From assembly GCA_025454395.1 (NCBI GenBank), contig JALOOM010000010.1, positions 62,001 to 126,000 of the forward strand: DNA of 64,000 nt, in the 5' to 3' direction. Below the pieces are notes generated by a model. That model ran no database searches, had not been told where the DNA came from, and saw only the letters and a program-made list of their open reading frames with translations. The stretch is from Elainella sp. Prado103. Lineage in GTDB: Bacteria > Cyanobacteriota > Cyanobacteriia > Elainellales > Elainellaceae. A program made the translations under genes and the position numbers. Position 1 is the stretch's first letter; every line of letters begins with the position of its first letter. Shown one piece after another: positions 1 to 64,000 of this stretch.

Positions 1-2483
1 GTGTTGCCTGCTTTACCTTTGAACTTCACCTCTGCTCGGGCCGCATGAGTAAATCGATTTTTAAACTCGATCGTTTTTAGAGCTGTTAGTTCAGCATCAG
101 TCAGACGCGGATGGCTGGAGATCTGAGGGAGCAAATCATTGAGGCGATCGAGTGTCATAATCAAGCCAGTTTTCAGTTTGCCCGTTTGCTGGGCTCCTTC
201 GGGTTCATCCAACTTCATCAGCGTTTCCATGCGAGCAAAATTACTGCGATCAAACTCCAACCCATAGTAGTATTTGCAGTCTAGATGAATCCGCCGGAGA
301 TGTGGCGAGAGTTCAGCTTGCCAGATCTTATGCCAGTAGGCGCGAAACTTTTCGACATCATTCAGTGGCGCAATTTTAGAATCCCCCTCAATCCGATCGA
401 AGCCGTAGTCCCCCAAAATCGTCATCAGTTGGCTCATACTGGTACCAATCTGGGTTTTGGTGGTCCCGTTTTTGGGTTTGCCTGCCCAGATTAAGGCCGC
501 ACAAACGAGATATTCTTCGTTGGGTTTGAGGGCAAATAGTCGATCGCGCGGCAGTTTAGGAATCACTGCTAATACGCCAGAATCCGCATTCTCGATCGTG
601 AACTTTTCTTCGATTAAAATATCGAGAGAGACGGCATCTTTAACTAGGAGTTGCAATGTGGCTTTTTTAATGGGACGCGGCGTTTGTAACTTGAGCGGGA
701 AGGCAATATCTTGATCGCGGCGATAGAGGATGCGGGATCGCCCCTCTAACATCAGGGGAGTCAACTCCGCAAAATCGAGCCGGACTGACTCAATCCGTTG
801 ATAGTTCAGCGCAGTTGTGTAGCCTGCCAATTCTAGACTCATCGACATCGTCATCTTGGCATGTTGCAACAGAAAATTGTTGTCTGCCAGATCACTTTGT
901 TGATCAAGCCGTGCTAACCCTTCAAGATGGTCAATATCTTGCTTGCGGGATTCCATTTGCATCCGCGAGGCTTCTTTAATTCCATCACTAATCATGCCCA
1001 TCAACTTATTCGTTGGCATATTCGCCCCGATCGCATTAATCGTTTCCGGGCTGAGAGTTTGTTTCAAGACATCGGCTAATTGACCCGTGATCTGGGGAGC
1101 AACTTGAGCGAGTACCGGCAAGGCTTGCGTTAAGGCACCCATGACTTGGGGATCGGCGAGTAAGGCAGCGGCGGGAAAGGCCATCCCTTCGGCATAGGTG
1201 CTAGGGGGAGAAAAGCGATCCGACAGCGCCAGAGCGGTTGGCTGGGCTGAGGGCTGAGCAGGAGAATCCACTGAAGGGGACACGGAACTGCCAGGTGGTA
1301 GTCCGATCGATCGGGGGGGATGGCGTTGGGCAATGAGCTGGGCCGCCGACCGATGGGAACTTGCTAAGCTGGGATCGGAGCCCAAGGGGGTGTAAAGATA
1401 GCCAGGTGCAAGCAGTGGTGTATTAGTAGTTTGGGAAGCAGTACTGCTGGCAAGACTGAATTGGGTCGGTGTCGCAGGCGCGGCTTGGAGATTCGGGGCC
1501 GCTGCTGCCGCTCCTCCTGCTCCACTCAACAAGTTATTCAAAAGCTGCATAATGGTATTGGATAAGCCGCCTGGTTGCCCCGGTTGCCCGGGTTGTCCAG
1601 TCGCGCCTTGCAGTAACCCGCCTGCCACCTGCCCAATCGTGCCCAGTAGTCCGCCCGGTTGTCCGGGTTGTCCGGGTTGCCCGGGTTGTCCAGTCGCGCC
1701 TTGCAGCAAGCCACCGGCCACCTGACCGATCGTGTTGAGAAAACCACCTGGCTGTCCCGGTTGCCCAGGCGCACCCGTAGCCCCTTGCAAAACCCCACTG
1801 GCGACCTGTCCAATTTTGCCGAGCAAACCTCCCCCAGCCCCACCACCCGTAAAAACATTCTTGGCGGCATTGACCAGTCCTCCTAGAAACATGGCAGAAC
1901 TAACCGGCGCAGCTTCCTGATATGCGAAGGGCACTGTTTCGATCGGTACGGTTTCAATCGGTAGGGTTTCATTTTCAGATCGGGCATACTGCTCAGACAG
2001 GGCATACGGATCGGACATAACAGGATTCTCCATAGCAGTTTCCGCAGCGAACGAGTGGGTAGATGGATTGGGGAATGAGTCTGATGGCGAAGGAAGGAAC
2101 GGTAAAGCTGAGGGAGTCGTGATCAGATCAGAGGGAATCGACTGTCCCAAAGCCTGACTCGCATGGACAGGCAACACCATAACAATCTCAGAAATCGCCA
2201 TCCCAATTCGATCGGCCGTGCGATAGCTTGTGAGTTGAATGGCCCGATTTTCTCGGTCAAACTGATGATTGGGCACCTCCAGGATGAGGCGACCCAGACT
2301 ACTTTCGGGAATAGGGCCGAGCAGGGGAGCCGTAAATTTTGCTTCCTGTAACATTTTGAGCCCATTCGATCGCCGTTCCCCTTGACCGATCGCGTAGGTA
2401 TAATAGCGATTAGTGCCGATCTCCACCTGAAATCGGCTACGGGAATTATCCTGATCGAGTAGCTTCAAAATTGCCAGTGCCAT
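1..2483 (-). CDS. Large modular protein with collagen-like Gly-Pro-Gln repeats (3' end outside window)
   Basis: An open frame runs from ATG at 2483 off the left edge, so at least 827 residues are present and the C-terminus is missing. The start has GGAGGT about 13 nt upstream. Visible parts are a compact N-terminal domain (about residues 1-110), a low-complexity acidic/Ser-Pro stretch (110-190), three near-identical modules (about 200-320) in which a hydrophobic helix of the type GLLGTIGQVAGGLLQGATG alternates with GQPGQPGQPG, an Ala-rich region, and a long mixed alpha/beta C-terminal part containing LVCAALIWAGKPKNG and HLDCKYYYGLEFDRSNF. There is no signal peptide. It is the last visible gene of a five-gene same-strand cluster. 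I do not recognise the family. The modules look structural, but that is inference. Confidence 0.8.
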   Translation of the reverse strand, partial: MALAILKLLDQDNSRSRFQVEIGTNRYYTYAIGQGERRSNGLKMLQEAKFTAPLLGPIPESSLGRLILEVPNHQFDRENRAIQLTSYRTADRIGMAISEIVMVLPVHASQALGQSIPSDLITTPSALPFLPSPSDSFPNPSTHSFAAETAMENPVMSDPYALSEQYARSENETLPIETVPIETVPFAYQEAAPVSSAMFLGGLVNAAKNVFTGGGAGGGLLGKIGQVASGVLQGATGAPGQPGQPGGFLNTIGQVAGGLLQGATGQPGQPGQPGQPGGLLGTIGQVAGGLLQGATGQPGQPGQPGGLSNTIMQLLNNLLSGAGGAAAAAPNLQAAPATPTQFSLASSTASQTTNTPLLAPGYLYTPLGSDPSLASSHRSAAQLIAQRHPPRSIGLPPGSSVSPSVDSPAQPSAQPTALALSDRFSPPSTYAEGMAFPAAALLADPQVMGALTQALPVLAQVAPQITGQLADVLKQTLSPETINAIGANMPTNKLMGMISDGIKEASRMQMESRKQDIDHLEGLARLDQQSDLADNNFLLQHAKMTMSMSLELAGYTTALNYQRIESVRLDFAELTPLMLEGRSRILYRRDQDIAFPLKLQTPRPIKKATLQLLVKDAVSLDILIEEKFTIENADSGVLAVIPKLPRDRLFALKPNEEYLVCAALIWAGKPKNGTTKTQIGTSMSQLMTILGDYGFDRIEGDSKIAPLNDVEKFRAYWHKIWQAELSPHLRRIHLDCKYYYGLEFDRSNFARMETLMKLDEPEGAQQTGKLKTGLIMTLDRLNDLLPQISSHPRLTDAELTALKTIEFKNRFTHAARAEVKFKGKAGN
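1550..1830. repeat. In-frame module repeat encoding (GQP)n plus amphipathic helix
   Basis: Within the left-edge gene, about 90-bp modules repeat three times. On the minus strand each reads as a run of Gly-Gln-Pro or Gly-Ala-Pro triplets followed by a helix of the form IGQVAGGLLQGATG. The 9-bp sub-unit (cccgggttgtccgg-like) varies in number between modules, so the collagen-like segments have different lengths. All changes keep the frame. Confidence 0.8.
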
Positions 2484-2505
2484 TACCGCTGCTGTCACCT
2501 CCAAT

Positions 2506-2555
2506 ATTCAGCTCAGATATTTAGCTCAGATATTTAGCTCAGATATTTAGCTCGG
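2506..2555. repeat. 13-bp tandem repeat, about 4 units
   Basis: The unit is atttagctcagat, with the first and last copies degenerate. It lies in the 95-bp gap between the 403-residue gene and the left-edge gene, so it would be in the 5' leader of the latter. No stem with a T-run was seen. Confidence 0.85.
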
Positions 2556-2578
2556 AAGGGCGATCGCTACTGTCGGAA

Positions 2579-3790
2579 TTACTGCTGCGGGAACTGTCCA
2601 GGCACCTGCTGGAATTGCTGCTGTGGCACTTGTTGCGGGAATTGTTGCGGTTGACCAGGCTGTTGCGGCAATGCCGGAGGTCTGGCGGCCTGTCTGGGTA
2701 GATTAGGATTTTGGGCGATTTGCCCCTGCCCTAAGTCGAAAATCTGGGCAAAGTTATCCAGCTTAAAGTAATCAGATTTGAAGATAATCTCCACCGATCC
2801 GGTCACTTGTGCCCCTAACGAAGTGGCGGCCTCACTCTTGACCGTTGTAACCGTCAGTTGGGACTTGCGATTACTGGAACTGCTGCGTCGTCCAAAAAAG
2901 CCCAGAAATCCCCCGCCTCCTGTGGCGCGGCTAATCTTATCCGCCTTTTCTTTGGCTTGGTCGGTCACGGCTCGCTTGGAGGAAGATTTAATGTCGAAGA
3001 CCACACCTGCTTTCACCGTGCCTCGTTCTACCACCAAGCGGGAAACCCCCATCAGTAAGGTTTCCCGCAGCAAAGCCCGATGCTCTTTTGCCATGGCTAA
3101 TTTGGCATCCATAATTTTGGCACGAATGTCAGGGCTACGCATATCCACGGGTTGATTGGTGCGTTTATCAATCAAAACTGGATCGCCAGGATTTTGTACC
3201 TGAGCCAAGCTGAAGGCGAAGGGATCGCCCCCGCCACTGCCCCCACTGCCGCCACTGCCCCCAAAGTTACCAAAGTCACCGAAGTCACCTCCGGCTCCAC
3301 CCCCTCCGGCAAAATCGCCAGGGAACCCAACCGAGTACGTATCTCCCGATTGTTCCGCCAATCGATAGATCGCTTCCGTATCCCCTTGCATATTTTGGAC
3401 AAACTGGGAAAGCGAGGCAGTAGAAGCCTTGAGTAATTCCTGATAGGCTTTCATCTGCTCCAAGGTGACATTCAGATTAGCATCAAATACTGCCTTCAGC
3501 AGATCTTCCACAAATTGAGGAAAATCGACTTCTCGCATAAAGTCACCAGCCCGATCGCCTGCTTTATCTAAATCATCATTGGTATGCAACTTTTGGTTGA
3601 TTAAGTTGCCCGAAGCAAAGCCCTCTGCCAATCCTTGCTGTTCGGCCAACTGTTGATATTCTTGATTCACCGTATCGCGATAGAGCGCCATTTGTTCAGA
3701 CTCATCCATCTGCCGAAACGCATAGGACTGAGCCAGAATGGTTTTGGCCCGATCGCGGGCCTGGGCTTTGAGTTCTTGATGACTGGTCAT
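2579..3790 (-). CDS. Unrecognised 403-residue protein with Gly-rich hinge and Gln/Pro tail
   Basis: Three parts are visible. The N-terminal part (about 1-160) is a charged, largely helical segment. Next comes a Gly/Asp/Phe-rich hinge with repeated GGSGGSGG and FGDFGNFGG (about 165-190). A conserved-looking second domain (about 205-345) contains LLRETLLMGVSRLVVERG and VFDIKSSSKRAV. The protein ends in a Gln/Pro tail of repeated QFPQQ and PQQ. There is no signal peptide or membrane segment. It lies 95 bp upstream of the left-edge gene and 127 bp downstream of the 571-residue gene, all on the same strand. I do not recognise the family. The glycine hinge and Q/P tail suggest a flexible or assembling structural protein, which is inference. 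Confidence 0.85.
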   Translation of the reverse strand: MTSHQELKAQARDRAKTILAQSYAFRQMDESEQMALYRDTVNQEYQQLAEQQGLAEGFASGNLINQKLHTNDDLDKAGDRAGDFMREVDFPQFVEDLLKAVFDANLNVTLEQMKAYQELLKASTASLSQFVQNMQGDTEAIYRLAEQSGDTYSVGFPGDFAGGGGAGGDFGDFGNFGGSGGSGGSGGGDPFAFSLAQVQNPGDPVLIDKRTNQPVDMRSPDIRAKIMDAKLAMAKEHRALLRETLLMGVSRLVVERGTVKAGVVFDIKSSSKRAVTDQAKEKADKISRATGGGGFLGFFGRRSSSSNRKSQLTVTTVKSEAATSLGAQVTGSVEIIFKSDYFKLDNFAQIFDLGQGQIAQNPNLPRQAARPPALPQQPGQPQQFPQQVPQQQFQQVPGQFPQQ

Positions 3791-3917
3791 GGCTAATCTT
3801 TTGCTCCTATTCCTCGCTGCTGTGGATAAGCTGCTATGGGTGATTCGTTTCTATGCCTAGGGAGTTCTCCGAGTCACCCGGTTCTTCTAAAAGTCACTAG
3901 GTTTTGTCCAACTGGGT

Positions 3918-5633
3918 TTACCAGTCTTCAAAGTCATCATCCTCTTTGTCATCATTCGACTTCGATCGCTTGCTAGAGCCATTGTGGCTGGGGCCTTCAT
4001 CGTCGGAGAGCCCTGCTCTGGCGATCACCCAGGCCTCAGCCGCATTCAAGAATTTCTGGAAGGTTTCATCCGAAACTGCACCGGGAGTAAACTCGGCTAG
4101 CCACTGAAAAATCCGGTTGCCTTCCACCGCCAAGGTTCTCAAGGATGCAGTCGGTACAGCCACACCCAAATCTTCTTTGGCCACTTGCTCGATCACACTC
4201 CAAATGGTTTTGCGTCTACCGCCCAAACTGCCAACCACCTCTTCGCCTGCAATAATGCCTAGGGCATCCTTCAGGTGGGCATAGTCTTCATGGACTTGGC
4301 GATGGGCCATGCCAGTCATATGTTCGGTCAGATTATGCTGTAAGTCGCGGGTGGCTTGATAGATGGGGGTTCGCGATACTCGCCCATCTGTGGCAGTCCC
4401 TTCTGATTTCCGGATGTATTCGGCCACCTCGGTCATCAAATTGTGCCAGTACATCGGGAAGGATTCATTCACCACCATATTGGAGAGTAACTTGGCATCG
4501 CCCTTATTCAGCACCCGTTTATAAAGCATGCCACGTTCTTCGGTGGTCGATCGCTCCTCACGCAACTTGTGAAAACGATACAGTGCATCGGCCGTTTTTC
4601 CTTCCGGTACATCCAGAGCCCCTCTCGCCCAGCGTAGCACCAAGGCATTGGCAATATCGAACACTCGCATCATTTCACCCACATAGTAGATGTAGTCGAG
4701 AGCCCCAGCCGCCCGGATATTATCAGGAATGACACCCCGACCGTCCGGACTCTCAAACATATCTACTGAAAAGTCCCAGGCGATCTCACTCCCCGGATTT
4801 CGCACAGCCGACAATGGGTCATTCCCCGCTGCACTGAGCCGCCGGGCTTCGTTGTAAGCTATCACAAAGTATTTGTCATATTCTCCCCGATCGAAGGCAT
4901 AGGCGGGAGGATCATTTTTGATCGCAATATCTAACTTCAGCAAATAGTCGATCATGGCTTTGCGAACCATGGAAGTGAAAGAATTCCGGGGGAAAGCATG
5001 ACGCGCTGCTCTCCCATTTGAACCATCACTGCTGATGTATAGATCAACATAATAGGGAATGTCCCGCTGCCGGTTCATCGTTTCAAAAATATGAGTCACC
5101 GATTGCAGTACCTGACCCGATCGCACATTAATACCGTGAGACAAAACTAAATCATCCAGGGTTTCCCATTGTTTGCTATCGGTAATTTGAATTCCCTTAT
5201 AAGTCGTGACCTTGTCTAGAATCTTAGCCAGGAGATAACGACGCGGATAATCCTTGGCATACATCAAGATAAACTCAGCGAGCCCTTTCTCATCTCCTTC
5301 TCTAATTTCTCCCGTAATCGGGTACTCTTGGATCGCCTGCGCAAACAAAGCCGTGTAAATCGCCTGCCTGGACAACAGGAGTCGCGTAATGTCATCCAGA
5401 TTGCGCTGATCGAGATCGCGGGAAATTCGTAAAATTGATCCCGATCGTCCTTCTCCTCGCACCGATCGTTTTCGCTCTTGAATTGCCGATTCGCTATCCC
5501 CATAATGGGCTTCTGTTTCCTTCAGGGCATCCAGGGCATAGGGATCTAACTCGGCTGCCAGAGCCCGATCACTGATGTGAAATAATGCCTGATCGGCGGT
5601 TTGGGGCAAGGAAAAGTGATTGGTGAGGAACAT
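3918..5633 (-). CDS. Unrecognised 571-residue mostly helical protein
   Basis: A long soluble protein without signal peptide or membrane segments, starting MFLTNHFSLPQ. It is rich in charged helices and aromatic residues (for example YVDLYISSDGSNGRAARHAFPR near residue 200 and EIAWDFSVDMFESPDGRGV near 285). It ends in a highly charged tail of Ser/Lys/Asp residues finishing DDFEDW. No catalytic motif or nucleotide-binding loop could be recognised. It is the third gene of the five-gene cluster. Codon use and GATCG density match the neighbours, so recent import is not indicated. The function is unknown. A scaffold or capsid-like role would be a guess. Confidence 0.85.
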   Translation of the reverse strand: MFLTNHFSLPQTADQALFHISDRALAAELDPYALDALKETEAHYGDSESAIQERKRSVRGEGRSGSILRISRDLDQRNLDDITRLLLSRQAIYTALFAQAIQEYPITGEIREGDEKGLAEFILMYAKDYPRRYLLAKILDKVTTYKGIQITDSKQWETLDDLVLSHGINVRSGQVLQSVTHIFETMNRQRDIPYYVDLYISSDGSNGRAARHAFPRNSFTSMVRKAMIDYLLKLDIAIKNDPPAYAFDRGEYDKYFVIAYNEARRLSAAGNDPLSAVRNPGSEIAWDFSVDMFESPDGRGVIPDNIRAAGALDYIYYVGEMMRVFDIANALVLRWARGALDVPEGKTADALYRFHKLREERSTTEERGMLYKRVLNKGDAKLLSNMVVNESFPMYWHNLMTEVAEYIRKSEGTATDGRVSRTPIYQATRDLQHNLTEHMTGMAHRQVHEDYAHLKDALGIIAGEEVVGSLGGRRKTIWSVIEQVAKEDLGVAVPTASLRTLAVEGNRIFQWLAEFTPGAVSDETFQKFLNAAEAWVIARAGLSDDEGPSHNGSSKRSKSNDDKEDDDFEDW

Positions 5634-5706
5634 AACGTTTTAAGTCCTGAAAATGAGAAACAGAACAAGTGAGAGATTCGATCAGGAAAAAGAGCGGGGA
5701 TTCTAC

Positions 5707-5728
5707 CGATCGATCCATGGATCGATCG
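5707..5728. promoter_or_regulatory. 22-bp perfect palindrome between cluster genes
   Basis: In the 120-bp gap upstream of the 571-residue gene, a perfect inverted repeat is centred on ccatgg with arms built from cgatcgat. It contains overlapping HIP1-type CGATCG cores, so it may be just a HIP1 cluster rather than an operator. No T-run follows it. Confidence 0.4.
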
Positions 5729-5753
5729 ATCCACCAATTCATCCATCCCTAAA

Positions 5754-7088
5754 TTAGGGAGCCGGAATGGCGGTTCGGTTGCCATCAACCCCGGCAGGCG
5801 GAACTGAAGCCGATGGGGTGAGCGCAGCCGATGGGGTGAGCGCAGCCGATGGCGTGGAGGAGCCGGAACTTGCTCCAGGCGGGGTTGGACGATCGAGATT
5901 AAACAGTTTTCGGAGCGGCTCCCAGTTGTTACTCGGTGGAATGACTTCAATCGGGGTTTGACCAGCATCGATCGCTTTTTGAGCCAATACTGCATTATCT
6001 GCATGTCGTCTGGCTTCTCGGGACGCTTTTTCAGCGTTGAGCCGTTCGTTCCGGGCTTCTCGTTCTGCCGTGGTGGCCGTGGGAATGGTGGTCGCTTGTT
6101 CTGCATCACGGTTGGCCGTGGCTGCCCGATCAGCGGCGGTTTGAGCCAGTTGTTTTTGCGCTTCAGACTGGTTGCGATGCTGCCGGACGGTATCGACTAA
6201 ACTGCTGTCGGTAGTCGCCTTAGCCGCAAGTTCAATGGCACGATCAGCCAAATCGACAGCCGCAATGGCTTCTTCTAGGGCAATTTTGGCGTAGTAGGCA
6301 TCCGATTTGGCTTCAGCTTTGGCGCTGGCGATCCGAGCCTCTTGCAGAGCGTTAGCGGTAGAGTTGATCGTTTTCACATTGGAATCTATCGCTTTCACAT
6401 TGGAATCTACGGTGCCAACCGTGCCTTTGATGTCACTGGCGTTGGTATTGACTGTTCCCAGGGTGTTACCGATCGATTCCACTTTGGGTTTTACCTCACC
6501 CAAGTTAGTGCTGATCGACTCTACTTTCGGTTTGATGTCGCCCACATGGGTGCTGATCGAGTCGATTTTGGGTTTGATGTCGTTCACATGGGTGCTAATC
6601 GACTCTACTTTCGGTTTGATGTCGTTCACATGGGTGCTGATCGAGTCGATTTTGGGTTTGATGTCGCTCACATGGGTGCCAATGGTACCGACTTGGGTGC
6701 TGGCAGCTTCAACAGTAGATTTGACACGACTGACATCAGCTTGCACCGTGGTCATGGCAGCACTGAGGGTTTCGATCGCTTTCACCTTTTCATGGATCGT
6801 TGCCAGTAAGGAAGCAGAGTCAAACAGATTCTCAAAGGCTGGATTGACATGAAGTTGATCAAAGAGGTAGCTCCAAGTTTTGGCATTCACGACCCCATCA
6901 CTCCCCGCATCTTCTCCAGCAGTTTTCGCCTGATCTTGCAGAGCGCGAACAGCTTGCACCGTTGCGGCATCTAAGAAACCATCGATCGTCCCCTTAAATT
7001 TTCCTAAAACTACGAGATAGCGTTTCAAGCGCTTCACATCATCAGCACTATTATTGGCAGCATTAGGGCTTAGCTCGATGGTAGGCAT
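5754..7088 (-). CDS. Peptidoglycan-binding-like domain protein with 14-residue repeat stalk
   Basis: ATG has GGAG 7 nt upstream. Residues about 10-80 fit the PG_binding_1 fold (three-helix; motif FKGTIDGFLDAATVQAVRALQ, then DGVVNAKTW). Residues about 105-250 form a stalk of about nine 14-residue units of the form ISTHVNDIKPKVES with hydrophobic residues spaced as two heptads. This suggests a coiled coil like those of fibre or trimeric stalk proteins. A long Ala/Glu/Arg-rich helical region follows (about 250-370). The C-terminus is Pro/Ser/Ala-rich with repeated SAALTP units. There is no signal peptide, so any envelope contact needs another export route. It is the second gene of the cluster, 191 bp after the subtilase gene. 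Confidence 0.85.
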   Translation of the reverse strand: MPTIELSPNAANNSADDVKRLKRYLVVLGKFKGTIDGFLDAATVQAVRALQDQAKTAGEDAGSDGVVNAKTWSYLFDQLHVNPAFENLFDSASLLATIHEKVKAIETLSAAMTTVQADVSRVKSTVEAASTQVGTIGTHVSDIKPKIDSISTHVNDIKPKVESISTHVNDIKPKIDSISTHVGDIKPKVESISTNLGEVKPKVESIGNTLGTVNTNASDIKGTVGTVDSNVKAIDSNVKTINSTANALQEARIASAKAEAKSDAYYAKIALEEAIAAVDLADRAIELAAKATTDSSLVDTVRQHRNQSEAQKQLAQTAADRAATANRDAEQATTIPTATTAEREARNERLNAEKASREARRHADNAVLAQKAIDAGQTPIEVIPPSNNWEPLRKLFNLDRPTPPGASSGSSTPSAALTPSAALTPSASVPPAGVDGNRTAIPAP

Positions 7089-7279
7089 GGTGGGGCTCCT
7101 TCATTAACCTGTAGCGAAAACCTGTAGCGAAAACCAGCGGTTCACGTTTCAATCAGGCTGACAATCAGCTAGATGAACGGGATGAATAAACTGAATGAAC
7201 TAAATTAATAACTTTTTGATGGCTTTTCGAAGACTTTCTGATGGCTCGGCAAATGACATAAATTGACTTCCTGGCTAGA

Positions 7280-8575
7280 TTAACTGAGTTTGTCATCTAA
7301 TAATCGCAGGGCATCTAACAGGTTTAATCGCCCAAACCCTGCCTTCCGATGTTTAAATCGAGCATCTATTTTATCGGCCGTATGTTTGAGAATATGTTTA
7401 ATTTGACTATCCGATAAGTTTGTTCCTTTCTTCTTCAAAGCGTAGGATTTGAGGAGCGCTACCGCGCCTGCCACAAAGGGAGAGGCATGGGATGTACCCG
7501 TCGAAAAGGCATAGGCGTTATTCAAATGGCTACTGTAAATGTTGGTACCCGGTGCTGCCAGATCAACCTGATGGCCATAGGTCGAAAAGCCCGCAATATC
7601 ACCTTGTTCATCTACGGCTCCCACCGTGATCACATAGGGCAGTGCGGCTGGATAGTAGAGTTGCTCCTGTCCATCATTACCCGATGCGGCCACAATACTC
7701 ACTCCCTTGCGTTGAGCATAATCTACGACTTCTTGATGAGGCAATCCCCCACCTGTGTGCCGAATGCCCAGGCTCATATTAATCACATCTGCTCCCTGAT
7801 CGATCGCCCATTTAATACCAGCATTGATGTTGTCTACCAAACCTGCGCCCACCCGTTTGTTGCCACGCGACATGGCCGCCAGCACCCGCACTGGCATAAT
7901 TTTGCAGTGGGGAACTACGCCGATCGGCATCGCTACCCCCTTGGCCGCAATAATGCCAGCCACATGCGTCCCATGCCCCACTTCGTCTTCTGGACTATCA
8001 TCGGCATCCAGATAATCGCCCAAAAAGCGATCGGCTCCATCAATAATGTTGACGAAATCGTAGCCTGGCAAGAGGGCAGATCGCAGTTCAGGATGGGATA
8101 AATTCACCCCAGTATCCAGCACCGCGATCTTGATTTCAGGATTACCCTGGGAATATTGATGAGACTGTTTGAGATAAATGGCTTCACGCGATCGAGAATC
8201 TGTGTCGATACTCATTTGAGTTGGGAGCATCTCTGGTAGATCTACGCGCCCAATCTGCCCGATCTCCGCTTGTTCGACCATCGGCAAGGCAGCCAATTCC
8301 TTCACCAGTTCAGGCGGGATCGATCGATCATCCTGCACAATGACCCGATAAATCCGATCGAGTCCGCTGGCAATCTCCGATCGATCCCAGCCTGCACCCA
8401 TGGGTCGATACTCTTTCGTGAACCAAACCGGCAGATGATATTTGCCAAAAATGGCATCGATCGCTGGATCAAGCTGAGTTGCCGCACCAACCTTACTGGT
8501 CAAAAGCTGTTGCCAGTGAGGAACTTCCGGAAGCTGTAAATCACCCTTTACTTTCAACCGAACATGCGGCTTCAT
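7280..8575 (-). CDS. S8 family serine peptidase (subtilase)
   Basis: The complete subtilisin triad is visible: Asp154 in IAVLDTGVN, His201 in GHGTHVAG, Ser362 in GTSHASP, with the oxyanion Asn300 in AASGNDG. At 431 residues it has a prodomain-like N-terminus of about 140 residues and then a catalytic domain of normal length. There is no signal peptide, which points to a cytoplasmic protease or one exported by a non-Sec route. It is the first gene of a five-gene same-strand cluster, so it may process the unusual structural proteins encoded after it (inference). The identification is secure; the substrate is unknown. Confidence 0.95.
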   Translation of the reverse strand: MKPHVRLKVKGDLQLPEVPHWQQLLTSKVGAATQLDPAIDAIFGKYHLPVWFTKEYRPMGAGWDRSEIASGLDRIYRVIVQDDRSIPPELVKELAALPMVEQAEIGQIGRVDLPEMLPTQMSIDTDSRSREAIYLKQSHQYSQGNPEIKIAVLDTGVNLSHPELRSALLPGYDFVNIIDGADRFLGDYLDADDSPEDEVGHGTHVAGIIAAKGVAMPIGVVPHCKIMPVRVLAAMSRGNKRVGAGLVDNINAGIKWAIDQGADVINMSLGIRHTGGGLPHQEVVDYAQRKGVSIVAASGNDGQEQLYYPAALPYVITVGAVDEQGDIAGFSTYGHQVDLAAPGTNIYSSHLNNAYAFSTGTSHASPFVAGAVALLKSYALKKKGTNLSDSQIKHILKHTADKIDARFKHRKAGFGRLNLLDALRLLDDKLS

Positions 8576-8888
8576 AAATGGCAGAACCCTAAACTCTGAT
8601 CCTTGCGTCCTGACAACCCGTTCTGATTCCTGCTTCTACAGATCGACCTTCAACCGATCGAATCAACCGAGTCAACCAGTCTGCAAGATGAATCAATGGG
8701 CTGGAATCTCAAACTATGTGATTAAGGCTCGGAATAAATAAATGAGAATTTTGAAAATCTTCTAGAATACGAACAATATACAGAGAATTCTATATAGACT
8801 CCGGTGCAGGTCAGAAAGTTTTATGGATTCTTATCAAGAGTTCATGAATCGCAATTTTCTGACTTGCAAATTTTGCGATCGGGGTTGC

Positions 8889-9019
8889 CAGTCGGTCAGT
8901 GTTCAGTCGGTCAGTATTCAGTCGGTCAGTATTCAGTCGGTCAGTGTTCAGTCGGTCAGTGTTCAGTCGGTCAGTATTCAGTCGGTCAGTATTCAGTCGG
9001 TCAGTATTCAGTCGGTCAG
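8889..9019. repeat. 15-bp tandem repeat, 8.7 units
   Basis: The unit is cagtcggtcagtatt, with g or a alternating at one position (order of the variable base: g a a g g a a a). The array ends exactly where the MITE terminal repeat begins. Both strands are open through the array only because a 15-bp unit keeps frame. Confidence 0.97.
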
Positions 9020-9168
9020 CTGATTGACTGACAAAACTCAAACTACCCACTGCTACGCAGAAGCAAGCGACACCCCAACCCCTCGCCCGCTCTGGGAGAG
9101 GGGCTTTCGAACCAGGATTGGATTGCAAGTCCCTTCGCCCCTAGTGGGAGAAGGGATTTAGGGATGAG
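9020..9168 (-). mobile_element. MITE family 1, copy A (inverted, one end lost)
   Basis: It begins with the terminal repeat CTGATTGACTGACAAA and matches the reverse complement of the copy at 42269-42442 up to ...aagggatttagggatgag. It then diverges, so the other terminal repeat is missing. No protein is encoded. The intact length elsewhere is 174 bp. Confidence 0.85.
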
Positions 9169-9493
9169 TGTAATAAATTGGGAGATTGGTCATCGTTAAG
9201 CGGGATGCTCGTGGGCGAAATGCCCGTTTGATCTGAAAATTGATTCGATAAATTGATTCGATCCCGCTTTTGATCACCCTTGATCACCCTACTGATCAGG
9301 ATCATTTCCCGCCTCTCCTGTCCTGCTTCCTGAGGAGAAGGGAGTGAGAGTCTGGTGCCCTCGATCCTTTCAGGTAGGGTAATCCGAACTCGCGGAGGAG
9401 CAAGCCCTTCTGAGTAGAATAAAGAGCGATCGTACTTTTTCATGATTCAGCTTCGAAATCCATCTGTCTCTCTATCCCCCGTAAAGTAGGCTT

Positions 9494-11566
9494 ATGACAA
9501 CCATTCTGGAACAGGGCAACATTAGCATCCATACAGAGAATATTTTTCCGATCATTAAAAAATGGCTCTATTCTGACCATGAGATTTTTCTACGGGAGCT
9601 GATTTCCAACGCAGTGGACGCAATTCAAAAGCTGCGGATGGTGGCGCGATCGGGCGAGTATGCAGGTGATGTAGATAACCCGGAAATCATCATTTCGGTC
9701 GATAAAGATCACAAGCAACTCTCGGTCACGGATACCGGGATCGGGATGACTGCTGAGGAAGTGAAGAAATATATCAACCAGGTCGCCTTCTCCAGCGCGG
9801 AAGAATTTGTCGAGAAGTATAAAAACAGCACCGACCAGCAGATCATTGGGCATTTTGGTCTGGGCTTCTACTCCGCTTTTATGGTGGCTTCCCGTGTAGA
9901 AATTGACACCCGGTCTTATCAGGAAGGCTCCCAGCCCGTCCATTGGTCTTGTGATGGTTCAACCCAATTTGAGCTGAGCGACTCCGATCGCGCTCAAGTC
10001 GGCACTACCATCACCCTGACCCTGATGGATGAGGAGCAGGAGTATCTGGAACCCTACCGCATCAAGTCGCTAGTTACCAAGTACTGTGACTTTATGCCGT
10101 TCCCCATCAAGCTGGCAGAACCCTTGGTTGCTCCGGCAGAATCGACCACGCCAGCGGAATCGACCAGTGAGTCTTCTGAGGCTACCCCTGCCCCGACGGA
10201 GCAGGAACCCAAGCAGATCAACAAACAAAAAGCGCCCTGGAAAGAATCCCCCAACAGTCTCAGCCAGGAAGATTACCTGGAGTTTTATCGTTATTTATAC
10301 CCCTTCCAGGAAGAACCCCTCCTGTGGGTACATCTCAATACAGACTACCCCTTTGTGGTGAATGGGATTCTCTACTTCCCGAAACTGAAACCCGATGTGG
10401 ATGTCACTAAAGGACAAATCAAGTTGTTCTGCAACCAGGTATTTGTAAGTGACAACTGTGAAGAGGTGATTCCTCGCTTCCTGCTGCCGCTACGAGGAGT
10501 GATTGATAGTACTGATATTCCCCTCAACGTTTCTCGGAGTTTTCTGCAAAACGATCGCACGGTTCGCCGCATTGCTGACTATATTGCCAAGAAGGTGGGC
10601 GATCGGCTGAAGGAACTCTATCGAGACGATCGCACCCACTATCTGCACTGTTGGCAAGATCTGGGCACCTTCGTCAAGTTTGGCTCAATGAACGATGACA
10701 AGTTCAAGAAACAGGTTGAAGATATTCTCGTGTTCCGCACCACCGCCGATCTAACAACCCCCGCAGAAACTGCAGCCGTGGAAGTGCAGTCTGCTGAAGG
10801 TGATGTCTGGCAAGAAGTAGGCGATCAGAACGGTCAAAGTAACGTGCTGGAAGGGAAGTCCTATACTACTCTGAAGGAATATCTGGAGCGTAATAAAGAA
10901 CGCCATGAGAATCGAGTTTATTACTGTACGGATGAGGCTTCTCAGGCGACCTATATTGAGCTGCACAAAAATCAGGGCTTAGAGGTTCTCTATCTCGATT
11001 CCTTCATCGATTCCCATTTCATTAGCTTCCTGGAGCGGGAACATTCAGAAGTCAAATTCTCGCGGGTAGACTCCGATCTGGATGAAACGCTGCTGAACAA
11101 AGATAAAGATAGCGAAATTGTCGATCCCAACACCAACAAAACCCGCAGTGAACTGGTCAAAGAGATCTTCGAAAAAGCGCTGAACAAGCCCAAATTGACA
11201 ATCCGGACTGAATCGCTCAAGTCTGACAATGCTGAAGCTGCACCCCCTGCGATCGTGTTGCTGCCAGAAGTGATGCGACGGATGCAGGAGATGAATGCTT
11301 TGTTAACGCAACAGGCGATTCAATTCCCTGAGGAGCACACGCTGTTGGTGAATACCTCTCACCCGTTGATCCAAAACTTGATCAGCATTAACCAGGGCAG
11401 CATTATTCAACCCGATGGTTCATCCCCATCGGCAGAGTTGGCTAATCTGATCTGTCAGCATGTTTACGATCTGGCTCTCATGGCCCAAAAAGGGTTTGAT
11501 GCAGAGGGAATGAAATCCTTTGTGGAGCGATCGAACCAGGTATTGACGCGGCTAACTGGCAAGTAG
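9494..11566 (+). CDS. htpG: Molecular chaperone HtpG (Hsp90)
   Basis: A bacterial Hsp90 of 690 residues. The GHKL ATP site is complete: the first motif is ELISNAVDAIQKLR (about residues 34-47), then TDTGIGMT (about 77) and GHFGLGFYS (about 117). The middle domain contains YPFVVNGILYFP and LPLRGVIDSTDIPLNVSRSFLQ. A charged Glu/Ala/Thr linker (about 205-240) with repeated PAEST separates the N and middle domains. The gene stands alone, with a repeat-rich gap upstream. A Shine-Dalgarno sequence is weak. It assists folding under heat and high light in cyanobacteria (known for the family). Confidence 0.97.
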   Translation: MTTILEQGNISIHTENIFPIIKKWLYSDHEIFLRELISNAVDAIQKLRMVARSGEYAGDVDNPEIIISVDKDHKQLSVTDTGIGMTAEEVKKYINQVAFSSAEEFVEKYKNSTDQQIIGHFGLGFYSAFMVASRVEIDTRSYQEGSQPVHWSCDGSTQFELSDSDRAQVGTTITLTLMDEEQEYLEPYRIKSLVTKYCDFMPFPIKLAEPLVAPAESTTPAESTSESSEATPAPTEQEPKQINKQKAPWKESPNSLSQEDYLEFYRYLYPFQEEPLLWVHLNTDYPFVVNGILYFPKLKPDVDVTKGQIKLFCNQVFVSDNCEEVIPRFLLPLRGVIDSTDIPLNVSRSFLQNDRTVRRIADYIAKKVGDRLKELYRDDRTHYLHCWQDLGTFVKFGSMNDDKFKKQVEDILVFRTTADLTTPAETAAVEVQSAEGDVWQEVGDQNGQSNVLEGKSYTTLKEYLERNKERHENRVYYCTDEASQATYIELHKNQGLEVLYLDSFIDSHFISFLEREHSEVKFSRVDSDLDETLLNKDKDSEIVDPNTNKTRSELVKEIFEKALNKPKLTIRTESLKSDNAEAAPPAIVLLPEVMRRMQEMNALLTQQAIQFPEEHTLLVNTSHPLIQNLISINQGSIIQPDGSSPSAELANLICQHVYDLALMAQKGFDAEGMKSFVERSNQVLTRLTGK

Positions 11567-11648
11567 AAAGGGCAAAGTCTAGAAACTATTCTGACTCATT
11601 ATGAAGGTAGGCTCCCTTTTTAGGATTCAACTCAGTGACACCCTATTT

Positions 11649-11697
11649 GTAGGCAATTTTGGTAGGCAATTTTGTAGGCAATTTTGGTAGGCAATCC
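11649..11697. repeat. 12-13-bp tandem repeat, 4 units
   Basis: The unit is ggtaggcaatttt, with one copy a base shorter. It lies about 80 bp downstream of htpG and just before the convergent TPR gene, so it could be in both 3' ends. Confidence 0.85.
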
Positions 11698-11741
11698 AGA
11701 TAGTGCCGCTGCCTTTTTAGTACCCATCACGGAACATAAAA

Positions 11742-12131
11742 TTATGTTTCAATCAACTGTTGCTTCAAACCAATATCAGCTTTAGCATGAACATAGCGTG
11801 GATCAGCATGAATCTCGATCGCTCGATTGAAAGATTCAATTGCATTGCCATAAGCCATCATTTCACGCAAGAGTAAGCCGCGATTAAACCAGGCTTGATG
11901 ATATTGGGGGCGAATTGCCACTGCCCGATCGTAAGCAGCGAGTGCTTCCGCGTAGCGTTTGAGTCCACACAGGGCATTGCCGTGATTATTCCAGGCTTGG
12001 CAGTAGGTAGGATCGATGGACAAAGCTTGATCAAATGCTGCCAAGGCTTGATCAAACTGCTCAGTTTGGCAAAATGCACAGCCTTTGCCATCCCAAAACT
12101 CTGGCCGATCGGGGTTGTGATCTAAATTCAT
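11742..12131 (-). CDS. Small TPR protein (129 residues)
   Basis: It consists almost wholly of three tetratricopeptide repeats: FWDGKGCAFCQTEQFDQALAA, AWNNHGNALCGLKRYAEALAA, and AWFNRGLLLREMMAYGNAIES, each followed by the conserved Ala/Asp-Pro turn. There is no signal peptide and no enzyme domain. TPR proteins mediate protein-protein contacts; the partner is unknown. It is convergent with htpG and 149 bp from the oxygenase gene upstream on the same strand. Confidence 0.85.
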   Translation of the reverse strand: MNLDHNPDRPEFWDGKGCAFCQTEQFDQALAAFDQALSIDPTYCQAWNNHGNALCGLKRYAEALAAYDRAVAIRPQYHQAWFNRGLLLREMMAYGNAIESFNRAIEIHADPRYVHAKADIGLKQQLIET

Positions 12132-12280
12132 CGCAAAATTCCTGTCATGATAGCTGTTTCCATTATCCGCAGCATAACTTGAAACGAGTGGGCGGATTTC
12201 TCACCTTCCACGGACGGGTAACAGAACAGAAGCAATTGTCGAAAGATCCGCAATCAACAATGAAGCTACAGCAAGAGAAT

Positions 12281-13393
12281 TTAGCGACGAATCCAGCCGT
12301 TAATCGTAAACCGACTGTCTAGGAAATTTTGAGAAGGACACTGGATCGGCAGCACTTCGTGCATGTAGCGGCTACGAAAAAAGACAATGCTATTATTGCG
12401 AGGCTCGATCGTTTGAAAGGTATCGGCTTGAACGTAATAATTATTTTCTACCTTACTGTCATAGATCACTAATTCACCGCCGGTAAAAGGCTTGGGCTCT
12501 CGATAAAAATAGTAAACGTAAGTTAGCTCACGGGTGATGGTGTCTGCACTACCATTATCGTTATGTACCTTATAAAATTGTCCGTCGTTATGGGCAGTGA
12601 GTTGGGCTTCAATTTGGCTAATGGGAAAAGCGGGGAGTCCCAAATGGGCAAACACTTGCGGGGCGATCGAAACCAACCGTTGCCGGATTAAATCTTCAAA
12701 TTCCGGAAAGGCATAGAGCACAACGGATTCCCGATAGTTTTGAGCCCCGGTGAAGGTGGTGGTGCCCACAAACTCAGATTGGTGTTGTTCTACATAGGCC
12801 AGCAAAGCCCGGTGCTCATCAACGGTGAGGAAGTGATCTAACTGAAGATATTCGGAAAGTAACGGGTCGCGTTCTGCTGATTGGGTACTGCTCCATTGGG
12901 TGGATGCATGGGATGAGCTAGAAGATGCTTGGCTGTCTTGCTCCACGATAATCGGTGGATCGGTAATCACCCCCACCAATCGATCGCTCGGAAAGGCCAG
13001 AACAGCCGCTCCTTGGCGGATCGGAATTTGAAATAACCGTCGCGAGGCAGTGGGATGAGTTGCCATTAGGGTTTCAAACAGATCGGATAACAACTCATCT
13101 GTGGGATCGATCGTGAGTGTATATTCCTGCCCACCGGATAACAGTAGGGTGACGGTCACTTGATCCAATTCATCGGTCAATTCATCGGTCAATTGATCTC
13201 CTGATTGATCTCCTGATTGATCAGAATCTTCGTCCCCCTCTGGCGGAGTCAGCGAGGATAAATCCCCGATTTCCTGCTGCGGATCGATCGGTCGATCAAT
13301 CCCTAACGCTGATGCAGCCATCGACGGCTTGATCGATCGCGATGCCGAGGACTTGGATGGTTTCACAGATGCTGCGAATCCTTTGGACTTCAT
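12281..13393 (-). CDS. 2OG-Fe(II) oxygenase, prolyl-4-hydroxylase-like, with acidic N-terminal extension
   Basis: The C-terminal half (about residues 180-370) is a 2-oxoglutarate/Fe(II) double-stranded beta-helix domain. Iron ligands fit His277-x-Asp279 (KVHND) and His345 (YMHEVLP), with Arg361 as the 2OG-binding residue (LDSRFTINGW). The PFTGGELVIYD motif is typical of the P4H group. The N-terminal half (1-175) is not recognised. It has an acidic tract with duplicated SGDQ and LTDE units from an in-frame tandem repeat, and a Ser-rich linker. It is probably a protein or small-molecule hydroxylase, substrate unknown. Confidence 0.85.
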   Translation of the reverse strand: MKSKGFAASVKPSKSSASRSIKPSMAASALGIDRPIDPQQEIGDLSSLTPPEGDEDSDQSGDQSGDQLTDELTDELDQVTVTLLLSGGQEYTLTIDPTDELLSDLFETLMATHPTASRRLFQIPIRQGAAVLAFPSDRLVGVITDPPIIVEQDSQASSSSSHASTQWSSTQSAERDPLLSEYLQLDHFLTVDEHRALLAYVEQHQSEFVGTTTFTGAQNYRESVVLYAFPEFEDLIRQRLVSIAPQVFAHLGLPAFPISQIEAQLTAHNDGQFYKVHNDNGSADTITRELTYVYYFYREPKPFTGGELVIYDSKVENNYYVQADTFQTIEPRNNSIVFFRSRYMHEVLPIQCPSQNFLDSRFTINGWIRR

Positions 13394-13439
13394 GACATTT
13401 ACCCTTTTCAGATATCCTCATCACAAACAGGAATTGACC

Positions 13440-13777
13440 CTGATTGACTGACCCATCTTTTCCCCTCATCCCTCAATCCTTTCTCCCCCTAGGGGCTACT
13501 GTGTACACACATCGCTGAGTTGCTGCTAAATTGCTGATTGATCCCCCTAAATCCCCTTTTTTAAGGGGGACTTTGAAAACTTTGGGTTCGGTTCCCTCCT
13601 GGTTAAGAAGGGTGAGGGAGGATCGGAACGACTTGTGTGTACAAGGTAGCCCCTAGGGGCGAAGGGACTTCCAATCCAATCCTGGTTCGAAAGCCTCTCG
13701 CCTGCTCTAGGAGAGGGGTTGGGGTGTCGCTTGCTTCTGCGCAGCAGTGGGCGGTTTGAGTTTTGTCAGTCAATCAG
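13440..13777 (+). mobile_element. MITE family 1, copy B, interrupted by a second element
   Basis: The ends are CTGATTGACTGAC... and ...TTTTGTCAGTCAATCAG. Removing the 154-bp insert and one 10-bp duplication leaves 174 bp, exactly the length of the intact copy at 42269. The flanks ggaattgacc (13430-13439) and ggaatcgacc (13778-13787) match at 9 of 10 positions, consistent with an aged target-site duplication. It lies between purH and the oxygenase gene and fills most of that 573-bp gap. Confidence 0.9.
13496..13649. mobile_element. MITE family 2, nested inside MITE copy B
   Basis: A 154-bp element whose ends are CTACTGTGTACACA and TGTGTACAAGGTAG, an imperfect 14-bp inverted repeat. It is flanked by the identical 10-mer cccctagggg at 13486-13495 and 13650-13659. 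The interior contains a palindromic stretch of the type ccccctaaatcccc...aaggggga that is common in cyanobacterial dispersed repeats. It has no coding capacity. Confidence 0.88.
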
Positions 13778-13936
13778 GGAATCGACCCGCTCTCTCCTGG
13801 TATACTGCCTCGCACCTGAGCGATCCGTATAGATTAAGTGATCTCCCATGTAGATTCTGTAAGATTTAGTCTGGAGTAGAGCGGTGTATTTTTAGAGATG
13901 ATCGCCGTGTCAAAGTCAATGCGAAAGTCAATACAT

Positions 13937-13975
13937 TAAATCAATGCATAAAATCAATGCATAAAATCAATGCAT
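13937..13975. repeat. 13-bp tandem repeat overlapping the purH stop codon
   Basis: The unit is aaaatcaatgcat, three copies. The purH stop (TGA, at 13967-13969 on the plus-strand map) lies in the third unit, and the two further copies are downstream of the gene. The encoded end is RHFMH; PurH proteins commonly end RHFRH, so the gene end is natural and the copies are extra. Confidence 0.9.
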
Positions 13976-15616
13976 AAAATGCCGTACTCCCGTTAATACC
14001 ATCACAATTCCCAACTCATCGGCCGCTTTGATCGAATCTGCATCGCGCAAACTGCCTCCCGGCTGCACGATCGCGGCGATCCCGGCTGTGGCTGCGGTGC
14101 GCACTGAATCATCAAATGGGAAGAAACCATCGCTGGCCAGCACGGCTCCCTGAGTTTTCTCACCCGCTTGCTCTAGGGCAATCTTGACCGATCCCACGCG
14201 ATTCATCTGTCCGGCTCCCACGCCACAAGTGGTTTGATCTTGGGTAACGACGATCGCATTCGACTTCACATGCTTACACACCTTCCAGGCAAACAGCAGT
14301 TCGGCGAGTTGGGTCGGAGTGGGTTGTTTTTGGGTTACCACCTGCCACTGGTTTGGATCGGTGAGTTGATCGTCCGCCTGCTGCACCAGAAATCCACCGG
14401 CAATTTGCTTTACTAACTGCGCCGGCCCACTGATCAGATCCGGTAGCACCAAAACACGCACTTTGGATTTAGCACGGAGCAGTTCGGCCGCATCCGGAGC
14501 GCACCCTGGAGCCACCACACATTCCAAAAATGTTTGGGTCAGTTGGCTGGCGGTAGCCGCATCGATCGGTTGATTGAGAGCCACAATCCCTCCAAATGCG
14601 GAAACTGGATCTGCGGCAAAGGCTTTTGTATAGGCTTGCTCGATCTGATCACCAAGCGCCACACCACAGGGATTAGTATGTTTGATGATCACGGCGGCCG
14701 GTTGGCTCCTAAACTCGGCAATAATCCGACGAGCGGCTTCCAAATCGACCAAATTGTTGTAACTCAGTTCTTTGCCTTGGAGTTTTTGTGCCGCCGCCCA
14801 ACCGCTCGGAACGGCTCCGGTTTGATACCAAGCGGCGGGCTGATGGGGATTTTCACCGTAGCGAAGGGCTTGGAGTTGGCTGCCTTCCAGGCTATATTGG
14901 GCGGGCAATGCTGGATTTGCGTTTGTATTTGCATTTATATTTGCGTTTATATTTGCATCTGGATTTGCATCTACATTGGCATCTATACCAGCACCAGGAT
15001 GGGAATCCGTCGGAGAATTGGCCGCTGGTTGCGCCCCCACCTGACGCAAGTAGCCAGAAATTGCCCGATCGTATGCTGCCGTATGTTCAAACGCTCGTAG
15101 GGCACAAGCCTGACGGAATGCTAGAGAAGCCTCGCCATTTTCTCGTAGTTCTGTCAGGTAAGCTGGATATTGGCTGGGGTGACACAAAACCGTCAGGTGG
15201 GCAAAGTTTTTAGCCGAGGCCCGCAACATGGCCGGACCACCAATATCGATCTGTTCGATCGCTGCTGCCAATGTTACATCGGGTTTGGCGATCGTCTGCT
15301 CAAAGGGATAGAGGTTCACGACTACGAGGGCGATCGGACGAATTTGGTTAGCTTCTAGATCGGCCACATCCTGCGGTTGATCGAGCCGAGCCAAGATGCC
15401 GCCATGGATGCGCGGATGCAATGTTTTAACTCGCCCCCCCAAAATTTCTGGCGATCCCGTATAGTCTGAAACTTTCATCACGGGAATGCCTGCCTGCTTC
15501 AGCGCTTGCGCGGTGCCACCACTACTGATGATTTCAAACTCCAATGCCACGAGGCTCTGAGCAAACTCGATCAAGCCAGTTTTGTCTGAGACACTCAGGA
15601 GTGCCAAACGTGCCAT
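13967..15616 (-). CDS. purH: Bifunctional AICAR formyltransferase/IMP cyclohydrolase PurH
   Basis: It performs the last two steps of IMP synthesis. The N-terminal MGS-like cyclohydrolase domain (about 1-190) carries SVSDKTGLIEFA, SSGGTAQAL, GGRVKTLHPRIHGG and the INLYPF-like VVVNLYPFEQT. The C-terminal transformylase domain carries LRYGENPHQPAAWY, the catalytic IKHTNPCG, and DGFFPFDDSV. The 549-residue length exceeds the usual 510-530 because of an Asn/Asp/Ala insertion (about 196-236, DAN and NAN units) at the domain junction, encoded by a 12-bp-type DNA repeat (about 14922-14990). The active-site motifs are intact, so it should be functional. Confidence 0.97.
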   Translation of the reverse strand: MARLALLSVSDKTGLIEFAQSLVALEFEIISSGGTAQALKQAGIPVMKVSDYTGSPEILGGRVKTLHPRIHGGILARLDQPQDVADLEANQIRPIALVVVNLYPFEQTIAKPDVTLAAAIEQIDIGGPAMLRASAKNFAHLTVLCHPSQYPAYLTELRENGEASLAFRQACALRAFEHTAAYDRAISGYLRQVGAQPAANSPTDSHPGAGIDANVDANPDANINANINANTNANPALPAQYSLEGSQLQALRYGENPHQPAAWYQTGAVPSGWAAAQKLQGKELSYNNLVDLEAARRIIAEFRSQPAAVIIKHTNPCGVALGDQIEQAYTKAFAADPVSAFGGIVALNQPIDAATASQLTQTFLECVVAPGCAPDAAELLRAKSKVRVLVLPDLISGPAQLVKQIAGGFLVQQADDQLTDPNQWQVVTQKQPTPTQLAELLFAWKVCKHVKSNAIVVTQDQTTCGVGAGQMNRVGSVKIALEQAGEKTQGAVLASDGFFPFDDSVRTAATAGIAAIVQPGGSLRDADSIKAADELGIVMVLTGVRHFMH

Positions 15617-15745
15617 AACTTTCCCCTTAAATCCTGTGATGAATTGCCTTATTCACAATAGTAGAATTTGGAAGAATCGCACCGCGTTCTGGCTGGCTTT
15701 GCAATCAACTGGCTTTACAATCAACTGGCGCAAAAATGAATTGAT

Positions 15746-15762
15746 AAGGAGAAACTCTTCTG
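15746..15762 (+). promoter_or_regulatory. Shine-Dalgarno and probable CTG start of the esterase gene
   Basis: AAGGAG at 15746-15751 is followed after 8 nt by CTG at 15760. The frame is open from a TAA at 15745-15747 onward and has no ATG, GTG or TTG until TTG at 15820, which would cut off the first beta-strand of the fold and has no Shine-Dalgarno. Confidence 0.6.
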
Positions 15763-16422
15763 GCAGCCCTATCCCTCGAAGATCTAACCGTTGCGTCTAA
15801 CCACCAGCCTCCTCAAGGTTTGTTGGTGATGCTGCATGGCTGGGGGGCCAATGCGGCAGATGTGGCGGCATTGTCTGGTTATCTGAATCTGCCCCAGCTT
15901 CAGTTTTTCTTCCCTAATGCGCCTCACCCATTTCCCTATAGCCCGCTAGGGCGGATGTGGTACGATCTGCCGCCTGACTATCGCTTTGGTGATGCCCCGA
16001 CCCAAACCCAGTTAGATCAGTTGCAGCAGAGTCGCGATCGATTGGTCGATTATCTGAAGTCTCTGGAGGCAACAACAGGGGTACCGCTCGATCGAACGAT
16101 TCTGGCTGGCTTTTCTCAAGGGGGAGCCATGACTTTGGATGTCGGGTTGGATCTACCTCTCGCCGCCCTGATGGTACTGAGCGGTTATGCCCATCGCCCG
16201 ATGGTGGTTTCGCCCGATCGATCGCCTCCCGTCTTACTGGTGCATGGTCAGATCGATCAGGTCGTACCCTTGCAGGCAGCCCACCAAGCCCGCGAGCAAT
16301 TACTAGCTCAGGGCACCTCGGTGCAGTATCACGAGCTGAATATGGGGCATGAAATTCAGCCGATCGTCTTGAAGCTGATGCAAAGTTTTATAGAAGAAAC
16401 CGTGTTTCCGCCCGAATCCTAG
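15760..16422 (+). CDS. Alpha/beta hydrolase, carboxylesterase/phospholipase family
   Basis: About 220 residues if initiation is at CTG 15760; 200 if at TTG 15820. The fold signature is complete: LLVMLHGWGANAADV gives the HGWG oxyanion strand, GFSQGGAM holds the nucleophile Ser, the acid is Asp in VHGQIDQVVP, and the His is in LNMGHEIQP. This is the predicted esterase group of PF02230, common in cyanobacteria, cytoplasmic, substrate not predictable. The longer start restores the N-terminal strand (LSLEDLTVAS) that precedes the HGWG motif. Confidence 0.88.
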   Translation: MAALSLEDLTVASNHQPPQGLLVMLHGWGANAADVAALSGYLNLPQLQFFFPNAPHPFPYSPLGRMWYDLPPDYRFGDAPTQTQLDQLQQSRDRLVDYLKSLEATTGVPLDRTILAGFSQGGAMTLDVGLDLPLAALMVLSGYAHRPMVVSPDRSPPVLLVHGQIDQVVPLQAAHQAREQLLAQGTSVQYHELNMGHEIQPIVLKLMQSFIEETVFPPES

Positions 16423-16592
16423 TGAAACCGCTATAGGATTGAACTAGGGCAACCTGTCAGTATGCAACTGGCGGAAGCAACCATTGAATTTTCTCAGCCG
16501 TTGAATTTTCTCAGGAGCTTCTGTGAGATGCAACTGACCAGGTATTGTTCACTGGGGATATATTATGCAGGTGCATGGGGAAGGAGTTAGGG

Positions 16593-16805
16593 ATGAAGAC
16601 ACTACACTTTTCCGAACAAGATGTTGCCGAAATCACTGCAAGTGAAGTTGCAGAACTGGCGCAGCGGCTAGAGCGGGATGAATATCGGACTCCGTTTGAA
16701 GGTCTGGAAGACTGGCATCTACTGCGAGCGATCGCCTTTCAGCGCCCAGAAATGGTGGAGCCTTACATTTACCTGCTCGATCTGGAAGCCTATGATGAAG
16801 CTTAG
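16593..16805 (+). CDS. Small conserved-type hypothetical protein (70 residues)
   Basis: ATG 16593 is preceded by AAGGAG 6 nt upstream, better than an in-frame upstream ATG at 16545. The sequence is acidic and helical (MKTLHFSEQDVAEITASEVAELAQRL...), ending YLLDLEAYDEA, with no Cys, signal or membrane segment. I do not recognise a characterised family. The good ribosome site and normal amino-acid composition support a real gene. Confidence 0.75.
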   Translation: MKTLHFSEQDVAEITASEVAELAQRLERDEYRTPFEGLEDWHLLRAIAFQRPEMVEPYIYLLDLEAYDEA

Positions 16806-16875
16806 GGGCTCAGAATATAGAGCAGTTGGCAGGATCGCATCGGGTTGACCCCCTTTGATCACCTTTGGCTCATGT

Positions 16876-16949
16876 TTTTGAACGCCTGAATTTTGAACGC
16901 CTGAATTTGAACGCCTGAATTTTGAATGCCTGACTTTGAATGCCTGACT
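16876..16949. repeat. 14-15-bp tandem repeat, 5 units
   Basis: The unit is ttttgaacgcctgaa, drifting to tttgaatgcctgac in the last two copies. It lies in the 289-bp gap between the small acidic protein gene and coaBC. Confidence 0.9.
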
Positions 16950-17094
16950 TAAAAGGGCGATCGACATGTTAAAGCTTTTTTTCAAGCTTGGAGCTGACCT
17001 TAAGTTGACATCATGCCGGTTGCATCATGAAATAAGCATATTTTCACAGCAATGACTTGAGAATAGAGCACTCTTCCTGCAAAGTTAAAGAAGT

Positions 17095-18420
17095 GTGGCA
17101 AATTATCATGATAGGCTGGGACTAAAATTGCCTATGCTTCAGGGGAGACGGGTACTAATTGGGATCGGCGGGGGCATTGCAGCCTATAAGGTCTGTCAAG
17201 TCATTTCCACCTTGGCAAAGTTGGGGATTGAAGTCCGAACAATCCTCACCGATAACGCGCAGCAGTTTATTACGCCGCTGACCGTTTCAACCTTGTGTCG
17301 CCATCCCGCCTATACCGATGATTTGTTCTGGCAGGCGGTTCACCATCGCCCACTGCATATTGAGCTGGGGGAATGGGCCGAGGTGATTTTGATCGCACCC
17401 CTGACCGCGAACTTGATGGCCAAGCTCGTGCATGGCATGGCAGATAATTTACTGACCAGTACCATTCTGGCTTCCACTGCTCCAGTGTTGTTGGCTCCTG
17501 CCATGAATACTGAAATGTGGCTCCAGCAATCAGTTCAGCGGAATTGGCAACTCCTACAAACTGATATGCGTTACCATGCGGTGAGCCCAGGCAGTGGAGT
17601 CCTGGCCTGCGATCGAGTCGGGATGGGACGCATGGCCGAGCCTTCCGAAATTTTGGCTTATCTTCACTCATTGCTCTACACCCATGGCAAGCGCGACTTA
17701 GTCGGTAAGCATTTGTTGGTCAGCGCTGGGGGCACCCGCGAACATCTCGATCCGGTGCGCTTTATCGGGAACCCTTCTACGGGCAAGATGGGGATCGCTT
17801 TAGCGCAAGCAGCTTTGCATCGCGGTGCGAAGGTGACTTTGGTTCATGCTCCGATGGAATCGCGACTGTTGAGTACTCTTCAGGGGGTGCGGCTCGTTCC
17901 CGTCGTGAGTGCTGTAGAAATGCGGCAAGCGATGCTGGGATCTTTTAATGAAGCCGACTGGACGATTATGGCGGCAGCGGTGGCTGATGTGCGCCCGACG
18001 GAATATAGCGTGGAAAAGTTACCGAAACGCTCCCTCCCGAACCACCTATCCCTGTCTTCCGCCCCCGATATTGTCTCTGAACTCAGTCATTTGCGTCGTC
18101 CAAACCAGCGACTCATTGGGTTTGCAGCCCAGACAGGAGACATTTTCACTCCGGCTTTGGAGAAACTGCAACGCAAAAAGCTGGATGCGATCGTGGCTAA
18201 CGCGATCGATCAAATGGATAGTGGGTTTGGCAGTGAGCAAAATCAGGCCATCTTTCTCGATCATGAAGGGCGGAAGGTGGCGATCGGTCAATGTAGCAAG
18301 TTGCAGATGGCCCACCACCTCTATGACTTTATTCACACGATGTCTGGGCGATCATTCATTCCGGATCCGGTCAATTCAACCCATTCAACCATTAGCCCGT
18401 CCGCTAGCTCGATCGGTTAG
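17095..18420 (+). CDS. coaBC: Phosphopantothenoylcysteine decarboxylase / phosphopantothenate-cysteine ligase CoaBC
   Basis: Bifunctional coenzyme A biosynthesis enzyme of 441 residues. The N-terminal FMN-dependent CoaC domain shows GGGIAAYK, APLTANLMAKLVHGMADNLL, the substrate-binding APAMNTEMW, and the flap Cys in SGVLACDRVGMGRM. The CoaB domain follows with VSAGGTREHLDPVRFIGN and MAAAVADVRP. GTG 17095 gives the longest form; ATG 17134 (MLQGRRVLIG) would start just before the Rossmann strand and cannot be excluded, as neither has a strong Shine-Dalgarno. The C-terminal Ser/Thr/Pro tail contains a small duplication (NSTHSTIS). Confidence 0.95.
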   Translation: MANYHDRLGLKLPMLQGRRVLIGIGGGIAAYKVCQVISTLAKLGIEVRTILTDNAQQFITPLTVSTLCRHPAYTDDLFWQAVHHRPLHIELGEWAEVILIAPLTANLMAKLVHGMADNLLTSTILASTAPVLLAPAMNTEMWLQQSVQRNWQLLQTDMRYHAVSPGSGVLACDRVGMGRMAEPSEILAYLHSLLYTHGKRDLVGKHLLVSAGGTREHLDPVRFIGNPSTGKMGIALAQAALHRGAKVTLVHAPMESRLLSTLQGVRLVPVVSAVEMRQAMLGSFNEADWTIMAAAVADVRPTEYSVEKLPKRSLPNHLSLSSAPDIVSELSHLRRPNQRLIGFAAQTGDIFTPALEKLQRKKLDAIVANAIDQMDSGFGSEQNQAIFLDHEGRKVAIGQCSKLQMAHHLYDFIHTMSGRSFIPDPVNSTHSTISPSASSIG

Positions 18421-18447
18421 AGTTCATCTTGGCCCTGCCATATTTCT

Positions 18448-18918
18448 CTACCCTAACCGGGCAGTACATTCCAGAATCATGCGCTGATTGGCGATGGCAT
18501 AGGGCTGCACTGCTAGGGCTCGCCGAAAGGACTGGATGGCTGCCCGATATTCTTCTAGGGCGGCGTAACATAATCCCATGCCGTGCAACGCTCCAAAATG
18601 GATTGGATTGAGCGCTACGACCTGCTGACAGTCCGCCAGGGAGTGACGATAGCGACCCTGCATATAATACAGCACGGCTCGCCGGTTCCAGGCTTCCGCA
18701 AAATCGGGTTGATCGCCAATTAACTCGGTTAAAATAGTCTCTGCCTGATCCACTTTGCCTGCTTGTAGCAAGGTCTGACTTTGCTCCAGAATACTCAGCC
18801 CGTAGACTCCTTTTTGGTAGAACCAGATGCGCCAGAGTTCTTGAGTGGCAGCCTCTCGGATCGCTTCATCTGAACTTTTGAGATCTGCCAATAGTTGATT
18901 GATCGCCGTATCGTCCAT
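18448..18918 (-). CDS. TPR protein (156 residues)
   Basis: Residues about 1-35 look like a HEAT-type helix pair (AINQLLADLKSSDEAIREAATQELW), followed by three TPR units with AEAWNRRAVLYYMQGRYRHSLAD and HFGALHGMGLCYAALEEYRAAIQ. The end is PYAIANQRMILECTARLG. It is soluble, with no signal peptide. It is convergent with coaBC and separated from it by 27 bp. It is probably an adaptor protein; the partner is unknown. Confidence 0.82.
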   Translation of the reverse strand: MDDTAINQLLADLKSSDEAIREAATQELWRIWFYQKGVYGLSILEQSQTLLQAGKVDQAETILTELIGDQPDFAEAWNRRAVLYYMQGRYRHSLADCQQVVALNPIHFGALHGMGLCYAALEEYRAAIQSFRRALAVQPYAIANQRMILECTARLG

Positions 18919-19352
18919 AGATTGCCGGGAGATTGTCGGATCAGAAAATCAGAAAACAGGTAATTAAGCGGGAAAAGACCAATTCACTCCATCGGATTGG
19001 TTCCCACCTTCTATTCTCGCTCATTTGGTTTAATATTCTGTAACAATTAGGCGATTCTGCTGGGGCAGGTGGAATCCCTGGGATGCAAATGGGATCTATT
19101 ACAAATCCGTAACAAAAATGGGATCGCTCCATAAACATGGGATCACATCCCAAAAATGGGATCTGTAACAAGGGGATGGATCAAATCAGGAAGACATACG
19201 CTACCCTATTGAGGCATTGTTTTGAGTCGTTGTCTTGAGGCATTGTTTTTAAGTCATTGGCTGAGCCGATCCCACCGTTGCTCAGATGCCCCTCAGAACA
19301 AGCCCGATCGCTCTGCCTCTGGTTGACCATTCCACGTTCGCAATTCACCGGC
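18919..19352. other. 434-bp gap between TPR gene and ftsW
   Basis: No gene was recognised. It contains four scattered copies of aaatgggatc (about 19085-19162) and a direct repeat of gaggcattgtttt (19211 and 19237) shortly before ftsW. The region serves two divergent promoters. Confidence 0.6.
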
Positions 19353-20537
19353 ATGACTGCACTGTTGCGCTACTTCCTGCCTTTTTTGGATCCCTCTGCT
19401 CAAGCCTGGTCAGTCGAGGCTCGGGTGCTACGCTGGCTCACCTTTCTTTGGCTATCGGTGGGGCTCGTCGTCATGTTTTCGGCTTCCTACGCCGTTGCAG
19501 ATGCCACCCTCGACGATGGACTGTACTACTTCAAGATCCAGTTGCTCTGGATTTTTCTGGGTTTGCTGGGCTTCAATATTTTGGTGCATACGCCCCTCCG
19601 CTATTTGATGGGGTTTGCCGATTGGGGCGTGATGATCATCCTGGGGCTGATTTTAGTGACCCTGCTCCCAGGTTTAGGCACCACCGTGAATGGAGCAACA
19701 CGCTGGTTGGTGATCGGGCCGGTCGGCATTCAACCTTCCGAGCTGATGAAACCCTTCCTGGTGCTTCAGAGTGCCCGGATCTTCGGTCAGTGGGATCGCC
19801 TGCCTTGGGCGGCTCGGCTCACCTGGATCGGCATCTTTGTGATCGTCCTGGCGGGCATTTTGTTGCAGCCGAACCTGAGTACAGCCGCCTTGTGTGGGAT
19901 GATGCTGTGGTTGATTGCCCTAGCCGCAGGGTTGCCGTATCGCTATTTGATCGGGGCAGCCGGTTCGGGTCTGTTGGCGGCGATCGTCAGTGTTAGCATC
20001 AAATCCTATCAACGACGGCGGTTAATTTCCTTCCTCAACCCCTGGGCCGATCCACGTCAGGATGGCTATCAACTGGTGCAAAGTTTGATGGCGATCGGCT
20101 CAGGCGGTTGGTTTGGTAAAGGGTTTGGTATGTCTCAGCAGAAATTGTTCTACCTGCCGATCCAATATACTGACTTTATTTTTTCGGTTTTTGCTGAAGA
20201 GTTTGGCTTGATCGGCTGTTTATTGTTGTTTGGGATGTTGGCAGTCTATGCCACTTTGGCGCTACGGGTGGCAGTGCGAGCGACGAATCCGGTCTATCGC
20301 TTGGTGGCGATCGGCATCATGATTCTCATGGTGGGTCAATCGCTGCTGAACATTGGAGTTGCTACCGGAGCTTTACCCACAACTGGCTTGCCATTTCCCC
20401 TATTTAGCTATGGGGGCAGTTCAATGATCGCCAGCTTGTTAGCCGCAGGCTTGTTGGTGCGGGTAGCGCGTGAAAATAGTGCCGAGGTGGTGACGATGAA
20501 CCGAAGGCAAGAACGCGATCCTCAAGAGGCACAATAA
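19353..20537 (+). CDS. ftsW: Peptidoglycan polymerase FtsW (SEDS family)
   Basis: A SEDS glycosyltransferase with about ten membrane segments that polymerises lipid II at the septum with its cognate class B PBP. Diagnostic motifs are GATRWLVIGPVGIQPSELMKP, GYQLVQSLMAIGSGGWFGKG, and GLPFPLFSYGGSSMIASL near the end. ATG 19353 (MTALLRYFLPF) gives 394 residues, normal for FtsW; an open upstream extension to TTG 19257 is less likely. No other division gene is adjacent. Downstream, tandem copies of its last codons are followed by a hairpin at about 20612-20636 (aggcaccgat / atcgatgcct) that may end transcription. Confidence 0.95.
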   Translation: MTALLRYFLPFLDPSAQAWSVEARVLRWLTFLWLSVGLVVMFSASYAVADATLDDGLYYFKIQLLWIFLGLLGFNILVHTPLRYLMGFADWGVMIILGLILVTLLPGLGTTVNGATRWLVIGPVGIQPSELMKPFLVLQSARIFGQWDRLPWAARLTWIGIFVIVLAGILLQPNLSTAALCGMMLWLIALAAGLPYRYLIGAAGSGLLAAIVSVSIKSYQRRRLISFLNPWADPRQDGYQLVQSLMAIGSGGWFGKGFGMSQQKLFYLPIQYTDFIFSVFAEEFGLIGCLLLFGMLAVYATLALRVAVRATNPVYRLVAIGIMILMVGQSLLNIGVATGALPTTGLPFPLFSYGGSSMIASLLAAGLLVRVARENSAEVVTMNRRQERDPQEAQ

Positions 20538-20614
20538 GTCTAAAAGGCGCAATAAGCCCAAGCGGCGCAATAAGTCCGAGCAGCACAATCAAGCCCAAGA
20601 GACACAAATTAAAG
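20524..20614. repeat. 18-bp tandem repeat overlapping the ftsW stop codon
   Basis: The unit is of the type aagaggcacaataagtct, about five copies with increasing divergence. The first carries the last codons of ftsW (Glu-Ala-Gln-stop). The second and third copies still contain CAATAA. Confidence 0.85.
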
Positions 20615-20757
20615 GCACCGATGCATGGATCGATGCCTGCTTGTTCATTTCGACGGTAGGTGACTGATTCATAGGCAAGGACTGAAGCCCCTGGTTGCAG
20701 CCATCAGACGATCCAAAGTGATCCGCTGACTCGGACAAGCTGCCTTAGAATCACGGC

Positions 20758-21819
20758 TTACACGGCAGCGAGCAACTGATCGATCTGCTTGGCGGTTTCA
20801 AAGAAGTAGGCGGCATTTTCTTCTGGGGTTTTGGGCAGAATGCCGTGACCCAGGTTAAGGATATGACCGTGATTACCTGCTTTGCGAATCGTATCGAGAA
20901 TTCGATCGCGGATAAAGGCTTTAGAGCCAAACAGGGCACAGGGATCGATGTTACCTTGTACACCGATGTCATAGCCTAATCGCCGCCGGGCATCAGCCAT
21001 GTCAACCGTCCAATCGACACTGACAATGTCAACGCCTGACTCGCCCATTAACTCTAATACTCCTGCACTACCACTGATGTAGAGAATCATCGGGGTGTCG
21101 GGATGGGTCGCTTTCACCTGTTGCACGATCCGTTGTTGATAGGGGAGAGCAAAGGTGCGGTAGTCTTGTGGGCTGAGTTGACCGGCCCAAGAGTCAAACA
21201 TTTGGACAATCTGCGCCCCACAGTCGATCTGGTAACGCACGTAGGTTGCGATCGAATCTGCCAGGTGACCGAGTAACTGATGCAGCATCGCCGGTTCTGA
21301 GAAGGCCATGCTCTTGATCGTGGAGTAATCTTTGGAACTCTTCCCTTCGATCGCATAGGCTGCTAAGGTCCAGGGTGCGCCCACAAAGCCTAGCACCGTT
21401 GCCTCATTGCCCACTTCTTGACGGAGAGTTTGCAGAATATCGCGAATGAAGGGGAGAGATTCCTCTGGTTCTAGAGGACGCAGCGCATCGACTTGCTCCT
21501 GGCTACGAATGGCAGGTTCAATGATCGGGCCCCGGCTTTCGATAATGTCAAACGGAATACCCATGCCCGGCAGAGGAGTCAAAATGTCGGAGAACAGAAT
21601 CACACCATCGGGACGAAAGGCCCGCCAGGGTTGCAACGAAATCTCAACTGCCAACTCCACATTTTCCGATCGCTCCCGAAACGATGGATACCGATCGCGC
21701 AAATCCCGGTAAACCTTCATGTAGCGTCCGGCCTGACGCATCATCCAAACGGGAGGGCGGTCTAGTTTTTCTCCTCGTGCAGCCCGCAGCAGATAAGGAA
21801 TTTGATTTGATCCGATCAT
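20758..21819 (-). CDS. hemE: Uroporphyrinogen decarboxylase HemE
   Basis: It decarboxylates uroporphyrinogen III to coproporphyrinogen III in heme and chlorophyll synthesis. The 353-residue length is standard. Motifs: [13 protein letters not shown] near residue 22 (RQAGR substrate loop), the catalytic Asp in [14 protein letters not shown] near 77, [16 protein letters not shown] near 140, and the C-terminal [14 protein letters not shown]. It is convergent with ftsW; the gap upstream (21820-22365) should hold its promoter. Confidence 0.97.
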
Positions 21820-22365
21820 TTCAACCCCGTTACCAAAATAAATGAATTCTTAAGCGCACTTGCTAGCTTACCATTGGGTGCAGCCTCTCCCTGAGCCCCT
21901 GATCGCCAAACTGTTACAAAATTTCAGATTTGCCGATCGCTCTAGCCCTGATGCATTCAGCAGTCAACCCGTCAAGGGGCTCTCTCTCAATTCCGTCCTT
22001 CAGATGTCTTCACAATTTGCAATTATGTTTGCAATAATCCGTTACAAAGAGCACTGCATTCGTTCACAGGTTCATTCAATCATCGGATTGCTAGCAGATC
22101 GTGCATGATTTACCATTGTGTGATCTCGATGCTTGGCTGAAATTATCAACATTGCTTGACATTGGATTATCTTTTGCGTTCCCCCTGTCCTGACTCGTTC
22201 CCCCTGACCTGACTCGTTAACCCTGGACTGATCGCTGACACTCTGATCGCTGCCACTCTGATCGCTGGCACCACTCACTGACTGGTACTACTCACTGAAT
22301 ATCACTAATCCTGAATATCACTAATCCTGAATATCACTAATCCTGAATACTACTAATCTTGACTC
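21820..22365. other. 546-bp gap with three short tandem arrays
   Basis: No gene was recognised between divergent hemE and the NMT1-like gene. Arrays seen are gttccccctgacctgactc (about 22177-22218, two copies), ctgatcgctgacact (22228-22272, three copies), and ctgaatatcactaatc (22295-22358, four copies). The last ends 8 bp before the ATG of the following gene, so it lies in its leader. Confidence 0.75.
22295..22358. repeat. 16-bp tandem repeat, 4 units
   Basis: The unit is ctgaatatcactaatc; the fourth copy differs at one base. It occupies the position where the Shine-Dalgarno of the next gene would be expected, and no clear one is visible. Confidence 0.95.
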
Positions 22366-23391
22366 ATGCTGAACCGTCGATCGCTCTTCAAAGCTTCTGG
22401 ATATTTTAGTGCGGCTGCCCTGGTGTCTCCCTGGCTGACATCGGCGCGTCAGTTGAAGTCCCGTGCGGCTGAATCGCCTGTAATGACCATGCAACTCGAC
22501 TGGGTGTTTAACGTCCAGTTTGCCGGGCTTTTGCTGGCAGAGCATCAGGGGTTATATCGCCAAAAGGGGCTAACCTTAACCATTAAACCCTGGGAATCGG
22601 GGATGATTGTGCCGGAGGTGGTGGCGGCAAACCCGATGATGATTGGCTGCTCTGAGCAAAATCTGATTTTGGATGCCCAAGCGCAGGGAATTCCCCTCAA
22701 GGCGATCGCCACCATGTTCCAAGCCTCGCCCTATGCCCTGATGACAATGCCCAATCGTGGATTGACCCAACTCACCGATCTAGTTGGCAAAAAAGTGGGA
22801 GTTCATGCCGATGGGGTGAAGGTGATGGAGCTGGTGAAAGGGGTGAGCGGTTTGGCTCCTACGGACATTGAAGTTGTAGAAATTCCCTACGACAACAAAC
22901 TCGATCGGCTAATCAGTGGCGAGCTAGATGCACTGCAATGCTATGCCGTTGATGAACCGATCGGGTTTAGGCAAAAGGTGGGGGAGGCTCCTGTCCTGAT
23001 GCCCATGGATCAGTATGGCTACAAAGCCTATGCCCAGGTGTTTTTCACCACCGATTCCATGCTGCAACAAGCCCCCGAACAGGTGAAAGCCTTTCTCGAA
23101 GCGAGCTTTGCAGGCTGGGAACTGGCGCTGGCGGATATTCCGGGGACAGCGCGACTAGTGGCTGAAACCTACGCTGCACCCGGCAGCAAATATACCAATG
23201 TAGACTATCAGCAGCAGTCACTTCAGTTGGTGGGTGAGTATGTTCTCCGGGGCATCAACCCCGATCAGATGGGGATGATTCTGCCGGAGCAATGGCAACA
23301 GACTGCTGACCTGATGGCTCAATATGGCATTATTGCCCAAGCTCCTAGCGGAGCAGACTCGCTCGATCTGAGTCTCTGGACACCTGCTTAA
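22366..23391 (+). CDS. ABC transporter substrate-binding protein, NMT1/THI5-like
   Basis: A twin-arginine-like leader (NRRSLFKASGYFSAAALVSP) precedes a periplasmic binding fold of about 310 residues. The opening MTMQLDWVFNVQFAGLLLAEHQGLYRQKGL and the segment LTQLTDLVGKKVGVHADG are characteristic of the NMT1/SsuA group that binds thiamine precursors, sulfonates or similar. No permease or ATPase gene is adjacent, so it is an orphan component. The exact ligand is not deducible. Its C-terminus (TPA-stop) is repeated just downstream. Confidence 0.9.
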   Translation: MLNRRSLFKASGYFSAAALVSPWLTSARQLKSRAAESPVMTMQLDWVFNVQFAGLLLAEHQGLYRQKGLTLTIKPWESGMIVPEVVAANPMMIGCSEQNLILDAQAQGIPLKAIATMFQASPYALMTMPNRGLTQLTDLVGKKVGVHADGVKVMELVKGVSGLAPTDIEVVEIPYDNKLDRLISGELDALQCYAVDEPIGFRQKVGEAPVLMPMDQYGYKAYAQVFFTTDSMLQQAPEQVKAFLEASFAGWELALADIPGTARLVAETYAAPGSKYTNVDYQQQSLQLVGEYVLRGINPDQMGMILPEQWQQTADLMAQYGIIAQAPSGADSLDLSLWTPA

Positions 23392-23417
23392 TTCGCCTGC
23401 TTAAGTTGCTTGCTTCA
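23383..23417. repeat. 13-bp tandem repeat overlapping a stop codon
   Basis: cctgcttaattcg (carrying the stop of the NMT1-like gene) is followed by cctgcttaagttg and a degenerate third copy starting cttgcttca. Confidence 0.7.
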
Positions 23418-23422
23418 TCGGT

Positions 23423-25024
23423 TCAAGCTTTATCCTCCACGGCTTCCAGGAAAGGAGCCAGTTGTTGATTCAGCCATCCGGTTTGGACAAACTCGGCATA
23501 GGTGTTGGCTTCTACGGTCAGTAGCTCTTGCTTCAACTGATCGGTGATCGTAGTGCGCAGGTTAGGGTACTCATCTTGTAATCGATCGATCTCGGTTTGA
23601 ATCCGCTCGATTTCGCCCTTAACCAAGGTTGTTTGATAGCGGCTGAATTCTGGATCGAGTCCTGGTCGTTGATCAACTTGCTCTAAATAGGATAGGACTC
23701 GCTTCATGGCACTGAGCCGAGCCACCGCTTCCTGGTAAGCCTGCTGCGAGCCATCGCCTAATAACCCCAATTTCTGTAATAAGGGTTTGATCGTTAAGCC
23801 CTGAACTAACAAGGTGAATAACACAACCCCAAAAACAGTAGCAATGAGAGTGTCTCGACCGGGTAATTCGTCCGGAACGCTGAGGGCCAGGGCGATCGCT
23901 ACCGATCCCCGCAATCCGCCCCACCAGAGAATCGTTTGATCCGCAATGGGCACCGGAGCAGGATTACCCAAATTATTCAGCGCACTCAAGCCATAAATGC
24001 TGAGCGCTCGCACCAAGATCATGCTGAGCACCGTGATCGCAATAATGGGCAGATTATCCTGCAAACTGCTAAAGCGAACCTGGGTGCCGATCAACAAGAA
24101 AACAATGGAGTTGACGAAGAAGGCCAGAAACGCCCAAAACTCAGTCACAATCAGACGAGTACGCGGATTCATGCCAATGCGGGAACCAAAATTGCCCAAC
24201 ACCAGCCCAGCAATCACCGTACTGATTACACCAGAACCGCCCAAATCTTCCGCGATCAGATAAGCAGCATAGGCCGATACCAGGGTGAGTGACTGTTCTA
24301 CCAAAGGCAAATCAAAGCGCTGCGTCAGGTAGGAAATGCCAAAACCGAGCAACCCCCCAACGGCTAAACCCACCCCCACAACGCGCACCAACTCGATCGT
24401 CACTGCTTGCAAACTGGGATCAACGGTGCCTAAGCTGAGGCTCAGCAGAAACCCGAAGGCCACCACGGCCATGCCGTCATTAAATAGGCTTTCCCCTTCC
24501 ATCAGCGTCGAGAGTCGAGCACCTACGCCCAACTCACGAAATAGGGCGATCACTGACACCGGATCGGTGGCAGAAAGACTCGCTCCCAACAATAGTGCGG
24601 TAGTTAAAGAAAGGTTGGTGAACTGGTTCAGCCCCAACACGACACCTGCCACTGAGATCACTACCCCCAGCGTGGCATACAGGCAAACTGGAAGCAGGTT
24701 TTGCTTCAACTCTTTCCAGTGCAGATTCCAAGCCGCTTCAAACAACAGGGGCGGCAAAAAAATTGCCAGAATCAGTCCAGGAGAGAGATTCACGAGCCGG
24801 ACATCTAGCAGGGCTAAGCCTAATCCCACAATTACCAGCAGGAGAGTATAGGGGATTCGCCGAAACCAGCCAAAGATATGCGGCAAGGTAGCCACACTCA
24901 GGGAAACCGATAAGACGAGCAAGAATTGTTTGAGATTGGCTTCGATCGAAACCATCTCTTCACTCAACATCATTTCAATCGCCATAAGCCATTGCAATTT
25001 TAGGGGAATTTTTAGAGAATTCAC
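23423..25024 (-). CDS. Na+/H+ antiporter, CPA1 (NhaP) type
   Basis: About twelve membrane segments (residues about 30-420) and a cytoplasmic helical tail of about 110 residues. Ion-pathway motifs: GASLSATDPVSVIALFRELG near 160 and MEGESLFNDGMAVVAFGFLLSL near 185, the Asp pair typical of CPA1. GGLRGSVAIALALSVP near 370 is also diagnostic. The start is uncertain among several Met residues (1, 14, 18, 19, 24); 533 residues is at the normal length. It helps pH and Na+ homeostasis. Confidence 0.93.
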   Translation of the reverse strand: MNSLKIPLKLQWLMAIEMMLSEEMVSIEANLKQFLLVLSVSLSVATLPHIFGWFRRIPYTLLLVIVGLGLALLDVRLVNLSPGLILAIFLPPLLFEAAWNLHWKELKQNLLPVCLYATLGVVISVAGVVLGLNQFTNLSLTTALLLGASLSATDPVSVIALFRELGVGARLSTLMEGESLFNDGMAVVAFGFLLSLSLGTVDPSLQAVTIELVRVVGVGLAVGGLLGFGISYLTQRFDLPLVEQSLTLVSAYAAYLIAEDLGGSGVISTVIAGLVLGNFGSRIGMNPRTRLIVTEFWAFLAFFVNSIVFLLIGTQVRFSSLQDNLPIIAITVLSMILVRALSIYGLSALNNLGNPAPVPIADQTILWWGGLRGSVAIALALSVPDELPGRDTLIATVFGVVLFTLLVQGLTIKPLLQKLGLLGDGSQQAYQEAVARLSAMKRVLSYLEQVDQRPGLDPEFSRYQTTLVKGEIERIQTEIDRLQDEYPNLRTTITDQLKQELLTVEANTYAEFVQTGWLNQQLAPFLEAVEDKA

Positions 25025-25059
25025 CGATGATCATAATGGGAGTGATGGGAGAAGTCTAT

Positions 25060-25110
25060 TTAGCTAACCTGGAGAATTAGCCAACCTGGAGAATTAGCCA
25101 ACCTGGAGCA
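25060..25110. repeat. 17-bp tandem repeat overlapping a stop codon
   Basis: The unit is ttagccaacctggagaa, three copies; the first differs at one base. The stop codon of the methyltransferase gene (TAA, plus-strand tta at 25094) opens the third unit, and two more copies with the same stop lie downstream. Confidence 0.95.
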
Positions 25111-26272
25111 CCAATCCTTTCAGATACAATCCTTCTGGATGATAAATGCTGACGGGATGATCGGAGGGTTGGGTGAGGTGATGCAGAATACGAACAGGTC
25201 TGCCCATCTCGATCGCCGCAGCGGTCACAGCACCATTAAAATATTCTGGAATTACCACTTGCGAGCAGGAGAAGGTAAAGAGGAGCCCGTTGGGGCGCAG
25301 TTTGTTGATTGCCAATTGATTGAGCCGTTTGTATGCCATGACAGCTTGATGGCGGGCGGATAAACTTTTGGCAAACGCGGGGGGATCGAGCACTATGACA
25401 TCATAGTCTGAATCGCATTCCTTTAAGAATGTAAATACATCTTCGATATAAGCTGCATGAGCATTATCTAATCCATTTCGATCGATATTCTCTTTTGTCC
25501 AACCGATCGCCTTCACCGAGCTATCAACTGAATCAACTTGTTTGGCTCCAGCTCGGAGCGCATAAACTGAAAAACCACCTGAATAGCAAAATGTATTCAG
25601 AATCTTTTGGTCTTTGGCATATTCAGCCAGTAATCTGCGATGTTCTCGTTGATCGACGAAAAAGCCAGTTTTTTGCCCAGTTTCCCAATCCACTTGAAAG
25701 GAGTTGCCATACTCCAAGACTTCACCCGTTTGGGATTCACCCCACAAATAATCACCGATCGGGTCAGTTTTTTGCTTCCATAAAACAGAAGCACTTTTGT
25801 CGTAAATTGCCTTTAATCGATCACCATAAATCTGGCGTAACTGGGTCGCGATCCACTCTCGCTGCTGATACATCCCGATCGAATGGGATTGCATCACCGC
25901 AACACCGTTATACCAATCAATAATTAAGCCTGGAAATCCGTCCCCTTCGGCATTGACCAGCCGGTAGCAATTGGTATGGGGCTGATCCACCAATCCCAAT
26001 CGTTGCCGTAATTGATAGGCAGACTGAAGTTTCTCCGTCAGTAATGCGGAGAGATCGGAGACTGGCTCAAACGAGAAGATTTTTACCGCAATGCTGCCAG
26101 AGCCATAATGGCCCATGGCTAAAAACTCGTGGCGATCACTATACACCTCCACTACATCCCCTGCCTGGGGTTCCCCTTCCTGGGTTTTGATCGCTCCTGA
26201 AAAGATCCAGGGATGAAAACGACGCACGGCATCTGCTTTATGTTTGTGCAGAATCAAACGCGGAAAAACCAT
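25094..26272 (-). CDS. Class I SAM-dependent 23S rRNA m5C methyltransferase (RlmI family)
   Basis: An N-terminal PUA-type RNA-binding domain (about 1-75; HPWIFSGAI) is followed by an EEHI-like segment and a Rossmann methyltransferase domain (about 180-390). SAM motif I is ILNTFCYSGGFSVYALRAGA, preceded by KTGFFVDQREHR, and motif IV is DVIVLDPPAFAKS. The catalytic Cys is in LFTFSCSQVV. The 392-residue length matches the RlmI/YwbD family. Known members methylate C1962 of E. coli 23S rRNA. Confidence 0.92.
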   Translation of the reverse strand: MVFPRLILHKHKADAVRRFHPWIFSGAIKTQEGEPQAGDVVEVYSDRHEFLAMGHYGSGSIAVKIFSFEPVSDLSALLTEKLQSAYQLRQRLGLVDQPHTNCYRLVNAEGDGFPGLIIDWYNGVAVMQSHSIGMYQQREWIATQLRQIYGDRLKAIYDKSASVLWKQKTDPIGDYLWGESQTGEVLEYGNSFQVDWETGQKTGFFVDQREHRRLLAEYAKDQKILNTFCYSGGFSVYALRAGAKQVDSVDSSVKAIGWTKENIDRNGLDNAHAAYIEDVFTFLKECDSDYDVIVLDPPAFAKSLSARHQAVMAYKRLNQLAINKLRPNGLLFTFSCSQVVIPEYFNGAVTAAAIEMGRPVRILHHLTQPSDHPVSIYHPEGLYLKGLVLQVG

Positions 26273-26457
26273 AGGATCTCTCAGGTGAAGGCAAGGAGCA
26301 AGCAGACTGCATTCAGCATAGATTCTATGGAATCTCCAGCACTCATTCAGTCTACTGCTCTATCCTACTGCTCTCCTACGGCTCTGGTGCGTTTGTGGTT
26401 GCCGATCGCAGCCGGGGATGGCCGTGCAGGCTGAACGTCAACCAGCAATCATTGGGC

Positions 26458-27063
26458 TCAGCGTTTACGGCGTTGACGATGCCGAACCAACCAAACCATA
26501 CCGCCCACGAGGAGCCCGCCTAACACAATCTTAGAAACTGGGGCCAGATACTCTTCCACTAATTCGTAGTTGTCGCCTAACGCATAGCCGGCCGTGGTGA
26601 GTAACAGTGTCCAGCCCAAGGTTCCCAGGGTGGAATAGATTAAAAAAGTGCCAAATCGCATTTTGCTGAAGCCTGCTGGCAAGGATATCAGGGTGCGAAT
26701 GCCCGGCACCAATCGCCCAAAAAAAACGGCTTTCGTGCCGTGACGGTAAAACCAACGCTGAGATTTGTCAATTTCTTCCGAAGAGATGCCTAACCATTTG
26801 CCATAGCGATCGATCCATCGCTTCAGCCGATCTTCGCCCAAATATACCCCAATGTAGTACCAGGGCAGGGCACCCAGCATGGTACCGAGGACACCAGCCA
26901 TGACCGCAGGGACAAACCCCATTTGGCCTTTAGCGACTGTAAAGCCAGCCAGTGGCATGATCAATTCGGAGGGGATCGGCGGAAACAAATTCTCCAGAAA
27001 CATCAGCAAACCAATGCCAACGTAACCCAATGAAGTCATGATTTGGGTAATCCACTCTGCCAT
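26458..27063 (-). CDS. DedA family membrane protein
   Basis: A 201-residue SNARE-associated/DedA protein with four to five membrane segments. Diagnostic sequences are ENLFPPIPSELIMPLAGF near residue 25 with the conserved Glu, and FFGRLVPGIRTLISLPAGFSKM near 115 with the GRxxPxxR motif. The C-terminus is basic (RHRQRRKR). DedA proteins act in lipid-carrier recycling and membrane homeostasis. It stands alone between rlmI-type and ahcY genes, all on the same strand. Confidence 0.93.
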   Translation of the reverse strand: MAEWITQIMTSLGYVGIGLLMFLENLFPPIPSELIMPLAGFTVAKGQMGFVPAVMAGVLGTMLGALPWYYIGVYLGEDRLKRWIDRYGKWLGISSEEIDKSQRWFYRHGTKAVFFGRLVPGIRTLISLPAGFSKMRFGTFLIYSTLGTLGWTLLLTTAGYALGDNYELVEEYLAPVSKIVLGGLLVGGMVWLVRHRQRRKR

Positions 27064-27265
27064 GGGGAAAATAGCTCCTAATGCGCGTTAAATCGGGTGT
27101 GAGACCCATCCAAATCGAAACAATGCCCCTGCTAGCTGAGCGCCTTGATTTTTGTGGCAATAATGATGCCAGTTCCTGATGCCAGTTGTTATTGAGACCA
27201 ATCATTCATGCCAAAAAATGGAGCAGGATTTCAACCTGCCCCAGTCTCAGAATCAACGGCGGCGA

Positions 27266-28555
<1,290 letters not shown>

Positions 28556-28772
28556 TTATGGATTGTAAAGGTTTACTTCGGAGACTTGTTCCTAACTAGA
28601 CTAACAAAACAGTTGCATAGCGAACAGAGAATTTCTAGTTTGGCAGGCTGTCCCGATTTTGCAACCTGGACTGATCCTTCAACTGATCCTTCAATGGTTT
28701 GACCGCTGTCAGGAAATGCTTGGTGTGGAGTTTGGACTGGCTCACCAGCAGTTCCGTGGACTGGTCATGCTA

Positions 28773-28802
28773 GTTACTGGCAATTTAATTACTGGCAATT
28801 TA
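28773..28802. repeat. 15-bp duplication overlapping the WD40 gene stop codon
   Basis: gttactggcaattta is followed by attactggcaattta. On the minus strand the second copy encodes Leu-Asn-Cys-Gln-stop, and the first is an exact copy of those codons after the stop. Confidence 0.85.
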
Positions 28803-31800
28803 ACGATCCAGCGGGCAAGCCTGGCTGACGATCGTGCTGGAGGCTGATTTGCAAGTAGTCTCGCACCCAAGCACAGCCATAATTCAGATCATCCAGCTTT
28901 AAAATCTGCTCAAGTTGCCAGAGAACCACCGCATGATCAGAACTGGCCGAAGCAATTAACCCACCATCCGGGCTAAACGCTACTGCATTCACCTTATCCG
29001 TATGACGATAGAGGCTGGTTTCCAGTCGTCCATCCGCCGTATTCCAAACTTTCACCGTATTGTCTGCACTGGCTGAGGCTAACCGTTGACCATCCGCACT
29101 AAATGTCACATTCCAAACGGCATCTTGATGTCCCTTCAGTTGACGGATCAGCCGCCCGCTGTCTACTTGCCAGAGATTGATCGTATTATCTTCGCTGGCC
29201 GAAGCAATTAGACGACCATCTGGACTGAAAGCCACGCCCCAAACAGCACTTTTATGACCCCGTAAGGTGCGAACTTGTTGCCCTTTCTGTACCCACCAGA
29301 GATTCACGGTATTGTCTTCGCTGGCCGAGGCAATCAACCGCCCATCGGGGCTAAAAGCGACTCCTTTGACGCGCGATCGATGTCCAGACAGGGTTTGCAG
29401 CAAGCGGCCGGTTTGGGTATCCCAGAGTTTGATGGTGCTATCCATGCTGCCGGTGATCACTTGCCGACTATCCGGGCTAAACGCAACTGCCCAAACTTCC
29501 CCTTGATGCCCTTCCAGGGTGGCATGGAGTTGGCCAGTGGGATCCCACAAGCGAGCCGTGCCATCACTACTAGCAGACGCGATCCAGCGACCATCTGGAC
29601 TGATTGCCGTGGCCCAAGCGATCGCCTGATGGGCTTTGATGGTTTTGAGCAGCTTACCGTCCCGTCTCCAGAGGTTCAGCGTCCCATTTTCGTTGGCTGA
29701 GACAAATCGGGAGCCATCGGGATGAAAGGCAATCCCCAGCACTACCGTGTCCTCACCCCTGAGAATGTTGAGTAAGGCAGTATTCCAGCGCCAGAGCAGC
29801 ACCAGTTTATCTTGCCCTGCCGAAGCCAGTACCCCATCCGTCGGACTGAAAGCCACGCCATTAATCCAATCGGTATGCCCTTTCAAGACGGTAATCAGGG
29901 TGCCATCCCGTTTCCACAGTTTGACGGTTGGATCGTTGGCAGCCGAGGCAATCCATTGACCATCGGCACTAAAGGCCACGCCCCAGACTTCATCTTGATG
30001 TCCAGACAGGGTTCGGACGAGGGTGCCATCCAGTTGCCAGAGTTTGACGGTGTGATCCGCACTGGAAGAAGCGATCAAATCATTTTGGGGGCTCATTGCC
30101 ACCCGCCGAACTGGTCCGCTATGTCCCTGAAGGGTGAGTTGGCGGCCATCTTGATGCCAGAGTCTGACGGTGCGATCAGTGCTGCCTGAGACCAGCCATT
30201 GCCCATCTTGACTGATCGCTAAATCCCAAACTGCGCCTTGGTGCCCGGTCAGAATTTTGCGCAGGCTACCATCCCCATTCCAGAGTCGGATTGTGCCATC
30301 AATCCCGGCTGAGGCGATCGTCTGACCATCTGTGCTGACCGCCACGGCCAACACCCCACCCTGATGGCCGATTAAGGTGCGTAAGAGTTGCCCCTGCTCT
30401 CCCCACAGCCGCACGGTTTGATCCATGCCACCCGAAACCAGGAATTTGCCGTCGCCACTAAACGCCACACTCCAGACGAGACTGGTATGCCCTTTTAAGG
30501 TATGCAGGAGCTCACCGCGCCGACTCCAAATTTTGACGGTTTGATCGCCGCTGGCGGTGGCAATTCGTTCGCCATCGGCACTAAAGGTTAACCCTTTCAC
30601 CGCGCCTTGGTGCCCAATCAAACGGTTAAACTCTGAGGTACCCAATACGGCTCGTCGCAAGGCTTCATCCACTTGCGTTCGGGTCATGGGATCGACCCAG
30701 AGGAGTTGTTGGAGCTGAGATTTGGCACTAATGGCCCGCAGTAAGGCTTCTAAACTTTGCTCAGAGGCAAATAGCACCTGAGAAGCCCCCGCAATCGATC
30801 GCACCTGATTGACCAAGACGCGATGATACTGGAGAAACGCAACTCCACCCAAGGCGGTCATCGCCGCAAGAGCCAAGCTTAAAGAGCCGATCAACAGCCG
30901 CTGTTGCTGGTTATGGAGATGCTGTGCTTGTAATCTGGCTTCGGTTTCCCGCAGTCTAGCTGCCTCCAGAGACTGTTGCACTTCTTGTCGATCGCACTCT
31001 TGACTGGCTGCCAGAAAGTGATAGTCTACATCGCTGAGGCTTTTCGCTTGAGCCCATTGCTGAGCATCTCGCAATGCCTGTCCGCGTAATAAGCGGGATT
31101 GATCTTGATAATGGGAGACGATCCAAGACTCAAGGGCTTGGGAATAGGGACGTAAAGCAGCTAATTGTTGCTTGATCCAAGCGGGATTGAAAATTTCGCG
31201 ATAAATCGGATTAGCAACCTGGAGAAACCCTTGTTGCTTGCTGACCAAGCCAGACAACAACAATTCAACCTGCTCGCGGCTATCATTGGCAGGCACCGGC
31301 CTGATTAGGATTTGTTGATAGATCCCCAATAGCCGCCCCGCTCGCTGTTCATCATGCAGCAGCCGATCGCGAATCGTCCGGAAATGTTCAGGCTCATCTT
31401 GCGACTCCCAGGCGTGGATCAGTTGAGAACGCACCAGACTTTCTACCCAAAACCCTTCCGATCGGGCTGGAATCATCAGTTTACCGCTGACTGCATCCTG
31501 GCTGGTGAGCATCACCAAGCGACACAGCTTTTGGGTCAAAAATGGTTGTCCGTTCGTCCAGGACAAAATGTGGCGCACAATCTCCCAGGGTTCCCCATGT
31601 TCTACCATTAAGCCCTGCACCAAGGGCTCCACTTCACTCAGTTGGAAGCCGTCTAGCCAGATCGCTCGCCCGATGTTAAATGGGGTGCGATGACGATCCT
31701 GAATCAGATCCGAAGGGGTTGCCACGCCAAAAATAGTAAACGTGAGGCGTTGATAGGCTGGATCGATCGCCCGCTGGTTGTAACAGAACCGAATCCAGGC

Positions 31801-32274
31801 AAAAAAATCGTCTACGGGAAAGTCTAAACCCAGGACGCTGTCAATTTCATCGAGAAAGATATAAATGGGGCGATCAGCAAACTCGCTGAGCAACACCTGA
31901 GAAACAAAGTAGTTGAGATGCTGAAGTGAAGGGGCTTCCGGTTGGGTTCGCCACCAATGATTGAGATCGAAACGCTGGTGCAGATCAAACCCCAGCCATA
32001 ACATGCTGATTAAACTGCGATACCACTGGGCAACCGTAACCCGCTCGCCTCCAACGCTGGTCATATCCACTGTGGCGCAGTCATAGCCAGCCTGTTGTAA
32101 TCGCTGTTTCATGCGGACGAGCAGAGAAGACTTGCCCATCTGCCGGGAGTTGAGCACAAAACAAAACTCACCCTGGATTAAAGCGTGGTAGAGTTCGTGA
32201 TCCGCTTGGCGTTCCACATAGGTGGGAGCATCGCCCGCTAAGGTACCGCCAACTTGATAGGTTGAGTAGGTCAT
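28789..32274 (-). CDS. AAA-like/STAND-type NTPase with 14 WD40 repeats
   Basis: The 1161 residues comprise an N-terminal AAA_35-type ATPase domain (about 1-380), then a helical region with one hydrophobic segment (about 456-480, [18 protein letters not shown]), then 14 WD40 repeats (about 550-1130), enough for two seven-bladed propellers. The P-loop is [11 protein letters not shown] (Lys48) and Walker B is IYIFLDEID (Asp142, Glu143). Its start ATG overlaps the stop of the upstream ABC ATPase gene (ATGA), implying translational coupling. Such cyanobacterial proteins are presumed sensors or signalling scaffolds; the ligand is unknown. Blades 11-12 are nearly identical, suggesting recent internal duplication. 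Confidence 0.92.
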
Positions 32275-33770
32275 GGGCTGATTGTCCCAGTCATGCGCAG
32301 TCCCAACTCCTGCAAATTCACTTGCTCGATCGGCCAGGAGTCGGAGAGATTGCCGCGATAGAGGACATAAATGCGATCACAGAGGGTCAACAACTCATCT
32401 AGATCCTCGGAGATCAGCAAAATGCCAGCTCCGTTCGATCGCGCTGCCAATAGCCGTTGATGCACTTCCGTGACTGCTCCCAGATCCAGTCCTCGCGTCG
32501 GTTGACTGGCCACAATCAGCCTGGGTTGAGCTGCCAGCACCCGTCCGAGAATCAGCTTTTGCATGTTGCCCCCGGAGAGCAGCCGCACAGGAGTGGTGGT
32601 TGTGGCACCCCGCACATCAAATTGTTGGATGATTCGATCGGCATAGATTTGGGCCGATCGACGCTTCAGCCAGCCTCGGTGACCAAAGGTCGGGGCACTG
32701 TGGGTTTCCAGGATGAGATTTTCCCAAAGATTCATATCCCCAATCAGCCCGGTTTGCTGGCGATCTTCGGGAATGCGAGCCACGCCAGCCCGGATGATCC
32801 CAGCCGGTGTTGCCGGTTGAACCTGTTTGCCATAAAAGCGAACTATCCCCTGACTGGGAGTGGTTAACCCACTAATCACATCAAAGAGGGTGGTTTGACC
32901 ATTGCCTGAAACACCAGCGATCCCGACAATTTCAGATTGGCGAACCGTCAGATTGACCTGATGCAGCTTTTCAGGAATCGTCAGATCGCTCAAACTCAGA
33001 ACGGGGTTTCCGGCTCGCTTGGGCTCTCGCTTCGGAACTGGTAAGGATCGACCCACCATTTGTTCTGCTAGTTGAGCCACCGTCACCGCTTTGGTTGGAA
33101 CATCGGACACCACTTGTCCTGATCGCAAAACGATCACTCGATCGCTGATGTTGATCACCTCTCGTAATTTATGGGAAATAAAAATGATCGAAAGTCCAGC
33201 CGCAGTCAGTTGCTTGAGGGTAGCAAACAAGGCTGCGGTTTCCTGGGGCGTTAAAACCGCCGTGGGTTCGTCCAGAATCAGGATTTTGACCTGACGGTAT
33301 AACGCTTTGAGGATTTCCACTCGTTGCCGTTCGCCGACCGACAGGGTAGCCACCCGCATCTCCGGATCCACCACTAGACCAAATTGGTTGGATAGGCTGG
33401 CTAGGCGCTGTTTGGCGGCCGATCGGTTTTGCCAGATGCCCCACAACGGTTCTGTGCCCAGCATGATGTTATCCAGCACAGTCAGGTTATCAGCCAGGGT
33501 AAAGTGTTGATGCACCATACCAATGCCTGCGGTGATCGCTGTGCGCGGAGAAGTGACTTTGAGCGGTTGACCAAAGGCTTCGATCGAGCCAGAGTCGGCG
33601 ACATAATGCCCGAACAGAATATTCATCAACGTGGTCTTACCCGCACCATTCTCCCCCAGTAACGCTAGAATTTCCCCTGCATACAAATCCAAACTGATCC
33701 GATCGTTGGCCACGAGAGAGCCAAATCGCTTACTAATTTGGTGGAGCCGTAGAACAGGATCGGGATTCAC
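32271..33770 (-). CDS. ABC transporter ATPase, duplicated (nucleoside/simple sugar, BMP-linked)
   Basis: Two fused nucleotide-binding domains (499 residues), as in RbsA/YufO. The first has Walker [10 protein letters not shown], signature [15 protein letters not shown] and Walker [13 protein letters not shown]. The second has the degenerate [13 protein letters not shown] usual for this family and [16 protein letters not shown]. It would energise uptake with the BMP lipoprotein encoded 196 bp upstream. The two permease genes usual for this type are not in the neighbourhood. It is followed without gap by the WD40 gene. Confidence 0.93.
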
Positions 33771-33966
33771 AAGTGACTTTAATCAGGAAGGAGATAGGAT
33801 GAACGAAGCATAATGCAGAAGAGATGGCAAATGAGCCAGCTCTAAGGATGATTGAATACCCGACTAGACTAGAGGAGTTGCCAGATTGCATTGGGTTGCG
33901 ATCGGCTTCGCCAACGATGGAGCGAGGTTTGCCTCCATCCCCTAGACCATCGCATCGGCAGGGTGA

Positions 33967-35037
33967 TTAGACCGTTGATTTTGGTTCATTATCATCGACC
34001 TTCACGGTGAAACTGCCCGCCAGGATCTGTTCCTGACGTTCTTGCACCAAAGCCTGTAAATCTTGCGGCACTCTATCCTTAAACGTTCCCAGATCCGACA
34101 AACTGGAGCCTTTGTGCTTCATGTAACTGTATTGACCATAATCTTCCGGCGTAAAGCTTCCAGATTTAACGGCAGCAACCGCCCGATCGATCGTAGGCTC
34201 CATGTGCCAGAGCGCACTGGCCACTACTGTTTCGGGATAATCTTTTTGGGTATCGATCACATTCCCGATCGCTAAAATCTGCCGTTCCTTGGCCGCATCT
34301 GCCACCCCAAATCGTTCGGCATAGAGAATATCTGCTCCCGCATCAATCTGAGCAAAGGCTGCTTCTTTCGCCTTGGGTGGATCGAACCAACTACCGATAA
34401 AAGTCACCAGAAACTTCACATCTGGGGTAATTTCTTGCGCTCCTGCCATGAAGGCATTCATCAATCGATTCACTTCCGGGATTGGATAACCGCCAACCAT
34501 GCCGATCACTTTAGATTTCGTCATGCCACCTGCGATCATCCCAGTCAAATAGGAAGGTTCGTGAATGTAGTTATCGAACACCGCAAGGTTCGGTTCGGCC
34601 GGTTTGCCACTTGATCCGACTAGAAACGCGACATTGGGATACTCAGGCGCAAAGGTACGGCAAGCTTTTTCAACGGCAAAACATTCGCCGATGATCAGTT
34701 GATGCCCCGCTTCAGCATATTGCCGCATGACGCGCTCATAGTCTGTGTTGGAAACCGATTCTGACCAGACATATTCCACCTCACCCCGATCTTTAGCGGC
34801 ATTGACGGCTTTGTGGATCCGACTCACCCACTGTTGCTCGGTGGGCACAGTATAAACGGCAGCTACTTTTATCCGATTGCCGGTAGCAGGCGGTGCAGTT
34901 GGAGAGCTGGTTGCGGCTGGATCGGTTGCAGCCGAATCGGTTGGCGCAGAGTTGCCACAGGCTTTGAGCAACAGGCTGGTAGCCAATCCAGCGGAGCCAT
35001 AGATCAAAAATTGACGACGATTGAAGTTATGAACCAT
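33967..35037 (-). CDS. BMP family ABC transporter substrate-binding lipoprotein
   Basis: The N-terminus has a twin-Arg-like leader (NRRQFLIYGSAG) and a lipobox LLKAC with Cys27, then an Ala/Thr/Pro-rich linker. The mature BMP domain (about 55-345) shows KVAAVYTVPTEQQWVSRIHKAV, LIIGECFAVEKACRTFAPEYP, AFLVGSSGKP and VIGMVGGYPIPEVNRLMNAFMAGA. The family binds nucleosides or related compounds. It is on the same strand as the ABC ATPase downstream, 196 bp apart. Confidence 0.93.
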   Translation of the reverse strand: MVHNFNRRQFLIYGSAGLATSLLLKACGNSAPTDSAATDPAATSSPTAPPATGNRIKVAAVYTVPTEQQWVSRIHKAVNAAKDRGEVEYVWSESVSNTDYERVMRQYAEAGHQLIIGECFAVEKACRTFAPEYPNVAFLVGSSGKPAEPNLAVFDNYIHEPSYLTGMIAGGMTKSKVIGMVGGYPIPEVNRLMNAFMAGAQEITPDVKFLVTFIGSWFDPPKAKEAAFAQIDAGADILYAERFGVADAAKERQILAIGNVIDTQKDYPETVVASALWHMEPTIDRAVAAVKSGSFTPEDYGQYSYMKHKGSSLSDLGTFKDRVPQDLQALVQERQEQILAGSFTVKVDDNEPKSTV

Positions 35038-35337
35038 TCCAGATCAACACTCCAGAGATCAAGAAGCAACGACTCGATGCTGCCAGCAGTCCATCCTTCC
35101 CATAGTGCAGCGAACCTTCCGGATCGATCGAATGTGAACTGGCAATAATTCCATCGCTACGGAGCAGCTATCGAGCAAACTGATGCAAGTGCTTCTAATC
35201 ATAGCCCGATCGCCCTAAGGTGCAATTCGATTTTGTTAACGTTTCGTCATCAGGAATTTACGATGGATGAGCGACCCGCGATCGGCGGCTAAACCTCAGT
35301 TCGAGCCACTCAGTTCGAGCCACTCAGTTCGAGCCAC
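35038..35337. other. 300-bp gap: BMP gene promoter region and 14-bp repeat
   Basis: No gene was seen. The left part should carry the promoter of the BMP-ABC-WD40 run. The right end is the tandem repeat that begins at the stop codon of the next TPR gene. Confidence 0.6.
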
Positions 35338-35351
35338 TCAGTTCGAGCCAG
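35296..35351. repeat. 14-bp tandem repeat overlapping a stop codon, 4 units
   Basis: tcagttcgagccac occurs in four copies. The last copy encodes the final Gly-Ser-Asn-stop of the TPR gene (minus strand) and three identical copies lie downstream. Because 14 is not a multiple of 3, the copies cannot be translated in phase. Confidence 0.97.
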
Positions 35352-35904
35352 CCTTCATCGCTTTGAGTTGAGCCAGATCCTGCTTAATTTGTTCTAGCTC
35401 GATAGCTTTACCTTGTTGAAGATATAGATCCCCTGCCTTCACCAAATCGGCCACGCCTTCCGGCACTCGGCGCAAGTTGGCCGTGGCTCGCCCCCGATTA
35501 TGATACGCTGCGGCCCAATCCGGTTCTTGCTGCAAGGCTTGGGTGAATTGATCGATCGCCCGTCGATACTGCCCAGCCTGAAAGGCCTCGCAGCCTGCCC
35601 GAAATAAAGCGACAGATGCTAGTTCAGGCGTATCTGAAATCGCCACAGGCGGATCTGAGCTAGGGATCGAAGCGGCTGCCTCCGCTGCTCCAGACGATTC
35701 CCCAGACGATTCCTCAGACGATTCTCCAGATAGCTGCAATTCTGTTGATTCTGCTGATTTGACTGGAACGAGGCTCCAGAGCGGTTCAGGAAATACAACC
35801 GCCACACTGCCCTTCCCCCAATAAGCGGAGATCATACTGCCCAGCCCGATCGCTGCGATCAGCCCAATCACCCCAAACCAAATGCCAAAACTCAAGCTAT
35901 CCAT
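35338..35904 (-). CDS. Membrane-anchored TPR protein
   Basis: From ATG 35904 (MDSLSFGIWFG) about 188 residues; a GTG at 35928 gives 196. It has an N-terminal membrane anchor (WFGVIGLIAAIGLGSMISAYW), a Ser/Glu-rich linker with repeated SSEESSGESSG, then two TPR motifs (FRAGCEAFQAGQYRRAIDQFTQAL; AAYHNRGRATANLRRVPEGVADL) and a helical end. It lies 38 bp downstream of the LapA-domain gene on the same strand, probably one transcript. Confidence 0.85.
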   Translation of the reverse strand: MDSLSFGIWFGVIGLIAAIGLGSMISAYWGKGSVAVVFPEPLWSLVPVKSAESTELQLSGESSEESSGESSGAAEAAASIPSSDPPVAISDTPELASVALFRAGCEAFQAGQYRRAIDQFTQALQQEPDWAAAYHNRGRATANLRRVPEGVADLVKAGDLYLQQGKAIELEQIKQDLAQLKAMKAGSN

Positions 35905-35942
35905 GGCTTTGTTCCCATCTGTCTCCACTTTTGGGTTGTACG

Positions 35943-36770
35943 CTAACGTTTCTGATCCGGTGCATCATCATCTAACCCCCAGTCTTCATCGTCAAGTGGA
36001 TCGGGAGTCGGAGCCGGAGTTGGAGTTGGAGTCGGAGCAGGCGGCGTATAAGGCGGAATCAACACCCGATATTCAGCATCGTAAACCTGTCCGCTACTGC
36101 GATCGGTCGGTTTAGGGGTAGGTTCTGGCGATCGAGGGGATCGAGCTGATCGAGGCGACTGGGGTTCAAAGTTGATTGGACGATCCGGCCGCGATTCTGC
36201 CGCACGATTGCTACGGGGTGGGGTATAGCGATCGTCATACCGCTCGGTAGAAGAACGATCAACGGGACGATCAACGGGACGATCAACAGGATAATCGGCA
36301 TTAGGACGGCGAGCAGGTTCCTCTTCCCAATCATTCCAGGTGCGCTGCTCGGTGTCCCAGTCTTCCGTGGACTGACGATCGGTTCCCCAACGATCGGCTG
36401 AGCCAGAACGCGGACTCGTAGCAGTGGGATTGGCAGCTCGAAAACCGGCCGTCTTTGAGGTTGGGCTGGCGGTGCGGCCGGTGCGGCTAGTCGGATCGGG
36501 CGATCGTCCTTCTCGGTCACTCCAAGGCGATGGATCCGCTGTGGATCGCTGGTGAGATTTCCGTACGGCAAACCGCTTCGAAATGCTAAAAAATCCACTT
36601 AACAGAAGGGTGGTCAAACTGCCTGCCGCCAAAGCTCCCAAAACCCAAACCGCCAGAGGTAAAGCCTGGGTTCGTACTCCCAAAATGACAAGTGCGATCG
36701 GTGAGAGGTTTTGCAACGCAAATGCCCCGACCCCGACGGTAATCACTAACAGCAATATGACCCTGATCAT
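35943..36770 (-). CDS. LapA (DUF1049) domain membrane protein with long disordered tail
   Basis: ATG has AAGGAGAG 8 nt upstream. Two membrane segments (about 1-20 and 35-65, LQNLSPIALVILGVRTQALPLAVWVLG split by a short loop) match the LapA/DUF1049 domain of envelope proteins. The remaining 200 residues are disordered, rich in Arg, Ser, Pro and Asp, with in-frame repeats such as RPVDRPVDRPVD and a Pro-Thr run before the acidic end. It is probably co-transcribed with the TPR gene downstream. Confidence 0.88.
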   Translation of the reverse strand: MIRVILLLVITVGVGAFALQNLSPIALVILGVRTQALPLAVWVLGALAAGSLTTLLLSGFFSISKRFAVRKSHQRSTADPSPWSDREGRSPDPTSRTGRTASPTSKTAGFRAANPTATSPRSGSADRWGTDRQSTEDWDTEQRTWNDWEEEPARRPNADYPVDRPVDRPVDRSSTERYDDRYTPPRSNRAAESRPDRPINFEPQSPRSARSPRSPEPTPKPTDRSSGQVYDAEYRVLIPPYTPPAPTPTPTPAPTPDPLDDEDWGLDDDAPDQKR

Positions 36771-36869
36771 CGGTACTGCTCTCCTTGTAACCTCACGGGT
36801 GCTCCTTGACGACAGCAGGCTAGTCTTAAGCCAGTCTTAAGTTTGATGCTTATTGGCTCTCTGTGATCT

Positions 36870-37012
36870 GCCCTTGACTTGCCTCTGACTTGCCTCTGAC
36901 TTGCTTCCGACTTGCCTCTGACTTGCTTCTGACTTGCCTCTGACTTACCCCTGACTTGCCGTTTACTTGCCGTTTACTTGCTCTTGACTTGCTCTTGACT
37001 TGCTCTTGACTG
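36870..37012. repeat. 11-bp tandem repeat, 13 units
   Basis: The unit is gcctctgactt with variants gcttctgactt, gccgtttactt and gctcttgactt arranged in blocks, so local duplications can be followed. It fills half of the 290-bp gap between the LapA gene and ubiX. Confidence 0.97.
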
Positions 37013-37060
37013 GGCTCCTCTTTCAGCGATCGGTTTGAGTGACCCGCTTCACTGAAGCGA

Positions 37061-37888
37061 TCATCCCTGCTCAGATTCTGATTGACTCGTTTCTGATTGA
37101 CTCGTTTCTAATTGACTCGTTTCTAAATGACCCGTTTCTAAATGACCTGTCTCTAAATGACCCTGCCACCGCTTGAGAGGCACACAGTCAATCTCAAACT
37201 GATCGAGCGCACGAGCCACGACAAAATCGATCAGATCTTCGATCGACTGGGGTTGATGATACCAGGCTGGGATGGCTGGAACGATACGTGCTCCTGCTTC
37301 AGCCAACGTGGTTAAATTGCGCAGGTGAATTAAGCTAAACGGGGTTTCACGGGGAACAATTACCAGTTTACGCCCTTCCTTCAATTGCACATCAGCCGCT
37401 CGCTCTAGCAGGTCAGAACTCAGACCCGCCGCCAGTTTGCCGACCGTACTCATGCTGCAAGGCATCACCAGCATTCCGCGCGTCCGGAAGGAGCCACTGG
37501 CAATGTTAGCGCCCACATCGCCCCAAGGATGACAGCGGAGTTGGCCCCGATCGCTCACACCCGCCTGTTGCCGCCAAAACTGCTCTTGCTGTAGCCCCTC
37601 GACGGGCATGCGCAGGTTTTCTTCTGCCTGCCACACCATATAGGTAGACTTGGAAGCCACCAGCTCGATCGCATAGTCTGCGGCCAGCAAAAATTTGAGG
37701 GCACGCACGGCGTAGATCAATCCAGAGGCTCCAGTAACCCCTAAAATCAGCGGTCGTTGGGCATGATTGACTGAAGGGGAAACTGAGGGATGGAGGGGTT
37801 GATCAGCCAGTTGATTGGTGGGTTGATCGGTAGGTTGATCGGTGGGTTGATCGGTAGGTTGATGGAAGGGCTGAGCCAAGGAAGTCAC
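37061..37888 (-). CDS. ubiX: UbiX-type flavin prenyltransferase with repeat-derived ends
   Basis: The core (about residues 49-235) is a full UbiX/PAD fold: LILGVTGASGLIYAVRALKFL at its start, VMPCSMSTVGKLAAGLSSDLLERAADVQLKEGRKLVIVPRETPFS in the middle, and PAIPAWYHQPQSIEDLIDFVVARALD. It makes prenylated FMN for UbiD decarboxylases. Unusually, both ends are tandem repeats: an N-terminal run of QPTD units (12-bp DNA repeat) and a C-terminal run of GHLET/SQLET/SQSET units (15-bp repeat). The GTG start at 37888 lacks a good Shine-Dalgarno; an internal start is not available before the core. Confidence 0.92.
   Translation of the reverse strand: MTSLAQPFHQPTDQPTDQPTDQPTNQLADQPLHPSVSPSVNHAQRPLILGVTGASGLIYAVRALKFLLAADYAIELVASKSTYMVWQAEENLRMPVEGLQQEQFWRQQAGVSDRGQLRCHPWGDVGANIASGSFRTRGMLVMPCSMSTVGKLAAGLSSDLLERAADVQLKEGRKLVIVPRETPFSLIHLRNLTTLAEAGARIVPAIPAWYHQPQSIEDLIDFVVARALDQFEIDCVPLKRWQGHLETGHLETGHLETSQLETSQSETSQSESEQG
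37080..37165. repeat. 15-bp in-frame tandem repeat at the ubiX 3' end
   Basis: The unit is gattgactcgtttct with variants, about six copies, encoding (G/S)(H/Q)(L/S)ET. Unlike the intergenic arrays it keeps the frame. Confidence 0.9.
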
Positions 37889-37912
37889 CGGATCTGGATA
37901 GCGTAATATTTC

Positions 37913-40315
37913 TTAATCATACGCTTCCAACTCATCCTGCCCATTGGTTTCTTCCAAATCTTCGTCCAGATTGAGGTCTTCCGACTCCTCTTCAGTGGCT
38001 TCGCTGCCGCCACCCACCGCCACCAAATCGATCTGCTGGCGGTAGTAGTCTACACTCTTCACCTGCACTTCTACCCGATCGCCCAGCTTATATTGCTTGC
38101 GATTTTTGCGACCCACCAATTTTTGTTGGCGCGATCGATATTCATACCAGTCATCCTTCAACGAGCTGACATGCACCAGCCCTTCCACCAGCAGTTCCTC
38201 AATTTCCACAAAGAACCCATAGGACTGGACACCTGTAATCAAGCCGTGGAAGACTTTGCCCGTATGCTGCTGCATGAATTCAGCTTTCTTCAAGCCTTCC
38301 AGATCAGATTCGGCCTCTTGCGCTAGTTTTTCCCGTTCGGTCAGATGTACGACCACGGCTGCAAATGCTTCTTCCAATTCGGTCTGCACTTCAGTGGGCA
38401 ACACATTCCAGGTGATTTGGTCATGGCAAGAACTGTGGCGCAGATCCACTTTCTCCTTCGATCGAGTCGTGCGTCGATCGCGCCCATGCTCAAACAAAGC
38501 GTGCAGCACCCGATGCACCAGCAGGTCAGGATAGCGGCGGAGAGGCGATGTGAAGTGAGTATAGCCTTCATCAAGGGCCAAACCAAAATGCTGCCCAGGC
38601 GTGATGCTATACATGGCAGGCTTGAAGGTGGATAATAGCAGATAGGTCAGCACTTTTTCGGTTTTGGATTCTGCGAATTGATCCACCAGGTTTTGGTAAT
38701 CCCGAGGATGAACTGAATCTTCCTGCTCTAAGCTGACATCAATTCCCATATTGCTCACGAGCTTCAGCAGTTCCTGCACATCACTGGGGTCGGGGGCGCG
38801 ATGGATGCGATAAATGGCAGGCACTTGCAACGCCAATAGATGGGAAGCCACAATTTGATTGGCTAGCAACATTAGTTCTGTCACAATCGATCGAGCGGGC
38901 AGCAAGGAAGACACCACCATGGCTCCCAGCGCTCCCTCGTCGTCATACTGAAACTTGGTAGACAGGAATTGGCTCAGTTCTGAATTGGCCTCATTTGGGA
39001 AGATTTTTTCCGGTAAGTTCAGATCAAACGCGCCTCGTTGCAGCCGTTGGGTGCGAATCGCTTGGCTGAGGACAAAGAGCTGATCGAGCATTTCAAAAAT
39101 CGGCACAAACTCTTGCAACTCATCCAGGGTAGGCAGGGGGTAAACCGGTGTCATGGCCTCTGGATCCGGATCCTCATGTCGCTGCACGATCGCTTGAGCT
39201 TGCTGGTAATCTAAGCGATGATCGACTTGAATTACGGTGGGCTGAAGTTCGAACTCCACCACATGCCCTTCATCGGTCAGGGTGAGCAGAACCGAAACCG
39301 CGAGCCGATCCTGCCCTGCCACAAACGAACAGCACTGATGGACTCGCTCAGGCAACATCCGGATGGCATTTTCACCCAAATAAATCGAAGTGCCTCTTCT
39401 GCGGGCTTCGATATCCAGGGCCGAGCCTGGCGTAATGTAAGACGACACATCAGCGATATGAATGCCGAGCCGCCAGTGACCGGCTCCCAGTGCTTCCAGG
39501 GTTAACGCATCATCGATCGCCGGGCCAGTCGGATTCGGTGGACCATCGATCGTAATTGTGGGCAAATGACGCAGGTCAACCCGTTGCTTCAGATCGGCTC
39601 GCCGCAACTTAGTCGGTAGGTTTTTGGCTTCTTCCAACACCGAGTCGGCAAATTGGCGGGGCAGGTCATACTTACAGCAAACAATGTCGTATTCAGAGGC
39701 GGCTTCGGCATCACTCCCTAAAATTTGCGCCACTCGTCCTAAGGGGGGATTATTGCCTAAGGGATAGCGCACAATTTCAACATGGGCCAGTTGATCAACG
39801 GCTTCGTCTAGATCAATGCCGTTTTCCTTCAGTTCGACTTCAAACAACAGCCGATCGTCTAAAGGGGTTGCCCGATAACTGGTTTCCACTTGTTTGACGC
39901 GGGCCAGCACCGAAGCATTCGCCCGATCGAGAATCAAGCGGACTTCGCCTTCCGGACTGCGCCGCCGGGTTCCTTCTTTGGTGACTCGCACTAAGACCCG
40001 ATCGCCATTCCAAGCCGTATTGAGATGGCTTTCGCGAATGTAAATATCTTCGGATCCTTCCACATCCTGGATGGCAAAGCAAAACCCCTTACTGGAACAG
40101 CGCAGCTTGCCCTCCACCACATCTTCTTCCACCAACCGGCGGTATTTGCCGCGTTCTCGGATCAGAATGCCAGTTTTCTCCAGCGCATCCAGGGCAATTT
40201 GAAGCAGGTGTTGGCTTTCCTCGGTCTTACAATTGAGTTTTTTCTCCAAGGCTTTTGGAGCAACCAACTTGTCATCTGTGAAGTTTGCTAGCAGTTCTGC
40301 AATCGAAAATTCCAT
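37913..40315 (-). CDS. RNase R/II family 3'-5' exoribonuclease
   Basis: ATG 40315 (MEFSIAELLANF) with GAGG upstream; a TTG six codons earlier is less likely. The order is winged-helix/cold-shock domains, RNB catalytic domain, then C-terminal S1 domain (GKVFHGLITGVQSYGFFVEIEELLVEGLVHVSSL), with an acidic tail. The RNB domain contains WRLGIHIADVSSYITPGSALDIEARRRGTSIY and HFTSPLRRYPDLLVHR. The catalytic acidic motif is unusual: TIDGPPNPTGPAIDDAL, longer than, and lacking the first Asp of, the usual DFDDA. It may be a true RNase R or a Zam-like paralogue. Confidence 0.9.
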   Translation of the reverse strand: MEFSIAELLANFTDDKLVAPKALEKKLNCKTEESQHLLQIALDALEKTGILIRERGKYRRLVEEDVVEGKLRCSSKGFCFAIQDVEGSEDIYIRESHLNTAWNGDRVLVRVTKEGTRRRSPEGEVRLILDRANASVLARVKQVETSYRATPLDDRLLFEVELKENGIDLDEAVDQLAHVEIVRYPLGNNPPLGRVAQILGSDAEAASEYDIVCCKYDLPRQFADSVLEEAKNLPTKLRRADLKQRVDLRHLPTITIDGPPNPTGPAIDDALTLEALGAGHWRLGIHIADVSSYITPGSALDIEARRRGTSIYLGENAIRMLPERVHQCCSFVAGQDRLAVSVLLTLTDEGHVVEFELQPTVIQVDHRLDYQQAQAIVQRHEDPDPEAMTPVYPLPTLDELQEFVPIFEMLDQLFVLSQAIRTQRLQRGAFDLNLPEKIFPNEANSELSQFLSTKFQYDDEGALGAMVVSSLLPARSIVTELMLLANQIVASHLLALQVPAIYRIHRAPDPSDVQELLKLVSNMGIDVSLEQEDSVHPRDYQNLVDQFAESKTEKVLTYLLLSTFKPAMYSITPGQHFGLALDEGYTHFTSPLRRYPDLLVHRVLHALFEHGRDRRTTRSKEKVDLRHSSCHDQITWNVLPTEVQTELEEAFAAVVVHLTEREKLAQEAESDLEGLKKAEFMQQHTGKVFHGLITGVQSYGFFVEIEELLVEGLVHVSSLKDDWYEYRSRQQKLVGRKNRKQYKLGDRVEVQVKSVDYYRQQIDLVAVGGGSEATEEESEDLNLDEDLEETNGQDELEAYD

Positions 40316-40915
40316 GTAGCGATTGATCCTCAATACTGATATTAGACACCACTCGACGACTCAACGGCATCGATCCGGTCAGAAGCCATTCTGGAAAGCC
40401 TAAGCCTGAGCCAAAACCGATCGATCTCTCTCCCCACATGACTTGCACGTTACCTGCACATGGGTTTGCAGCTTACCATTGCCACACAAAGCCGTTGTTC
40501 TGCTTTTTGAGGGGTACAGGGTACACCAGCTAGCTTCATGCGTCAACTGAACTGCTGAGGGCTGATCGCCTTACGAACCTTCCGGAATAAACTGTACTTC
40601 ACAATCTGCAATTTTCTGACAATGAGCGGTTCTGAATCGCCAGAAAACAACCGAACAAAATCGGCAAGATACAGAATGCAGCCTATTCAGCCGTACAGCC
40701 TTACAAGCGCAACGAACACCAATCGAGTAGAAGTCGAGTAGATGATGCCTGGAGCAAGTGCCAAAATTGCGTCCATTCTCGCACTTTACTCATTCTATTA
40801 GCACTTTTTGTTGCAAAGCGGAAGATTTTCAGAGTTTTTGATCCAAATCGTATGATTTGTCTAGCCTCGATCGGGCGATTTATCTGCGGAGTTGGATTTA
40901 CCTGCGGAGTTGGAT
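40316..40915. other. 600-bp gap between phoU and the RNase R gene
   Basis: No gene, RNA fold or large repeat was recognised. The left end (40877-40912) holds tandem copies of the phoU 3' end. Downstream of the RNase R start it should hold the RNase promoter. Confidence 0.55.
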
Positions 40916-40921
40916 TTATCT
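40877..40921. repeat. 18-bp tandem repeat at the phoU stop codon
   Basis: gatttatctgcggagttg and gatttacctgcggagttg precede gatttatct, which holds the phoU stop codon (plus-strand tta at 40916). The third unit is partial because it continues as coding sequence. Confidence 0.75.
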
Positions 40922-41569
40922 CTGTCCTGTGACAATATATGCTACTCGCTTACCAATGTTGGTTGCGTGATCAGCCATGCGTTCTAAGTGACGGATCGCC
41001 AACACCAAGAGCACAATCGGCTCGATCGATCCTGAAGTCACTGGTTCTCGAACCAGCAGGTTATAAAGCGATTCATAGTCAGAATCGACGGCATCGTCTT
41101 TCAGCTTAATATCCAACCCAGATTCAGCATCCAGATCAACCAAAGCGGCCAGACCCATGGCTAGCATTGCTCGGCACCGATCCATCATGATTTGCACCCG
41201 CCCGATATGCGGAGAGACGGGATAAGGAAATAATTTGACTGCAATTTCGCCAATATCTTCGGCATAGTCTCCAATGCGCTCTAAATCTCGAATCAGTTGC
41301 ATCAGAGCACTCAATAAACGCAGATCCTTCGTGACGGGAGCCTGCATGGCCATCAAATTGACACAGTCTGCTTCAATTTGGCGGTAGAGGCGATCGATTT
41401 GTTTGTCTTGAAGCGCAACCTGACGAGAGGCATCCAAATCTCGATCGCAGAGGGCTTTCCGAGCAAGCCAACAAGAAGTCTCAACCAAGGCTCCCATCCG
41501 CAAGACATCATGTTGAACACGCCGAATTTGCCGTTCAAATTGAATACGTGTTGGTCTAAGCTCTTTCAA
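40916..41569 (-). CDS. phoU: Phosphate signalling regulator PhoU
   Basis: 217 residues forming two PhoU three-helix repeats with the conserved metal-site sequences LIRDLERIGDYAEDIGE (about 90-106) and AIRHLERMADHATNIGKR (about 188-206). It moderates phosphate transport and the PhoR-type kinase response. No pst genes are adjacent. A 13-bp repeat array lies in its upstream region. Confidence 0.96.
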   Translation of the reverse strand: MKELRPTRIQFERQIRRVQHDVLRMGALVETSCWLARKALCDRDLDASRQVALQDKQIDRLYRQIEADCVNLMAMQAPVTKDLRLLSALMQLIRDLERIGDYAEDIGEIAVKLFPYPVSPHIGRVQIMMDRCRAMLAMGLAALVDLDAESGLDIKLKDDAVDSDYESLYNLLVREPVTSGSIEPIVLLVLAIRHLERMADHATNIGKRVAYIVTGQR

Positions 41570-41597
41570 TAGAATGCTCCCCCTATCAAGTCACAGT

Positions 41598-41649
41598 CAG
41601 GTTTAATAATCAGGTTTAATAATCAGATTTAACAATCAGGTCTAATAGT
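41598..41649. repeat. 13-bp tandem repeat upstream of phoU, 4 units
   Basis: caggtttaataat, with the third and fourth copies diverged (cagatttaacaat, caggtctaatagt). It starts 28 bp upstream of the phoU ATG. Its AT-rich units could overlap a promoter. The repeated attTaAT spacing is not a clear Pho box. Confidence 0.9.
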
Positions 41650-42268
41650 CGGATCTAGATGAAGTCTAGATAACAATATGGCAATTAAATTATCTGAAGA
41701 TTGGCAAGCTGAGAATGAATTTCTGAACACTAATCATCGGTATTCGGCGATGGTATTTGGCGATAGTATTCGGCGATAGGAATAACTGATCAGCAAAAGC
41801 ACCCTGAAATCAAGCACCCTGAGGGTTATAAGATAGGGTTGCTCGACAAAATTGCTAGATAGATCTGCCAGATAGATCTGCCAGATAGGGTTACAGGCAA
41901 AGATGAGAACGTGAAGGATGTACCTGAATCCTAATCAGACCAGCCTCTGAAATAAGTACTCTGGGAGATGCTTTCCTACTCGTGATTCTCTCAAGGTGAT
42001 TCTCTCAAGGCGACCCCCTTAAGGTATGCTTTGGTGACAATCTCTGCCAAAAACTGCTAGAAGCGATCGTCTGTCAGTTTTTGGATGTCAATTTATGGAT
42101 GTCAGTTTTTGGATGTCAATTTATGGATGTCACTTGGTCTGCCCCCAGTCAAACCCTCTAGCCTGATTGTTTGACTCAGAGCTGTTAATTTTGCGCTCAA
42201 ACGGGTCACACACGCCTATTTTTGATTCTCACACCAGTCTTAATTTTGGGGTCGGAAGAGTTCGGAAG

Positions 42269-42442
42269 CTGATTGACTGACAAATCTTTTCCCCTCATCC
42301 CTAAATCCCTTCTCCCACTAGGGGCGAAGGGACTTGCAATCAAATCCTGGTTCGAAAGCCCATCGCCCGCTCTGGGAGAGGGGTTGGGGTGTCGCTTGCT
42401 TCTGCGTAGCAGTGGGTAGTTTGAGTTTTGTCAGTCAATCAG
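42269..42442 (+). mobile_element. MITE family 1, copy C (intact, 174 bp)
   Basis: The terminal inverted repeats CTGATTGACTGACAAA match perfectly at both ends. A perfect 9-bp target-site duplication gttcggaag flanks it (42260-42268 and 42443-42451). The interior is GC-rich in the right half (gctctgggagaggggttgg) with no coding capacity. The perfect duplication suggests a recent insertion. The transposase supplying it in trans is not in this window. Confidence 0.93.
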
Positions 42443-42682
42443 GTTCGGAAGAGTACTGGACTGTAATCGACCTTACATCGACCTTACTAGGATCGACACT
42501 AAGATCGATCCCTGGATTGTGATCGATCCTCCTGGGATTGGCATTAGATCAGCAGATCAGCATTAGATTGGCATCGGCACTGGATCGGCACTGGATTGGC
42601 ACTGGCTTGTAAGCGATCCTGGATCACCACTAGCTTGGCACTGGATCGACTAGGCGAAACGACCTGCCATGACAACCCAGCA

Positions 42683-42784
42683 TCAGGCAAACCGTTACGT
42701 CAGGCAAACCGTTACGTGAGGCAAACCGTTACGTCAGGCAAACCGTTACGTCAGGCAAACCGTTACGTCAGGCAAACCGCGACG
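42683..42784. repeat. 17-bp tandem repeat, 6 units
   Basis: tcaggcaaaccgttacg occurs in six copies with one substitution in the third and two in the last. The near-perfect copies suggest recent expansion. Confidence 0.97.
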
Positions 42785-43129
42785 GACTAGGTGGAATTTG
42801 ATCGATCAGCAGCGATCGATCAGCCAGAAACGCCATCGATCGGCACTCCAGTTGATACCGTTAATGTAATTGCCAGTGATCTCATCAGAATAACCTTAAA
42901 ACTTCTATCTTGGCTGTTTTCTAGTTTGCAATCTGATCAGCCAGCGTCTTGGTGGGCAATCTGGGAGGCAGAACAAATGTTTTTTGTTGCATTATGTGAC
43001 AAACAGTTCCACATTGTCAGGATTTGTCTGAAATTTAAGAAACGCTGGCACCTGCTTACTTCCAAATCTTTGGAGTGGGCGAAGCCCTACCGTTCATAAC
43101 ATTACATGACCTTAGGAGCCTTCTAAATC

Positions 43130-43225
43130 ATGTCTCTATCAGATACGCAAGTCTACGTTGCACTGGTGATTGCCCTCATTCCTGCGGTGTTGGCATTCCG
43201 TTTGTCCACCGAGCTGTATAAATAG
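43130..43225 (+). CDS. psaM: Photosystem I reaction centre subunit XII (PsaM)
   Basis: A 31-residue single-pass thylakoid protein of photosystem I, MSLSDTQVYVALVIALIPAV in its first 20 residues and ending RLSTELYK. The length and the single hydrophobic helix are typical of PsaM, which lies near PsaB and helps trimer stability. ATG has AGGAG 11 nt upstream (43114-43118). It stands alone downstream of the repeat-rich gap. Confidence 0.95.
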   Translation: MSLSDTQVYVALVIALIPAVLAFRLSTELYK

Positions 43226-43858
43226 CATCCTCGCTCAACCTCAAGATCGATGTTCGATCGAACTTAGTTCGAGCAATTCAAGCAAAATGGGAGTCAGCCC
43301 TTGTCCAGGTTGGAGCATCCGATCAGGTCAGAGCTGGCTCCCTATTTTGATTGAGCTTCCAAGCCAATCGCGCATTGCCAATCCGTGATCGCCAAGCCAA
43401 TCCGTGATCGCAAAATTTCAGCCGTCGATCAGTACGTCTGCTCCCCTGAGAAAGAGGGTAAGTGTGCAAGAATAATTTTCCAAGTCAGGGACAAGATCAC
43501 TGCAAAATTCTGCGATTAGATAAAAAATTCTGAATAGCCAAAAAATTTGCGTGCAACTTGGGAAAAATGAGTTAACCTCATTGCCTGTGAGTCAATTGAT
43601 CTGCTGATCTGCAAGCAGGGTGATCTGCAAGCAGGGTGATCTGCAAGCGGTGATCGGTAAGTTAAGGTGGTCTGCAAGTCAGCTCGCTCATCGATACCTG
43701 TTCAACTGTCGGTATTTGTCAGTAAAATCTGTCAGCAAAACCTGTCAGTAAAACCTCAGTGAAACCTGTCGGCAATTGCCTGCACTCCTGATCGATCGCT
43801 CCCAGACGGTTATGTCTGTGTTATGTCTGTCCGTTGCTAGAGTAGGGCTGGATGATTT
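43226..43858. other. 633-bp gap with two tandem arrays
   Basis: Immediately after psaM there is an imperfect inverted repeat around gttcgatcgaac. Further on are tgatctgcaagcaggg units (43605 to about 43650, 16 bp) and gtcagtaaaatct-like units (about 43718-43770, 13 bp). No gene or clear terminator was recognised. Confidence 0.65.
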
Positions 43859-44299
43859 ATGAACGCGCAACCTCAACACGACCCCACTGCCTATCAAGCT
43901 AATCGTCCTCCCAAGGTGCGGATGCGTCCTCGGCAGCGCCATGCTCCTCAACAGATCATCGCAGTGGAAGCGGCGATCAAGCTCAGTGTGAATTTGGTTT
44001 TGGGCGTAACCGCGATCGTGACTCTTCACAAGCTAATCCCGGTGAATTTGCAGCAACAAGCTGATTTGCAGCGGTTACGCGCTGAAGTGGCAGAGGCTCA
44101 GACCAAAGTAGCCGCCCTTGAAGAAGACTTCGATCGGCATTTTGACCCGCAGCAAGCACTCAACATCATGCAGGAGCAGAACATTCGCTTCAATCCCAAG
44201 CAACGTCAAGTGGTTTGGCTCGATCCAAAAGTAAAACAAGCGGCTGATCCCACCGCCGATCCGCTCCATCAGGCAGATACAGCGGTTGCGGCTGATTAA
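43859..44299 (+). CDS. Cyanobacterial membrane protein with coiled coil (146 residues)
   Basis: A basic Pro/Arg-rich N-terminus (about 1-35) is followed by one membrane helix (about 40-62, AIKLSVNLVLGVTAIVTLHK), then a coiled coil (LRAEVAEAQTKVAALEEDFDRHF) and a conserved-looking segment NIMQEQNIRFNPKQRQVVWLD. The order resembles small FtsB/FtsL-like or cyanobacterial conserved membrane proteins, but I cannot name a family. It lies 235 bp before acs on the same strand. Confidence 0.85.
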   Translation: MNAQPQHDPTAYQANRPPKVRMRPRQRHAPQQIIAVEAAIKLSVNLVLGVTAIVTLHKLIPVNLQQQADLQRLRAEVAEAQTKVAALEEDFDRHFDPQQALNIMQEQNIRFNPKQRQVVWLDPKVKQAADPTADPLHQADTAVAAD

Positions 44300-44534
44300 T
44301 GCTGCTTGAGATAGCTCCCTAAAGATTGGGCAAAGGGATTGGGCAGAGGGATTGAGCACCTGGCCGATCGATCGCAACGAAATTTCAAACTTCCTTGTGA
44401 TCCGCACCAGAAGATCATAGGGTTTTGATGGAATCTATTAGGCGATCAAACACGATTGCCTCGCTTCAAGTCGGACATCTTGCATGGATGTCTCAAAATT
44501 TGCGGTTTAATACGGCCTCTTTCTCAATCGACTT

Positions 44535-46505
<1,971 letters not shown>

Positions 46506-46536
46506 CACCAATTCAGCAGCCAATTCAACCATTTTA

Positions 46537-46558
46537 GGCGGGGCAACCCGCTTTTTTT
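46537..46558 (+). terminator. Intrinsic terminator after acs
   Basis: A perfect GCGGG/CCCGC stem with GCAA loop followed by seven Ts, 32 bp after the acs stop. Confidence 0.92.
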
Positions 46559-46592
46559 ATGTAAACGCGATGAATGCAGTTTTGCACCCTCC

Positions 46593-47351
46593 TCAACCCA
46601 AGGAATAAGGGACTTCTAATCCATATTGTTCCATCAGATCGAGATCTCCCATTAACTGTCGCGGAGCACCATCTGCAACGATCGCCCCATTATCCATCAG
46701 CACGACCCGATCGCACACTTCCAAAATAAACTCTAGATCATGGGAAGAGATCACTAGCGTTTCCTGGGACTGGCGCAGGAATTGAATCAGGCGACGACGG
46801 GCCCGCAGATCCAGATTGGCAGTTGGTTCATCGTAAATCATCATTTGCGGATGCATCGCCAAAACACCTGCAATCGCCACCATTCGTTTTTCTCCACCTG
46901 ATAGATGATGCGGTGGTCGATCGGCTAAGGCAGCCATCCCAGTAATTTCTAAAGCTTGGGTGACTCGCTGTTGCACTTCTATCGACGAGAGCCCCATGTT
47001 TTGGGGGGCAAAAGCCACATCATCCCAAACTGAAGCCGAAAACAATTGGTCATCTGGATGTTGGCAAACTAAGCCAATTTCAGGATAGAACCCACCGGGA
47101 TGGACAAGCCGATCCAACAGCCGTATCTCACCCGCGATCGGGGTCAGGATGCCACAAATAAGCAAAAAGAGTGTGGTTTTGCCGCAACCATTGTGTCCAA
47201 TAATCCCCAATCGATCGCCTTTATGGATTTTTAAATGGATTGACTTTAATACATCCGATTTATCGGGATAGGAAAAACGCAAATCGTTGACCGCAATCAC
47301 GACTTCTGCGGGTTCTGAATGGATCAAGGAGGGAACCGATTGAATCTGCAT
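46593..47351 (-). CDS. cbiO: ECF transporter ATPase, Ni/Co uptake (CbiO/NikO)
   Basis: 252-residue A-component. Walker A is IIGHNGCGKTTLFLL, the Q-loop region is VCQHPDDQLFSASVWDDVAFAP (typical of CbiO), the signature is HLSGGEKRMVAIAGVLA and Walker B is MMIYDEPTANLD, with H-loop ISSHDLEFIL. It is the last gene of a five-gene overlapping operon and its start overlaps the stop of the CbiQ gene by one base (TAATG). It is convergent with acs; the acs terminator lies between them. Confidence 0.95.
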   Translation of the reverse strand: MQIQSVPSLIHSEPAEVVIAVNDLRFSYPDKSDVLKSIHLKIHKGDRLGIIGHNGCGKTTLFLLICGILTPIAGEIRLLDRLVHPGGFYPEIGLVCQHPDDQLFSASVWDDVAFAPQNMGLSSIEVQQRVTQALEITGMAALADRPPHHLSGGEKRMVAIAGVLAMHPQMMIYDEPTANLDLRARRRLIQFLRQSQETLVISSHDLEFILEVCDRVVLMDNGAIVADGAPRQLMGDLDLMEQYGLEVPYSLG

Positions 47352-48151
47352 TAAATCAAAACCTCTGCAACCACAAAACTAAGCGCAACCAATAACACAC
47401 ACACTAATCCCGCCATACTCCAAAGTCGAATTCCCTTAGGTTGAACTTCTGTATTCACAAAAGTATTAATTTTTTGATATCCATAACCTCGTAAGCGCAT
47501 TGCTTTATAAATCCGTTCCGATTGTTCATAGCTACGGACTAAAAGCGTCCCAGCTAAGCTGGCTAGACGATCAAGGGTTTGGCGATCGGGCAGGTGTGAT
47601 AGTCGCCGCCTAGGCTGATACTGAAACCCGCGTAACCGCATCGATCGCTGCATGTGAGTTAAGCTGTTAGCGACTTCAAATAGATAGCGATAGGTTAATA
47701 GCAGCATATCTGCCAGAACAATCGGTAATCCGAGGGATCGCATGGCTCTGACCGTGGTTAAAAATGGGGTTGTCCCAAATAAAATGAGACCAACCGTGAT
47801 AATCGACAAAAATCGGCTGGCGATTAGGAACAAGGCTACCATTCCTTCTTGACGCACAGTCAGAATGCCCCAATTCCAGAGTACTGTTGTCCCCGATAGA
47901 AAAGGTAGTAGGATCACTACCCCCAATAAAAATAGGCCAGGATAACGAATACGCTCAGACCAAAAAGAGAAGGGTAATCGGGAGGTCAGATATAGCAAGC
48001 TAGTAGTGAGTAACATAAATGGAATGAGTTGCCAATGTTCCACCAGTGCAAAGGCGAAAATAAGGGCTATTAATCCAACCAGTTTATGTTGGGCTTCCCA
48101 TTGATGTATCCAGGATTTGAGGTGAGCATATTCATCAAGTGCCAACTTCAT
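47351..48151 (-). CDS. cbiQ: ECF transporter T component (CbiQ/NikQ)
   Basis: 266 residues with about five membrane helices. The coupling-helix motif SMRLRGF, repeated as KAMRLRGYG, contacts the ATPase. Its ATG overlaps the CbiM stop (ATGA), so the two are translationally coupled. Confidence 0.93.
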   Translation of the reverse strand: MKLALDEYAHLKSWIHQWEAQHKLVGLIALIFAFALVEHWQLIPFMLLTTSLLYLTSRLPFSFWSERIRYPGLFLLGVVILLPFLSGTTVLWNWGILTVRQEGMVALFLIASRFLSIITVGLILFGTTPFLTTVRAMRSLGLPIVLADMLLLTYRYLFEVANSLTHMQRSMRLRGFQYQPRRRLSHLPDRQTLDRLASLAGTLLVRSYEQSERIYKAMRLRGYGYQKINTFVNTEVQPKGIRLWSMAGLVCVLLVALSFVVAEVLI

Positions 48152-48804
48152 GATTCACCTCTTAATAACTCTGGTTTCACCTTTCGCAGGAACAATACGA
48201 GCATGGCAGTGAAAACGCCTTCCAGAATCATCAGGGGAAAGTGGGCGATCGTTAATCCATACAACGCCATCTGTTCGGTGCTGGCATCAAAGCCAGATGG
48301 AATCGTTGTGATAATTAAGCTCATGAAAATTAGAGTAGATAATCCGAGCCCGATCGCTCCCGCCAGAAATGCAAATAAAATGACCCATCTATTAGATTGG
48401 GAAGTTTTGGTGCGATGAAAATGGTGATGAAGGCAAAATAGGTAGGAGGATAATAAAGCTGGGATGCCCATCATGGCTGCATTAACCCCTAGCGTTGTCA
48501 GCCCGCCGTGACCGAACATAACCGCTTGAAAAAAAAGCCCGATCAAAATGGCTGGGAATGCATAGTATCCCAATACCACACCGAGTAGCCCATTTAAGAC
48601 CAGATGCACACTAGCCGGTGGGATCGGAATATGAATCGATGAAGCCACAAAAAATGCGGCAGTCAGCAAAGCGGCCTTAGGAATATCCTCCGTTGGATTA
48701 CTGCGTCGATTAATTTGGCGTAGAGAATACCAGGTTGCCCCTCCAGTTAAGGCATACCCTCCGATACAAACTGAAGCTGGTAGGAGCCCATCAGGAATGT
48801 GCAT
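48148..48804 (-). CDS. cbiM: Ni/Co ECF substrate-binding component (CbiM/NikM)
   Basis: It begins MHIPDGLLP, the invariant metal-binding N-terminus of CbiM/NikM (His2 and the Met1 amine coordinate metal). Six to seven membrane segments follow, including VHLVLNGLLGVVLGYYAFPAILIGLFFQAVMFGHGGLTTLGVN, split between two conserved loops. The 218-residue length is standard. The start overlaps the preceding gene by 14 bp. Confidence 0.96.
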   Translation of the reverse strand: MHIPDGLLPASVCIGGYALTGGATWYSLRQINRRSNPTEDIPKAALLTAAFFVASSIHIPIPPASVHLVLNGLLGVVLGYYAFPAILIGLFFQAVMFGHGGLTTLGVNAAMMGIPALLSSYLFCLHHHFHRTKTSQSNRWVILFAFLAGAIGLGLSTLIFMSLIITTIPSGFDASTEQMALYGLTIAHFPLMILEGVFTAMLVLFLRKVKPELLRGES

Positions 48805-49384
48805 CGCGTTCTAATCCTTTCCTACTTCGTACAAAGAACAACGCGGTACCAATGCAACCCCAGCTCACTGCACCCATCATTAATCCCTTCTGCAAGGGAG
48901 TATACGAGTTGATTGAACCTGAACTGGGAGGAACAGTGTTGGGGCTAGTGGACTGGCTGGCTGGCTGCGACGATCCGATATCTCCGGTGGGTTGAGGGGC
49001 TTGGCTGGTCATACTGCCAGTCGGCTGAACTGGGATCACCAAAACATCACCATGGCCGGCTTGCCGAATCTGAACTTCCCAGTTGCCAGAAGTAGAAGGA
49101 CTGAACACAAATCGTCCCTCCGCATCGGTGGTTCCGGTTAACCAAGGTTGGGTTGGCTCAGTGGGGGCATAAACGGCAACCTGTGCGTTCGCCATCGGCT
49201 CGCCCGTATCGAAAGTAGCCCGAATTTCATAGGCAGAAGTTGGCTGATATTCGATCGCGACCCCGTGGGCCAGGACTGGGACAGAGCTACTCAACAGACC
49301 CAATAAACTCAGGCAAGGCCAAGCGATCCTCCGAAGTCCCATAGGGTATAAGCGGGTTCTGTGTAAGCGGGTTTGATGCGTCAT
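48791..49384 (-). CDS. NikL/CbiL-like accessory subunit of the metal ECF transporter
   Basis: From ATG 49384, which overlaps the upstream stop as ATGA; about 197 residues. It has a signal peptide (CLSLLGLLSSSVPVLAHG), an extracytoplasmic Ig-like domain (YEIRATFDTGEPMANAQVAVYAP ... GRFVFSPSTSGNWEVQIRQAGHGD), a Pro/Ser/Thr linker and a C-terminal membrane anchor (LMMGAVSWGCIGTALFFVRSR). This is the layout of NikL-type partners of NikMQO and favours nickel rather than cobalt as substrate (inference). Confidence 0.85.
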   Translation of the reverse strand: MTHQTRLHRTRLYPMGLRRIAWPCLSLLGLLSSSVPVLAHGVAIEYQPTSAYEIRATFDTGEPMANAQVAVYAPTEPTQPWLTGTTDAEGRFVFSPSTSGNWEVQIRQAGHGDVLVIPVQPTGSMTSQAPQPTGDIGSSQPASQSTSPNTVPPSSGSINSYTPLQKGLMMGAVSWGCIGTALFFVRSRKGLERDAHS

Positions 49385-50322
49385 GATGTCAGCATTGTCT
49401 CCTGGCAATGACCTTCTCCTACATGCCCCAAGGACGGCAGAATTTTGATGAGCTTGTCGTAATCTTCCTGAGAAAGTTGCGTCTTCAACACATCCAAGTC
49501 CGCTTCTAACTGACCATTCTGAGCGATCGTAGCCAGTGGCTCAAACCCTAAGGCACCCGTATTGAGCGAATCATCGGCGGCTGTTTCGGCATCTCCAAAC
49601 AGATGATCAAAATGGAAGGTTGCTTCTAAATCTGCCGTTTGATTCGGTTGCACGATCCCCTTGCGCTGATCTCCAACAAAATCACCGCAGGTAAAACCGA
49701 GTTCCTCATTTAACTTGAGCACAAAGTTAATCGTCTGACCTGCTTTGGTGGCTGATCCCTGCATCACTAGGGGATAACCTGCGGCCAAACCGTCGGATGC
49801 CTTCACCATCTGCCAGGATAAGGCATTATAGCGACCTGTGGGGGCTTGGACTTCACCGATGACAATTGGTTCGGCATTCTCATCTCCTGCTGCTAAATCG
49901 ATCGTTTTCACCCCGTCTAAGCTGGCTTGTGTTTTCACTTTCGATTGAATGGATTGATCAGTTTGGGGATCAAAGGGAGGATCGGTTTGATATGCGGTTA
50001 CTTGAGTCAAATTAACATATACATGATCAAAGTCAATCTGCCACCCGTCTTTTGAGGTAAAGCCTTGTCGGACAAAATCCTCTCCATTCGCCCGAATTTG
50101 CAAGGTGCCAGCTCCAGTTTCTGTCCCCGCTTTGACATCAGGCTCCACCGCTGAATTCCCTGACTCAGGCGGATTAGAAGCGGTTTGATCGACTGGGGAA
50201 GCATCTGTCTGAACCGATTGTCCCCCTGTACAGCCTTGAGTCACCAGCGCAGTCAACAGCAGAGTTGTTAAGAAAATCAATGTTTTGTTCACAACAATTA
50301 TCTCCATGACGGTTTTCTTCAT
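49381..50322 (-). CDS. Unrecognised secreted/lipoprotein leading the Ni/Co ECF operon
   Basis: First gene of the five-gene operon. ATG 50322 (MKKTVMEII...) gives a signal peptide ending LVTQGC, an imperfect lipobox; an ATG nine codons earlier is possible. After a Ser/Glu/Pro linker the mature domain (about 85-310) contains FDHVYVNLTQVTAYQTDPPFDPQ, NALSWQMVKASDGLAAGYPLVMQG and LNEELGFTCGDFVGDQRKGIVQPNQTADLEATFHFDHLFGD. The C-terminus is LGHVGEGHCQETM. The His/Cys/Asp clusters near the C-terminus could bind metal. I do not recognise the family. The operon position suggests periplasmic metal capture. Confidence 0.85.
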   Translation of the reverse strand: MKKTVMEIIVVNKTLIFLTTLLLTALVTQGCTGGQSVQTDASPVDQTASNPPESGNSAVEPDVKAGTETGAGTLQIRANGEDFVRQGFTSKDGWQIDFDHVYVNLTQVTAYQTDPPFDPQTDQSIQSKVKTQASLDGVKTIDLAAGDENAEPIVIGEVQAPTGRYNALSWQMVKASDGLAAGYPLVMQGSATKAGQTINFVLKLNEELGFTCGDFVGDQRKGIVQPNQTADLEATFHFDHLFGDAETAADDSLNTGALGFEPLATIAQNGQLEADLDVLKTQLSQEDYDKLIKILPSLGHVGEGHCQETMLTS

Positions 50323-50349
50323 AACCCTCCCCCAGTTCCATCCATCCAT

Positions 50350-51316
50350 CTATCCATCCATGTATCGATCGAAACCATCTGGTGTAGATGCGTCTTAGAG
50401 GTACTTTAAATGAATTGAAATGAATTGAAATGAATTGATCAAAACTTGTAGCCTCGATCTGGAAAGAGTAGCTGAGAAAAATTACTTACTGTTCCTGAAA
50501 TTCGTTAAGTGCAATCAGGACTAAAAATCAGTAAACCGCTATTTCTTTCAAAGTTCAATCCGGCATGGGGGGATGTTATGCCATCTCTAATCTTAAAAAA
50601 ATGGATAATTTGGGGAGATGACGGCTGCTTCGTGACACAATGTAACCTATGACTCTCAGATGGCTGCTAGGTGACTTCCAGATAACTTCCAAGTGCTCGT
50701 CAGATCTCTGTGTAGATCGTGGGTATAGCTTATTCCCAACTCTCATAATTAATCCTGACTGAATGGAGTGGTGCGTTCTCGATCGCGATCATTCCAGTTG
50801 CGATCAGGTGGTGAGGTGATTTGTCAGATTCTATTGGACAGGATGTTCCTGCTATTAAATTTGTAGGATTGCTGAAAATATGTTCATTAATAAATAGAGT
50901 TTTATCAATAGAGCTTTATCGAGCTATATTGACTCTGATGACCTGGTAGATAAAATTTTAGTTTGACTGATTATTTAGTGGTTTATCAGCGATGATATTC
51001 CGAACTGATTCCCTTGACTCCTATCAAATATTCTCTATGACTGTCGCTAGAATGATCTATGCCAACCGGAAGACGATACGATCGCCCTATTCATCTTGAT
51101 GTGACACCTCATCTCGATATAGTAGAGCGATCGATTATTTCAGACATTAATTGCTTCAGTAATTGCTTCAGTCCTTAGCTTTCGATACTGGACTCAGACC
51201 TTGGCTTCATATACCTGACCAGATATACCTGGACAAATAGACCTGACTAAGTTGTTCCGAGCCTGACTGGTGGGGGCACGGCTAGCTTCAGTGCAGGTTT
51301 TTCAGCCAAGGTCTCT
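50350..51316. other. 967-bp gap upstream of the ECF operon
   Basis: No gene was recognised. Just upstream of the operon are tccatccatctat-type repeats (50340-50365) and ttgaaatgaa repeats (50409-50438). I looked for a cobalamin-riboswitch B12 box and for a NikR-type palindrome and saw neither. The right half is AT-rich with short direct repeats (ttgcttcagtaa; ataccTgac). Confidence 0.6.
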
Positions 51317-51535
51317 TTAGGGAGCTATGTCCTGTCCTGTCAGAAAACCTAGAAAACGCAGGTAGCCATGACCAGTGGCAATCTCAACCAATGTTGCTGC
51401 TAGAAAACCCAGCATGGCCAGTCGCCCATTCCAGATTTCGGCGCTAGGAGTGAATCCCCATTTCCACTGGGTGCCTGGGTAGAGGTCAGGCTGCTTGAAG
51501 GTATTAATGGTTTCTGGTCTGTCTTGAACTGGCAT
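51317..51535 (-). CDS. High-light-inducible protein (Hlip/Scp)
   Basis: 72 residues with the chlorophyll-binding motif AEIWNGRLAMLGFLAATLVEIATG (ExxNGRxAMxGF) in a single thylakoid helix. It starts at ATG with GGAGGCGGAG immediately upstream. A short helical/Pro-rich N-terminus precedes the helix. Such proteins protect photosystem II assembly under high light. No second helix is present, so it is the one-helix form. Confidence 0.95.
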   Translation of the reverse strand: MPVQDRPETINTFKQPDLYPGTQWKWGFTPSAEIWNGRLAMLGFLAATLVEIATGHGYLRFLGFLTGQDIAP

Positions 51536-51894
51536 AACTCCGCCTCCATGGTATTGCAGTGTCCTATCCTCTCTTAAGTTAATGAAGCTTCATAATGGCT
51601 TCCTCTATCTGGCGATATACCCTGCTGCTCCAAACTCGCAATATTGACGAAACCAGCGTGCTCTACCGCGACAGTGTGATTGACTTTGCCTCCGCTTCAG
51701 GCGTGTTAATCTTTATTAATAGGATGTTCATTAATAGGCTCCTAATCAATGGGATGCTCAGCAGTAACACGACAGTAATACGAATGAGGTGCTGTTTTAG
51801 ATGTAAGTAAAATTTAAGCCATATCCCTGGCTCAAATCATTTCGATCGCCTGATCGATCGCCCCCTGTGTTCAACGATTCATTCCTGTATATTC
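51536..51894. other. 359-bp gap between Hlip and methyltransferase genes
   Basis: Divergent promoters are expected here. A small open frame on the plus strand at 51595-51810 begins SSIWRYTLLLQTRNIDETSV and contains repeated FINR/LLIN units from an 18-21-bp duplication; see the separate pseudogene entry. Confidence 0.5.
51595..51810 (+). pseudogene. Possible remnant of a VOC/glyoxalase N-terminus
   Basis: The 71-residue frame opens with RYTLLLQTRNIDETSVLYRDSV, which resembles the first strand and helix of VOC-fold proteins (xxLxVRDIDxSVxFYRD). It then passes into an unrelated stretch with FINRMFINRLLINGM repeats and a Cys-rich end. There is no Shine-Dalgarno. An intact VOC gene is 1.2 kb downstream. 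It may equally be chance. Confidence 0.3.
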
Positions 51895-52845
51895 ATGAGT
51901 TTATTGCTACTGCTAGGAATTCTGCTCTTATTATTGCTACTCGGTATAGGGCTGTATTTATTGACTGCTCGACGTTATCAGTCTGCCAATTCCGTGGCAA
52001 ATGCCTATGATCAATGGACGGAAGATGGCATTTTAGAGTTCTACTGGGGCGAGCATATTCACTTAGGACATTATGGTTTACCACCGCAGCGCAAAGATTT
52101 TTTAGTTGCCAAATCAGATTTCGTCCATGAGATGGTACGCTGGGCTGGGCTAGACCAACTACCCCCAGGAACGACGGTTTTAGATGTGGGCTGTGGGATC
52201 GGGGGGAGTAGTCGCATTTTGGCTCGCGATTACGGGTTTAGGGTGACTGGCATTACGATCAGTCCTCAGCAGGTACAGCGGGCGCAAAGCTTGACTCCGG
52301 CTGACCTCTCTGCCTCTTTCCAGGTGGATGATGCGATGAATATGTCCTTTCCCGATCAAACTTTTGATGTGGTCTGGTCGATCGAAGCTGGGCCGCACAT
52401 GCCTGATAAAGCGGTGTTTGCCAAAGAGTTAATGCGGGTGCTGAAGCCAGATGGGATCTTGGTGGTGGCTGACTGGAATCAACGAGATGATCGTCAAAAG
52501 CCACTCAATTTCTGGGAAAAACCTGTGATGCAGCAATTGTTAGATCAATGGTCTCATCCTAAATTTGCCAGCATTGAAGAATTCGCCGAGTTACTAGAGG
52601 CAACGGGCTTAGCCGCAGGGCCGGTGATCACCGCCGATTGGACAGCGCAAACCCTACCCTCTTGGATCGATTCCATCTGGCAAGGCGTGGCGCGACCAGC
52701 GGGCTTAGTCAAATTTGGTGTCTCTGGTCTGGTCAAATCGTTACGGGAAGTGCCCACCATTCTGCTGATGCGATTGGCGTTTGGTACTGGGCTCTGTCGA
52801 TTTGGGATGTTTCGTGCGGTGCGGACTCGTCCGACTCTCCATTAG
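51895..52845 (+). CDS. MPBQ/MSBQ methyltransferase, Sll0418 type (tocopherol/plastoquinone)
   Basis: An N-terminal membrane anchor (about 1-24) is followed by a SAM methyltransferase domain with motif I VLDVGCGIGGSS (95-106). The sequence NSVANAYDQWTEDGILEFYWGEHIHLGHYG closely fits Synechocystis Sll0418, and NLNFWEKPVMQQLLDQWSHP-like PLNFWEKPVMQQLLDQWSHP and SLREVPTILLMRLAFGTGLCRFGM also match. It methylates 2-methyl-6-phytyl- and solanesyl-benzoquinol at the membrane. The 316-residue length is as expected. A DUF92/VTE6-like gene lies 4.4 kb downstream. Confidence 0.93.
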   Translation: MSLLLLLGILLLLLLLGIGLYLLTARRYQSANSVANAYDQWTEDGILEFYWGEHIHLGHYGLPPQRKDFLVAKSDFVHEMVRWAGLDQLPPGTTVLDVGCGIGGSSRILARDYGFRVTGITISPQQVQRAQSLTPADLSASFQVDDAMNMSFPDQTFDVVWSIEAGPHMPDKAVFAKELMRVLKPDGILVVADWNQRDDRQKPLNFWEKPVMQQLLDQWSHPKFASIEEFAELLEATGLAAGPVITADWTAQTLPSWIDSIWQGVARPAGLVKFGVSGLVKSLREVPTILLMRLAFGTGLCRFGMFRAVRTRPTLH

Positions 52846-52991
52846 CCAGCCTCCGGAGTTACCCTCGTGGCCCAGTCTCTGATTGCCGATCCTCCTCCCC
52901 AAATCTAAATCACCAATACACTCTAAATCACCAATATACCCAGAGAGGATGCGATAGAATCAAAAAAAGTGAGGCTTAACAAAGCAGGTCT

Positions 52992-53465
52992 ATGGTCGCC
53001 ATTCCTGAAACTCAGCAACCTGCCCTAGCACCAGGTATGTTACGGCGAGTGCATCATATCGCTCTGCATGTCCAGGATATGGCTCGATCGCGCCATTTTT
53101 ATGGTCAGATTCTGGGATTGCGAGAGCTGCAAGGGGAAGAAGTGCCAGAAACCTTGAAAGCACTCTTTGCAGCAGGAGAAGCTGCCAACTTTGTCACTCC
53201 AGAGGGTACGGTGATCGACCTCTTTTGGAAACCCCAGTTGATGCCGCCTGATCCAGATCCGAGCCGAGAGTTTACGCGAGCCGGACATCTGGCGTTTGAC
53301 ATTGACCCAGGGCAATTTGATCATGCACTTGAGGTATTGCAACGGTTTCAGGTGCCGATCGATCATGGCCCAGTCACTCGCCCGACGGGTCGTGGGGTTT
53401 ATTTTTATGATCCAGATGGCTTTTTGGTGGAAATTCGCTGTGATCCGGTGCAGGGGCTAGTTTGA
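52992..53465 (+). CDS. VOC family (glyoxalase-like) protein
   Basis: 157 residues with two beta-alpha-beta-beta-beta modules. Module 1 starts LRRVHHIALHVQDMARSRHFYGQILGLREL; module 2 ends GRGVYFYDPDGFLVEIRCDP with the metal-ligand Glu. His residues at the start of each module (HHIAL, AGHLAFDI) and the Glu fit a metal-dependent VOC enzyme; the substrate is not predictable. A 17-bp direct repeat (about 52905-52940) precedes it. Confidence 0.9.
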   Translation: MVAIPETQQPALAPGMLRRVHHIALHVQDMARSRHFYGQILGLRELQGEEVPETLKALFAAGEAANFVTPEGTVIDLFWKPQLMPPDPDPSREFTRAGHLAFDIDPGQFDHALEVLQRFQVPIDHGPVTRPTGRGVYFYDPDGFLVEIRCDPVQGLV

Positions 53466-53893
53466 CAAGTTGCAAACCCTTGTCGGATCATAAATCAACT
53501 GCTATTGAAAGAATTGTGATGGCAAGATTCGGTGCCGTGGGTGTGCTGAAATCAAGTCGGCGAGGGAGAAAAGCTCCTTGCTGGCAATTGGTCTGATCCA
53601 TCTGGATGCCCAATCTTAAGATGACTCCCCGGATCACGGGTGGGATCACTCGTTGAATCAGGCGATTCGATCGGAGTCTCCTGAATGGGGAGGGGTTGCG
53701 GTGAAGGATATAGACATCTCAAAAAAAACTGAAATTGTCCCATCCATCTTCTAACTTTAGAGATATCATCACTGTCAGCTAGTCCTGACCTGTTGGGATG
53801 GGATGAGGTTGCTTGATTGGGCACTTGATTGGGCAATTGATTAAGCAAAATTGATTGAGCAGGCAAATTTAGCAGGCAAGAGGTTGCACAGCC
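53466..53893. other. 428-bp gap between VOC and coiled-coil/EamA genes
   Basis: A 104-residue minus-strand frame (53552-53866) is Pro/Ser/Gln-rich with an NQLPNQVPNQ repeat but has no support. Short repeats cttgattgggca occur near 53815-53845. No RNA gene was recognised. Confidence 0.5.
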
Positions 53894-56005
53894 ATGGGGC
53901 GACTGGAAGACTTACCGGCACAGGGTAGTCCGGAACAAAACGATGCTGAACTCAGTGCTTCTGAGCAGAATGCTTCCGATCAAAATGGGGGATATGCGTC
54001 CGAGTCGGCGCAAACGGCTGAGAGCTTGTTGCGATCGGTCACCCAAGATTTGAAGAGCCTCCAGCAGGAAGTGCTGACGCAACTCAATCAAGATGTGTAC
54101 CGTCTACAAGCTGAAAAGTCGCGGTTGCTCAATGACATCGAGAAGTTGCAGACCCAGCAACAGTCACTTCAGTCGCAGCATCAGATCGATCTGTCTCAGC
54201 AACAATTGGCACAGCAGCAAGCTTGGGCCAAGCAGTTAGCACTTGTTTTGGCTAATCACCTCCAAACTGCCTTGAACGATCGACTCAATCAAACGCTCGG
54301 TTCCTATCAGGCAAATGGTGCCATCCAACCCACCTCTGCGGCGGCAACTGCCCCTGCTACTGAACAGTCTTATCGGTTGGCTGCCTCTTTAGATGACACA
54401 GTGAACCGCACTTTTGCTTCGCTCAGGCATGATATCAACAGTTACCAAAGTTCCCTCGCCCAACAGCTCGAACGAATGCATACGTTGGGTCAACAGGGAG
54501 AAGCGATCCTGGAAGTCTTGGTTAAGCGGCTAAGCCAACAACTTCAAGTAGAGGCTCGTCAATCGGCTCCCTCTGGATTGGCGACTGGGCAGCTTCCACC
54601 CGGACAGCTTCCACCCGGACAACTTTCACCCGGACAACTTTCACCCGGACAACTTTCATCCGGGCAACTCTCACCTGGATCACGCTTAGAACCTAATTTT
54701 CCGCCGCGTGAAATCAACCCTCCTGCCCGTCTCAGTATCCCCTCTGACTCCCATGGTTTAGGCTCAGGTCGCCTTACTGTAAACCCCGATCCGGCTAGTT
54801 CTGTTGCTGCTGGAGCTGGTACGGGTGCAAGTTCAGGCTTGATGCCTTCAGTCCCAGCTAGCTGGATGGATGCTCTGACCAAACGGCAGCCGGAAATTGA
54901 GGAAAGCTTCGCTGATGCGGCTTTTGAGGTGGAGGAAGAACCAACCGTTGAACCGACCTCTGCTCGGCCGCCGCGTCGCCGGGTCAGCAATCTTAAACTA
55001 GGCTTAGGGCTAGTTTTTCTTTCAACTTTGGTTATTTCGCTCCACTACGTTACGGTCGGCATTTTGGGGAATGCCAGCCAGCTCTTTGGAAAATGGCCGA
55101 TCGGAGGCTACCTCAACCTCAATAGTTTTGGCAATTCGGCTTTGCTGCTCTGGATCCGCATGTTGGTTGTGGTGCCACTGATGGCCTGGCTGGCTCCTTT
55201 GCTATATCCAGCGACCCTCCGGGAAGTTCGGGCTTTTACCCGTTCTCAGGATCGTCGTGTGCTATTTGGCGTGGTTGGGAGTGGTATTTTTCTGTTCCTA
55301 TCTCAAGTCTTTTTGTATATTGCGATCGGTCAAACTGGGCCAGGTGTAGGAGTTACGTTACTATTCCTCTATCCGATTGGTACGCTGATTATTGGCTGGT
55401 TGATCTTTGGGGAAAAGCTCACCTTTAAGCGGGTGGGCATGATTTTAGGCATTGGAATCGGAGCCCTATTAGCAGCCTCGCCATTGTTATCGGCAACAAA
55501 TCCAGCCAGTAGTAGTGTGGTTGCTGGTGTCATTTCGGCTGTTACCTTCACGCTTTACTTGGCAACGATGCAGATTGGGGCGCGGAAAATTCATCCGATC
55601 CCAGTCAGCCTGATGCAGTTTGCCACCATGTTTGTGCTCAGCAGCATTAGCCTGATGGTATTTCGCTTGAGTGGAACCCCAACTAACTGGATCCATTTGC
55701 TGATCGGCGGCGCATTGCTGGGTATGCTCACGATCGCGAGCTACAGCCTCAATCATTTTGGCATTCGAGCTTTGGGGGCGGCTCGATCGGCCATCATTGC
55801 TGCTAACACCCCTGTCCTGACGGCGCTGCTGGCTTTCTTCTTGGCTCCAGGAGCTTTGACCAGCTTGAACTGGACGCAGATTGCGGGCGTGTTGATTGTG
55901 ACGTTAGGGGGTACCATTTTCAGTCTGGAACGAATGTTGCAAAGTCGGGCGATCCGGCTGGCTAAACAGCGAGAACAGGAACAGCTTGCGGCTGAAGAGG
56001 CTTAG
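53894..56005 (+). CDS. Coiled-coil/EamA (DMT) transporter fusion
   Basis: 703 residues; ATG has AGAGG about 10 nt upstream. The N-terminal 365 residues are cytoplasmic: an acidic start, a long Gln-rich coiled coil (about 45-130), a second helical region (about 160-225), then an in-frame 15-bp repeat encoding PGQLS units (about 232-261) and a disordered acidic linker ending RPPRRR. Residues 367-700 form ten membrane helices in two EamA halves (GVVGSGIFLFLSQVFLYIAIGQTGPGVGVTLLFLYPIGTLIIGW, in pieces of under 20: GPGVGVTLLFLYPIG and AARSAIIAANTPVLTALLAFF). EamA proteins export or import small metabolites. The cytoplasmic coiled coil is unusual and may regulate or oligomerise it. It is 18 bp before the M42 gene. 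Confidence 0.9.
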   Translation: MGRLEDLPAQGSPEQNDAELSASEQNASDQNGGYASESAQTAESLLRSVTQDLKSLQQEVLTQLNQDVYRLQAEKSRLLNDIEKLQTQQQSLQSQHQIDLSQQQLAQQQAWAKQLALVLANHLQTALNDRLNQTLGSYQANGAIQPTSAAATAPATEQSYRLAASLDDTVNRTFASLRHDINSYQSSLAQQLERMHTLGQQGEAILEVLVKRLSQQLQVEARQSAPSGLATGQLPPGQLPPGQLSPGQLSPGQLSSGQLSPGSRLEPNFPPREINPPARLSIPSDSHGLGSGRLTVNPDPASSVAAGAGTGASSGLMPSVPASWMDALTKRQPEIEESFADAAFEVEEEPTVEPTSARPPRRRVSNLKLGLGLVFLSTLVISLHYVTVGILGNASQLFGKWPIGGYLNLNSFGNSALLLWIRMLVVVPLMAWLAPLLYPATLREVRAFTRSQDRRVLFGVVGSGIFLFLSQVFLYIAIGQTGPGVGVTLLFLYPIGTLIIGWLIFGEKLTFKRVGMILGIGIGALLAASPLLSATNPASSSVVAGVISAVTFTLYLATMQIGARKIHPIPVSLMQFATMFVLSSISLMVFRLSGTPTNWIHLLIGGALLGMLTIASYSLNHFGIRALGAARSAIIAANTPVLTALLAFFLAPGALTSLNWTQIAGVLIVTLGGTIFSLERMLQSRAIRLAKQREQEQLAAEEA
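54584..54682. repeat. 15-bp in-frame repeat encoding PGQLS
   Basis: ctttcacccggacaa occurs in about six copies with drift from cttccacccggacag to ctctcacctgga. It is inside the transporter gene and keeps the frame. Confidence 0.93.
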
Positions 56006-56023
56006 ATATTGAGGAATCAATTC

Positions 56024-57151
56024 ATGTCTGACCCGTCCCATGAGGCATCGACGAATCAGTCTGTGGAGACCTCGGTAGATATTCCCTTCGATCGCTTCGA
56101 TCGCCTGTTTTCGACCATCAATGAGCTGGTGTTATGCCACTCGCCTAGCGGAGCAGAGTCGGAAGTGGATCAATGGTTGCTGCATCGGTTTCAGCAATTG
56201 GGGCGAACAGCTTATTTGGATGCAGCAGGCAATTTGATCGCTAAGATTCCAGGGCGTGATCATCATCGATCGATCGCCATCACGGCCCACAAAGATGAAA
56301 TTGGCGGCATTGTCAAATCCGTTCGTCCGAATGGTCAGGTGGAAGTACGGCGATTAGGGGGATCTTTCCCTTGGGTGTATGGGGAGGGCGTAGTCGATTT
56401 GTTGGGCGATCAGCAAACTATCAGTGGCATTCTCAGTTTTGGATCGCGTCATGTGTCCCATGAATCTCCTCAAAAAGTATTTCAAGAGGAGCAATCACTG
56501 AAATGGGAAGATGCTTGGGTGGAAACTAAATGTACACCAGAAGAATTGATCAGGATTGGCATTCGACCGGGAACGCGAGTCGTTGTTGGGAAGCATCGTA
56601 AACGTCCTTTTCGGCTCAAAGACTATATCGCGAGTTATACGTTGGATAATAAAGCTTCCGTAGCGATTTTGCTGGCCTTAGCCGAACGTATCCAGCAGCC
56701 TGCCTTTGATCTGTATCTGGTGGCTTCCTCCAAAGAAGAAGTGGGGGCGATCGGAGCCCTGTATTTTTCGCAACGACAGCCCCTAGATGCCCTGATCGCC
56801 TTGGAAATTTGTCCTTTGTCCTCAGAGTATCCGATCGAAGATGGCATTGCCCCGGTTTTACTGTCTCAAGATGGCTATGGGTTGTATGACGAGGACTTGA
56901 ATGCAGCCCTGCGGCAAGTGGCAACTGAGCAAAAGATTCCGCTACAACTCGCCACGATTAGCGGATTTGGCAGTGATGGTTCGATCGCTATGAAAAATGG
57001 ACATGTGCCACGAGCCGCTTGCCTCAGCTTTCCCACCCAAAATACCCATGGTTACGAAATTGCCCATCTAGGCGCGATCGATCATTGCATTAAGCTCTTA
57101 GCAGCTTACTGTGAATCAGGCGATCGGATTGGGGCAAGGAGCGCAGGCTAA
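56024..57151 (+). CDS. M42 family zinc aminopeptidase
   Basis: From ATG 56024 (GAGGA 9 nt upstream) 375 residues. Metal ligands are visible: His and Asp in ITAHKDEIGG (about 85), the bridging Asp in YTLDNKASVAI, the Glu pair SSKEEVGAIG, Glu/Asp in IALEICPLSSEYP, and the C-terminal His in TQNTHGYEIAHLG. A PDZ-like insert lies between. These cytoplasmic peptidases trim peptides to amino acids. Spacing suggests co-transcription with the transporter gene upstream. Confidence 0.93.
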   Translation: MSDPSHEASTNQSVETSVDIPFDRFDRLFSTINELVLCHSPSGAESEVDQWLLHRFQQLGRTAYLDAAGNLIAKIPGRDHHRSIAITAHKDEIGGIVKSVRPNGQVEVRRLGGSFPWVYGEGVVDLLGDQQTISGILSFGSRHVSHESPQKVFQEEQSLKWEDAWVETKCTPEELIRIGIRPGTRVVVGKHRKRPFRLKDYIASYTLDNKASVAILLALAERIQQPAFDLYLVASSKEEVGAIGALYFSQRQPLDALIALEICPLSSEYPIEDGIAPVLLSQDGYGLYDEDLNAALRQVATEQKIPLQLATISGFGSDGSIAMKNGHVPRAACLSFPTQNTHGYEIAHLGAIDHCIKLLAAYCESGDRIGARSAG

Positions 57152-57265
57152 ACGCTCAACACGGGATAAGTAAGGCAACAGGTCGCAACCATGACCAAAC
57201 TTGGGTAGGCTAGGAAGGGGAACAGACGAGCAGCAAGTTTAATCACTCTATCCCTGCGGAGGCCT

Positions 57266-58072
57266 ATGGCTCTATCTTCCCTGGATTTACTGAATACAGA
57301 CCTACTCGATATTTGGGTGCCTTGGGCGTTTGCGATCGGCATCAATTCTCTGTTACTGCTAGTTGCTTGGCTAGTACCGAAAAAGCTGCTCACTCCAGCC
57401 GGATTGGTTCATGCTTGGATTCTCGGGATCATTCTCTGGGGCACGCTGGGCTGGCGGGGCTATGGGGTGATGATGTTTTACTTCCTGGTTGGTTCTGCTG
57501 TGACTCGCATCGGGATGGCGGAAAAAGAAGCAGCGGGCATTGCCGAAAAGCGATCGGGCGCTAGAGGCCCAGAAAACGTCTGGGGATCGGCTTTCGTGGG
57601 TACGCTTTGTGCGATCGGTACCTACTTTGCGCTTTCGATCGGCGGGCTCTCAGGGGCTTTGATTGCGTCTTTCTTACTGCTGGGCTATGTTGCAAGCATC
57701 AGTACAAAACTCGCTGATACCTGTGCCAGTGAAGTGGGCAAAGCCTATGGCAAGCGCACCTTCTTGATCACGACATTACAGCCGGTCGAGCGTGGCACCG
57801 AAGGAGCAGTCAGTTTGGAAGGCACAGGGGCAGGGTTACTCGGAGCTGCCGCGATCGCAACGCTAGGCTGGGGGTTGGGGTTGATTACTAGCCTGGATAT
57901 TGCCGTTTGTGTGGTGGCAGCCTTCATCGCGACCAATTTAGAAAGTGTGATCGGTGCGACCTTGCAGGCTAAAGTGAGCTGGATGACAAATGAGGTCGTG
58001 AATGTGATTAATACATTCCTGGGGGCGATCCTGTCGATCCTGCTAGCGATATCCCTGCAAATGGTGCTCTAG
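57266..58072 (+). CDS. DUF92/TIGR00297 membrane protein, VTE6-like
   Basis: 268 residues with about six membrane segments. Conserved motifs: VGSAVTRIGMAEKEAAGIAEKRSGARGPENVWG near 75, then ISTKLADTCASEVGKAYGKRTFLITTLQPVERGTEGAVSLEGTGAG (in two adjacent stretches) near 140, and NLESVIGATLQ near 225. Arabidopsis VTE6 of this family phosphorylates phytyl phosphate for tocopherol synthesis. The GGAGG is only 3 nt from the ATG. It is downstream of the peptidase gene on the same strand. Confidence 0.92.
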   Translation: MALSSLDLLNTDLLDIWVPWAFAIGINSLLLLVAWLVPKKLLTPAGLVHAWILGIILWGTLGWRGYGVMMFYFLVGSAVTRIGMAEKEAAGIAEKRSGARGPENVWGSAFVGTLCAIGTYFALSIGGLSGALIASFLLLGYVASISTKLADTCASEVGKAYGKRTFLITTLQPVERGTEGAVSLEGTGAGLLGAAAIATLGWGLGLITSLDIAVCVVAAFIATNLESVIGATLQAKVSWMTNEVVNVINTFLGAILSILLAISLQMVL

Positions 58073-58185
58073 GTCAGATCAGCGTTAGATGAGCTTTAGA
58101 CTGAATGACCTGATCTGATTAATGATCTTTGAATAACCTGATCAACAATTCATCCCACAACCATCTAACGACTATCAATCCAGAG

Positions 58186-59073
58186 CTAATAAATGCCAAC
58201 GTAACGCCGCAGAAATGATTCCAGGGTTTCTAGCTTCAGGTTAAACTGGGTTTCTAAAATTTCAGTTTCAGCAGGAGTACAGAAAAATTCATTGGCTAGC
58301 AAGGTTCTAAACGTGCCGATCGCGTTACTCGCTGCTGGACTAACCAATCCTAGGACGGTACGAACAGCATCCACAGTAGCCAGGGGGGGATTAATCACGA
58401 TCGGTTCACGGTTAAAGATTTTGCCGAAAATTTTAGGAATGTCGGCCCGATTTAACACTTCTGGGCCACCAACGGCATAGGTCTGATTGCGGGCAGCTTC
58501 GGTGATTGGTGCAACTGCTGCCATTTGGGCTAAATCATCGGTGCTAACGATCGAAGTGCGGATTTGGGGATCGCCTACCAGCAGATAAATTCCAGTCTGG
58601 CGAAACTGCTCTGCGAGAGGCAGGAGATTGGAGGCAAACCCCGAAGGACGCAAAATCGTATAGTTGAGCCCACTGGTTTTCAAGGCTTGCTCAATCGCCC
58701 ACTTGGCCTTAAAAACGGGCGCATCTTCATAGCCCCGATCGGCTCCCAATACAGAGATAAACACAAAATGCTCTACCCTGGCCGCCTTCGCAGCTTCAAT
58801 TAAATCCAGGTTGGCCCGATAATCGATCGCCTGAGCACTGCCAGACGAGGCATTTGAACCATGGGCACTAATCACATACTGCACCCCCTGACAAGCGCGA
58901 TCAATATCCCGGCACTCGCGCAAATCACCAATGGCAATCTCTGCCCCCCGGTGGGCCAATTCTCCATAGCGAGAGGTCAGCCGCACGAAAGCGCGCACCG
59001 CTTGATCCCGTTCCCGTAGCGATCGAACAATCCGCTTTCCCAGTCCACCCGTGGATCCTGTAACTAGATACAT
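58186..59073 (-). CDS. NmrA-like/Ycf39-like atypical SDR
   Basis: 295 residues; AGGAGG 8 nt before ATG. The NAD(P) loop is MYLVTGSTGGLGKRIVRSL at the N-terminus. The active-site YxxxK of classical SDRs is absent, as in NmrA/Ycf39 types (AKWAIEQALKTSGLNYTILRPSGFASNL). The end (KLETLESFLRRYVGIY) is distinctive. The role is unknown; related cyanobacterial proteins act in photosystem assembly or redox sensing. It is convergent with the DUF92 gene and 12 bp from the GNAT stop. Confidence 0.88.
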   Translation of the reverse strand: MYLVTGSTGGLGKRIVRSLRERDQAVRAFVRLTSRYGELAHRGAEIAIGDLRECRDIDRACQGVQYVISAHGSNASSGSAQAIDYRANLDLIEAAKAARVEHFVFISVLGADRGYEDAPVFKAKWAIEQALKTSGLNYTILRPSGFASNLLPLAEQFRQTGIYLLVGDPQIRTSIVSTDDLAQMAAVAPITEAARNQTYAVGGPEVLNRADIPKIFGKIFNREPIVINPPLATVDAVRTVLGLVSPAASNAIGTFRTLLANEFFCTPAETEILETQFNLKLETLESFLRRYVGIY

Positions 59074-59085
59074 GGATCGATCCTC

Positions 59086-59880
59086 CTAAAGTTGCTTCCG
59101 CAAAAATAACTGTCGCGGCTGTCCCAGCATGACTGTCAAAGGGTTGATTTCAATTCGTTGTAACCGATATCCAGCTTTCCAGTACAATCGTTTCGCCCGA
59201 TGATTATTCTCTAAGACATGCAGATAAAGATCTCGAAAGCCCCAATCTCGTGCGATCCGTTCGCAAGTTTGCAACAGTTGCAAGGCGACTCCTTGGCGGC
59301 GATAGGCTTCCTGCACTGCTAAATTCGACAAATAGAGATACTTGGCAGTCCAGGGCTGGAAGAGGGGAGGACTTTTGACGCTGATTTCGACCGTCCCTAG
59401 CAACGAATCTACCGCCGATAAAGCTGGGAAAGGAACAAGTCGTTTTCGCAGTTCGAAGGGATACGATCGATCGGGGTCTGTTGTGGGAGGAGCTGATTTG
59501 ACGGCAACCAGGCAAGCATACTGGGATCCTCTCGTATAGAGACGGCTTTTCAAATCCTCGTAAATTCCAGATCTCAGGAGAGGATAGAGCCATCCCATCC
59601 AACCTTCTTGACGATGGAAGCTACTGGCTAGGACATCGGATAGAGCCGCAAGATCCTGCTGGCGCACTGTTCGCACCAAAAAGGCAGGGTTAACTGTGGG
59701 TGCGTGCGCATCACCCAGATTGGGAGCATCACCCAGATTGGGAGCATCATGCCAGTGAGGATTGGGAATTGCCGATGGATGAGATAGGGCTGACTCTGGG
59801 TGGGAAGCCTCTGAGTGGGAACTGAACATGGGCTGAGGATGGAACGATGCCCTCATTGTAGTCTTAGAGAATTCGCTCAA
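59086..59880 (-). CDS. GNAT family N-acetyltransferase
   Basis: 264 residues. TTG 59880 has GGAGG 5 nt upstream. A Ser/His/Pro-rich N-terminus contains a tandem DAPNLG duplication (18-bp DNA repeat, in frame). The GNAT domain (about 65-260) carries the acetyl-CoA motif AVQEAYRRQGVALQLLQTCERIARDWGF and HVLENNHRAKRLYWKAGY. The acceptor is unknown. It lies just upstream of the SDR gene on the same strand. Confidence 0.9.
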   Translation of the reverse strand: MSEFSKTTMRASFHPQPMFSSHSEASHPESALSHPSAIPNPHWHDAPNLGDAPNLGDAHAPTVNPAFLVRTVRQQDLAALSDVLASSFHRQEGWMGWLYPLLRSGIYEDLKSRLYTRGSQYACLVAVKSAPPTTDPDRSYPFELRKRLVPFPALSAVDSLLGTVEISVKSPPLFQPWTAKYLYLSNLAVQEAYRRQGVALQLLQTCERIARDWGFRDLYLHVLENNHRAKRLYWKAGYRLQRIEINPLTVMLGQPRQLFLRKQL

Positions 59881-60356
59881 ACCGCCCTCCTGCGGATCGA
59901 TCGTGATTTCTGCCTGGTATCAGCCCTAGGATTTTGGGCATTCTGGAGGGTGAAGTTTGTGGACTATCAGATGTTTCAAGCAGGATTCAGACCTATGGAC
60001 TGGCAAACTTTGAAGTACCAAACTTGGCCAGATCAAGCTTGGCCAGATCAAGCTTGGCCAGATCAAGCTTTACTAGATCAAGCTTTACCAGATCAAGCGT
60101 TGAAGCACCAATTAATTGGGGCATCCAATGAACGGCCGAATTTGCGACTCAGTTCTGTTCGGAGACAGAGTTCAAGGTTTGGCTTAAACCTGGCTAGTGC
60201 TGCGCTAGTCGGATCTGAAATTGGTTATACCTAAGATGGGTTACGCCAGTCTAGTCGCATGGGAACCATGATCGATCGTCTTGCCCGCAACTGCCAAAAC
60301 CTTGTCTGCTGCTCTCTCACCTCGCCCAACTGCCCTCTAAAGGAGGAGAGTGGTGC
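59881..60356. other. 476-bp gap with 15-bp repeat upstream of cyaC
   Basis: It contains the array cttggccagatcaag (60023-60097, five copies). A plus-strand frame at 59815-60234 translates through the array as DQAWP/DQALP units but starts inside the GNAT gene and has no family features; it is treated as non-coding. AAAGGAGGAGAG just before the cyaC ATG is a strong ribosome site. Confidence 0.7.
60023..60097. repeat. 15-bp tandem repeat, 5 units
   Basis: Three exact copies of cttggccagatcaag are followed by two drifted ones (ctttactagatcaag, ctttaccagatcaag). Confidence 0.97.
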
Positions 60357-63300
60357 ATGAAATCTCTAGATTCTTCCAAACCTTGCATCCTTGTGGTTGA
60401 TGATGAGCCGGACAATCTGGATCTGCTCTATCGCACTTTTTATCGAGAATTTCAGGTCTTACGGGCAGAAAGTGGGCCGGTTGCCCTGGAACTGTTGGCT
60501 GAAGTGGATGATGTTTCGGTGATTATTTCCGATCAGCGCATGCCGTTGATGAGTGGCACAGAGTTGCTGAGTCTGACGGCGAGCCAATATCCCGACACTA
60601 TCCGTATTCTACTAACCGGCTATACCGATGTTGTTGATCTGGTAGAAGCAATTAATTCGGGCAAGGTGTTTAAGTATGTCACCAAACCCTGGAAAGATGA
60701 AGAACTGAAAGCAGTGGTAAGGCAGGCGGTAGAGACCCATAATGTGCTGAAAACTCGCACCCAGGAGCTATGCCGCACTCTGAAGCAAGAATCGCTGCTA
60801 AATGTGGTCACGAACACTATTCGCAGTGCGTTGGACTACCGGCAGATCTTGCAGACGATCGTAGAAACGGTTGGACAAATGTTTGAGGTGGATTGTTGCA
60901 TTTTGCGGCCGCTGCAACAGGGGCGCTTGCAAGATGAAGCTTTCCTCTATCAAGCCCGGATGAGTGGGCCGTCGATCGCCGCACTGAAGCACACCATTTG
61001 GGAAATTGATCAGGTACAGGTGATTACCGAACCGTTACAAGCTGCCTGCCTCTACGAAGACCCTCAAGGCTTGCGGCAGCAGGCTTATCAGAATGCCCAA
61101 ATTTCTGCCAGCTTGATTGTGCCCCTGATCTGTCAGCAAGAGTTGATGGCGGTGATGGCTCTGCATCAATGTGGGCAACCCCGGGTTTGGCAAGAGGATG
61201 AAGTTCAATTGGTGGTTATGGTGGCAGATCAGGCGGCTTTGGCGCTTTCCCAGGCTCGAGCCTACGAACAGGTGGAAGCTTTGGCAAAACGCGAACGGCT
61301 CGTGAACACCATTACCGCAGCTATTCGTTCCAGTCTCGATCTGGAAGACATTTTTGCGGCGATCACCCAACAGTTAGGGCAAGCTCTCCAAGTGGATGGT
61401 TGTGCCTTATCTCTCTGGACCGCAGACGATCGGTTTGTGCAATGTGTCGGGCTGTACGATGCTATCCAGTCTTCTGCTGGAGCCTTCTCTGCTGAAGGAA
61501 CAGTGCCAGCCCATCGTCCTCAGTTGCCGCAGTCGGCCGCGCCGATCGATGGCAACCCTGTCTTGCAAACCCTGTTGCAAACCCAGGCTCCGGTGGTGAT
61601 CAACGATCTTAGCCAACAGCCGCAAATGAATGTGTTGGATTTGCCGTTGCGAGTTCCGGCACGGGCCTTATTAGTAGTGCCGTTGATCCACAATGGCAAA
61701 ATTATCGGCAGCATTTCTCTGCGGCAGGTACGGCTGCCTCGCCAATGGCAACCGGCCGAAGTCGAGCTGTCTCAGGCAGTTGCAGCCCAAGCAGCTATTG
61801 CAGTACAACAATCTCGCCTTTACCAAACCACCCGCGAACAAGCCGAAAAATTGCTGGAACTCGATCGCCAGAAAACAGAATTTTTTCAAAATGTCTCCCA
61901 TGAATTTCGCACTCCCCTAACCTTGACGATCGGTCCTCTGGAGTCGGCGGTGGCCCAAGGACAAAGCTTGTCTTATGAACAATCGGTGATCGCCCTTCGG
62001 AATTCACGGCGATTACTCCGGTTAGTCAATCAATTGCTCGATCTGCAACGGCTTGATGCGGGACGGATGCAACCCACATTTCGCCCTTGTGATCCGCTCA
62101 CCTTAATTGAACAAATTGTCGATTCGTTTCGCCCCTACTGTGAAAAAAAACGAGTTGCCCTGCTCACCCATCTCTCCCACTGTCCAGCGGTTTATCTTGA
62201 TGTCGAGCAATTTGATAAGGTACTTTACAACCTGCTGTCGAATGCCATTAAGTTTACAGAACCGGGTGGCAAGATTGAGGTGCTGCTGCAATCTACCCCC
62301 ACTCACTGTGTGATGCAAGTGCGGGATACCGGGATTGGCATTCGCTCCGATCAGTTGCCTCACCTGTTCGGGCGATTTCGTCAGGCGGATGGATCGGCCA
62401 GCCGTGGCTATGAAGGGAGTGGGCTCGGATTAGCGTTGGTCAAGGAGCTGGTTGAGCTGCATGGGGGCCGGGTCACGGTTGAATCAGCCTATGGTGTAGG
62501 CTCCGTTTTTTCAGTCTGGCTGCCCTTTGGGGCGGATCACCTGCCCGCTGCCCAAGTGACCAAACGGGCGATCGATCTAGAATCGAGTCGGGCTTCGATC
62601 GAACTCTCCAACCTGGAAACAGAGCTAGAGTCGGGAGATTTTTCCAGCCCAGCCAGTGTGACTGTGATCGATCCACCGGAACCAGACGATCACCTCCAGT
62701 CCACCCCCCCCTGCACCCGCATTTTAGTGGTTGATGACAATGCCGATATGCGGAGTTATGTCTCTAGTGTTTTGCAGCGAGCAGGCTATCAGATCTGGAC
62801 GGCTCGGCATGGGGCGGAAGGCTTTGAAGCGGCACAAGCTTGTCATCCGCATTTGATTGTCACCGATCTAATGATGCCATTGGTGTCTGGGTTGGAAATG
62901 ATCCAGTTGATCCGGCAACAGGAGGGTTTGCAAGGCATCCCGATCGTTCTCCTGACCGCCAAAGCCGATGAAGATACCCGCATCGAAGGGGTAGAGATGG
63001 GAGCCGATGCCTATCTAGCGAAACCCTTTAATGATCGAGAACTCTTAGCCGAAGTGCGCAATTTGTTAGCACTCAAAGCCAATGAGCGACGAGTAGCTGA
63101 ACTCAATACCTACCTGACCCAGTCGGTATTACAACGGTTTCTGCCCCCAGCCCTGGTTTCGAAAGCCGCCAAAGGCGAGTTGGCGCTCGATCTGACTCCG
63201 GAGCCGCGCATGATTACGGTGTTATTCAGCGATATCGTCGGATTTACCCAACTTTCTAACACACTGCGATCCCGGCGAGTGGCTGAGTTGCTGAATGAAT

Positions 63301-63764
63301 ATCTCTCGGAAATGACCCAGGCGGTGTTTGATAATGGCGGCACGGTCGATAAATTTGTGGGCGATGCCATTTTGGCCTTGTTTGGGGCCCCAGAAGATCT
63401 AAGCCCGAATGAGCAGGTTGATCGGGCGATCGCCGCTGCTCGGCAGATGCATCAGTCCCTCCAGCGGCTGAACCAACGGTGGCAAGCCCAAGGTTTAGCG
63501 CCTATTCAATTTCGCTGTGGCATTCATCAAGGCACAGCGGTAGTGGGTATGTTTGGCAGCAAGGCGCGCTCAGACTACACGGCGATCGGTCCTAGCGTTA
63601 ACATTGCCGCTCGATTGCAAGAAGCGGCGCAACCCAATTCAATCTTGGTATCCGCCGCTGTTGCTGACTATTTGCCGGATCGCTGGATCACGAAAGCCGG
63701 TTCCTTGACCTTGAAGGGAGTTGATGAGACTGTCCTGACCTTTCTGGTGGATTTAGAACCTTAG
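60357..63764 (+). CDS. cyaC: CyaC-type hybrid: receiver-GAF-GAF-histidine kinase-receiver-adenylate cyclase
   Basis: 1135 residues; strong GGAGGAG upstream. Domains in order: receiver 1 (about 8-130, phospho-acceptor Asp59), GAF (about 150-300), GAF (about 320-490), HisKA with His515 in FFQNVSHEFRTPL, HATPase (N box NLLSNAIKFTEPG about 625, GSGLGLALVKELV about 687), receiver 2 (about 785-905, Asp837), and class III adenylate cyclase (about 945-1135). Cyclase metal residues are Asp959 (FSDIVGFT) and Asp1003 (KFVGDAILALFG); Lys999 and YTAIGPSVNIAARL support ATP as substrate. The layout matches cyanobacterial CyaC (cAMP signalling with phosphorelay). It stands alone. Confidence 0.95.
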   Translation: MKSLDSSKPCILVVDDEPDNLDLLYRTFYREFQVLRAESGPVALELLAEVDDVSVIISDQRMPLMSGTELLSLTASQYPDTIRILLTGYTDVVDLVEAINSGKVFKYVTKPWKDEELKAVVRQAVETHNVLKTRTQELCRTLKQESLLNVVTNTIRSALDYRQILQTIVETVGQMFEVDCCILRPLQQGRLQDEAFLYQARMSGPSIAALKHTIWEIDQVQVITEPLQAACLYEDPQGLRQQAYQNAQISASLIVPLICQQELMAVMALHQCGQPRVWQEDEVQLVVMVADQAALALSQARAYEQVEALAKRERLVNTITAAIRSSLDLEDIFAAITQQLGQALQVDGCALSLWTADDRFVQCVGLYDAIQSSAGAFSAEGTVPAHRPQLPQSAAPIDGNPVLQTLLQTQAPVVINDLSQQPQMNVLDLPLRVPARALLVVPLIHNGKIIGSISLRQVRLPRQWQPAEVELSQAVAAQAAIAVQQSRLYQTTREQAEKLLELDRQKTEFFQNVSHEFRTPLTLTIGPLESAVAQGQSLSYEQSVIALRNSRRLLRLVNQLLDLQRLDAGRMQPTFRPCDPLTLIEQIVDSFRPYCEKKRVALLTHLSHCPAVYLDVEQFDKVLYNLLSNAIKFTEPGGKIEVLLQSTPTHCVMQVRDTGIGIRSDQLPHLFGRFRQADGSASRGYEGSGLGLALVKELVELHGGRVTVESAYGVGSVFSVWLPFGADHLPAAQVTKRAIDLESSRASIELSNLETELESGDFSSPASVTVIDPPEPDDHLQSTPPCTRILVVDDNADMRSYVSSVLQRAGYQIWTARHGAEGFEAAQACHPHLIVTDLMMPLVSGLEMIQLIRQQEGLQGIPIVLLTAKADEDTRIEGVEMGADAYLAKPFNDRELLAEVRNLLALKANERRVAELNTYLTQSVLQRFLPPALVSKAAKGELALDLTPEPRMITVLFSDIVGFTQLSNTLRSRRVAELLNEYLSEMTQAVFDNGGTVDKFVGDAILALFGAPEDLSPNEQVDRAIAAARQMHQSLQRLNQRWQAQGLAPIQFRCGIHQGTAVVGMFGSKARSDYTAIGPSVNIAARLQEAAQPNSILVSAAVADYLPDRWITKAGSLTLKGVDETVLTFLVDLEP

Positions 63765-63833
63765 TTGGGGTTAGTTGGCGCTAGGACTGCTGAGCCAGTT
63801 TCAGCGATCGGGCACTGTGACAAGGCTGCCAAC

Positions 63834-64000
63834 TCAGGCTGTCTCTGGGCTAGCATCAGGGCTGGTAGTATTCTGCTCTTTGGCAAGGCGACGCTTGCGA
63901 GCATAGAGCTGAATAATAGCCGCCATCGCTACAATCATCGCAACGACAGCCCAAGTGGCGGCAGAAGTGGGAAAGCTATTTTTGAAGACGGCCAGCAGCA
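63834..64000 (-). CDS. C-terminus of an unidentified membrane protein (5' end outside window)
   Basis: On the minus strand the frame enters at the right edge and ends at TGA (plus-strand tca 63834). The last 55 residues contain one membrane helix (ATWAVVAMIVAMAAIIQLYA) after the sequence VFKNSFPTSA and a short basic/acidic tail (RKRRLAKEQNTTSPDASPETA split at a Lys). It is convergent with cyaC. Too little is visible to assign a family. Confidence 0.6.
   Translation of the reverse strand, partial: LLAVFKNSFPTSAATWAVVAMIVAMAAIIQLYARKRRLAKEQNTTSPDASPETA

Follow-up and report, generated by a model that had tools for sequence, protein, structure and literature searches.

A MITE nested within a MITE in Elainella sp. 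Prado103 points to a Tn5-like insertion sequence that probably targets inverted-repeat centres and may need a -1 frameshift

In a 64,000-nucleotide stretch of the Elainella sp. Prado103 genome (here called the window; contig JALOOM010000010.1, positions 62,001 to 126,000), a 154-bp MITE lies within a 174-bp MITE, and comparison with its relatives suggests a rule behind this arrangement. We propose, with a probability of roughly 0.85 on the basis of sequence comparisons, that the inner MITE is a non-autonomous element moved in trans by a Tn5/IS50-like insertion sequence (IS) into the centres of hairpins, that the outer MITE was in place first, and that the transposase of this IS is apparently produced by a -1 shift in reading frame. 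Visible in the DNA itself are the nesting, the duplications, the ends shared by MITE and IS, the homology of the transposase, the symmetry of the targets and a conserved frame offset. As a nested repeat the arrangement is genuine but of an ordinary kind, and what makes it valuable is the underlying rule and the partner IS.

The outer MITE at this locus, copy B, occupies positions 13440..13777 (plus strand), has the ends CTGATTGACTGAC/GTCAGTCAATCAG, and measures 174 bp once the 164 bp due to the inner insertion are subtracted. It is bordered by 10-bp target duplications that differ by one mismatch, GGAATTGACC at 13430..13439 and GGAATCGACC at 13778..13787 (both plus). The inner MITE (13496..13649, plus strand, 154 bp) runs CTACTGTGTACACACA...TGTGTGTACAAGGTAG between two copies of the 10-mer CCCCTAGGGG, at 13486..13495 and 13650..13659 (both plus). 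The initial annotation had proposed exactly this insertion, and its placement of the ends holds, although the inverted repeats are imperfect: the right end, which reads CTACCTTGTACACACA inward, has over its 14 bp (CTACCTTGTACACA) two mismatches to the left end. The element is short and gene-free, without any open reading frame of at least 80 amino acids; its duplication and the ends that it has in common with an autonomous IS are further properties of a MITE, and it contains a two-hairpin core common to other genera. When the flanks were joined by script, the result was 92% identical over 175 bp to outer copy A (42269-42443) and 86% identical to outer copy C (9181-9020, minus strand), in agreement with the earlier claim that excision restores a 174-bp parent. 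The uninterrupted outer-family site has 82 matches in the genome at up to three mismatches (50 of them exact), and two of the 82 directly adjoin the inner element or its IS. Since some 80 outer-family sites are thus uninterrupted, the 10-mers around the inner element do not go back to an earlier duplication, a possibility that the initial annotation had raised against itself. At the level of sequence, the nesting of the 154-bp MITE in the 174-bp MITE with flanking duplications is confirmed, and the proposed order of events, outer first and inner second, stands. Because the left flank reads CCCCCTAGGGG and the right flank CCCCTAGGGG, the duplication of copy B may be one of the usual 11 bp that lost one C.

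The nested MITEs are flanked by two minus-strand genes, one purH-like (13967-15616), whose stop faces them, and one 2OG-Fe(II) oxygenase-like (12281-13393), which faces them with its start. A search of positions 13300-14000 against Rfam gave a single match with an E-value of 0.23, far below the gathering score. Just downstream of purH, at 13924-13975, there is a short tandem repeat with the 13-bp unit AAATCAATGCATA, and the purH-like protein contains a low-complexity, Asn-Ala-rich insert (DANVDANPDANINANINANTNANP).

Two uninterrupted outer copies are found in the window. Copy A (42269..42442, plus strand, 174 bp) has a 9-bp duplication, GTTCGGAAG, and carries two palindromes, CCCACTAGGGG (palindrome 1, element positions 46-56) and CCCGCTCTGGG (palindrome 2, element positions 98-108). 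As single-stranded DNA, palindrome 1 is predicted to form a hairpin loop (-9.2 kcal/mol, z -2.8), and palindrome 2 folds less clearly (z -1.3). Copy C (9020..9181, minus) is diverged; an open reading frame with a DRLNT repeat (8811-9128, minus), a tandem repeat overlapping the region of this copy, is probably no real gene. Among 30 loci examined, both ends of the outer element were found in 24 copies, of which 21 have a duplication of 8-10 bp with at most one mismatch and 16 one of 9 bp. This length and the ends of the outer family differ from those of the inner element, whose duplications are mostly 10-11 bp, which bears out the suggestion of a second, independent transposase. Judged by eye against Table 1 of PMC2266710, the outer ends also fit the IS50-subgroup end signature. 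A search with these ends revealed no autonomous partner of the outer MITE among the first 100 of 199 matches listed, and a PF01609 search of the genome yielded two places only, the IS described below and a damaged gene on contig C38.

Of the 16 matches to the inner element in the Elainella genome (5.84 Mb, 157 contigs), 11 are full or nearly full copies, four are halves located at the ends of contigs, and one, L016, is weak and only partial. With L016 left out, 13 of 15 copies sit in the outer MITE. Palindrome 1 holds seven full copies and all four halves (11/15), and one copy (L006) is inserted at palindrome 2. Another (L005, G000:C119:8802-8955) has palindrome 1 as its left flank and palindrome 2 as its right flank while the intervening stretch is absent, which suggests recombination between two inner copies, one in each palindrome. 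The two copies outside the outer MITE are L003 and L004. The genome has 1351 CCCN5GGG sites, and the palindrome 1 sites, about 80 in number, make up roughly 6% of these yet take 11 of the 15 insertions (a plain ratio, with no probability attached). The initial annotation had recommended comparing the targets of other copies, and this comparison agrees with both the nesting and the site preference. Copies lacking a duplication, which it had named as a sign to the contrary, are in the minority: seven of the 11 full copies have duplications of 10-11 bp with at most one mismatch and one (L011) has a duplication with two mismatches, while L002 is cut by a contig end and L003 and L005 have none. Judging from their sequences, the 13 copies in the outer MITE go back to repeated insertion, for which this MITE served as the landing site.

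Beyond Elainella, eight genomes contain MITE copies that share the ends of the inner element and have a similar core (the core alignment comprises 16 hand-chosen copies from nine genomes). In relatives of the family in other genomes, a duplication of 8-11 bp with at most one mismatch is present at 24 of 36 distinct places, two further rows being repeats of the same places, and absent at 12. In the 32 duplicated sites outside Elainella that were used for statistics, the length is 10 bp in 17, 11 bp in 11, 9 bp in two and 8 bp in two. The duplication of exactly 10 bp originally reported therefore describes copy B, and the usual length is 10-11 bp, with none fixed.

The targets are symmetric beyond the duplication. 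When the 4 bp adjoining each edge of the duplication are paired, 0.734 of positions in the 32 sites from other genomes are complementary, as against 0.243 for shifted centres within these flanks (0 of 5000 draws reached the observed value); in seven sites of the Elainella genome the values are 0.536 and 0.230 (2 of 5000). These counts cover copies with a duplication, so that 12 of the 36 places in relatives and 12 of 22 IS loci are excluded, as are L133 (a near copy of L077) and L009 (in which an extra base blurs the duplication). Duplications start with C at 37 of 39 sites and end with G at 34 of 39. As a control for such a constant bias towards C at the left and G at the right, the right arms of 33 sites were re-paired at random, with L117 and L130 also excluded as near copies of L112 and L077 and with the kinship of genomes and repeats uncorrected; the observed complementarity was 0.720 compared with 0.538 after re-pairing (0 of 5000). 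Since re-paired arms still reach 0.538, most of the symmetry reflects base preference, to which true complementarity adds. Clean insertions at hardly palindromic sites (L099, L111, L126, L127, L132) indicate that a hairpin is preferred and not needed. Eight of the 33 joined sites (L077, L078, L091, L093, L095, L119, L124, L159) match the two-hairpin core of the inner element itself at E <= 1e-5, so the inner element also lands in repeats of its own kind. By eye, a complete IS lies at the centre of a hairpin in Leptolyngbyaceae cyanobacterium MO_188.B28 (L171:1332-2811), and its host element has the ends of the outer MITE, so that this landing site has been used independently there. From these sites, insertion probably prefers the centres of G+C-rich inverted repeats. 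The preference for palindromic targets suspected at the outset thus persists in a broader form, as one for the centres of longer inverted repeats in many genomes. In two copies, L084 and L085 (G003:C293 and G003:C112), the flanks look swapped, the left flank of one pairing with the right flank of the other; this exchange would be due either to recombination between copies or to misassembly.

Several other explanations of these insertions have to be considered. The inner element could have a TA or CTAG duplication, as in the IS630/IS701 type, with longer ends (GGGGCTAC...GTAGCCCC) that mimic a 10-bp duplication, and as the flank of copy B is itself a palindrome, the short and the 10-bp duplication are inseparable from that copy alone. 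However, only CTAC...GTAG is constant in copies with non-palindromic duplications (CCCACTAAAAG in L007, CACCCCAGAGG in L004, CCCAACACTGG in L125 and CACGGACAAAG in L187). These copies rule the short duplication out, and the Tn5-like transposase speaks against it as well, so that we give it practically no credence. The nested composite could also have arisen a single time and been copied afterwards as the outer MITE moved, in which case the repeated target would reflect shared ancestry. One point of the outer MITE does hold 11 of the 15 inner copies, as such a history would predict. Yet the inner element is found in both orientations relative to the outer MITE, the second palindrome is used in L006, other sites in relatives have this symmetry too, and in L001, L007, L008 and L009 the insert is bordered on both sides by a site variant peculiar to that copy (CCCCTAGGGG, CCCACTAAAAG, CTCACTA[AG]GGG and CCACCAGGG, respectively). 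A private variant on both sides of an insert must have been there before the insertion, and its presence in several copies points to separate insertion events; a single origin is accordingly very improbable.

More weight, if still little, attaches to the idea that the elements cluster at hairpins because insertions are tolerated there and not because the enzyme chooses them. Most targets do resemble repeats outside genes, and survival in such tolerant intergenic repeats could inflate the preference, but tolerance would not centre the duplication exactly on the axis of symmetry, as the excess over shifted centres given above requires. We therefore consider tolerance by itself improbable, and retain repeated insertion into hairpin centres as the preferred reading.

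A transposase source for the inner element was sought through its ends. A pattern search with the inner end at up to three mismatches returned the known copies and one inverted pair 1396 bp apart, which encloses a transposase gene (G000:C153:1206-2601). The IS with the ends of the inner element, whose identification had been proposed as a check, is thus found, and its transposase is of the Tn5/IS50 type: it matches the NCBIfam model NF033590 (transpos_IS4_3) at 1.7e-108 (363 bits, cut-off 160), and its nearest solved relative is Tn5 transposase (4e-34). The IS4 signature Y(2)R(3)E(6)K is present as YRWRWRIEQLFAILK. The putative DDE residues are D58, D162 and E303, with spacings of 104 and 141 that were compared by eye with the ranges in the consulted part of PMC2266710; the choice of the catalytic Asp is an assignment that we infer from the alignment, D162 being Glu in one of four aligned transposases (L097). 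Signature and DDE spacing, the transposase model and a duplication of about one helix turn (mostly 10-11 bp) together place the element in the IS4 family. The IS end CTACTGTGTACACACAAGT fits the IS50-subgroup signature CW------Y---CA-A--W-, from which the left end of the inner MITE departs at position 19. The subgroup's duplication of 8-9 bp is seen at only 4 of 32 sites and one of 10 or 11 bp at 28 of 32, counted over the sites in other genomes that have a duplication.

In the Elainella genome this copy is damaged, with about 90 bp near the 3' end missing relative to its relatives, and the transpos_IS4_3 model has no other match there. Damage to the sole gene of this type counts against a current source of transposase in this genome, and by sequence the partner IS is decayed here and intact in other cyanobacteria. 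A scan with one genome per species found 39 related IS loci, nearly all cyanobacterial, with one non-cyanobacterial label, a Tatlockia bin (L182) that may be mis-binned. At 22 of the 39 a matching pair of ends lies 1464-1572 bp apart (the pair of L189 weakly so), and 10 of these 22 have a duplication of 9-11 bp while 12 have none.

The transposase gene has a further unexpected property. In 30 of 34 IS copies, which are partly dependent (L169, L170 and L181 come from one genome), the frame encoding the AFGDPRL peptide of the Tn5-like DNA-binding region continues into the main frame by a step of -1 (examined in the first 200 bp of the IS copies L076:1206-2601 and L151-L187). L173 and L175, both partial copies, encode the DNA-binding and the catalytic part without a change of frame, and for L168 and L177 one of the two parts was not recognised. 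The consulted text of PMC4066793 names tetramers of the form Z_ZZN as -1 motifs, and the junction, which reads AAA AGG GGG in the N-terminal frame of 30 of 33 copies, has a G_GGN or A_AAA motif in all 33 copies in which this frame was found. Third codon positions of the N-terminal frame vary most before the junction (0.58 versus 0.31 and 0.26), and those of the main frame after it (0.53 versus 0.27 and 0.19; 28 copies, L180 being anchored one base off). With the frames joined, both proteins examined pass the Pfam cut-off for Tnp_DNA_bind (2/2), which neither does from its main frame alone (0/2). The alignment to Tn5 transposase starts at residue 19 with the joined protein and at residue 51 with the main frame alone, and against the Tn5 inhibitor chain the joined protein starts to align at its residue 51. 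In Tn5, the inhibitor is made from its own start. As a control, eight more distant Tn5-like genes from the same genomes were inspected: five have both motifs in one frame, and in three the first motif was not found.

The offset could instead stem from decay or sequencing error, or the two frames could encode separate proteins and no fusion. The two partial copies that read through in one frame and the damaged state of the Elainella copy are compatible with decay, but an offset that is identical in 30 of 34 copies, a third-codon signal that switches frame at the junction and a -1 motif in every copy with a recognised N-terminal frame speak against it, and separate proteins are at odds with a DNA-binding domain that is recognised by Pfam in the joined protein only. 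We regard these explanations as rather unlikely. The conserved offset at AAA-AGG-GGG instead suggests programmed -1 frameshifting, so that the gene would apparently need a one-base ribosomal slip to be read whole. The absence of a frameshift is a stated hallmark of IS4 transposases in the available part of PMC2266710, from which the partner IS would deviate. We found no description of such an offset in a Tn5-like IS in the literature searched, coverage of which extends to few subscription journals; for DDE_Tnp_1 transposases PMC3711429 reports -1 clusters, and its searched text mentions neither IS4 nor IS50, so that earlier detection is possible.

The cyanobacterial IS is therefore best compared with IS50/Tn5 of the IS4 family (IS50 subgroup). 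Its transposase is homologous over almost the full length once the frames are joined, its ends fit the signature in Table 1 of PMC2266710, and most copies fall within 1350-1550 bp; in contrast to IS50, its duplications are mostly 10-11 bp and not 8-9 bp, its transposase is split over two frames, and it strongly prefers the centres of inverted repeats. A precedent within the IS4 family is ISRm22 (IS4Sa subgroup) of Sinorhizobium meliloti, which according to the consulted passages of PMC1525189 is inserted at the symmetry axis of palindromic REP repeats. That element, however, is a full IS of another subgroup, whereas here a MITE is inserted in a MITE and several unrelated kinds of target are used. 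Likewise, the palindrome of QMITE2 is described in the part consulted of PMC10969869 as a target of IS1111 in Coxiella burnetii; there, too, a palindrome inside a MITE serves as target, but the inserted element is an IS with another type of transposase. Nezha and other MITEs in the same portion of PMC10969869 are also short, non-autonomous cyanobacterial elements, a likeness by description alone. Literature searches with the inner end sequence returned unrelated papers only, and those with the repeat core and with part of the outer MITE returned seemingly unrelated ones among the matches listed.

Taken together, the comparisons are consistent with the following scheme, in which we infer that the MITE is mobilised in trans, that the enzyme itself prefers hairpins, that the frame is shifted and that the truncated product acts as an inhibitor. 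The inner MITE would be mobilised in trans by a cyanobacterial IS that shares its terminal 16-18 bp. The transposase would cut the target with a stagger of 10-11 bp and would favour the middle of G+C-rich inverted repeats, whose typical form is CC[CT]-N4-5-[AG]GG with complementary arms; a cut there yields a palindromic duplication. The outer MITE would be older and moved by a different transposase that makes 9-bp duplications; with two hairpin centres and tens of copies, it would have become the main landing site, so that insertion of the outer element was followed by that of the inner one, repeatedly, in many outer copies. The transposase would be made by a -1 shift from a short N-terminal DNA-binding frame into the main frame. 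Without that shift, the most to be expected from the main frame is a protein that lacks its N terminus and is similar to the Tn5 inhibitor.

We lean, with some reservation, towards a more general proposal: that there is a clade of cyanobacterial Tn5-like IS elements in which a -1 frameshift at AAA-AGG-GGG joins the two domains and in which targeting of hairpin centres builds composite MITEs. If this is true, the products of the unshifted frames would be a DNA-binding peptide on its own and possibly a truncated protein like the inhibitor, and one MITE family would serve as the landing pad for another, with composites arising by repeated nesting. If the transposase is indeed frameshifted, a hallmark of the IS4 family would be broken, and the ratio of active to inhibitory protein could be controlled in a manner comparable with Tn5. 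A single nested repeat would thereby have led to a measured rule, that a Tn5-like enzyme goes to the middles of inverted repeats, which would explain the stacking of cyanobacterial repeat families and give ordered layers of mobile-element activity.
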